IMG/VR virus record: IMGVR_UViG_3300042864_002206
Location: 1 to 33,381 of that record
DNA length: 33,381 bases
Source of the DNA: a virus
Strand: one strand, 5' to 3'
Part shown: piece by piece, positions 1 through 33,381 of the stretch
Layout of the letters: each line of letters starts with the position of its first letter
Numbering within the stretch: the stretch's first letter is position 1
The notes under the pieces: generated by a model
Databases searched by the model: none
What the model saw: only the letters and a program-made list of their open reading frames with translations
Told to the model about the DNA's origin: nothing
Position numbers and translations under genes: made by a program

Positions 1-552
1 TCTATCTGGTTCGGTTTTAAAATAAACAACCTCATGTCCAAATAATTTATTAGTATTAAAGCTTAATTGTTTAAAAATATTTACGGCCTGATCTGCAGCA
101 TATGGATTAAACGACATGGTGCCAGTCGAAATTAGAGCTGGGCAAACTTCATCACTACAAGTAATACTTGGTGTAAATAGGCTTGGAACTGAATCTGCCG
201 CAACTATTTTAAATTTAATTTCGTTAACTACGATTGGATTCGTAAGCGGATCCCTAGTTGTATCATTATATTCATATTTTAATTCAACAAATAAATCCGA
301 ATTGTTAAAAGCTAATGCTGTAATATCTGAAATGTCATACCAAAGAGACCAGTTTCCACGATCAGTTGAATATCTAAACTTTTTATTTAAATAATTTAAA
401 TTATTACCGTTTAGGTCAACATCATCAGTAAAACTAGTAATTGAGTAGGCCCCAAGTAAAGGCTCTTTTGTTGAAAATAGTCTATAATTACTACTGAATG
501 TCAGACTTGATTTAGAAGTCTCTGGAATAAGCTTTAGGGTAACTGTCTGCAT
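1..552 (-). CDS. Virion/tail structural protein, 5' part (truncated by window edge)
   Basis: An uninterrupted reading frame runs from the ATG at 552 to the window edge, giving 184 residues. I read it by hand on the reverse complement and found no stop. It begins MQTVTLKLIPETSK and contains an aromatic stretch DRGNWSLWYDISDI near residues 64-77, then beta-rich sequence and a CSDEVC pair near residues 137-142. I do not recognise a family. The beta-rich, Thr/Asn-rich composition matches the structural genes that follow at 1435-23757, so a tail or baseplate component is inferred. A late-promoter-like octamer GATAAATA lies 20 nt upstream, so it probably has its own transcript. The gene is divergent from the plus-strand gene at 633. 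No Shine-Dalgarno sequence is present. Confidence 0.7.
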   Translation of the reverse strand, partial: MQTVTLKLIPETSKSSLTFSSNYRLFSTKEPLLGAYSITSFTDDVDLNGNNLNYLNKKFRYSTDRGNWSLWYDISDITALAFNNSDLFVELKYEYNDTTRDPLTNPIVVNEIKFKIVAADSVPSLFTPSITCSDEVCPALISTGTMSFNPYAADQAVNIFKQLSFNTNKLFGHEVVYFKTEPDR

Positions 553-572
553 TACAGATGGCGCTTTCTTTT

Positions 573-580
573 TATTTATC
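573..580 (-). promoter_or_regulatory. Putative late promoter element GATAAATA
   Basis: Read on the minus strand this is GATAAATA, 7 of 8 matches to the T4 late consensus TATAAATA. It ends 20 nt before the ATG at 552. The same spacing (19-20 nt) is seen at two other genes in the window. It faces away from the element at 606-613, so the 80-bp gap would be a divergent late promoter pair. In AT-rich DNA such octamers also occur by chance. Confidence 0.5.
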
Positions 581-605
581 CAAGTTTGGCCCGGCGGCTA
601 ACTTA

Positions 606-613
606 AATAAATA
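606..613 (+). promoter_or_regulatory. Putative late promoter element AATAAATA
   Basis: AATAAATA within TTAAATAAATATC matches the T4 late consensus at 7 of 8 positions. It ends 19 nt before the ATG at 633, the only plus-strand gene inside the late minus-strand block. Confidence 0.45.
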
Positions 614-632
614 TCAATAAAGATCCGGCACC

Positions 633-1433
633 ATGAAGAATAATCTAAATGTGCCAGTCCTGGATCCACTATGGCTGGCAAACTCTAAATATGTGGATCT
701 CGAGTACTATACGTACGTTATGCTTGGTGCTAAACAAAAGTATCTTGCCGATCTTAATTCAGGATCTTTTATTAGATTCCATGAAATTTTATTCCATTAC
801 CTAAATTTAAATACAGTTATTGTTGACAAGGGCGTTTATGATTCAGCCTACAACTTTAAAAGAGACGATCGTCATGTAATGGAAATTATTGCATCTCTAA
901 CCAGAAGTAAAGAAGAGTATGGCGGAGAAATATTAAGAATGTCATCTGCAATTTTGGCTGAGACTCTTAACGAATACTTAGACATTATGCTAGATAAAAT
1001 GGCTTACACTAGACTCTATTTTAATTCAGCGAAACTTCATAAACTAGATTCAATTTATGTAGCAACCACACAAAATAAAGCTAAACTTAATCATATTTGG
1101 AAAATTTCTAAAGAAAAATCTGTTCCATTTATGATTGGTTATGACCATCTACTTGAAATAAATGAATTTTCATGTGAAGATGGCGAATTTAACGAATTGC
1201 TGGGACAGGTTAAGCCTGAAATTACTGATTTTTCTGCAAAGAAAAATGTCATGGTAATATCTTCAATTAAGAAAATTAAAGATGAAAAGCTATTTGAACT
1301 AGCACTAGCTACGATCGTTGCCAATAAGCTTCTGAATCACTCCAGTGGCTTCAATTCTAATATCTTATTGGATATTAAGTCCATGTTAGAAAGAGGCCAG
1401 GTGATCCCCTATAAGCTTAGATCGCTAACTTAA
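633..1433 (+). CDS. Uncharacterised phage protein, 266 aa
   Basis: This is a mostly helical 266-residue protein, MKNNLNVPVLDPLWLANSKY, with no signal peptide or membrane segment. I recognise no family or catalytic motif. Its features are an aromatic N-terminal region (YVDLEYYTYVML), a helical middle, and a lysine-rich alpha/beta-like C-terminal half (KKNVMVISSIKKIKDEKLFELALATIVANKLL). It is encoded against the direction of all its late neighbours. It has its own late-type octamer 19 nt upstream, and its TAA is separated by one base from the TAA of the convergent 331 aa gene. A virion assembly or accessory role is a guess from position only. No Shine-Dalgarno is seen; the upstream CCGGCACC is unusually GC-rich for this sequence. 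Confidence 0.8.
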   Translation: MKNNLNVPVLDPLWLANSKYVDLEYYTYVMLGAKQKYLADLNSGSFIRFHEILFHYLNLNTVIVDKGVYDSAYNFKRDDRHVMEIIASLTRSKEEYGGEILRMSSAILAETLNEYLDIMLDKMAYTRLYFNSAKLHKLDSIYVATTQNKAKLNHIWKISKEKSVPFMIGYDHLLEINEFSCEDGEFNELLGQVKPEITDFSAKKNVMVISSIKKIKDEKLFELALATIVANKLLNHSSGFNSNILLDIKSMLERGQVIPYKLRSLT

Positions 1434-1434
1434 A

Positions 1435-2430
1435 TTATTGGAATCCCATATAAGTTCCGCCAGAAGAGCTAAATGAACCACCTCCACTGCTAAAGTAACC
1501 GCTTCCACCGCCTGAATATGTATAGGTTGAGCTTGTAATTGGCGCGCTATAGCTAAATACTAAATCAATTTCTGTAATATTTGTACTAGCAGATGTTCCA
1601 GATGTATCTAGGGCTTGGGTAAATGGCTGGCTTGCTGAAACTGATCCAATCGATGGCGATTTTAATTGCCAATAAGAAAATGTATAACCAGACGGAAGTG
1701 ATGATGAAACTGCAACACTCACAGTTTGACCACTTGTAAACTGTCTAATAATTTGGTTACCGTTTCCAGTTTGTGGAATACCACCTGCTCCGTTTTGAGT
1801 AATTGTAATATAGGATGATAGGGTACTTGATGAAATTGAAGCTCCAGTTGTTCTAAGAAGATTTATCTTGAAAATACCTCCATAATATGTAGTGGTTGTA
1901 ACAGATGTACCAGTTAACGGAGCATATCCAACTGATACAATTCGCCAAGTATAAGTTTGGGAACTTGAATATCCTCTAGAAGTACGCTGACACTGTACTG
2001 TAATTGAATTTTGCACAGCAGTTGTTCCATTCATTGAAGCTAAAGTAAATACTGGAGTCTCTGTTTGACCAACAAAATATTTAACTGGTATGGTGCCGGC
2101 TGCTTTTTGATTAACAATAACATAGGTTCTATGTAAAACATCAGCAGATGGTGTTGGAAGAACTGCGCTTGTAACTTGACTTCCATCATTAATGAATACT
2201 GCATAGTGGCCATTATTTAATTCCAGCGCGCCAGTTTTTTCACTACCCGAATAGGCAATGCTAGGTAAACTTAATGATCCATTAAGCATGAAATGCGAAG
2301 TTGGATTAGAAAGAACTGCATCCATTGTTGCATCTTCATAATAATTAAACTTACCAGCTGCCATTCTACCATCACGAGTAACGGTAAATTTAATAGCTTT
2401 TAGTACGTTAGATAGACTTAATGTTTTCAT
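1435..2430 (-). CDS. Fibre/adhesin-like structural protein with InlB-type repeat and Gly/Ser tail
   Basis: This is a 331-residue, Ser/Thr/Gly-rich, beta-rich protein. Residues about 232-260 (GQTVSVAVSSSLPSGYTFSYW) resemble the divergent InlB B-repeat / bacterial-repeat fold found in surface adhesins, where a V-rich strand precedes GY-F-x-W. The last 27 residues are a low-complexity Gly/Ser tail ending MGFQ. The N-terminal half (MKTLSLSNVLKAIKFTVTRDGRMAAGKFNYY) is unrecognised and may attach it to the virion. It is the last gene of the late minus-strand series, 14 nt after the collagen-like fibre gene, and converges on the 633-1433 gene. A tip fibre or host-binding role is inferred. Confidence 0.75.
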   Translation of the reverse strand: MKTLSLSNVLKAIKFTVTRDGRMAAGKFNYYEDATMDAVLSNPTSHFMLNGSLSLPSIAYSGSEKTGALELNNGHYAVFINDGSQVTSAVLPTPSADVLHRTYVIVNQKAAGTIPVKYFVGQTETPVFTLASMNGTTAVQNSITVQCQRTSRGYSSSQTYTWRIVSVGYAPLTGTSVTTTTYYGGIFKINLLRTTGASISSSTLSSYITITQNGAGGIPQTGNGNQIIRQFTSGQTVSVAVSSSLPSGYTFSYWQLKSPSIGSVSASQPFTQALDTSGTSASTNITEIDLVFSYSAPITSSTYTYSGGGSGYFSSGGGSFSSSGGTYMGFQ

Positions 2431-2440
2431 TTGTTATGTG

Positions 2441-2449
2441 TATTTTATA
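2441..2449 (-). promoter_or_regulatory. Weak late-promoter-like element TATAAAATA
   Basis: On the minus strand TATAAAATA lies 10 nt before the ATG at 2430 and overlaps the stop of the upstream gene. Its resemblance to TATAAATA is partial and its spacing is shorter than at the better candidates. Confidence 0.25.
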
Positions 2450-4052
2450 CTGACTCATTTAAATTTGTTGATGCTAAAGTTCCTACAAAGTCAACTAAAG
2501 CAGGATCGCTTGAATATGATAAGAAATGTAAACTACCATCTCTTGTTGTAACAAAAGCAGAGCCAGTTCCAATTGATCCAGTTGGATTATCATCTCTGTA
2601 AGTAAAGTTCATATTTCCATTATCATCAAAGTATGAATTAAAACCTATGTAGCTCGCAAGTTGTGCAGCGATAGCGGCATTATTTGAATTTAATGGCTTG
2701 CGTGGCTTAAATATATCAGTTCCAGTTAATGGAAAACTATTCTTTGTCATAGATCCAATATTAACCTGATCGGCTAAATATCTAGTATCAGAAGTAGTAT
2801 CGGCTGTACTCTTAGTTCCATAAATAGTTAAAGAAGAATTTGGAGTTCCTCCAATACCAAGCGCAGTAGTTTTATCGGAATTACCGAATCTTGCTGCAAC
2901 TATTTTTTTGGTATCTGATGTTACTGTTCCAAATACTCCAATTGAAATATTGCCAGTTGCAAGAATATCAAATGTAGTTTTAGTAAGAAGCGATGCTGCG
3001 TTTGATGAGTTTATACCTAGTGCAAGTCTAGACTTAGCAGATGCAGTAGATCTTTCAAGCAAAAGACCGTTTAGATCATATAGATCATCGTTATCTGCAA
3101 AACTTTTAATTGCAGAAGAACCTCCAGTATATAGAGTAACTCCATTATGTGCAGAGCCATCCATTTGTGATGCTCTAAACTTAAAGGCAGAAGTTGCACC
3201 ATTTACTGAGTTTGAATATGACGTATCTCCACCAACATTAAATTCTGAAAGAAAATATGCAACAGATGGACTTGCAGTTGTATTGTTTATTAAAGCATGT
3301 TTTATTCTAAGGTTATTCTCCGAAGCACTCATTTGGTGCTGTCCATTTGGCAACTTATATAGAGAACCTAATTGAATATGGTATCTACTTGCTGAATCAT
3401 CGGAAGTTGTTACAAAATTAGAATAAATTGTAGTAATTGCCTTACTTACATCTGTAATTAGAGCATCAACACTTGTATTTGAAACAAAATTGTTTTTATA
3501 AGTGTCTAGATCAAAGTTATTTAAAAATAGAGTTGCATTATTATAAGTTGAAGCTGAGCTACCATAATTAATTCCATCTGGATTAATATTGGCTAAGTCT
3601 GCTCCGGCATTCTTAAGAAATCTTACAATTCCATAGTTTTTCTTTTTTGTGCTTGCCGTAAAATTAGTATCGCCATCACTTATTGTAAATAATTGCTTAT
3701 TTAAAAAGAATTCAGTTGATACTGCTAATAAGGTATTTACATCAAATATCTGAGACCAGCTAGTTGAAGTTTTGGTATAAAATTTACCACCAGATGTAAT
3801 GAATACATCATCTACAACGGCAGTAGTATTTGCAGTTTGGTCTGGTCCGCTAAATATCATTGATCCCTTTGCGCCTCTTGGGCCGGCAGGTCCAGCTGGA
3901 CCTACTCCACCAATTGCGCCAGCAGGACCGGCTGGACCGACATCGCCGACTCCCAATTCAATTAACTTGGTAAAGTTAAAATTTAGTTTGTCTGCCAATA
4001 CGGCTTGGTTATCTGTTGTAAAAACCTCTTTAAGATTTAATTGTACTGGCAT
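2445..4052 (-). CDS. Tail fibre protein with collagen-like segment, 535 aa
   Basis: Residues 1-33 form an N-terminal attachment-like segment. Residues about 34-64 are G-X-Y triplets (GPAGPAGAIGGVGPAGPAGP, then RGAKGS), a collagen-like trimerising shaft common in phage fibres. The remainder is Asn/Ser/Thr-rich beta sequence. It includes a segment around ALGIGGTPNSSLTIYG that resembles the strand-turn repeats preceding fibre tips. No S74 chaperone catalytic motif was recognised. The gene begins 2 nt after the TAA of the 2112 aa gene (TAAAAATG on the minus strand), so its translation is probably coupled. The late expression and host-recognition role are inferred. Confidence 0.8.
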   Translation of the reverse strand: MPVQLNLKEVFTTDNQAVLADKLNFNFTKLIELGVGDVGPAGPAGAIGGVGPAGPAGPRGAKGSMIFSGPDQTANTTAVVDDVFITSGGKFYTKTSTSWSQIFDVNTLLAVSTEFFLNKQLFTISDGDTNFTASTKKKNYGIVRFLKNAGADLANINPDGINYGSSASTYNNATLFLNNFDLDTYKNNFVSNTSVDALITDVSKAITTIYSNFVTTSDDSASRYHIQLGSLYKLPNGQHQMSASENNLRIKHALINNTTASPSVAYFLSEFNVGGDTSYSNSVNGATSAFKFRASQMDGSAHNGVTLYTGGSSAIKSFADNDDLYDLNGLLLERSTASAKSRLALGINSSNAASLLTKTTFDILATGNISIGVFGTVTSDTKKIVAARFGNSDKTTALGIGGTPNSSLTIYGTKSTADTTSDTRYLADQVNIGSMTKNSFPLTGTDIFKPRKPLNSNNAAIAAQLASYIGFNSYFDDNGNMNFTYRDDNPTGSIGTGSAFVTTRDGSLHFLSYSSDPALVDFVGTLASTNLNESV

Positions 4053-4054
4053 TT

Positions 4055-7000
4055 TTAAATAAATTTCATTTTTGGTTCAATAATTAAACTTAACTTACCG
4101 GTCGTTTTTAGGGGAACCCTTAACTGAACGGCTAGTCCGTTTTTAATATTTATTTGGGCTCCTTCCAGCTTCTTATATCCTAAAGCATAGCGTTCGGCAG
4201 CAGTCTTTGATACTATTTCTAAACCAGATGCTTTACTCTTATCTTCAAGATACCAGAATACTAATTGATCAATTGCGTAATTTGGTAAAATATTTTCAAT
4301 TGCATACTGTTTAACATAAGATGCAAAATCATATGAACCTAGAATTTCTGGATTTCTTGCAGTAGTATCAATATTGAAGCTTGCTGTTATTTGAGATTCC
4401 AGTCCAAGTTCAAGAACCTTTGTTGAAAATACATTAGTTAGGTTTATATCAAGTTGAGCATCAGTTGTATTAACCTTATACAAAATATCTGCTTCGCGGT
4501 TAATATAATCTGCAGAAATTGATGGAAATTCAGTAACTTCCTTTGAACTAATTGAATCAATTTCAATTAAGGTTGGCAGAGATGCAAGTTTTGCCATAAA
4601 ATACGAGTCTTCTGCAATTCTTCTGGTTCCATATGCTGGAATAGAATCAGTTTTATTAATATATTCCAAGTGGAATCCATAATCCCAGTTTGATGCCAAT
4701 AAGTATAGATCTCCTGAAGAAATTGGAGTTTCTCCAATTAATTCAAAAATTGGTTTGTACTTATCATTTCCTTCAAGTTCAAGTATCTTCTTTTCTGAAA
4801 TTTTAATGTGTTCAAACCCTTTTACTTCAAAGAATCGATTTGCATTTGGATTAAATTTACAGTTAGCATCTTTAACGATTTCAGAATTTAGCGTAGTGTC
4901 TGGCATAAATGCTGTAATTTCTCTAAAAATTGGAGAATAAGTTGAACCGTGTCTTCTTAAGAAGAGTGGATTTTGTAAATATGATTCAGCCGCAGTATAA
5001 CCAACTAAGTTAGATGATTGTCTTTTACTAGTAGTATCAGCTTGAGTAAGTTGAATATTAACTGGAGAAATTGTAGGGATTTTTAATTTTTCAACAATAG
5101 TTGCATCCTCAATTTCAATGTAAAAATTACCAGTAGATTCTACTCCATTTTCATAAGTAGTATAAGTCACGTTAGAGCGACCTCTTTCTATTGATCTTTT
5201 AAATTCGGTAAAACTTAGTCTTTTAAATAGACCTTTATAATATGATTCGCCACCTAAAAGTAAAGCAAAGTTTGCGGCTTCCCAATGACTCTTATCTAGA
5301 GATGGTACAGTTAATTCTCTTTTAATAATTTTATTAAAATTAAATGTAGTTGAGTTTGCTGTAGAATTAGATGACGGTAAATTTGCAAACGAAATTTCTC
5401 CAATTCCAACATCACCTGCTAATACAACTCCAGTTGGAACAACTTCGGAAATTCCAGATTCATTTTCCAATCGATATATTGATTGATTGATTAATCTAAG
5501 AATACGAAGATTAGTATCTCCAGGATAAGATAAGATGCCAAAGGTTGAATTAGTTTCAGAAGAAAGTAACTGTGCGTTTGGATAAGTATATCCAGTTGAA
5601 CCAGTTGAAGTATTTTTTAATTCTAAAACATCTATAACATTTATTAGAGAGCTACCAACAGCAGATACTCTATTTTGTGTGGCTATTGCGTGACTAATAT
5701 CGGATTGGTAAAAGCTTATATCGGCTGCTGCATTTTTTTGGAAAAATTTAACAGTAACGCCAGTACCAGTTGCCGTAGCATTTGCTGAAAGAATAACCTT
5801 TGGTTTTACTTGGCTATTTGCATCAAGCGTAGTATTGTCTATTCTAATAACATAAGTATTTGCAGGAATTCCAGTTCCAGTTACATATACTTTATTAGTT
5901 GATGAATAGTTTGGCCAAGTTCTAGTAAATGAATATGTTCCGCTGCTTGCTGCTGTAGTATTTGCAGATAGGTATAGCACATTACCTACTTTAGAGGTTA
6001 TTGTAGTTCCAGCAGCAATACCTATTCCAGAAACTGTGCAGCCAACTATAACATTATCATTGGCTGAGCTTAATGAAATTTCCGATACGCCAGATGCAAA
6101 GGAATCGACTGCTATGCTAGTTTGGTTAATTGGTTCATTTCCAAAATTTTCAACATCGTAATTTGTTCCACCTGCTAAATATATGTTAGGGCTGCCACTT
6201 GTAATATCCGCACCCTGTTCTTGAACGTTAATATTAGATTTAATAGGTTTAGATAAAGTCAAGGTTGTACCATTAATTCCAACTAATTTAGTAGCAAATT
6301 GCGACCATCCAGTAATATCAACTTCTGCTCCAATTAGGAGAGGCGTTGCTGGAATTGCGCTTAAAACAATAGTCGAAGAGCCTCCTTCAACGCTAGCTGT
6401 AAGTGGAGTAGGGGTTATTGTACTTCCAATAATCAGAGTTTGATTAACTAGAGATTCTTTAATACTATTTGAGGTAACTATTCGGTTTTTAACAAAACTA
6501 TATAGGCTCAATCCACTTGATTCATATGAATTTAGTTCAGTTGATGTGATACCTTGGCTAGTTCCACCTGGTAAAGTTACGGTTGTTAAACTTTGACCAT
6601 ATCCACTAGGAGTTAACCCAGTTGCGCTAATTGGAAATTCTATTGTAAACTTTTCAGAATATGCTTTGCTTACTACCTTAATTGAATTTGAATCTTTAAA
6701 GGATAGCATGCTATTTGAACTAACTCTGTTTATTTCATCAGTAATTTGAATATCTGTGCCTTTATCTAATGAAATAAGAAATGGCAAACCATTTTCACTA
6801 TATCCAGCTTGAACGGAAAGATCTAAGCTATTTACTAAGTTTATACTACTATAACTGTTATCTAATGTATTATATTTTTTATTTTTTGCATAATACATGA
6901 ATGCTAGTGTAATATCCGAAATAGGTTTTAGTCCAGATTGGGTTGTTACCTGGTTTATGTTAAGTTTATAGTCAGAAAACGATGTTGATAAACTATTAAA

Positions 7001-10000
7001 TACGTGTTGTTCGTCAGCCGCTAAGTCTCCAGTTTTTGTAACTAAAAGTTTCTTAGCTGAACTTGTTAATAGAGTAGATTTATGGCCAACTCTTAATTCA
7101 ATCACCAATGTAATAAATTTAAAGTCTTTAGATTCAATAAATTTAAATTGAATTGGATTTTGACCAGAATACGGAGTTTCCTCAATTACCTTTAAAATTG
7201 AAGTAAATCTATAGTTGTTGAATCTGTTTGATTCTCTAACGTATTTAAGAGCTCCAGATAATTCAGTTTCCGTTGTATCTGGGACAACCTCTTTGAATAC
7301 AAATTTAATTCCTTTAAATATGGTTTTAGCAAGACCTGTTAAATTATCCTTTTTAATTTGAGAAAATCTATACTGTGTTCTTGCACAAGGAGTTAACACG
7401 CCATTTTTTATATAGCTTGGTGTAAAAATAAAATAGTCTTCAAAATATCCTTCCTGAGTTACTGCTAATTGCGGATCAAATGGAGTATCAAAATATAGTT
7501 TATTTTGAGCAGCTGCGGTTGGATCGTATATGTAATCGTATAATGATTCAATATAGAACCACTCATGAGTCATTGAACTAGAATCAGGTTCAACTTTATT
7601 TGGTTCAGGTGAAAAATTATTTACACCAAATACAGTATCTGAATTTAGTCGATATGGATTAGATCTAGCATCAAGCGAGCCGTCTGCTCCCCATTTACAA
7701 ATATATTTAACAAGACGATTCTTTCCAGCATTCTCAATTAAATATCTTTCATAATTAGAATCATATTCCGAAGAAACTTTTCCACTTGTAAATCTATCTC
7801 TATATATGTATGAGTTAGTTTTAGATGGAGAAATTTCTGCATAGTCTGAAGTTATTGTAAAAAATCCTTTAAAATCTAAAATATCTGGATTAGTTTCAGA
7901 AAGTTCAACATCATAGGTTGGCGAATTTACTGATATCGCAGGAATTACAAATGGGTCTCCAGTAAGGGTTGAAAAACTAACAACAGTTGGAGTTAATGTT
8001 TTTTCAATTAAGTCTCCATCATTGTATATGGTGGATCCAATTTTAATACTACCATTTAAAACTCTATATGCAGACTTTTCTAAATTAATCATATTAATTC
8101 CTTCTGGAATAAATGCAGACTTCCAAACATCACTAAGTTGAACTGACGAATATTGGCTATCTGCATGATCAAAATCAAAATCCTTAATTGGAATAATTGA
8201 TAAAGCGCTTACCGCTGGTTTAAATTTCTTTTTAAATTGAACTAATCCAAATTTTAAAAGAGCTTCTGTTCCTTGCTCAGTTAAGATGTTTATATTATTA
8301 TCGTAATAATTAATAGCAAATATTTTTTCAGATTCAGTTTCAAATGAGCCTGCATTAATATAATCTATACTACTAACAATATTTTCGATTTCAACCCATC
8401 CTGATGTTGCTTGAATTAAAAGATCCTCTTTATTTGGATGTAATTTATCAAAATATTGACTATCTACTGATATGTGAGATGCTAATGCTGAGCCTGGTTC
8501 AAAATTTACAACATGACAGCCAATAACAATAGTTTGGTCTAGATTTCCTGAACCAAAGGTTAAGGTTTTGGTACCAGCGTCTGCGATTAGAGCGCCAAAT
8601 GAATAGTTTGTTTGATTAATAATTGGTGTTGCTTCACCATATACAATATAATCACGATAGGTTAAGTCAATTTGAGTGCTTGTACCAGTCCCTAATAGTT
8701 GAGCAGCAGTTTTTCTAAAAACTGGCTCGTCTGATATAGTTATTTTAACTTCATCGATCGCTGGAATATATTGAACAGCATACTCTAGAGAAACGTTTCC
8801 TGGAGTATTGACTACAATAAAAATTCGATTTTGATAAGAGTATGCCTTAAATCCACTATTTTGAATAGCATTAATTGCCTCAGTTAAAGATTCAGCCATT
8901 TTTTCAAGATTGGTGCTAAGTGACTCCTGTTGAACATAGTCAACACTATAGAAAAATTGATCTGGCCCATACTCATTGTATAGAGCAAGTGCACCTAATA
9001 CTGGAGACCCATCATATGAAAAGTTTGAGACTGCAGTTACAGTCTCATATCTTTTTGAATTTTGATTAGTTGCTTTACCATTTGGATAATAAATTCTAAT
9101 TTGATCTAAATGGTTTGGTATAGCATCAAGTTTAATTTCAATAAAAGACTGAATACCGCCTTTTGTATAATCGGCAGAGTCTTCTAAGAATATTTCAGTT
9201 GGACCATGTAAAAGAGATAAGTCTAAAGATTTGGTTGAAACATTTAGCTTTGAACTATTAGTATCTACACTATTAATTTTATGAAGATCTCCATTTTTAT
9301 CTTCTAGCGTAAGTATACCTGCTCCATCTAATTCAGTTAAGGCTGCCGAAACTGAAGATGGTATAGTATGGAATTTTAAATCTAATCCAGTTGAATTGGT
9401 TTGAGTAAATGAAAGTTGAGCATATTCATACGCGTTTGGATCAGTTATAATTGGAGTATTCAATTTTAATGCAGCATGATCGCTTAAATCAAAGTCTAAG
9501 TTAGCAATATCTACAGTATTACAATAGATTCCAAAATATCTATTAAATTCAAAATCATCTGATGAATCATCAAATAAGAATTCTAAGTTTAAAATATATG
9601 GATAGATTACTGCATTACGTTCATAACCTAATGTTACATATTCTTCAAAATCTGTGATAGTCTTACCGCCAATTATAATATCTTGTAGGTTTTCAAATTT
9701 CTCAGTATAGCAGCCAGCTTTATACGCTATTCCAGAATATGATGAAAGTAGGCCTCGGTTAAATGGAAAATTTAAGGTATTTGATGGAAAAAGCGGATTG
9801 CTTTGCATCTTTTTAATATACTTTCCAATGTGAGAGTCTACTCCTAAATCAAAAGTCTTAACAACTTGTGCATTTTCTAAAATAGACTTAAGGTGCTCTG
9901 GTTTATTATATGGATAGTCTGCTCTTGTTTCTGAAATCGCTTTATGACTTGCACCAGGAATTTTAAAAATTACAAATTTTTCCGGAAGCTCCTTATTTAA

Positions 10001-10393
10001 GTAGATTGGCGCAAAATATTTAAACTTTTCAGAATAGTTTTTTGATATACAGTATCTTGCTCCAGAAAAATATTCAGAAAAATCGTATTGGTCTGCAAAG
10101 TTTGATGAAGTTGAATCTAAGGCAACATTAGTTTTTACAGAAAATACAATAGACTCTGGCGTATTTCCATTACTGAAAAAACGATATAGGTTTGAATCGT
10201 GCTGAGAAGTTGGATCAATTGGATAAGCTTTATACTTATCTTTGGCTAATTCCGCATTAGCTTCAATTGATTCAAAATATAAATTCTGACTAGAGTCAAC
10301 TACTAACTTGACATTTCCAGTAAGTTTAGGATTTGTTCTAACTAGCCCGAATGACGTATCAAACGGTGTAATCTTTTTATAAGATATTGCCAC
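4055..10393 (-). CDS. Giant virion/tail fibre protein, 2112 aa
   Basis: This is the largest gene here. The start is GTG at 10393; no ATG lies nearby and the frame begins cleanly there (MAISYKKITPFDTSFGLVRT). The protein is almost wholly beta-type, Ser/Asn/Thr-rich, with no membrane segments. Residues about 1329-1383, 1426-1488 and 1495-1551 hold three related units with the pattern G-x2-V-x-G-x-GI-x-AGT-x-I followed by LSANATA-like strands, a repeat type seen in phage fibre shafts. I recognise no enzymatic motif. Length and position between other fibre genes suggest a long tail fibre, tail-tip or baseplate-periphery protein. A late-like octamer TATAAAAA lies 14 nt upstream. The start is 22 nt after the stop of the 1227 aa gene. 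Confidence 0.8.
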   Translation of the reverse strand: MAISYKKITPFDTSFGLVRTNPKLTGNVKLVVDSSQNLYFESIEANAELAKDKYKAYPIDPTSQHDSNLYRFFSNGNTPESIVFSVKTNVALDSTSSNFADQYDFSEYFSGARYCISKNYSEKFKYFAPIYLNKELPEKFVIFKIPGASHKAISETRADYPYNKPEHLKSILENAQVVKTFDLGVDSHIGKYIKKMQSNPLFPSNTLNFPFNRGLLSSYSGIAYKAGCYTEKFENLQDIIIGGKTITDFEEYVTLGYERNAVIYPYILNLEFLFDDSSDDFEFNRYFGIYCNTVDIANLDFDLSDHAALKLNTPIITDPNAYEYAQLSFTQTNSTGLDLKFHTIPSSVSAALTELDGAGILTLEDKNGDLHKINSVDTNSSKLNVSTKSLDLSLLHGPTEIFLEDSADYTKGGIQSFIEIKLDAIPNHLDQIRIYYPNGKATNQNSKRYETVTAVSNFSYDGSPVLGALALYNEYGPDQFFYSVDYVQQESLSTNLEKMAESLTEAINAIQNSGFKAYSYQNRIFIVVNTPGNVSLEYAVQYIPAIDEVKITISDEPVFRKTAAQLLGTGTSTQIDLTYRDYIVYGEATPIINQTNYSFGALIADAGTKTLTFGSGNLDQTIVIGCHVVNFEPGSALASHISVDSQYFDKLHPNKEDLLIQATSGWVEIENIVSSIDYINAGSFETESEKIFAINYYDNNINILTEQGTEALLKFGLVQFKKKFKPAVSALSIIPIKDFDFDHADSQYSSVQLSDVWKSAFIPEGINMINLEKSAYRVLNGSIKIGSTIYNDGDLIEKTLTPTVVSFSTLTGDPFVIPAISVNSPTYDVELSETNPDILDFKGFFTITSDYAEISPSKTNSYIYRDRFTSGKVSSEYDSNYERYLIENAGKNRLVKYICKWGADGSLDARSNPYRLNSDTVFGVNNFSPEPNKVEPDSSSMTHEWFYIESLYDYIYDPTAAAQNKLYFDTPFDPQLAVTQEGYFEDYFIFTPSYIKNGVLTPCARTQYRFSQIKKDNLTGLAKTIFKGIKFVFKEVVPDTTETELSGALKYVRESNRFNNYRFTSILKVIEETPYSGQNPIQFKFIESKDFKFITLVIELRVGHKSTLLTSSAKKLLVTKTGDLAADEQHVFNSLSTSFSDYKLNINQVTTQSGLKPISDITLAFMYYAKNKKYNTLDNSYSSINLVNSLDLSVQAGYSENGLPFLISLDKGTDIQITDEINRVSSNSMLSFKDSNSIKVVSKAYSEKFTIEFPISATGLTPSGYGQSLTTVTLPGGTSQGITSTELNSYESSGLSLYSFVKNRIVTSNSIKESLVNQTLIIGSTITPTPLTASVEGGSSTIVLSAIPATPLLIGAEVDITGWSQFATKLVGINGTTLTLSKPIKSNINVQEQGADITSGSPNIYLAGGTNYDVENFGNEPINQTSIAVDSFASGVSEISLSSANDNVIVGCTVSGIGIAAGTTITSKVGNVLYLSANTTAASSGTYSFTRTWPNYSSTNKVYVTGTGIPANTYVIRIDNTTLDANSQVKPKVILSANATATGTGVTVKFFQKNAAADISFYQSDISHAIATQNRVSAVGSSLINVIDVLELKNTSTGSTGYTYPNAQLLSSETNSTFGILSYPGDTNLRILRLINQSIYRLENESGISEVVPTGVVLAGDVGIGEISFANLPSSNSTANSTTFNFNKIIKRELTVPSLDKSHWEAANFALLLGGESYYKGLFKRLSFTEFKRSIERGRSNVTYTTYENGVESTGNFYIEIEDATIVEKLKIPTISPVNIQLTQADTTSKRQSSNLVGYTAAESYLQNPLFLRRHGSTYSPIFREITAFMPDTTLNSEIVKDANCKFNPNANRFFEVKGFEHIKISEKKILELEGNDKYKPIFELIGETPISSGDLYLLASNWDYGFHLEYINKTDSIPAYGTRRIAEDSYFMAKLASLPTLIEIDSISSKEVTEFPSISADYINREADILYKVNTTDAQLDINLTNVFSTKVLELGLESQITASFNIDTTARNPEILGSYDFASYVKQYAIENILPNYAIDQLVFWYLEDKSKASGLEIVSKTAAERYALGYKKLEGAQINIKNGLAVQLRVPLKTTGKLSLIIEPKMKFI

Positions 10394-10407
10394 GTGTTTC
10401 TACTTAA

Positions 10408-10415
10408 TTTTTATA
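10408..10415 (-). promoter_or_regulatory. Putative late promoter element TATAAAAA
   Basis: On the minus strand TATAAAAA matches TATAAATA at 7 of 8 positions, 14 nt before the GTG at 10393. Flanking bases (CTTAACTAATTTTAT upstream, ATAAAAATTAAG downstream) could form an imperfect AT-rich hairpin around it, but this is weaker than the structures at 17282, 23759 and 27480. Confidence 0.35.
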
Positions 10416-13400
10416 TTACATAAAATTAGTTAAGGAAGAATTCATGGATAAATTAAAAGCTGAGTTTTTAAGAATATCAGTTAAGTCTGATATGTAAACT
10501 CCACCTCCACCGCCTCCGCCAGCAGATACTGGTGTAAATACGGTTGGAGAAGTAATAATTGTATCGCGATCATGCTTACCACTAACTTTAATATCGAACT
10601 CAAATAATCCACTCTTAGTGTAAATATCAAGACCAATAATTTTAGTATATGTAATGTTTGTTAATTTTTGACCAGTTGACCAACCACCAATTTCTCCAAT
10701 TTTATCGGTTGTTCTAAATTGGAAAACAACTGGTACAGTTATTGAAGCAGCTGATCCAGCTGATACGGTACGTTTTGATGTTCTTGCATTGGAACCATCT
10801 ACTGAAATTGCCGCATACGATTGTGGCATTACAAACAAGTAGGATCCACAAGTTTTTTTACCAATTAAATAATCGTCACCTGTACCAAATCCAATTTTGA
10901 TTGGGAAGGTATTTAATGCTGCATATAATTGACCACTATATGCATATGGCGATTCTGGTGTAACACGCTCAGCTTGTGCATAGTATGGAACTCCAAATTC
11001 ATTGTTAACAGCTTCTGCACTAGTATTAAAGTGTACAGCTTGTGAAAAAGGTAAGTACTTTTGTAAAGTATCGGTTAATGTACTATTAGAAAATTCATAA
11101 ACTGGGTTTGTGCTTAATCCTAGTAAAAGGTCCACATCAAATTGAGAAACCGTTCCTAAATTCTTTAAGTATGGGTGCTCTTTATGAATACAAAATTCAG
11201 TAAGTGTACCATTACCGGCAGCAGTTCCACTACTTACAGTTCCGCTCCATACATCAACTGCGCTTCCACCAGATGGAATAGATGGTAAATAATGACCTCC
11301 CATATAATTAGGCTTTCCGGAAACAGCATTGGTAGATTGACTAAATGCATAATTTTGATTTGTAAAGTATGAAGATGCATTTATACTAGACGTTGGCGAA
11401 GTTGGATCCAATAAGTCTCCATAGTAAAGTCGTTTACCATTGTCTGCTGTATAGTATCTAGAGTAAATAAATTGACTCTTTACTTGTGATGATTGATAAC
11501 CGGTCCTTTGTGTAAATGCGTTAAATGATGCGCTAGAAACTCCATTTACATTTAATGGAACTTTATCGTATCTTAAGTAAGTATTGTATTGAGTATCGGT
11601 GTTAGCTCCTGGAAAAGAAGTTGGCGCGGCTACTCCAATTCCACCGCCTAGAGTTGATAATAGCTCTAGTGGAGTTTGCGACGCATTTCTAATTTTAACT
11701 TGGTATTCTTTAGATACAATTTTTCCTTTATCTAAAGAACCATCCGTTAATTTAGCAGAATCTACATAATATCCTGCAAATAGATCAACAGTAGTTCCAT
11801 TTGTAACTTGAACCTCACTTCCTTCTGGTGTAACAATGCTAACAATAAGTTCAGCAGTTGCAGTAGAAAGAGAAGATTGAATTGCAGAAAGAGAATCTGC
11901 GATTTCTTTTAATTTATCATATAGAGAAATTGCAGTACCATCAGACAAAAAGAATCCCGATGCAATAGCATCTGTTGTATGAGAATAATACTTATCTTTA
12001 CTTGTAAAAGCTGTTGATAAGTGAAGATCTAATCCTCTAGCATTTAATTCTTCTTGTAAAGCAATTCTACTTTCATCAGCCATTGCTTGTTGAGCGATTA
12101 AAGTATTTTCTTCAGAAGATTGAATATTTGCTGGAAAATCTATTGTAATAGAATCTGACCAGTCTGATTCAACTGGGTTATCTGGAAACCCTGCTTCAGA
12201 TAAAGACTTTATTTTGATTTCAACTGATTCGCCTTTTCTAATTGCAATATCTAATTGATTAATATTAACAGAGTTTGGGTCAGCAACATTTTCTTCAGTC
12301 CATTCATATAATCCAGTCGTTGAATTATAAATTTTTTGTTTAGACTTAGTTAAAACTTCCGTCCATGGAGAAAAATATCCAGTACGTTGGGTTCCAGTTG
12401 CATCAGTAAATGTAATTGGGTCTGCCGCTGCCGCATCTTTATTTGAACTTAAATAACGATATGCAATTTTAAATTGAACAACTTTTTGTAAACCATATGG
12501 TGAATCAATGTCAGATGGAATTTCCCAAAAACCTCTAACTCTGTATTTAGGAGAAACACTAAATTCTGGAGAAGTTTTTACATTTAGGGATAGTTCTTTA
12601 ACTACCGTTGATAATTGTGAAAATGCCTGCGCCCTAGCTGATGTTTTATTATTTAAATCAGATTGAGCCTTTAAACGGATTGCATCATTTTGATTTCCTG
12701 ATGAATTAATTGTCTTTTTAAGAGTATCTATAGATTTATCCAATTCTCTTAAATTAGAATTAATTGATTCTTTTTGAGAAACCAGATTTTTTACAGTTGA
12801 TGCAGAATCAGTATTAGTTACATGTGAATCAATTTGTAAAACTTTAAAGTTTGATGCAGTTAAAGTTGGAGAATTTGGCTGAAATCCTAATGAATTAGGT
12901 AGTTTCTTTTCCTTAGCAAAGGATAAAAATAACAAACCAAAGTCTGCAACAAAATTATTATAGTATTCGTTTAATGTTAAATTTTGGCCGCTTTGTAGAG
13001 TAATCTGTAATTCATTTGTATAAATCCCAAATCCATTTGAAATAAAATCTACAGTTAAGTCCATTTTTGAACTAATTGGTTTAATAAAGATTACTTCTCT
13101 TTCATTATAACCAATATTTACAGCAAGACTTGGGGCACGATATACTTCAGGCTTTATTCTTAAATTTTCAAATAGCGTAATACCATCTGAACCAAAAACT
13201 CTTTTTAAGATAACAGATTTATCTTTAGTATCTACTGATTCTACTAAATATTCAGAATTTTCTTCAGTAATTAATCGAGCGCCAACTGATAATTCACGAC
13301 GCTGTGCAGCTGGAGTTGAGCCAGTCACATCTGTGTATTCTAATTTGTCTAGAACATATTTTATCTTACTATAACTTAAGATTTCTCCATTAATTGTTTC

Positions 13401-14099
13401 AGGAACAGTTATTTCAGAAATAGATTGAACTTTAAATGTTCCTCTATATCGATTAATTGCACCAGGTAAATCAACAATGTTTGTATCTTCAAAATAAGAA
13501 ATTCCATTATTTACTAGATCAGTTAATAATGTAGTATAGTTAATTGTGTTCTTTCCTTTATATGTATTGTTAAAATAGGTAATTAGATCTGTATCTTCTC
13601 CAACATTAACTATTACTCGACGTACTTCAAATTTAGAAATATCGTCTGACATATAATTTGTTACATCAATTGGAACATATAATAATGGACTTAAAAAGCT
13701 TTCAAAGAACCAGTTATTTTTTGTTTTAAATCTAGTTGGTAAACCTAAGTTAGCATCTCCAATTTTTTCAAGATCTGAAATAGTTTGAGTTATATCATTA
13801 AGCTCAAATCTTTTAACATTACCTTGATCATCCTTAACTCCAATTGTATTACCATTTGCATTAAGGAGAGTCTTAAATTTAGTATCAATTTCTTCAATTC
13901 GACCATTCATATAGCCAATTGATGGAATTGGAATAGTTGTACTTGAAGTTGGATCGTCTACGTTAATTTGAGTAACTTCAACTTGGCTAGAATTGGTAGT
14001 TAGAGCCTGATTCATTTTTGCAACAAGCTCCTGCGCATTGGCGGTTTGTACACCAAGCGAATTTAAGATTTCTGATAAAGAATTAGTTCCTTCAGCCAT
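10416..14099 (-). CDS. Large virion structural protein with coiled coil, FN3-like domain and poly-Gly tail, 1227 aa
   Basis: Order of parts: a helical N-terminus (residues 1-120, heptad-like around SDLEKIG); a beta-rich region to about 425; a coiled coil near 430-503 (SINSNLRELDKSIDTLKKTI); a fibronectin-III-like segment near 515-655 (YRVRGFWEIPSDI ... YGLQKVVQFKIAYRY ... FSPWTEVL); further helix near 660-760; then a beta-rich C-terminal half. It ends in seven glycines (residues about 1193-1200) followed by a short hydrophobic/helical tail. The stop of the upstream 710 aa gene overlaps its ATG (TAATG), so translation is coupled. A baseplate-attached fibre or tail-collar protein is likely by composition; no specific homologue is recognised. 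Confidence 0.8.
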   Translation of the reverse strand: MAEGTNSLSEILNSLGVQTANAQELVAKMNQALTTNSSQVEVTQINVDDPTSSTTIPIPSIGYMNGRIEEIDTKFKTLLNANGNTIGVKDDQGNVKRFELNDITQTISDLEKIGDANLGLPTRFKTKNNWFFESFLSPLLYVPIDVTNYMSDDISKFEVRRVIVNVGEDTDLITYFNNTYKGKNTINYTTLLTDLVNNGISYFEDTNIVDLPGAINRYRGTFKVQSISEITVPETINGEILSYSKIKYVLDKLEYTDVTGSTPAAQRRELSVGARLITEENSEYLVESVDTKDKSVILKRVFGSDGITLFENLRIKPEVYRAPSLAVNIGYNEREVIFIKPISSKMDLTVDFISNGFGIYTNELQITLQSGQNLTLNEYYNNFVADFGLLFLSFAKEKKLPNSLGFQPNSPTLTASNFKVLQIDSHVTNTDSASTVKNLVSQKESINSNLRELDKSIDTLKKTINSSGNQNDAIRLKAQSDLNNKTSARAQAFSQLSTVVKELSLNVKTSPEFSVSPKYRVRGFWEIPSDIDSPYGLQKVVQFKIAYRYLSSNKDAAAADPITFTDATGTQRTGYFSPWTEVLTKSKQKIYNSTTGLYEWTEENVADPNSVNINQLDIAIRKGESVEIKIKSLSEAGFPDNPVESDWSDSITIDFPANIQSSEENTLIAQQAMADESRIALQEELNARGLDLHLSTAFTSKDKYYSHTTDAIASGFFLSDGTAISLYDKLKEIADSLSAIQSSLSTATAELIVSIVTPEGSEVQVTNGTTVDLFAGYYVDSAKLTDGSLDKGKIVSKEYQVKIRNASQTPLELLSTLGGGIGVAAPTSFPGANTDTQYNTYLRYDKVPLNVNGVSSASFNAFTQRTGYQSSQVKSQFIYSRYYTADNGKRLYYGDLLDPTSPTSSINASSYFTNQNYAFSQSTNAVSGKPNYMGGHYLPSIPSGGSAVDVWSGTVSSGTAAGNGTLTEFCIHKEHPYLKNLGTVSQFDVDLLLGLSTNPVYEFSNSTLTDTLQKYLPFSQAVHFNTSAEAVNNEFGVPYYAQAERVTPESPYAYSGQLYAALNTFPIKIGFGTGDDYLIGKKTCGSYLFVMPQSYAAISVDGSNARTSKRTVSAGSAASITVPVVFQFRTTDKIGEIGGWSTGQKLTNITYTKIIGLDIYTKSGLFEFDIKVSGKHDRDTIITSPTVFTPVSAGGGGGGGVYISDLTDILKNSAFNLSMNSSLTNFM

Positions 14100-16231
14100 T
14101 ATCGTATTCTATCTATTTTAAAGTCCAAGTTTAGTGAGTCTACACAAATTATTTCAAAAATAGGACGATTATCGCTGGACCAGCCGTAATCTGTCAAAAT
14201 TCCAATTCGTGTATTATATGCTTGAGTAACACTAGAAAAATCTAAGTTTGTAGATCTTGCTAATGCGTCAGTTGATAAAGTAATACTATAACCGTTCAAT
14301 ATAATTGGATCAGCAAATACCAATCTTAAAACTTGACCTTTTTTCCATTGAGTTAAAGTATCATTAACTTTAAGTACAATGTTTCCAGTTAAAGTATATG
14401 AATTACCTGCTTTTTCATGTCTATAGTAATTATTGAAAGGTACTAACTGGATTATTGGTGATGTTGCTGAAATATCAAATACTGGAGTTATTTCAAAATT
14501 ATAGTCTGGCGCTTCATTATTAATAATAACTTGATTACTAACAGATCTGCTAACTCCAATACCAGTTCCACTTTTTACAACATCAGTATTATATGCAACC
14601 TCAAGCGAAGTTTTTCCAGCAACAAAGTTTGTAAGTTGACCTTCAACATTTGTAATTTTTTCAACAACGTTTTTAGTATTTAGAAATAGAGCGCTATTTG
14701 CAAGAATTGCTTTTTCTAAACTAGATAGCCTTGTTTCAAGATCTGAAGTTTTGCTAGTAGTTAATAAACTAGCTTTAACTTTTTCCCAATCTGTTTGTAG
14801 TTGAGAAAATTGTGTAAGTTTAGCCTCTTGATTAATTGCAATAGTTTGGAATCTATTCATTAGATCTGTAAATAGGTCTAAACTAAATCCAGCGTTTGCG
14901 TTAATATTTTTAACTGGCTCAACTGCAACATCTTCTATTGAAGTATCAAACTTAACATTTAATTTAAATGCATATGAGTTTCCATTAATTTTACTTAATG
15001 GATCTGGCTTGTATTTAGTTAATCTTGGAATTTCAAACTCTAGGCCATTTGCTTGAATCTTATTTAAAAATAAGACTCCATATAGGTTTTTGGCTTTTAG
15101 TACTTTTGTTACAGGATCAATTACATCATAATAAACTAAAACTGTGTTAAAGTCAAAGTTTTTATTTTGAACATTAATATCATTAAGACTAGAAAAATTA
15201 GTTTTTGCATTTTGAACTGCAACTAAATAATCTGGAATTGTAAAATCTAAACATACTCCATCTAAAGTTGATCTAGTATAGCTGATCGTTGTTGTTACAC
15301 CACCAGTAGTTTTGCTTTTTCTGATTTTCTTATTTATGGCAGTATTGTATTTCCATGTAGCTGAACCTGAATCATATGTACCATCTGTATAATAAGAATT
15401 ATTAAGGGTTCCTTGAAACCAATTTTGTGCAGTATAGGTTGACCCGGCGTACGCAGCTTGTTCTAAAGTAACAGTTGAATCATCCAAATCATAAAATGCA
15501 TTTAGACTTAATCCCTGAGGATGTGAATCAGTATAGTGTCTTCCTACAATAGTTTCTCTATCTTCTGGTAATTCTGGACTATGTGTAATAGTCATATTAG
15601 GCTTATAGTTAGAGTCTTCAACTGAATTGAATAAAATATATGGAGTTGAACCCACATTGTTAGGTACATGTAAATATAATTCGCTATATGAATTTTCGTT
15701 ACCTTTGTATGAGTTAACAATATCGATTTCTCCAATGTATTGAACTACCTTAGTATATGAAGAACCAACTGCTTCATCTTCTTCTGTAAATTTTCCAGTA
15801 GCTGAAGTTTCAAGAGAATTTGCACCTCTCCAACGAATTGCTCCAGATTCTTTTAACCATTTCCAAAAAACTCTTTCGGAAACGTTAAGTGGAAGTTCTC
15901 TATTATAAGAATCCTGAGATAATAAAAGAGCCTCTAAATTTAGAGCATAGTTTTGAAAACTCTGTGCTAAATTATAATTCTGATTACTCTGGTTATAAAG
16001 ACCCGGATCAGTCATTAGAGTTTCACCTTGAGCCTTAAAAAATAGCTTATTGTCTGAAGGAGTTCCATCTGGAGTTCCAACATTAGGTAAATTTAAAAGC
16101 ACAAAATTAGAAAACTTAAATTGATTACCACTGTTATTAAATGATAAGGTTAAGTCCTCTAATGAACTTTGAAAGGTGTAAAATATACCCTTTCTAGTTG
16201 TTATAGGTTTTATAATAGGAGCAACTGCCAT
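14099..16231 (-). CDS. Virion structural protein with central coiled coil, 710 aa
   Basis: The N-terminal part carries an aromatic stretch SERVFWKWLKESGAIRWRG (about residues 118-136), which looks like a structural docking motif; I cannot assign a family. Residues about 463-530 are heptad-rich (EAKLTQFSQLQTDWEKVKASLL; LETRLSSLEKAI), consistent with a trimeric coiled coil. A beta-rich C-terminal domain follows, ending DSLNLDFKIDRIR. The gene sits 21 nt after the 340 aa fibre-like gene and overlaps the next gene by one base (TAATG). A tail or baseplate fibre-network role is inferred from the neighbours. Start at ATG 16231, no Shine-Dalgarno. Confidence 0.75.
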   Translation of the reverse strand: MAVAPIIKPITTRKGIFYTFQSSLEDLTLSFNNSGNQFKFSNFVLLNLPNVGTPDGTPSDNKLFFKAQGETLMTDPGLYNQSNQNYNLAQSFQNYALNLEALLLSQDSYNRELPLNVSERVFWKWLKESGAIRWRGANSLETSATGKFTEEDEAVGSSYTKVVQYIGEIDIVNSYKGNENSYSELYLHVPNNVGSTPYILFNSVEDSNYKPNMTITHSPELPEDRETIVGRHYTDSHPQGLSLNAFYDLDDSTVTLEQAAYAGSTYTAQNWFQGTLNNSYYTDGTYDSGSATWKYNTAINKKIRKSKTTGGVTTTISYTRSTLDGVCLDFTIPDYLVAVQNAKTNFSSLNDINVQNKNFDFNTVLVYYDVIDPVTKVLKAKNLYGVLFLNKIQANGLEFEIPRLTKYKPDPLSKINGNSYAFKLNVKFDTSIEDVAVEPVKNINANAGFSLDLFTDLMNRFQTIAINQEAKLTQFSQLQTDWEKVKASLLTTSKTSDLETRLSSLEKAILANSALFLNTKNVVEKITNVEGQLTNFVAGKTSLEVAYNTDVVKSGTGIGVSRSVSNQVIINNEAPDYNFEITPVFDISATSPIIQLVPFNNYYRHEKAGNSYTLTGNIVLKVNDTLTQWKKGQVLRLVFADPIILNGYSITLSTDALARSTNLDFSSVTQAYNTRIGILTDYGWSSDNRPIFEIICVDSLNLDFKIDRIR

Positions 16232-16252
16232 TTTGCGCTCTGGGTTTTATTT

Positions 16253-17275
16253 TTAGATGTTGTAAATTTCGTTTGATCCACGAGTTACAACAAGACGTGC
16301 TTGGTTTGTACTCCAGCTTGCAGGAAGGTTTGCACTGTTTTTAACTGTACCAACATTCATTAGGGTTACTGAAGAGTTAAACAAGTTTGTGCTTAAACCA
16401 ACTGCCCATTGTGAAGCTAGAGTTGTATGAGTTGAATCTAATCCAACTGCATCTTGATCCATTACTGCAAAGTTGCTACCAATTATTCTAATTTTATGAG
16501 TAGCTGAGTTTGTTGCGGCAAATGTTTCGTATGTTCCACTTACATAGGTAGTAGTTCCACCAGTTGTATAAGTGATTGCACGTACCATAATTGTAAATTC
16601 CTGACCACTTCTTACCGGAGAGTTGGTGTCATTTATTAAAACGATATCAATACCATCTGTGATTGTACTTTGAAAAGCAGATCCACTATAGAATGAACTT
16701 GCGTCTAATGTTAAGATAATTAAAGATTTACTAGTTGCAGTTAGAGTTACTTCGGCTTTTGCACGGTTTGCGCCAGATACTGCTACTAAGGTTTTTGTAA
16801 CATCTTCGCGGCTGTTAGAGAAACTTCCTGTAATATTAACAGATCCAGCTAAGTTAGCTTGACCATTTGTTGTAATTGCTCCAGTAAAAGTAGATACTCC
16901 CGAAACAGTTAATCCAGCTGCAGTGATTGAGGAATTAACAACAAGGGTACCGGTTGTGATTTTACCTACAGTTGCACTATTAACAGTTTCTGTCTCAAAC
17001 TTAATTAAGTCTGCTGTGCCGTTTGAATTTTTGAAATATAACTGTCCGTTTTGGATAGTTAATACTCTAGTTTTTAACTCAGTTAATGGAGTTAAGGTTG
17101 TGTCTGGGTCAACCCCGATCTTTTTATCAGAAAGATCAATTTTTAAATTGTTAATTAGATCTTCTAGTTTGCTCTTAAGTAATCCGGTATTACTATTAGA
17201 GATAATACGCATATCTGATACATACGTAGTTTCTAGAATTTCTTGTGTTGATAGCGATAGTGCAACAAAAGCCAT
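16253..17275 (-). CDS. Fibre-like structural protein, 340 aa
   Basis: An N-terminal helical segment (about residues 1-60; LLKSKLEDLINNLKIDLSDKK) is followed by beta-strand repeats near 105-152 (GKITTGTLVVNSSITAAG, LTVSGVSTFTGAITTNGQ, ANLAGSVNITG). This is the typical strand-turn pattern of phage fibre shafts. The C-terminal 190 residues are a beta-rich head domain (SKSLIILTLDASSFYSG ... TIMVRAITYTTGG). No peptidase S74 chaperone was seen. The gene has a strong late-type octamer (17296-17303) 20 nt upstream. It is also bracketed upstream by a perfect 13-bp inverted repeat that could control its start, described separately. Confidence 0.8.
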   Translation of the reverse strand: MAFVALSLSTQEILETTYVSDMRIISNSNTGLLKSKLEDLINNLKIDLSDKKIGVDPDTTLTPLTELKTRVLTIQNGQLYFKNSNGTADLIKFETETVNSATVGKITTGTLVVNSSITAAGLTVSGVSTFTGAITTNGQANLAGSVNITGSFSNSREDVTKTLVAVSGANRAKAEVTLTATSKSLIILTLDASSFYSGSAFQSTITDGIDIVLINDTNSPVRSGQEFTIMVRAITYTTGGTTTYVSGTYETFAATNSATHKIRIIGSNFAVMDQDAVGLDSTHTTLASQWAVGLSTNLFNSSVTLMNVGTVKNSANLPASWSTNQARLVVTRGSNEIYNI

Positions 17276-17281
17276 TTGTTT

Positions 17282-17362
17282 TTTCTATTTTTTGTTATTT
17301 ATTAGCAAAGTATGGACTCGCAAATAATGTCTAACTAGCCTCTTGTACTCAAAAAATAGAAA
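17282..17362. repeat. 13-bp perfect inverted repeat flanking a late promoter
   Basis: Plus-strand TTTCTATTTTTTG at 17282-17294 is the exact reverse complement of CAAAAAATAGAAA at 17350-17362, with 55 bp between. In minus-strand RNA the upstream arm begins 5 nt after the stop of the 274 aa gene. The downstream arm covers positions -7 to -19 relative to the ATG at 17275. The late octamer lies between the arms. The arms are A/T-rich, so stability would be moderate. Confidence 0.6.
17296..17303 (-). promoter_or_regulatory. Putative late promoter element AATAAATA
   Basis: On the minus strand GCTAATAAATAACAAAAA contains AATAAATA, 20 nt before the ATG at 17275. The same 18-base string occurs upstream of the gene starting at 23757. 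That sharing makes it the best-supported late promoter sequence in the window. Confidence 0.6.
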
Positions 17363-17367
17363 TTGGC

Positions 17368-18192
17368 TTACTGTCCACTTAAATCAATAGTGGAACCGTC
17401 TAGCCTATTAACAATAGTACCGTCAGATAGTATTTCATAGTCCTCAAAGTTAATATCAATGATTTGGGAGTCGGCCTTTAGTGAATTTTTTGCAAGATTC
17501 GACCTAATCTCTCTAGAATTTAGACTATTTTCAATATAATCGATATAGGCATCTTTTGAGAGAACCTTTACAAATCTTCTTTCTGGTAAAGGGTGTTCAT
17601 TGCCCCAAAGATCAATTACCGTTCCTGATATTTCGTATTCGCCATCTTGATCAAATCTCCAAATAAAGGTCCAACCTGCTTCAACTTCAGCCATTGTAAT
17701 AGGAGCAGAACCTGCTGTAACATTTACTAGTTTCCATAAAACCTTGTCTTTTCCCATAACTTCTCTTGCAGAAATAAAAACAGGAAGGTGTTTTGGAACA
17801 GTTAATCGATCGGTTGAGATTTTTAATTCAGAAATGTCTAATGAGTTTCTAGTAAAAAATGAAGGAATAAATCCTACCTGTTTTCCATCTTTATATGAAA
17901 TAAATCCTCGATTTTTCCAGTATTCTGGTTCCCAAACCTTTCGGTTAACCTCTACGCCGTTTTCAATAAAGATTCGACCATAGATTTGATCATTTAGCGG
18001 AGCATACGTCATAAGATTTTCAACTTCAAAATCTGGAATAACTCCATATAATTTAAGCTGTTCTAGGTTTGACATTTGCTCTTTTGAATATGTATCAACT
18101 GGCTCATAATAAGAATATTTGTTATTTGAGCTAAAGGTTACAGTTGAGCTAGGTACGCCGATTGCCGATAGATTAATATAAGTTATTGGCAT
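17368..18192 (-). CDS. Structural protein with PKD-like domain, 274 aa
   Basis: The protein is MPITYINLSAIGVPSSTVTFSS. Its middle (about residues 125-210) resembles a PKD/Ig-like beta-sandwich, with VLWKLVNVTAG, WTFIWRFDQDGEYEISGTVIDLWGN and ERRFVKVL; the W-x-F-x-x-G-Y-x-I-x-V pattern is typical. The C-terminal 60 residues are acidic and hydrophilic (LKADSQIIDINFEDYEILSDG). Its ATG overlaps the stop of the 1014 aa gene (TAATG), so the two are translated together. A baseplate or tail-tip role is inferred from its place between the 1014 aa adhesin and the 340 aa fibre. Confidence 0.7.
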   Translation of the reverse strand: MPITYINLSAIGVPSSTVTFSSNNKYSYYEPVDTYSKEQMSNLEQLKLYGVIPDFEVENLMTYAPLNDQIYGRIFIENGVEVNRKVWEPEYWKNRGFISYKDGKQVGFIPSFFTRNSLDISELKISTDRLTVPKHLPVFISAREVMGKDKVLWKLVNVTAGSAPITMAEVEAGWTFIWRFDQDGEYEISGTVIDLWGNEHPLPERRFVKVLSKDAYIDYIENSLNSREIRSNLAKNSLKADSQIIDINFEDYEILSDGTIVNRLDGSTIDLSGQ

Positions 18193-21100
18193 TAGTTATG
18201 ATCAATTTTTAAACGGGCGGTTCTTACGCCAATTCCACTGGGTTGAACTTGTATCTTTACATTATAAGTTTGACCTGGCTCAATATCAATATTTTCAATT
18301 GATGCGACAACTGTTTCAGTTTGACCAGAGGTTATAAGTAATTTAAAGTCATCAAAATCTTGGTCTAAACTCAATGAATGTATTTCTAGCTTAGAATCCG
18401 TTCCACTATTTGTAATAGGTACGGTTAAATTTCTGGTTGCTCCAACTTCAGTTGAATTAAATACAATTTGTTCATTTGCTACACCAACATTAAAACTTGG
18501 GGCAGCTACTAATAGTGATACATTTACAATATTAGAAAGAGTATTAGTTGTACTTTTTACGCTAAATGCAAATAAGTCAGTTCCTGTATAATCTTGATTT
18601 GGAATATATCTAATTCTATAACCATTTACAGATAAGGTTCCTTGACTAGGCTGTGTTGTAATTATTAAACCACTAAATGATGATCCATTTAAATTAACAT
18701 AAGGTAAGGTATTAGTATCAACAAATAGGTTTCTTCCAACTTTTTGTTGAGGTAACTGCGATATAATTGGAGCGGCCGCCTCAACAGTTAATGTTCCAGT
18801 TATTACAGTCTCCTGTTCATTAGGGGAATTATCATTAACTGCTCTTGCAGTAATAGTATAGGTTCCAGCTTGAATATTTGTATATGTTACTGGATTATTA
18901 GCAGTTCCATTACCAAGGGTAGAGGTAATCTCATATGATTTTGCGTATTGAGTTGCTACACTTATAGTAACATTTCCTCCACTTGTAACAGGTGAATTAA
19001 ATATTGCTGGATTGCTAAAAGAGATTGCTGGAAATGGCGCTAATACGGTAATTGGAAATTGTTTTGAAAAACTATTAGACATTAACGCATCTTTAAATGG
19101 AGAAGAATATCCAACTGTTAAGGTTGGTGAAATTCTTTCATTATTACTATTAGCTCCCCATAGAGCAACAAATGATCTAGTTGAATTAATAATATTTAAG
19201 CTTGGCACAATAGTTGAGCCAGTTTGAGTTACAGTTATTCCATATAGTCCATCCTCTGGAAATTCAGGAATCCATTCTGGATAGACTGGACTTGCTGTAA
19301 CTTGAATATTACTAGAGGAACCCTGTCTTAGGGTCGAATATGCTAAATCAATATCTTCAGTTGGTCTACCTACGATAAGCTCCTTGTATACGGTAAATTG
19401 AGTTCCATTTGAAAAGGATCCCTTAAACATAAATCGATAATATCCTGGAGCGCCAGGTCTAAATTTAACTTGAGTACGGTCTTCAGAATATGTATAGTAT
19501 GTCCACATTGGAGGTGGAGTTAGCGTATTAAGATCAGTCGATCGTGTTACCTGATCCAACTGTTGCCAATTAGAATCACTTGGACTAACTCGCGTTTGTA
19601 GAATCCAAGTTAAGCTATTTAAGTCAGCCTCTTGTAGAGTTGCTGTAATTTGGTATGCTCCTGGCATTGGATCATTTGGAATCGGTTCAATTACTGAAAT
19701 ATAGGATCTGCTTAAGTTAGCAGCTGAATTTGTAATAAATGCATAATCTGCATCTGTTCCAATGCTACCTTGTAAGGCAATTGAAGAAATGGCAAGTTGA
19801 GCAGAAGGTTGGCCCTGTGGAATGCTAGATGTTGTAAAATTAATTGCAGATGAATACAAATAAGTTGCACCATCACTATTTTGTACGTATGCTTTTGCAT
19901 AGTATTGTGTATTTGCAATAAGGCCAGTTAAGCTGCTTACTAATTGAACTGGGCTCTGTGTAGGATCAAGGTTACCAGATTCAACCCTAATAACTCCTTG
20001 ACCATTAACTAATAAATTATCAGAATTTCCAATTTTATAAATTAATCCATATCTAACAAATTGATCTCCGGCTGAATTAGTAAAAGTTGATGTTAAAGTT
20101 ACACCAGTTTGAGTTAATGAGCTTGTAGTTGGAGTACTAATTCCACCTGAAGCAGATGTAGTAAAAGTTCCTACTTGAGATTGACCTGTGCCGGTTGAAT
20201 TTATAGCAAATGCCTGTACTGTATATTGAGTATTTTCAAGTAATCCTGTAAATTGAGTAAAAATACCAAATCTAAAATCACTAAGTATTGCAGAATTTAC
20301 TAAGTTACCATTTCTAAAAATTCTAAATGTAACTGAGGTTACTTCGCTTCCTCCATTATTGCTAATGGTTGTGGTTGCAGTTACTGAGTTTGCAGTAGTT
20401 CCGCTAAAGGTTGGTGTAGTTAAAGTTGCAACAGTTCCACTTTGCTGAGGTGTACATGCTTCATATTGAATAGTTGCACCAGTACAAGTACCTCCACCAG
20501 AAGCTGGAGTTATTACATATCTGGTTTGAAATCTTTGATATGAGCCATTAGTTAATGTACATGGACTCCATTCGCCAGCTGTCCAAGTTTCTTGAGTTTC
20601 ACCATAACCCCAACTACTTAGAGTACAGTTAACTGGTGTTACTTGAGGCATACACTCAGTATCTGATATACATTCGGTGATACCCCCGGTCACGGTAACC
20701 CCATAATTGTATGGATCCAAGATTGGATCATAGTCTATGAATATGACTGGTTCTGAGCTAGAGCAAACGTAAAGAGTTTTAGTTGTTCCATCGGTTACAG
20801 TTGAACTCCAGTTTCTGGCCTGTACAGTCGATGCGCTTTGTGATCCATATGGCGTATATGAAAATTGTATTGAGTTTTCATTAACTATCGATTGATCGAT
20901 TGCAATTTGATAACAATACGAAAGAAGGTTACCGCCTCCACCGCCTCCACCTTCATAACAATCTAAATTGTTAGTACATGGAGTATCTCCACCCATAACA
21001 GTAATATTATAAGAACCGAAATCAGATTGTTGACCAAATACCTGTAGAGTCGGATAGTTTCTTGAACAAAAGTGATAAGTAGTTTCACCTGAACCATATG

Positions 21101-21236
21101 TAGATAAAAATATCCCTAGCTCATCAAATGGAACATATGTTGGTGTACCATCATATGGTGTATACAATAAGGTTTTGCCTAAAGTTTCGGTTGAATCTGG
21201 TATGGTTAATTGATAACAAAATGCAAATGCTGCCAT
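18192..21236 (-). CDS. Multi-domain adhesin-like virion protein (TSP1-like, FN3, cadherin-like, ASH-like domains), 1014 aa
   Basis: Residues 7-93 and 108-195 are a tandem duplication. Each copy starts CYQ, contains YTPY, then CS, and ends GG-x-T-x-C-x5-C. The cysteines fall at 7, 57, 87, 93 and at 108, 158, 189, 195, almost identical spacing. Seven glycines (about 96-102) link the copies. Residues about 204-261 resemble a thrombospondin type-1 repeat (SSWG, GEWSPCTLTNGSYQRFQTRY, GGGTC, QYEAC). FN3-like domains follow (about 268-360 and 362-470), then less clear Ig-like sequence. A cadherin/Ig-like unit lies near 828-915 (GTLSVNGYRIRYIPNQDYTG) and an ASH/Hydin-like C-terminal domain near 918-1014. 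A host-surface binding role is inferred. Stop and start codons are coupled to both neighbours. Confidence 0.8.
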   Translation of the reverse strand: MAAFAFCYQLTIPDSTETLGKTLLYTPYDGTPTYVPFDELGIFLSTYGSGETTYHFCSRNYPTLQVFGQQSDFGSYNITVMGGDTPCTNNLDCYEGGGGGGGNLLSYCYQIAIDQSIVNENSIQFSYTPYGSQSASTVQARNWSSTVTDGTTKTLYVCSSSEPVIFIDYDPILDPYNYGVTVTGGITECISDTECMPQVTPVNCTLSSWGYGETQETWTAGEWSPCTLTNGSYQRFQTRYVITPASGGGTCTGATIQYEACTPQQSGTVATLTTPTFSGTTANSVTATTTISNNGGSEVTSVTFRIFRNGNLVNSAILSDFRFGIFTQFTGLLENTQYTVQAFAINSTGTGQSQVGTFTTSASGGISTPTTSSLTQTGVTLTSTFTNSAGDQFVRYGLIYKIGNSDNLLVNGQGVIRVESGNLDPTQSPVQLVSSLTGLIANTQYYAKAYVQNSDGATYLYSSAINFTTSSIPQGQPSAQLAISSIALQGSIGTDADYAFITNSAANLSRSYISVIEPIPNDPMPGAYQITATLQEADLNSLTWILQTRVSPSDSNWQQLDQVTRSTDLNTLTPPPMWTYYTYSEDRTQVKFRPGAPGYYRFMFKGSFSNGTQFTVYKELIVGRPTEDIDLAYSTLRQGSSSNIQVTASPVYPEWIPEFPEDGLYGITVTQTGSTIVPSLNIINSTRSFVALWGANSNNERISPTLTVGYSSPFKDALMSNSFSKQFPITVLAPFPAISFSNPAIFNSPVTSGGNVTISVATQYAKSYEITSTLGNGTANNPVTYTNIQAGTYTITARAVNDNSPNEQETVITGTLTVEAAAPIISQLPQQKVGRNLFVDTNTLPYVNLNGSSFSGLIITTQPSQGTLSVNGYRIRYIPNQDYTGTDLFAFSVKSTTNTLSNIVNVSLLVAAPSFNVGVANEQIVFNSTEVGATRNLTVPITNSGTDSKLEIHSLSLDQDFDDFKLLITSGQTETVVASIENIDIEPGQTYNVKIQVQPSGIGVRTARLKIDHN

Positions 21237-21237
21237 A

Positions 21238-23757
21238 TTATTGTTGAGTTACTTTTACAGTAAAGTTATTTGTATTTGAACTCTCTTTAGCTGTTGCGTA
21301 TACATTTGTTCCGACAACTTTATATCTAAATTTAGAGATTGCACTATGTGTTGAGTTATTTAATTGTGATACCAAATCTGTAATATTTGAATATGAAGGA
21401 ACTGTATATGGATCGTGTAATCCCATACGAATCTTATATCCTGCAGTTGGTGCACCTATTGAAAATCCTTGTAGAAAATCCGATTGATACGATAATTGAT
21501 AGAATTTAGTATGAAAAAGATCCCCTATTTTTGCATCGGCTAAATCGCTCATTCTTGGTTTTAGCGAATTTTCGCCAAGACCCCAAGCATAAGAATAATC
21601 AGAATTTAGAGTTGAATCGCCTAGGGTTTTATAAACTCCATTTAATTGATCTTTAATTTTGGCTTGAGTTGGGGCAGTGTTATTACTAAAATTATTTGCA
21701 TAATAAGCCCAATCAAATAATTCTTTTTCTAAATCGATTGATCCTATTTTTTGGGTAAATGATGCAATAGTAACATTTGGATTAAACATATAACTTCCTC
21801 CCATATCGCCAACTGTAACGTTAGTTAAGTCTTTAAATTGATATGAGAATTTATCTGAAGTTCTAGCAAAACCGACAGTAGTTGCAATAGTTGAGTTTAC
21901 TGTAAATTTAGTAAAGTCTACTGAAATTCCAGCAAATTGATCGTAAACTCTTAATTCTACTAAATAGTCTCCAACATATGGTAAAAAGTGAACAATTTGA
22001 TTAAAATCATAGATTGATCCACGATAACTCCACTTATATGGATTTGGTGCATTCTTAGTAATTATCCACTCCGCGTCAACTAAATTTAAGAAGGTTATGA
22101 TATCGCGAACTCTAGCACCTTCTGTTTCAAGGTCAGCGAACGTAATTCCATCATAATCCATTATTCTATATTTAGGTAAATTTGCAGTTAATATAATTGG
22201 ACAACCGAGTTGTTCTTTTACGTTTACTTCACCATTTGACCAATAATAAGAGCTTCCATGTTTTTTCCACTCTTCTTCTTGAACCTGGTTATAGAAAACT
22301 TCAACTGCGTTAATTAGAGCTTTTTGCTGAGTTGCTGAATACTTTTGTTGATTTTCATATGGATTAGCAATTGCAGAAAATACTCCATCTTTGTTTTTAC
22401 CTGTATTAAATGAGTATTTTGGAAAGCCTGTTAAAATTTTAGTTGGGTTATTAGTTTCAGCCTCAGTTGAATAAAATAGTGGGCGAATATCTCTAATATA
22501 TGGAACAGCGATTGTTGATTTTGGAAAATCTACTGATGCTTTAATTTTAGTATTAACATCAACGCTTCTGGTTTGAACGTCATCTGTCCAATATCTAATA
22601 TTAAATTTCTCAAAGAAAATAAATTCTCCAATAATATCTCTAACAATTACATGTATTGGTAAAATTTCTCTTTTTAATTTCTTAGCAAGACCATCTAATT
22701 TGTAAAATATTTCAGCTGGGGTAAAATCAGTAGTTTCAACTACTTCAGGTAAACCGTCATCATCATAATTATCAGTAGCTTTAGTAAATTGATAGCATAG
22801 TGCAATAAAAGAGGTCTTTTTGAATTGAGCTGACTCTAATACTGAGCCTCCGGTTGAAACATAAACCATATTATCAACCTTGCCGTCGTCTAAGAAATCT
22901 GTAATATTAACTAGAGCAAATTGGTCCAGTGCAGCAGAGGTACTATTGACATTTTGCCAAAATTCTTTAACCTCTAACGTATCTTTATATCCAAATAAAT
23001 TTATAAAATTACTTAAGCCTTTGTATGTTCCAACATATGGAAATACCTGATCGCGATTTACTAGTAATTGTTTTCTAGCTGCATCAATTTGTTTCCAATC
23101 TGGTAAAGCCTCTTTAATATCATAATCTTTTAATAGTTGAGCGTCATCTCTATGGAAAGTTATTCCAAAGTTATTAAGCCACATTCTATATCTGGAGTCT
23201 TCGTCTGTACCTTCTCCATAATAGTCAATTTCTAAAATCTTAACTGAACTTGAAACTGTACCATTGGATAAGGTTTCGTGATATGCATAAAGTTTACGTT
23301 GATAGATCTTTTCTTCGGATGGAGAAAAAGCTATATTTACTTGTAGAGGTAATCTAATATCAAGAGGTGCGCTTGATCCATTTGAAAAATTTGAATGGTT
23401 AAGGATTACTTGATTTACCTTTTCAATATATGGAGAATCGACATCACTATTTCCGGTAATATCTTGTTTAACTACATATAGAAAAAATGGTTGATCTCCA
23501 TCTATGTCAATTGATTCCCATTTAAATACGATTCTTTCGTTTTGGGATAAAATTGGAAATTTATAGTCAGTTGAATCCTTTTCTACTGCAAAAATTTGAC
23601 GGCTGTCGTAAAGACCAATCGAAATTGGATCAATATACTCTCGGCCATACCACCAAGTAATAGAGTCTGTAGACTGGGTCTCAGAATTAAACTTAGTAGT
23701 CTGAAAGTTATAGTTTTCACCAAACTTATCAAAAAATATGAGGTTTGAAAGTTGCAT
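21238..23757 (-). CDS. Putative baseplate protein (tail protein I / gp7-like region), 839 aa
   Basis: I chose the ATG at 23757 (MQLSNLIFFDKFGENYNFQT); a TTG directly before it at 23760 is in frame but less likely. Residues about 217-266 (NRDQVFPYVGTYKGLSNFIN, then LFGYKDTLEVKEFW) resemble the K-G-T/L ... G-Y ... E-W region of contractile-tail baseplate wedge proteins of the tail protein I type. This is a family-level impression, not a firm match. A PKD-like segment lies near 561-609 (NPYKWSYRGSIYDF, VGDYLVELRVYDQFAG). It is the first gene of the late block, 41 nt after the sigma gene. It has its own late octamer and a start-site inverted repeat, and ends one base before the next ATG. Confidence 0.65.
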   Translation of the reverse strand: MQLSNLIFFDKFGENYNFQTTKFNSETQSTDSITWWYGREYIDPISIGLYDSRQIFAVEKDSTDYKFPILSQNERIVFKWESIDIDGDQPFFLYVVKQDITGNSDVDSPYIEKVNQVILNHSNFSNGSSAPLDIRLPLQVNIAFSPSEEKIYQRKLYAYHETLSNGTVSSSVKILEIDYYGEGTDEDSRYRMWLNNFGITFHRDDAQLLKDYDIKEALPDWKQIDAARKQLLVNRDQVFPYVGTYKGLSNFINLFGYKDTLEVKEFWQNVNSTSAALDQFALVNITDFLDDGKVDNMVYVSTGGSVLESAQFKKTSFIALCYQFTKATDNYDDDGLPEVVETTDFTPAEIFYKLDGLAKKLKREILPIHVIVRDIIGEFIFFEKFNIRYWTDDVQTRSVDVNTKIKASVDFPKSTIAVPYIRDIRPLFYSTEAETNNPTKILTGFPKYSFNTGKNKDGVFSAIANPYENQQKYSATQQKALINAVEVFYNQVQEEEWKKHGSSYYWSNGEVNVKEQLGCPIILTANLPKYRIMDYDGITFADLETEGARVRDIITFLNLVDAEWIITKNAPNPYKWSYRGSIYDFNQIVHFLPYVGDYLVELRVYDQFAGISVDFTKFTVNSTIATTVGFARTSDKFSYQFKDLTNVTVGDMGGSYMFNPNVTIASFTQKIGSIDLEKELFDWAYYANNFSNNTAPTQAKIKDQLNGVYKTLGDSTLNSDYSYAWGLGENSLKPRMSDLADAKIGDLFHTKFYQLSYQSDFLQGFSIGAPTAGYKIRMGLHDPYTVPSYSNITDLVSQLNNSTHSAISKFRYKVVGTNVYATAKESSNTNNFTVKVTQQ

Positions 23758-23758
23758 C

Positions 23759-23800
23759 AACTTGGCTTTTTGTTATTTATTAGCCAGGAAATGGCAAGTT
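23759..23800. repeat. Inverted repeat enclosing a late promoter next to a start codon
   Basis: TGGCT at 23763-23767 pairs with AGCCA at 23782-23786, with a 14-nt loop that holds the AATAAATA octamer. AACTTG at 23759-23764 can alternatively pair with CAAGTT at 23795-23800. In minus-strand RNA the downstream arm ends 1-2 nt before the ATG at 23757. The two pairings are mutually competing, so the exact fold is uncertain. Confidence 0.5.
23774..23781 (-). promoter_or_regulatory. Putative late promoter element AATAAATA
   Basis: On the minus strand GGCTAATAAATAACAAAAA carries AATAAATA 16 nt before the ATG at 23757. An 18-base match to the sequence before the 340 aa gene supports a shared functional element. 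It would launch the main late transcript toward 1435. Confidence 0.6.
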
Positions 23801-24218
23801 AGATCGTGTAGATTTCGCTCTCGCCAGAGTGGCTCAGGGAAATAGTAACAATCTTTTCGCCTTTACCAATATGCTTATAGATCTTTTTATATTCCTTAGC
23901 ATATCCATTCTTGGCGATCTGGGTAAAGTAGGCAAATGCATTATTAGATTTTTCTTCATTAAAGTTTCGCCAATATCTTAAAAGGTCAAGCAAAGCTGAT
24001 TGAATACAGTCTTCTCTATCCAATGGATTTTGGAATTTTAACTTTTGAATAGCGCGGTTAGCTAATAAGATAAAATAATCAATTGCTTTAGGGGAAAGCT
24101 CGCCAGCTGTATGCTGATAGCCGGTTTCTTCATTTAGGTGTCCGTGTTTACAGCGGATAATTTCATTAGTAAAGTCTCTATTATTAATATAGTACTTTGG
24201 ATCTTTAATTCTTGCCAT
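23799..24218 (-). CDS. 55: Late sigma factor, T4 gp55-like, 139 aa
   Basis: Residues about 68-112 (DREDCIQSALLDLLRYWRNF, then NEEKSNNAFAYFTQIAKNGYAKEYKKI) match sigma region 2 in layout: a helix ending in W-x-N/K-F, the F-x-Y-x-T/Q core-binding helix, and a basic end. T4 gp55 has the closely similar pattern HNFDETKYKNPHAYITQ followed by lysine/arginine-rich sequence. As in gp55 there is no region 3/4. At 139 residues it is shorter than T4 gp55 (185). In T4 the factor directs host RNA polymerase to TATAAATA late promoters through its clamp and coactivator contacts. The C-terminus (SGESEIYTI) is acidic/hydrophobic and might be a clamp-binding tail, which is an inference. Its ATG overlaps the stop of the RuvC-like gene. 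Confidence 0.75.
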   Translation of the reverse strand: MARIKDPKYYINNRDFTNEIIRCKHGHLNEETGYQHTAGELSPKAIDYFILLANRAIQKLKFQNPLDREDCIQSALLDLLRYWRNFNEEKSNNAFAYFTQIAKNGYAKEYKKIYKHIGKGEKIVTISLSHSGESEIYTI

Positions 24219-24880
24219 TAGTTTAGGGCCTGGTAAATTTTTAATACACTTAAATAAGAATCGACTAGGTCTGGAAAGGGCGATTTAATTTCAGAAGAGG
24301 TGACCAGTTCTGTACTATATTTATTTAAGCATTGAGCTAGGGCTGAATTTCTAGCAGCCTCAATTTTAGGATCTTCTATAAATTGATTAAATACATCAAA
24401 TTTATTAGCATTTCCTTTTGCTCCTATTGCATTTTTTAATTCAGATGGTGAAAAGATAAAAAGTCCAGCTAGATTATTGTCTAATAGCCTATCAGTAATA
24501 GTCTTTTTAAGAATTCCAGTAGTTTGAACAATATCTACCAGCGAATTACCTTTAGCTCCATATGCAAAACCTTCAATTCCAACAATAATCGGTTTTTGTT
24601 GAACTTTAGTTAAAACAGTATCAATTAAAGTATTTACTAAAAGAAGTTGGTTTTGTAGTTTCTTTCTTTCAGTATCAGAATAACTTAAGCCTTTGTTGTT
24701 CTTTTCGCCTAAGTTAACAATATGAATATCTGGAAATTCAAGATTGATTCCTTCTAAGAAGTGAAGATAAGATTTACTTAATTTAGTATTGGTGACAGCA
24801 ACCCACTTAAAAGTCTTGAAGTCATGACTTATACAAGCTGCTGGAAAGTTAATCGAGAAGTCGAATCCTATAATAGTCAC
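24218..24880 (-). CDS. ruvC: RuvC-like Holliday junction resolvase, 220 aa
   Basis: The protein has the RuvC-type RNase H fold signature. D7 lies in the first strand (TIIGFDFSINF), E103 in IIVGIEGFAYGAKGNS, and D204 and D207 in FPDLVDSYLSVL, corresponding to the four acidic catalytic residues of RuvC. The intervening FSPSELKNAIGAKGNANKFD matches the RuvC P-x-x-VK-x-A-x-x-G-x-x-x-K block. It would cleave four-way junctions and branched replicative DNA before packaging, a role filled by endonuclease VII in T4. The start is GTG at 24880; an ATG 4 nt upstream is out of frame. Its stop overlaps the start of the sigma gene (TAATG), linking the two. A sigma70-like promoter lies upstream. Confidence 0.8.
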   Translation of the reverse strand: MTIIGFDFSINFPAACISHDFKTFKWVAVTNTKLSKSYLHFLEGINLEFPDIHIVNLGEKNNKGLSYSDTERKKLQNQLLLVNTLIDTVLTKVQQKPIIVGIEGFAYGAKGNSLVDIVQTTGILKKTITDRLLDNNLAGLFIFSPSELKNAIGAKGNANKFDVFNQFIEDPKIEAARNSALAQCLNKYSTELVTSSEIKSPFPDLVDSYLSVLKIYQALN

Positions 24881-24916
24881 GCATAATTAAGTAATTTGTA
24901 ATACTTTACTGAAAAA

Positions 24917-24946
24917 ATTATAAAAGGTTTCTAAAACCTTCTTCAA
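24917..24946 (-). promoter_or_regulatory. Putative sigma70-type promoter for the ruvC-like/sigma operon
   Basis: On the minus strand TTGAAG (24946-24941), an 18-nt spacer and TATAAT (24922-24917) form a plausible -35/-10 pair, about 37 nt before the GTG at 24880. Bacteroidota housekeeping promoters have a different consensus, so this assignment is tentative. The spacer contains a perfect palindrome (24924-24940). Confidence 0.4.
24924..24940. promoter_or_regulatory. Perfect 7-bp palindrome, candidate operator
   Basis: AAGGTTT-CTA-AAACCTT has 7-bp perfect arms around a 3-nt centre and lies exactly between the putative -35 and -10 boxes of the leftward promoter. It could be a dimeric repressor site or a small RNA hairpin. 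No regulator gene is visible in the window. Confidence 0.45.
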
Positions 24947-24982
24947 AAGTGCTATAAAATAAGGGAAAGGTTTGGGAGGGTG

Positions 24983-25063
24983 TCAGACTGAAGATCAGAC
25001 TGATAATTAATGACTCTATTCTCTTTATTTTTTTAAAAATAAAGAATTAGAGACTCAATCTGA
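24983..25063. repeat. Repeated TCAGACTGA units and long imperfect hairpin in divergent control region
   Basis: TCAGACTGA occurs at 24983-24991 and 24995-25003, a 12-nt period. An inverted near-copy (TCAATCTGA) lies at 25055-25063. Between them, 25013-25034 and 25035-25056 fold back on each other (CTTTATTTTT against AAAAATAAAG, then a second paired block TCTA/TAGA). The second direct copy and the inverted copy close an outer stem, giving a structure of about 70 nt. It may be a regulatory element, a terminator-like hairpin or a small RNA. No protein-coding frame is apparent. Confidence 0.5.
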
Positions 25064-25109
25064 CCAAAACTTAAGATTCTTTAGTATATTGTTTCTAAAT
25101 TATTAGGCA

Positions 25110-25859
25110 ATGTTTACACCTCAACAAATTTCTAAGATGGTCTTTTTTGATATTGAGACCTCAACGACTACCCAAGATGCTGGTTCCCTGAGCCCCGCAC
25201 TACAAAATCAGTGGCATAAGCGAGCTGAATACCTTCGTGATACTCTTTCACAAAAATATCCAGATAATAAAACCCTAAGCGATGAAGATCTTTTTACACA
25301 GAAAGCTGCTCTTCAAGCAGAGTTCGGTAGAATAGTCTGTATTAGTTTTGGTCGTATTACTTATAAGGATGGCGAACCTACATTTACAGTAGCAGCTATT
25401 TCAGGAGAAAACGAAGAAGAGCTTTTAATTAAGGCTCAAAAATCTATTTCTAAAATATTTTCAACTGGAGGAATCTTAGTCGGTCATAATATTAAGAGAT
25501 TTGATATTCCATACCTTTGTAAACGTATGTTAATTAATGGATTATCTGTTCCAGATGAATTACATTTTCATAATAAGAAACCTTGGGAAATTCCTATGCA
25601 AGACACAATGGATATTTGGTCATTTGGTGCTTGGCAAGAAGGTTTCGCTTCACTAGATCTTATTTGTGGAGTATTAGGGATCCCTTCACCAAAGGGCGCT
25701 ATGCGAGGCGAAGAGGTTCCAGCTGCCTTTTGGCAAGGTAGACTCGAAGAAATTGCCCAATATAATATGGAAGATGTTATTGCACTCGGGCGTATTATAT
25801 TAAAGGTATCTGGACTAAACTTGTTTGAAGAAGAGAGTATAACAAGAAATACGCTATAA
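25110..25859 (+). CDS. DEDDy 3'-5' exonuclease (PolB-exonuclease-like), 249 aa
   Basis: The three exonuclease motifs are visible. Exo I is VFFDIETS with D14 and E16. Exo II is GHNIKRFDIPYL with D132. Exo III is YNMEDVIAL with Y218 and D222, the Y-x3-D form that defines the DEDDy subclass. Length and motif spacing match stand-alone predicted exonucleases related to the proofreading domain of family B polymerases. It would remove 3' nucleotides in replication, repair or recombination, or degrade host DNA. It is the first plus-strand gene after the divergent control region and is followed 14 nt later by groEL. The start ATG at 25110 has no Shine-Dalgarno (TTATTAGGCAATG). Confidence 0.8.
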   Translation: MFTPQQISKMVFFDIETSTTTQDAGSLSPALQNQWHKRAEYLRDTLSQKYPDNKTLSDEDLFTQKAALQAEFGRIVCISFGRITYKDGEPTFTVAAISGENEEELLIKAQKSISKIFSTGGILVGHNIKRFDIPYLCKRMLINGLSVPDELHFHNKKPWEIPMQDTMDIWSFGAWQEGFASLDLICGVLGIPSPKGAMRGEEVPAAFWQGRLEEIAQYNMEDVIALGRIILKVSGLNLFEEESITRNTL

Positions 25860-25862
25860 AAA
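25855..25862 (+). promoter_or_regulatory. Weak late-promoter-like element TATAAAAA
   Basis: TATAAAAA overlaps the stop codon of the exonuclease gene, 11 nt before the groEL ATG. It is followed by the palindrome TATTTAAATA. It may be a late start for groEL or simply AT-rich spacer. Confidence 0.25.
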
Positions 25863-25873
25863 TATTTAAATAC

Positions 25874-27466
25874 ATGTCAAAGACTATAATTTTTGATGCT
25901 GATGCAAGAAACCGACTTAAAGTTGGTGTTGATACATTAGCAAATTCAGTAAAAGTAACAATGGGTCCCGGTGGTCGTAATGTTGTTATTGCAAGAGACG
26001 GCGGTTTAGCTGTTACAAAAGATGGAGTTTCTGTTGCTAGAGAAGTTGAATTATCAGATGCTATTGCTGACGTTGGTGCGCAAATGGTAAAACAGGTTGC
26101 ACACAAAGTTGCTCAATTAGCTGGTGATGGTACAACCACTGCTACAGTATTAACTCAAGAAATTTTTAACCGTGGACTTAAAGCAGTTGCAACTGGAGCC
26201 AATCCAATTGAATTAAAAAGAGGAATGGATGCAGCTTTAACTGAAATAGTTTCTGCTCTAGCTGAATCTTCAATTCCAGTTAAAGATCTTACACATATTC
26301 ACCAAGTTGCTACAATTTCTGCAAATAATGATGAATCAATGGGAGCCTTAATTACACAATGTATGGAGGCAGTTGGATTTGATGGTATTATTACCGTTGA
26401 ACAAAGCAAATCTGCTGAAACTTATGTTGATATTGTAGAAGGCATGCAGTTTAAATCAGGTTACTTATCACCCTATTTTATTAATTCTAATGAAAAACCT
26501 CAAGTTGAATTTGAAAATGCGCTAATCTTATTAGTAGATGGCAAAGTTTCAGTTTTAAATGATATTGTTCAATTCTTAGAATATTCAAACCAAAAAGGTC
26601 GCCCACTCCTAGTTATTTCTGAAAGTGTTGATGGCGATGCACTAAATACAATGGTTCTTAATAAACTAAGAGGTACTATTAAAGCGGCTGCGGTTAGAGC
26701 TCCAGGCTTTGGCGAATTACGTAAAGAAAATTTAGATGATATTGCAATCTTAACAGGTGCAAAAACCGTTTCAGAAAGAGAAGGTTATTCATTAAGTGAA
26801 ACCGTTGCATCTGAAGTATTAGGTTCTGCAACTAAAGTTATTGTTACAGCTGAATCTACTACAATTATTGGTGGAGAAGGCGAACCAGAATCAATTAAAG
26901 AGCGTATTTCTGATATTAATGCTCAAATTGAAAATAGTACAAACGAATCTGCAACCCTAATTCTTAAAGAGCGTCTTGCTAGATTAGATGGAGGTGTTGC
27001 TATTATTAAAGTAGGCGCACATTCTGAAATTGAAATGCGTGAAAAAATTGACCGTATTGATGATGCGATTGGCGCAACCAGAGCAGCAGTCGAAGAAGGT
27101 ATTGTTGTGGGTGGAGGAGTTGCTCTTTGTAAAATTTCAGAAAAGCTTGGTCCAACAATTGCCCAAACACAAAATTTTGAACACCGCCTTGGTCGTACCA
27201 TCTTATTAGAATCATGTCTATCACCATTTAGAGTTATTTTAACTAATGCTGGTGAATCTCCAGATGCGGTTCTTTCAGAAATGAAAAACCGAGGGTTAGA
27301 ATATAATGTAAAAGCCAGAGAATACTGCAATTTTATTGAGTCTGGTATTATTGACCCAGTAAAAGTTACCAGAGTAGCACTAGAAAATGCAGTATCGATT
27401 GCCTCTATGATGTTGACTACTGAATGTTTAATGGTTCAGGAAAAACCTACAGAAACTAAAGCGTAA
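25874..27466 (+). CDS. groEL: GroEL-type chaperonin, 530 aa
   Basis: This is a full-length group I chaperonin (E. coli GroEL has 548 residues). The ATP site is intact: TMGPGGRNV (about 29-37), TKDGVSVARE with D50, GDGTTTATVL (84-93), and RIDDAIGATRAAVEEG near 396 with the catalytic Asp. GIVVGGGVAL follows. Apical hydrophobic residues that bind substrate and GroES are largely kept (GYLSPYF; DALNTMVLNKLRG). The usual C-terminal GGM-rich tail is absent; it ends ECLMVQEKPTETKA. No groES-like gene is adjacent. In phages, GroEL or its cofactor helps fold the capsid and other large virion proteins. It lies between the exonuclease and a giant putative virion gene. Confidence 0.97.
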   Translation: MSKTIIFDADARNRLKVGVDTLANSVKVTMGPGGRNVVIARDGGLAVTKDGVSVAREVELSDAIADVGAQMVKQVAHKVAQLAGDGTTTATVLTQEIFNRGLKAVATGANPIELKRGMDAALTEIVSALAESSIPVKDLTHIHQVATISANNDESMGALITQCMEAVGFDGIITVEQSKSAETYVDIVEGMQFKSGYLSPYFINSNEKPQVEFENALILLVDGKVSVLNDIVQFLEYSNQKGRPLLVISESVDGDALNTMVLNKLRGTIKAAAVRAPGFGELRKENLDDIAILTGAKTVSEREGYSLSETVASEVLGSATKVIVTAESTTIIGGEGEPESIKERISDINAQIENSTNESATLILKERLARLDGGVAIIKVGAHSEIEMREKIDRIDDAIGATRAAVEEGIVVGGGVALCKISEKLGPTIAQTQNFEHRLGRTILLESCLSPFRVILTNAGESPDAVLSEMKNRGLEYNVKAREYCNFIESGIIDPVKVTRVALENAVSIASMMLTTECLMVQEKPTETKA

Positions 27467-27479
27467 TTAAATTTCGCTG

Positions 27480-27510
27480 AAGTCTTCGTTAAATAAAAAA
27501 AAGAAGACTT
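27480..27510. repeat. 8-bp hairpin with late-promoter-like loop before a TTG start
   Basis: AAGTCTTC at 27480-27487 and GAAGACTT at 27503-27510 are perfect reverse complements around the 15-nt loop GTTAAATAAAAAAAA. The downstream arm ends 3 nt before the TTG at 27514. No U-tract follows the stem, so it is not a standard terminator. Confidence 0.6.
27488..27495 (+). promoter_or_regulatory. Possible late promoter element GTTAAATA in hairpin loop
   Basis: GTTAAATA matches TATAAATA at 6 of 8 positions and ends 18 nt before the TTG at 27514, the same spacing as the stronger elements. A transcript starting about 6 nt downstream would lack the upstream hairpin arm. Confidence 0.35.
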
Positions 27511-27513
27511 GCT

Positions 27514-30500
27514 TTGTCAGAAATCGACAGTCTTATTGAACAAATTAAGTGCGAGCTACGAGAAAACCCCTTCTTTTCAGAAGGGGATCTTGCTGCTTTA
27601 GATGAGTGTCTTCCTACCTCAGATGAAATTGAAGCAGCTCAGCGCGAACAAATTACAGATCTTGTAACAGAAGATCCTTGTGCAAAGAAGACAATTGACG
27701 CGGTTAGCGCCGAACTTGAAAAGAATGACGCTAAACTTAAAGCCGCTGTTAAATCTAAATATGTAATTTCTAGACTACAGGAGTTAAGAGATCTTCTATA
27801 TCCAGCTGAATATTTTTATAAAACCCGAGCAGACTTCTTTAATTTAATTGTTAAGGATCTTGATGCAAGATTTACTGTACCTGGTGCTGATGTCAATGCA
27901 CAATTTACTACAATTTTAAATAAGTATGATTTTAATTCATATAAATTTAATGGAGCAGCAACAACAACTACAATATCTGAAATTGACCAACTTAATAAAG
28001 ATATTAAAAAGCAAGTTGAAGAATATTTTAGCAAAAAGTCACTAGCTATTGGTAAATCTGATCCAATTGTATATTCATATAATGCAACAAATCCAACTTT
28101 CTTAATAACTTTACCTGGAAAAGACGGTTTTAACATTAAATCTTCAGAAAATCAAAAAACCGGTAAGGTTGACTCTATGGGTAATTCTGAAACTAAACAA
28201 GTTGAAGTTAATATTAAGATTTTACCAGAGGCGTCTATCTATGAAACAAAAACAAAGGTTTTCCAAAAGAGAACTTTAGATATTGTTAAATTTGCATCAC
28301 AAAGCTATACTGATAAGTCTGCAACGGACTCACTATATCCATTTACTGGAAGTTTAGCCGATTTTTATAAGAAGATCGAAGACCCATTAAAACTTTTTAC
28401 TCTAGAAGAAAAGGGCTTAACTACAGATTCAGCTAAAGTTGATAAAAACCTAACAAAGGAAAAACTTGATGGGTTAGTTAAAGAAAAAAGAGCAGATGGT
28501 AGAGAAGAACAATTCGATATTGAAAATACTGAGCAATATCAGAAATTTTATGAAAATCTTGAACCTAAAATTGAAGAACGTATTGAAGTAGAGCGCAAGA
28601 AATTTAGAAGAGGTCTTATTGAAACAGGAAAATTTTTAAAGTTACATAATCTTGCTAGAAAACAGGTTTTTGATTTAGTTAATAATGCAGAGTTAAAAAC
28701 TAAACCAACTGAAAAGCTTATAGTTGATGGTAAAACTATTCAACCTGCTGTATACGGCGGTCAAATTAGAGATAAGATCTTAGTTAGTTCAACTGAGATT
28801 TCCACCTTAATTAAAGATATTGAGACACTAATTGCTAAAATTAAAAAGGATAATACTCCAAATCCAGATGATTTAGCAATTGCACTAACTGCAACTGGGT
28901 GTGTTCCACCAGATCAGGGTCCATGTAAAAAGCTTGAAAAAGCCGGATCCGATCCAATGGGATATAAATCTATGACGTCAGTACCATTGGTTGCAAATCC
29001 AGATTATACATGTGGTTGTTATTGGAAAGAAGTAACTAAACACTTAAACAAGTTAAATTTGTTACCAATACCTGATATAATGCGGCTACCTGCTCTTAGA
29101 TATTGGCCAATTGGATTAATTATTCCAACCCCTGTTCCAATTAGAATTCCATTACCTCAAATTTGGTTCCATATTGTTACGCTAAATCTTCCATTTGGAA
29201 CCTTAGTTGTGTGGTATGTTCAATGCGGAATTGTGCCATCACCAATTGTTATGTACATTGGACCAGATGGTAAAAAGATTATCTTATTAAGTTTTAGAGC
29301 CTTACAAGGTCAGTTTGACCCAGTTGGTTATACGATAGATGAAGCTAGTGTTGCTCCATTAGGAATTAACCAAACCTCAATTGGAAAACCTAGTGGAACT
29401 GCAGCAAAGACCATTACATTTGGTAATATTATGGTAAATGCAAAACTTCAAAAAGTTGCAAAGGTTGCTGCACAAGCTCAAGCCCTATTGGAACTTGCCG
29501 ATCCTGGTAAATTAATGCCAAATGGATTTAATATTCCATTTAAACCAGGAGAAACTCCATCCTGGAAAACTGGCGATGAAGACTTTTTAGATACAGCAAC
29601 AACTGCACTTGGAGATTTTAAAGTATTTGTTCAAAATATTAGCAGAACCATTTGTGTTAAAATTGATGAACTTGGAGATTTTGAATTACCTAATTTTTCT
29701 ATTGCATTAAGAAATGCACAAGAGGCACAGCAAAACCGTCAAACCCTATTAAGTGGAGTCCCATATAATTTTGATCAAGCTTGGTTAAATTGTGATCCAA
29801 ACAATCTATATTCAGCAATTCCATCTAACTTTTCACTAGCTAATGATAATATCGATTCACAAGCTTGTAAAGAAATGGTATTATCTCTTTCTTTAGACTT
29901 AGATAAATTTTTAGATAAACTTAAACTTGGTACCTATACTATTCCAAAAGAAAAAGGCAAATCAATTAAACCTGAAGCAATGCTAGATGGATTAATCGAT
30001 TCAGTTATGGAATACATGTCTAGAACAAACTTTGGAAAAGCTAAATCAATCAATTTTAATAAGAAGTTTAGAAAAGCTATGCGGGACCTTGATTTAAATG
30101 CAGATATAGATGCGCTTGCCGCTAAAGTTGATATAACTAAAGTAGAAAGTGTTACGGCATTTAAGAAAACCGCTAAAAAATATGTTGACCAAATCTGTGA
30201 TGTTTTTTCTGGAAAAAACTTAAAGGTAAAAAAAGATTCTCCAGAATTTCAAAGAAAGGTTGATGCAGAAATAGCCAAAAGGAAACGTTTTAACGATAGA
30301 AATGCAGAGTATGATGCAAATCATCCAAAACAAGCAGCTAGGGTTCAGAAATATGAAAAAAGTATTGGAAAAGAAACGCCTAGGGCTTTATCTACCGATA
30401 GATTAGTTGTTGAAAATTATGTGTATGAAGCCGAAGTTAAAAAAAGAAAACGTTTTGCAGAATTATTAGGCCAAACCATTGCAGGGTTTACTAAACCAAT

Positions 30501-31539
30501 TAAAGATGCGCTTGGAAATTTTACACAAATCGTAAAACCTAAGTGCTGTCCAAGCGATCTAGAACTTCCTCAATTCATAGATCCATTGGTTCTTGCAATA
30601 ATTATGTCATTTAAACAGTTAGCACATGCGGCAATCGATGCGCTAACTACAGATTTAATTAAAACTATCTTTGGAGAAGTTTTTAGTGTAACCAAAGAAA
30701 TTATCCAATCAATAACTAATTTAATTGCTAAAAGTATTCCAAATATAGACATTCCATTAAACGGGGCAGCCGCTCTTCAACTTCTTTTAGGTATACTAAA
30801 GCCATTTTTACCTTTATTAAGGATTCCATTAGGGCCTTTACCTAGAACCCTAGGAGTTCCTCAATTAAGTTTAAATCTAGACGCATTAATTAAACCTTTG
30901 CTTAAAGCTGGAATTCAAATTTTAATGGATAAGATTTTAAGTTTTCTTCCTATTAGAATATGCGATCTTCCGATTACTGCAATATCGACAGCATGGATTT
31001 CAGCCCTATTTAGAGGAATAAAATCCGCTCTTAAAAAGGCAATTGTCGAATTAATTGAAACAATCTTGGATCCATTGCAATCTCTTTTTAAACTAATTAA
31101 TTTATTAAAAGGGGTTAAAGGCGCTTTTACTGCACTATTTGATATGACAAATCCATTTCTTAAAATTTATAAAATGATTAAGGAGGCTCTTGAAAGATCA
31201 CTACCTACCCCAGCCTTTATTAAAACTATAAATCAATTAATCCTATTAGCTCAGCTGGAAGTATTAAAAGTTATGGATAAAGCAACCAAGAAATTACCAG
31301 ATATTGCAGTATATCTTCCAATTTCAGCTGGACAAGCGTTAGGTTTAGGCAATATTTTAAGAGCAGGCGTCCATCCAATTCTAAACCAAGACGACCTTCC
31401 AACTTGGGATCGATTAAGCATGAAGAACCCACTTTATGTAATGTTCCTAGACGACCTTGCACATAAAGCAAAAGCTGCAACTGGTACAATCTTAGGCCAA
31501 GACTTTATTGGCAACCCAGTATACGTTCCTACTCCATAA
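27514..31539 (+). CDS. Large putative virion protein with hydrophobic Pro-rich and C-terminal segments, 1341 aa
   Basis: The start is TTG at 27514 (MSEIDSLIEQIKCELRENPF); no nearby in-frame ATG exists and upstream codons run into a stop. The N-terminal 450 residues are charged and helical. Cysteines at about 463, 471, 500 and 502 form a C-x7-C ... C-x-C group that could bind metal. A Pro-rich hydrophobic stretch follows (about 525-585; WPIGLIIPTPVPIRIPLPQI, GTLVVWYVQCGIVPSPIVMY). After a second charged helical region, residues about 1016-1230 are strongly hydrophobic/amphipathic (LLLGILKPFLPLLRIPLGPL; LIKPLLKAGIQILMDKIL). I recognise no family. A virion protein that contacts membrane, a tape-measure-like protein or an injected protein are possibilities. 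It lies between groEL and the S1-like gene. Confidence 0.75.
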   Translation: MSEIDSLIEQIKCELRENPFFSEGDLAALDECLPTSDEIEAAQREQITDLVTEDPCAKKTIDAVSAELEKNDAKLKAAVKSKYVISRLQELRDLLYPAEYFYKTRADFFNLIVKDLDARFTVPGADVNAQFTTILNKYDFNSYKFNGAATTTTISEIDQLNKDIKKQVEEYFSKKSLAIGKSDPIVYSYNATNPTFLITLPGKDGFNIKSSENQKTGKVDSMGNSETKQVEVNIKILPEASIYETKTKVFQKRTLDIVKFASQSYTDKSATDSLYPFTGSLADFYKKIEDPLKLFTLEEKGLTTDSAKVDKNLTKEKLDGLVKEKRADGREEQFDIENTEQYQKFYENLEPKIEERIEVERKKFRRGLIETGKFLKLHNLARKQVFDLVNNAELKTKPTEKLIVDGKTIQPAVYGGQIRDKILVSSTEISTLIKDIETLIAKIKKDNTPNPDDLAIALTATGCVPPDQGPCKKLEKAGSDPMGYKSMTSVPLVANPDYTCGCYWKEVTKHLNKLNLLPIPDIMRLPALRYWPIGLIIPTPVPIRIPLPQIWFHIVTLNLPFGTLVVWYVQCGIVPSPIVMYIGPDGKKIILLSFRALQGQFDPVGYTIDEASVAPLGINQTSIGKPSGTAAKTITFGNIMVNAKLQKVAKVAAQAQALLELADPGKLMPNGFNIPFKPGETPSWKTGDEDFLDTATTALGDFKVFVQNISRTICVKIDELGDFELPNFSIALRNAQEAQQNRQTLLSGVPYNFDQAWLNCDPNNLYSAIPSNFSLANDNIDSQACKEMVLSLSLDLDKFLDKLKLGTYTIPKEKGKSIKPEAMLDGLIDSVMEYMSRTNFGKAKSINFNKKFRKAMRDLDLNADIDALAAKVDITKVESVTAFKKTAKKYVDQICDVFSGKNLKVKKDSPEFQRKVDAEIAKRKRFNDRNAEYDANHPKQAARVQKYEKSIGKETPRALSTDRLVVENYVYEAEVKKRKRFAELLGQTIAGFTKPIKDALGNFTQIVKPKCCPSDLELPQFIDPLVLAIIMSFKQLAHAAIDALTTDLIKTIFGEVFSVTKEIIQSITNLIAKSIPNIDIPLNGAAALQLLLGILKPFLPLLRIPLGPLPRTLGVPQLSLNLDALIKPLLKAGIQILMDKILSFLPIRICDLPITAISTAWISALFRGIKSALKKAIVELIETILDPLQSLFKLINLLKGVKGAFTALFDMTNPFLKIYKMIKEALERSLPTPAFIKTINQLILLAQLEVLKVMDKATKKLPDIAVYLPISAGQALGLGNILRAGVHPILNQDDLPTWDRLSMKNPLYVMFLDDLAHKAKAATGTILGQDFIGNPVYVPTP

Positions 31540-31563
31540 TTAAAACTACTGGCCCTTTATCGG

Positions 31564-31569
31564 TATAAT
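31564..31569 (+). promoter_or_regulatory. Possible -10 box TATAAT before the S1-like gene
   Basis: CGGTATAATATTT contains a perfect TATAAT, 26 nt before the ATG at 31596, in a 56-bp gap. No convincing -35 box is present 16-18 nt upstream. Confidence 0.3.
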
Positions 31570-31595
31570 ATTTTAGATTATTCAAATTTAAAAAT

Positions 31596-32774
31596 ATGAC
31601 TTATACCAACGAAGAATTAGAATTTATTTTTGCCCAAGGAAATGCAAAGGTAAATAAATCTGTTAAATTAACTGCAGCTGATAAAAAATCTGGAGTTAAA
31701 ATTTATTGCACAGAGCCCTATGCTCAAGAAATGTACGACCGCTATTTTAGCTCAGAAGCAGGTCACCCAATGCCAGCTGGTAACAAAGATATTCCAGTAG
31801 GAGAAATTAGAACAGTTAGCATCAAGAAAATTGACTTTGCTATGTCAATGGTTGAAATGGAAGATGCGTCAACAATGACTAGTATTTTTGTTCCATTTAG
31901 AGAATTTTCGCAAGAGCCTTCATTAAGTCTATTAAACGAAGATAAAGATCGTAAATACAAAGTTATGATCTATAAATCAAATATGAGCGAGATCCTTGGT
32001 TCAGAAAAACGTTGTGCAGCTCTTACTCTTAGAGAAGACGTTGAATACTTTGCGAAGAACAATAAATGGTTCTATGTTAAAGTGGTTGAACTTATCAAAG
32101 GTGGTTATCTTGCAATCTATAAAAATCAAATTAAGTGTTTCTTACCAGGTTCGCATGCTGCAGCCAACGTAATTAGAGATTTCTCTGAGTATCTACACAA
32201 AGAAATTCCAGTTATGGTTGAAAACTTTGATTCAGTTAATAACTTATTCATTGTTTCATACAAGAAATACATTAAGGAAACACTTCCTCAAAAAGTTTCT
32301 GATCTATCATTTAGTCAGAAATATACGGGAACTCTTACCAATAATCCTTATGACTTTGGAGTCTTTGTTGAATTCCAAAACTACTATACCGGACTTATAC
32401 ACAAGTCAGATTTCGAAAATGATGCAGCCTTTAAAGAATTTAGTAAAGGTTTACGTTCAGGCGATCAAATTGACTTCTGGGTTAAAGACGTGGTACAGAA
32501 GAAAGGAGATTATCGAATTATACTTACAGTGAATCCTGAATCGGTTGATCCAGTTAAGAAAAGCTGGCAAAGCCTTAAAGATGGTATTGAGGGTCAAGTA
32601 TTAGACTATTCTTATGAAAAAGGGTCTATGAAAATTACCCTTCCGGATGAGCAAACCATCTCTGTTTCAGTTTCAACTAATGTTATGAAAGATCACTCTA
32701 GCGATGGACAGGTCTTAATTCAAAAAGTTGATGTTTTGAAACAAAATTTAGGATTCGAAATACTGTTGAAATAG
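31596..32774 (+). CDS. S1-domain RNA-binding protein (ribosomal protein S1-like), 392 aa
   Basis: Residues about 239-309 are a clear S1/OB domain (KYTGTLTNNPYDFGVFVEFQ, then NYYTGLIHKSDF). Residues about 148-227 form a second one with the ribosomal-S1 signature GGYLAIYKNQIKCFLPGSHA followed by VMVENFDSVNNLFIVSYKKY. The segments at about 68-140 (VGEIRTVSIKKIDFAMSMVE, SIFVPFREF) and 330-392 (GIEGQVLDYSYEKGSMKITL) look like degenerate OB units, giving up to four in tandem. bS1 binds A/U-rich single-stranded mRNA leaders at the ribosome; this protein could do the same for the SD-less phage mRNAs, an inference. The leader is AAATTTAAAAATATG. It has the only TAG stop in the window, followed three codons later by an in-frame TAA. 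Confidence 0.8.
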   Translation: MTYTNEELEFIFAQGNAKVNKSVKLTAADKKSGVKIYCTEPYAQEMYDRYFSSEAGHPMPAGNKDIPVGEIRTVSIKKIDFAMSMVEMEDASTMTSIFVPFREFSQEPSLSLLNEDKDRKYKVMIYKSNMSEILGSEKRCAALTLREDVEYFAKNNKWFYVKVVELIKGGYLAIYKNQIKCFLPGSHAAANVIRDFSEYLHKEIPVMVENFDSVNNLFIVSYKKYIKETLPQKVSDLSFSQKYTGTLTNNPYDFGVFVEFQNYYTGLIHKSDFENDAAFKEFSKGLRSGDQIDFWVKDVVQKKGDYRIILTVNPESVDPVKKSWQSLKDGIEGQVLDYSYEKGSMKITLPDEQTISVSVSTNVMKDHSSDGQVLIQKVDVLKQNLGFEILLK

Positions 32775-32783
32775 GTATATTAA

Positions 32784-32791
32784 GATAAATA
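32784..32791 (+). promoter_or_regulatory. Putative late promoter element GATAAATA
   Basis: GATAAATA matches the late consensus at 7 of 8 positions but ends only 7 nt before the ATG at 32799, so a late transcript would be almost leaderless for the 46 aa ORF. It sits in a small hairpin (GGTATATT pairing with AATATCC around AAGATA). Confidence 0.35.
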
Positions 32792-32798
32792 TCCTTAT

Positions 32799-32939
32799 AT
32801 GACACACGGCAAAATTACACCAGATGTTAAGTTGAAAGCACGTCAAATTACAGAAAATAGCGAAGCTTGTCACAAATCAACATCCATTTTTAAAGCCCAA
32901 CCGAGTCAAACTTTATTCACCTTTAAAAAATTAAATTAA
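32799..32939 (+). CDS. Small hypothetical protein, 46 aa
   Basis: ATG at 32799 opens a 46-codon frame ending TAA at 32939: [20 protein letters not shown], then [20 protein letters not shown] and TFKKLN. It is basic and hydrophilic, with no membrane segment. It fills the gap between the S1-like gene and nrdB, ending 5 nt before the nrdB ATG, as expected for a genuine tightly packed gene. I recognise no family; it does not resemble bS21 or GroES. A leader or attenuator peptide for nrdB cannot be excluded. Confidence 0.5.
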
Positions 32940-32944
32940 AAAAA

Positions 32945-33381
32945 ATGGAACCGATTCTAATTGAGAATCCGAACAGGTTTGTCATCTTCCCTATCCAGCA
33001 CCATGACCTTTGGGACTTTTATAAAAAGTCAGAAGCGTCTTTCTGGACAGCAGAAGAAATTGACCTAGCCGCGGACCTAACTGACTGGAGAACTAAACTT
33101 AACGACGATGAGCGTTATTTTATTAAAAACGTATTAGCTTTCTTTGCCGCATCCGACGGTATTGTAAACGAGAACTTAGCTGAGAATTTTGTGAGAGAGG
33201 TACAATACCCTGAAGCTAAATTTTTCTATGGTTTTCAAATTATGATGGAGAATATCCATTCTGAAACATATTCTCTTCTTATTGATACTTATATTAATGA
33301 TGAAGAAGAAAAAGCAAAATTATTTAACGCAATTGATACAATCGATGCAGTTAAGAAAAAAGCCGAGTGGGCTCTAAAATG
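32945..33381 (+). CDS. nrdB: Ribonucleoside-diphosphate reductase class I, small (R2) subunit, 5' part
   Basis: The frame runs from ATG 32945 to the window edge, 145 complete codons. [45 protein letters not shown] and [20 protein letters not shown] are hallmark R2 sequences. Diiron ligands D71 (AASDG), E102 and H105 (ENIH) and the radical tyrosine Y109 are present. The remaining ligands lie past the edge. Sequence blocks are those of the eukaryotic/Bacteroidota-like R2 group rather than the E. coli or T4 type. The protein supplies the tyrosyl radical for dNTP synthesis with NrdA, expected downstream. The leader AAATTAAAAAAAATGG lacks a Shine-Dalgarno. Confidence 0.95.

Follow-up and report, generated by a model that had tools for sequence, protein, structure and literature searches.

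Several late genes of phage T4 have their promoters embedded in hairpins at the start site (PMC3014915, PMC2988022). Gene e lies behind early/middle genes on the same strand, with the late promoter in the loop of a hairpin whose 3′ arm adjoins the start, and its late RNA lacks the 5′ arm (PMC3014915). The same logic applies to the hairpins of soc, 49, I-TevI/II/III, segB and Aeh1 mobE (PMC2988022, PMC3014915). For the jumbo phages of Bacteroidota, the literature searched described neither late promoters nor hairpins at start sites. Here we describe a hairpin ahead of a gene for a giant protein of 1341 amino acids in a phage sequence from IMG/VR, the whole record of which (33,381 b; hereafter, the window) was analysed. 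The hairpin has the layout of those of T4 e, soc and 49, and resembles that of gene e in gene order, in the position of the promoter and of the 3′ arm and, here by sequence geometry only, in a late RNA without the 5′ arm. However, the gene e stem is more stable and hides a strong Shine-Dalgarno site (PMC3014915), whereas here there is no such site and the UUG start lies 3 nt outside the stem. Likewise, hosts and ribosome-binding sites differ between the window's phage and the soc, 49, I-TevI/II/III, segB and mobE systems, although the soc hairpin contains the same second-position T variant, TTTAAATA, as the window's site.

The preliminary description of this DNA had placed GTTAAATA in the loop of a hairpin with 8-bp arms ahead of a TTG start, and direct reading of the sequence bears this out (Table 1). 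The triplet GCT (27511-27513) separates the 3′ arm from the TTG (27514-27516) that opens the 1341-aa frame; the stem covers positions -11 to -4 relative to the TTG, and the start codon is unpaired and outside it. Folded alone with ViennaRNA, the hairpin forms the 8-bp stem at -9.1 kcal/mol. About 7.6 kcal/mol of folding energy is lost when the RNA begins in the loop (shuffle P 0.015-0.055), and this bridging energy of -7.6 kcal/mol makes the hairpin less stable than its T4 counterparts (soc, -9.7; 49, -14.3; e, -14.9). An Rfam search of positions 27000-28000 gave no match.

By itself the stem is unremarkable and modestly improbable (2-7%). Perfect stems of at least 8 bp ending 0-12 nt before the start arose in 2.4% of 3000 dinucleotide shuffles of the 47-nt gap, those of at least 7 bp in 6.9%, and a genome-wide count in a 217-kb relative gave start-site stems of at least 7 bp in 13 of 251 genes. 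What is noteworthy is that the stem coincides with a late promoter, and that it is conserved. A late-promoter score this good 15-28 nt before the start was seen in 0.13% of 3000 gap shuffles, and stem and score jointly in 0.03%. Hairpins at late promoters in general show a weak enrichment (about 12% at P ≤0.05), and this stem is the longest around any of the 127 late-promoter sites in seven genomes, redundancy counted.

Table 1. Features of the groEL-giant gene region of the window.
Feature	Position	Strand	Basis or remark
gp55-like late sigma factor gene	23799..24218	-	phrog_234, E 2e-17
Early/middle-type promoter motif GTATATT ahead of exo	25084..25090	+	motif class
PolB-type 3′-5′ exonuclease (exo) gene, first of the exo-groEL unit	25110..25859	+	protein matches
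groEL-like chaperonin gene	25874..27466	+	protein matches; 47 nt upstream of giant gene
Hairpin 5′ arm AAGTCTTC	27480..27487	+	sequence, fold, alignment; 27481-27487 invariant in 7 genomes, 27480 = A/T/C
Hairpin loop GTTAAATAAAAAAAA, 15 nt	27488-27502	+	sequence read directly
Late-promoter element GTTAAATA, core TTAAATA 27489-27495	27488..27495	+	weight-matrix rank 7, shuffle P 0.0013, invariant
Predicted late RNA 5′ end	27499..27503 (27501 by T4 geometry)	+	inferred from T4 late-promoter layout
Hairpin 3′ arm GAAGACTT	27503..27510	+	sequence, fold, alignment; 3 nt upstream of start codon
Giant gene, 1341 aa	27514..31539	+	open frame; TTG start kept in 7 genomes; weak tape-measure matches
Early/middle-type promoter motif GTATAAT ahead of S1-domain gene	31563..31569	+	motif class

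The phage appears to lie among Bacteroidota myoviruses. A 1227-aa structural protein encoded nearby matches proteins of Tenacibaculum PTm1/PTm5/pT24, Chryseobacterium MA9V, Flavobacterium MaF61, PAU and Prevotella Lak phages, a family held in common with Bacteroidota jumbo phages (bS21-encoding, PMC9723584; Tenacibaculum PTm1/pT24, PAU, Lak). A bS21 gene was present in four of the five relatives searched, and is also carried by lake phages predicted to infect Bacteroidota (PMC9723584). Leaders in the phage group are rich in A and poor in G, and Shine-Dalgarno usage is slight or absent: the signal precedes 23 of 217 genes in the main relative, versus 18 after shuffling, and 13 of 120 versus 3 in another. 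In this they resemble Flavobacterium, in which initiation is tuned by leader structure and by A at -3, -6 and -11 to -14 (PMC6847099). Taken together, the structural-protein matches, bS21 and the A-rich leaders make a Bacteroidota host likely.

Because an exact TATAAATA is absent from the window, the late motif was derived from relatives. K-mer enrichment without prior assumption in a 216,815-b relative (the contig of L005) returned GATAAATA, ATAAATAA and AATAAATA as the top upstream octamers. The resulting family motif, [GA]ATAAATAAYWAAAAA, also written [GA]ATAAATAA, typically lies 15-28 nt upstream of structural-gene starts; in two relatives, the distance from ATAAATA to the start is 15-28 nt at 56 of 77 sites and 4-6 nt at 13, and the class is found ahead of baseplate-wedge and head genes. 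The loop site has one mismatch to this motif, and agrees with it in the core, in the A-rich downstream run and in the spacing, the TTAAATA core being 18 nt upstream of the TTG. In a weight-matrix scan of all window positions on both strands, the hairpin site was the seventh best, and those outranking it are mainly intergenic consensus sites ahead of late-type genes. Its score (11.0 for GTTAAATAAAAAAAAG) is at the low end of the training range of 10.2-23.7; the matrix was trained on exact ATAAATA cores and so penalises the T at position 1. As in T4-type late promoters, in which the box lies about one turn ahead of the transcription start, the site has a TATAAATA-like box with AT-rich DNA downstream and no -35 element. 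The late-promoter-like element of the preliminary description thus agrees with the family motif, spacing and context, and the window encodes a gp55-like sigma factor, 34-41% identical to gp55-like proteins. We infer that the element is a late promoter; by analogy with the arrangement of T4 late promoters (PMC2988020), late RNA is predicted to have its 5′ end in the loop.

The gene order around the hairpin suggests how early transcripts might reach the giant gene. groEL begins 14 nt after exo and, in a motif scan of the window, lacked a separate promoter; the giant gene is followed by an S1-domain gene. A second promoter class, (TTA)GTATA(A/T)T, precedes exonuclease genes and, in a relative, those for DNA polymerase and a DnaB-like helicase. 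Since both the exo-groEL unit and the S1-domain gene carry this class, the giant late gene would sit within an early/middle cluster; and since the exo-groEL promoter is of this other class, common to DNA polymerase and helicase genes, read-through from exo-groEL is to be expected. In the window's clade the groEL-giant gap is compact, 47 nt, and holds no good terminator, so that, as for T4 e, soc and 49, the late gene is predicted to be reachable by early/middle transcripts of the same strand, here from the GTATATT unit.

Protein scans, alignment scans and a DNA pattern identified six close relatives, seven distant ones and one cut contig, and a search of genome contigs found no others. The close set consists of the window and the six relatives covering the start, with giant proteins 71-85% identical. 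Seven base pairs of the stem, the whole loop and the TTG are unchanged in the seven genomes, and the invariant stretch spans 30 nt including the loop, whereas the flanking part of the gap varies at 7 of its 14 positions (Fisher P 0.047, with the 5′ arm considered by itself). The next pair outward is A-T in four genomes and unpaired, an uncompensated loss, in three; beyond it, three genomes have T-A or T-G pairs. The expectation that both arms would be conserved and covary was thus borne out in part: both arms are invariant in the six relatives, but the conserved stem is of 7 bp rather than 8, and there is no covariation among the seven genomes, with no variable inner pair and no compensated change. 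Moreover, conservation in the same genomes is often just as high in the 10 nt that precede other late promoters. For these two reasons, invariance supports the hairpin but falls short of proof.

The seven distant phages (L125-L131, of which L129 and L131 are close to each other), retrieved by alignment search, share the order exo-groEL-giant-S1, with giant proteins 24-29% identical. Their groEL-giant gap is longer (86-112 nt) and contains a terminator in all seven, with a stem of 7-11 bp, -11 to -19 kcal/mol, and U-rich tails such as TTGCTTTTTT. A late-type box (ATAGATAAAATAA, ATAGATAAAAAAAAG, ATAAATAATTAAAA) follows the terminator and precedes the start, least clearly in L127, and none of the seven has a promoter-enclosing hairpin bridging the predicted transcription start beyond chance (P 0.23 to 1). 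In alignment, the box of L130, GTCGATAGATAAAAAAAAG, falls opposite TTCGTTAAATAAAAAAAAG of the window, so the promoter ahead of the giant gene is probably ancestral; in the window's clade, the terminator would have been lost, and arms now enclose the promoter. We also considered homology of the 3′ arm and its tail to the distant terminator tail, which is disfavoured as the promoters align with each other instead. That all seven distant relatives have a terminator here suggests that early read-through into the giant gene is something to be prevented. This either/or pattern is the best evidence that read-through is guarded against and supports the hairpin as the guard here, in one hairpin-bearing clade. 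The available text of PMC2988022 and PMC3014915 describes no exchange of terminator and hairpin at an orthologous gene for T4-type hairpins.

On balance, we favour a late promoter nested in a translation-blocking hairpin, after the model of T4 e and soc, as the probable explanation. Early RNA from the promoter before exo, read through groEL, would carry both arms, and the stem at -11 to -4 of a weak UUG start would keep the 30S subunit off the leader, so that synthesis of the giant protein would be withheld early in infection. With the gp55-like factor available, polymerase would start in the loop near 27501, giving a late RNA with the 3′ arm only and an open leader of 13 nt, which could be translated. 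The existence of the read-through RNA, the formation of the hairpin with its block of initiation and the late start in the loop are all predictions from sequence. The read-through timing model of the preliminary description is supported in part, by the gp55-like gene, promoter classes, gene order, conservation and the distant terminator. Because the phage group does not use Shine-Dalgarno sites, the masked element would be an A-rich leader rather than a T4-style ribosome-binding site.

The late promoter could, however, be real and the inverted repeat around it fortuitous, kept by descent and by constraint on promoter and leader, with read-through handled otherwise. The chance of 2-7% per gap, the 13 of 251 genes with such a stem, the frequent invariance of the 10 nt upstream of other late promoters and the lack of covariation all fit this idea. 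Against it, the stem is the longest promoter-enclosing one in the clade and is found at the one late gene directly behind groEL, exactly where the terminator of the distant relatives is missing; we regard a fortuitous stem as unlikely. The hairpin might also be a weakened intrinsic terminator of exo-groEL transcripts, making the early block transcriptional. Its tail, TTGCTTTG, resembles the relatives' TTGCTTTTTT, at the same place and with TT(G/A)CTTT in both groups, a 6-bp reading of the stem gives it 6 T in 9 nt, and seven of seven distant relatives do have a terminator in this gap. Yet the 6-bp AT-rich stem yields -5.4 kcal/mol, versus -11 to -19 in the relatives, the loop is of 15 nt, the stem has three GC pairs, the U-tract in TTGCTTTG is broken, the terminator scan does not call the site, and the alignment matches it to the relatives' promoter and not to their terminator, all of which renders a terminator quite improbable. 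Finally, an operator, in DNA or RNA, at which a phage regulator acts and which overlaps promoter and start (cf. the I-TevI operator or RegA-type repression) would account for the complete invariance across 30 nt including the loop. However, the 12-nt loop core does not recur exactly in the relatives' records and there is no candidate regulator, and we consider an operator very improbable.

The giant protein itself gave no Pfam match and weak tape-measure matches in PHROG, and the AlphaFold model of its C-terminal 902 aa is poor (pLDDT 46). Its family (1300-1700 aa; 27514-31539 in the window, and L125-L131) is always encoded between groEL and the S1-domain gene and has a conserved C-terminal motif, HPIxNxDDLPxWxRLxxKNPL. 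Codons 18-25 of the giant gene hold a strong inverted repeat, CCCCTTCT/AGAAGGGG (27567-27586), which is terminator-like on the minus strand and mostly retained in relatives, but is also coding.

Other loci of these phages show comparable arrangements. The gp55-like gene is followed by an 840-aa gene whose late promoter is enclosed by a short TGGCT/AGCCA stem (23755-23805, minus strand) kept in seven genomes; here too a late-type gene comes after a regulatory one of the same strand. A leaderless-type late gene of 236 aa (MALH...; L057:3155-3865 (-), G001 69029-69739 (-), G002 83842 (+), G005 56119 (+)), called LamG-like from a reading of its sequence by eye, has promoter and start codon inside an AGCCA/TGGCT hairpin; between the two lineages, whose proteins are 34-46% identical, one outer pair shows a compensated change, reading G-C or A-T. 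A 78-aa gene in L053 (G001 207494-207730, minus strand), of which no orthologue was found in the other genomes, has the same TTAAATA variant as the window's site, enclosed by an 8-bp hairpin, GTTGTTAA...TTAACAAC, that stops 7 nt short of the gene's start. Further candidates for nested promoters are a 249-aa leaderless gene and a 1960-aa gene; we treat the LamG-like, 249-aa, 1960-aa and 78-aa genes as leads. A 46-aa ORF (32799-32939, plus strand) and its equivalents in G001, G003, G004, G006 and G002 have a GATAAATA box 6-7 nt ahead of their start, without exception among the genomes covering the site; together with the 4-6-nt spacing class (13/77 ATAAATA sites), this points to a group of late mRNAs with no leader or almost none. 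A 201-aa gene that has a late promoter is immediately followed by a bS21 gene (L045:1629-1823, minus strand), and late bS21 could alter the choice of start sites by ribosomes in Bacteroidota.

It is conceivable, though doubtful at present, that hairpin-nested late promoters are a recurrent timing device of the large T4-related phages of Bacteroidota, free of Shine-Dalgarno sites, interchangeable in evolution with a terminator and extended to leaderless late genes with the start codon in the hairpin. The swap of terminator and hairpin at one orthologous gene would represent two solutions to the same problem. If true, the classic timing device of T4 would extend to a remote group of phages with hosts that disregard Shine-Dalgarno sites, and the locus would provide a clean natural experiment on the power of leader structure, by itself, to switch translation in Bacteroidota.
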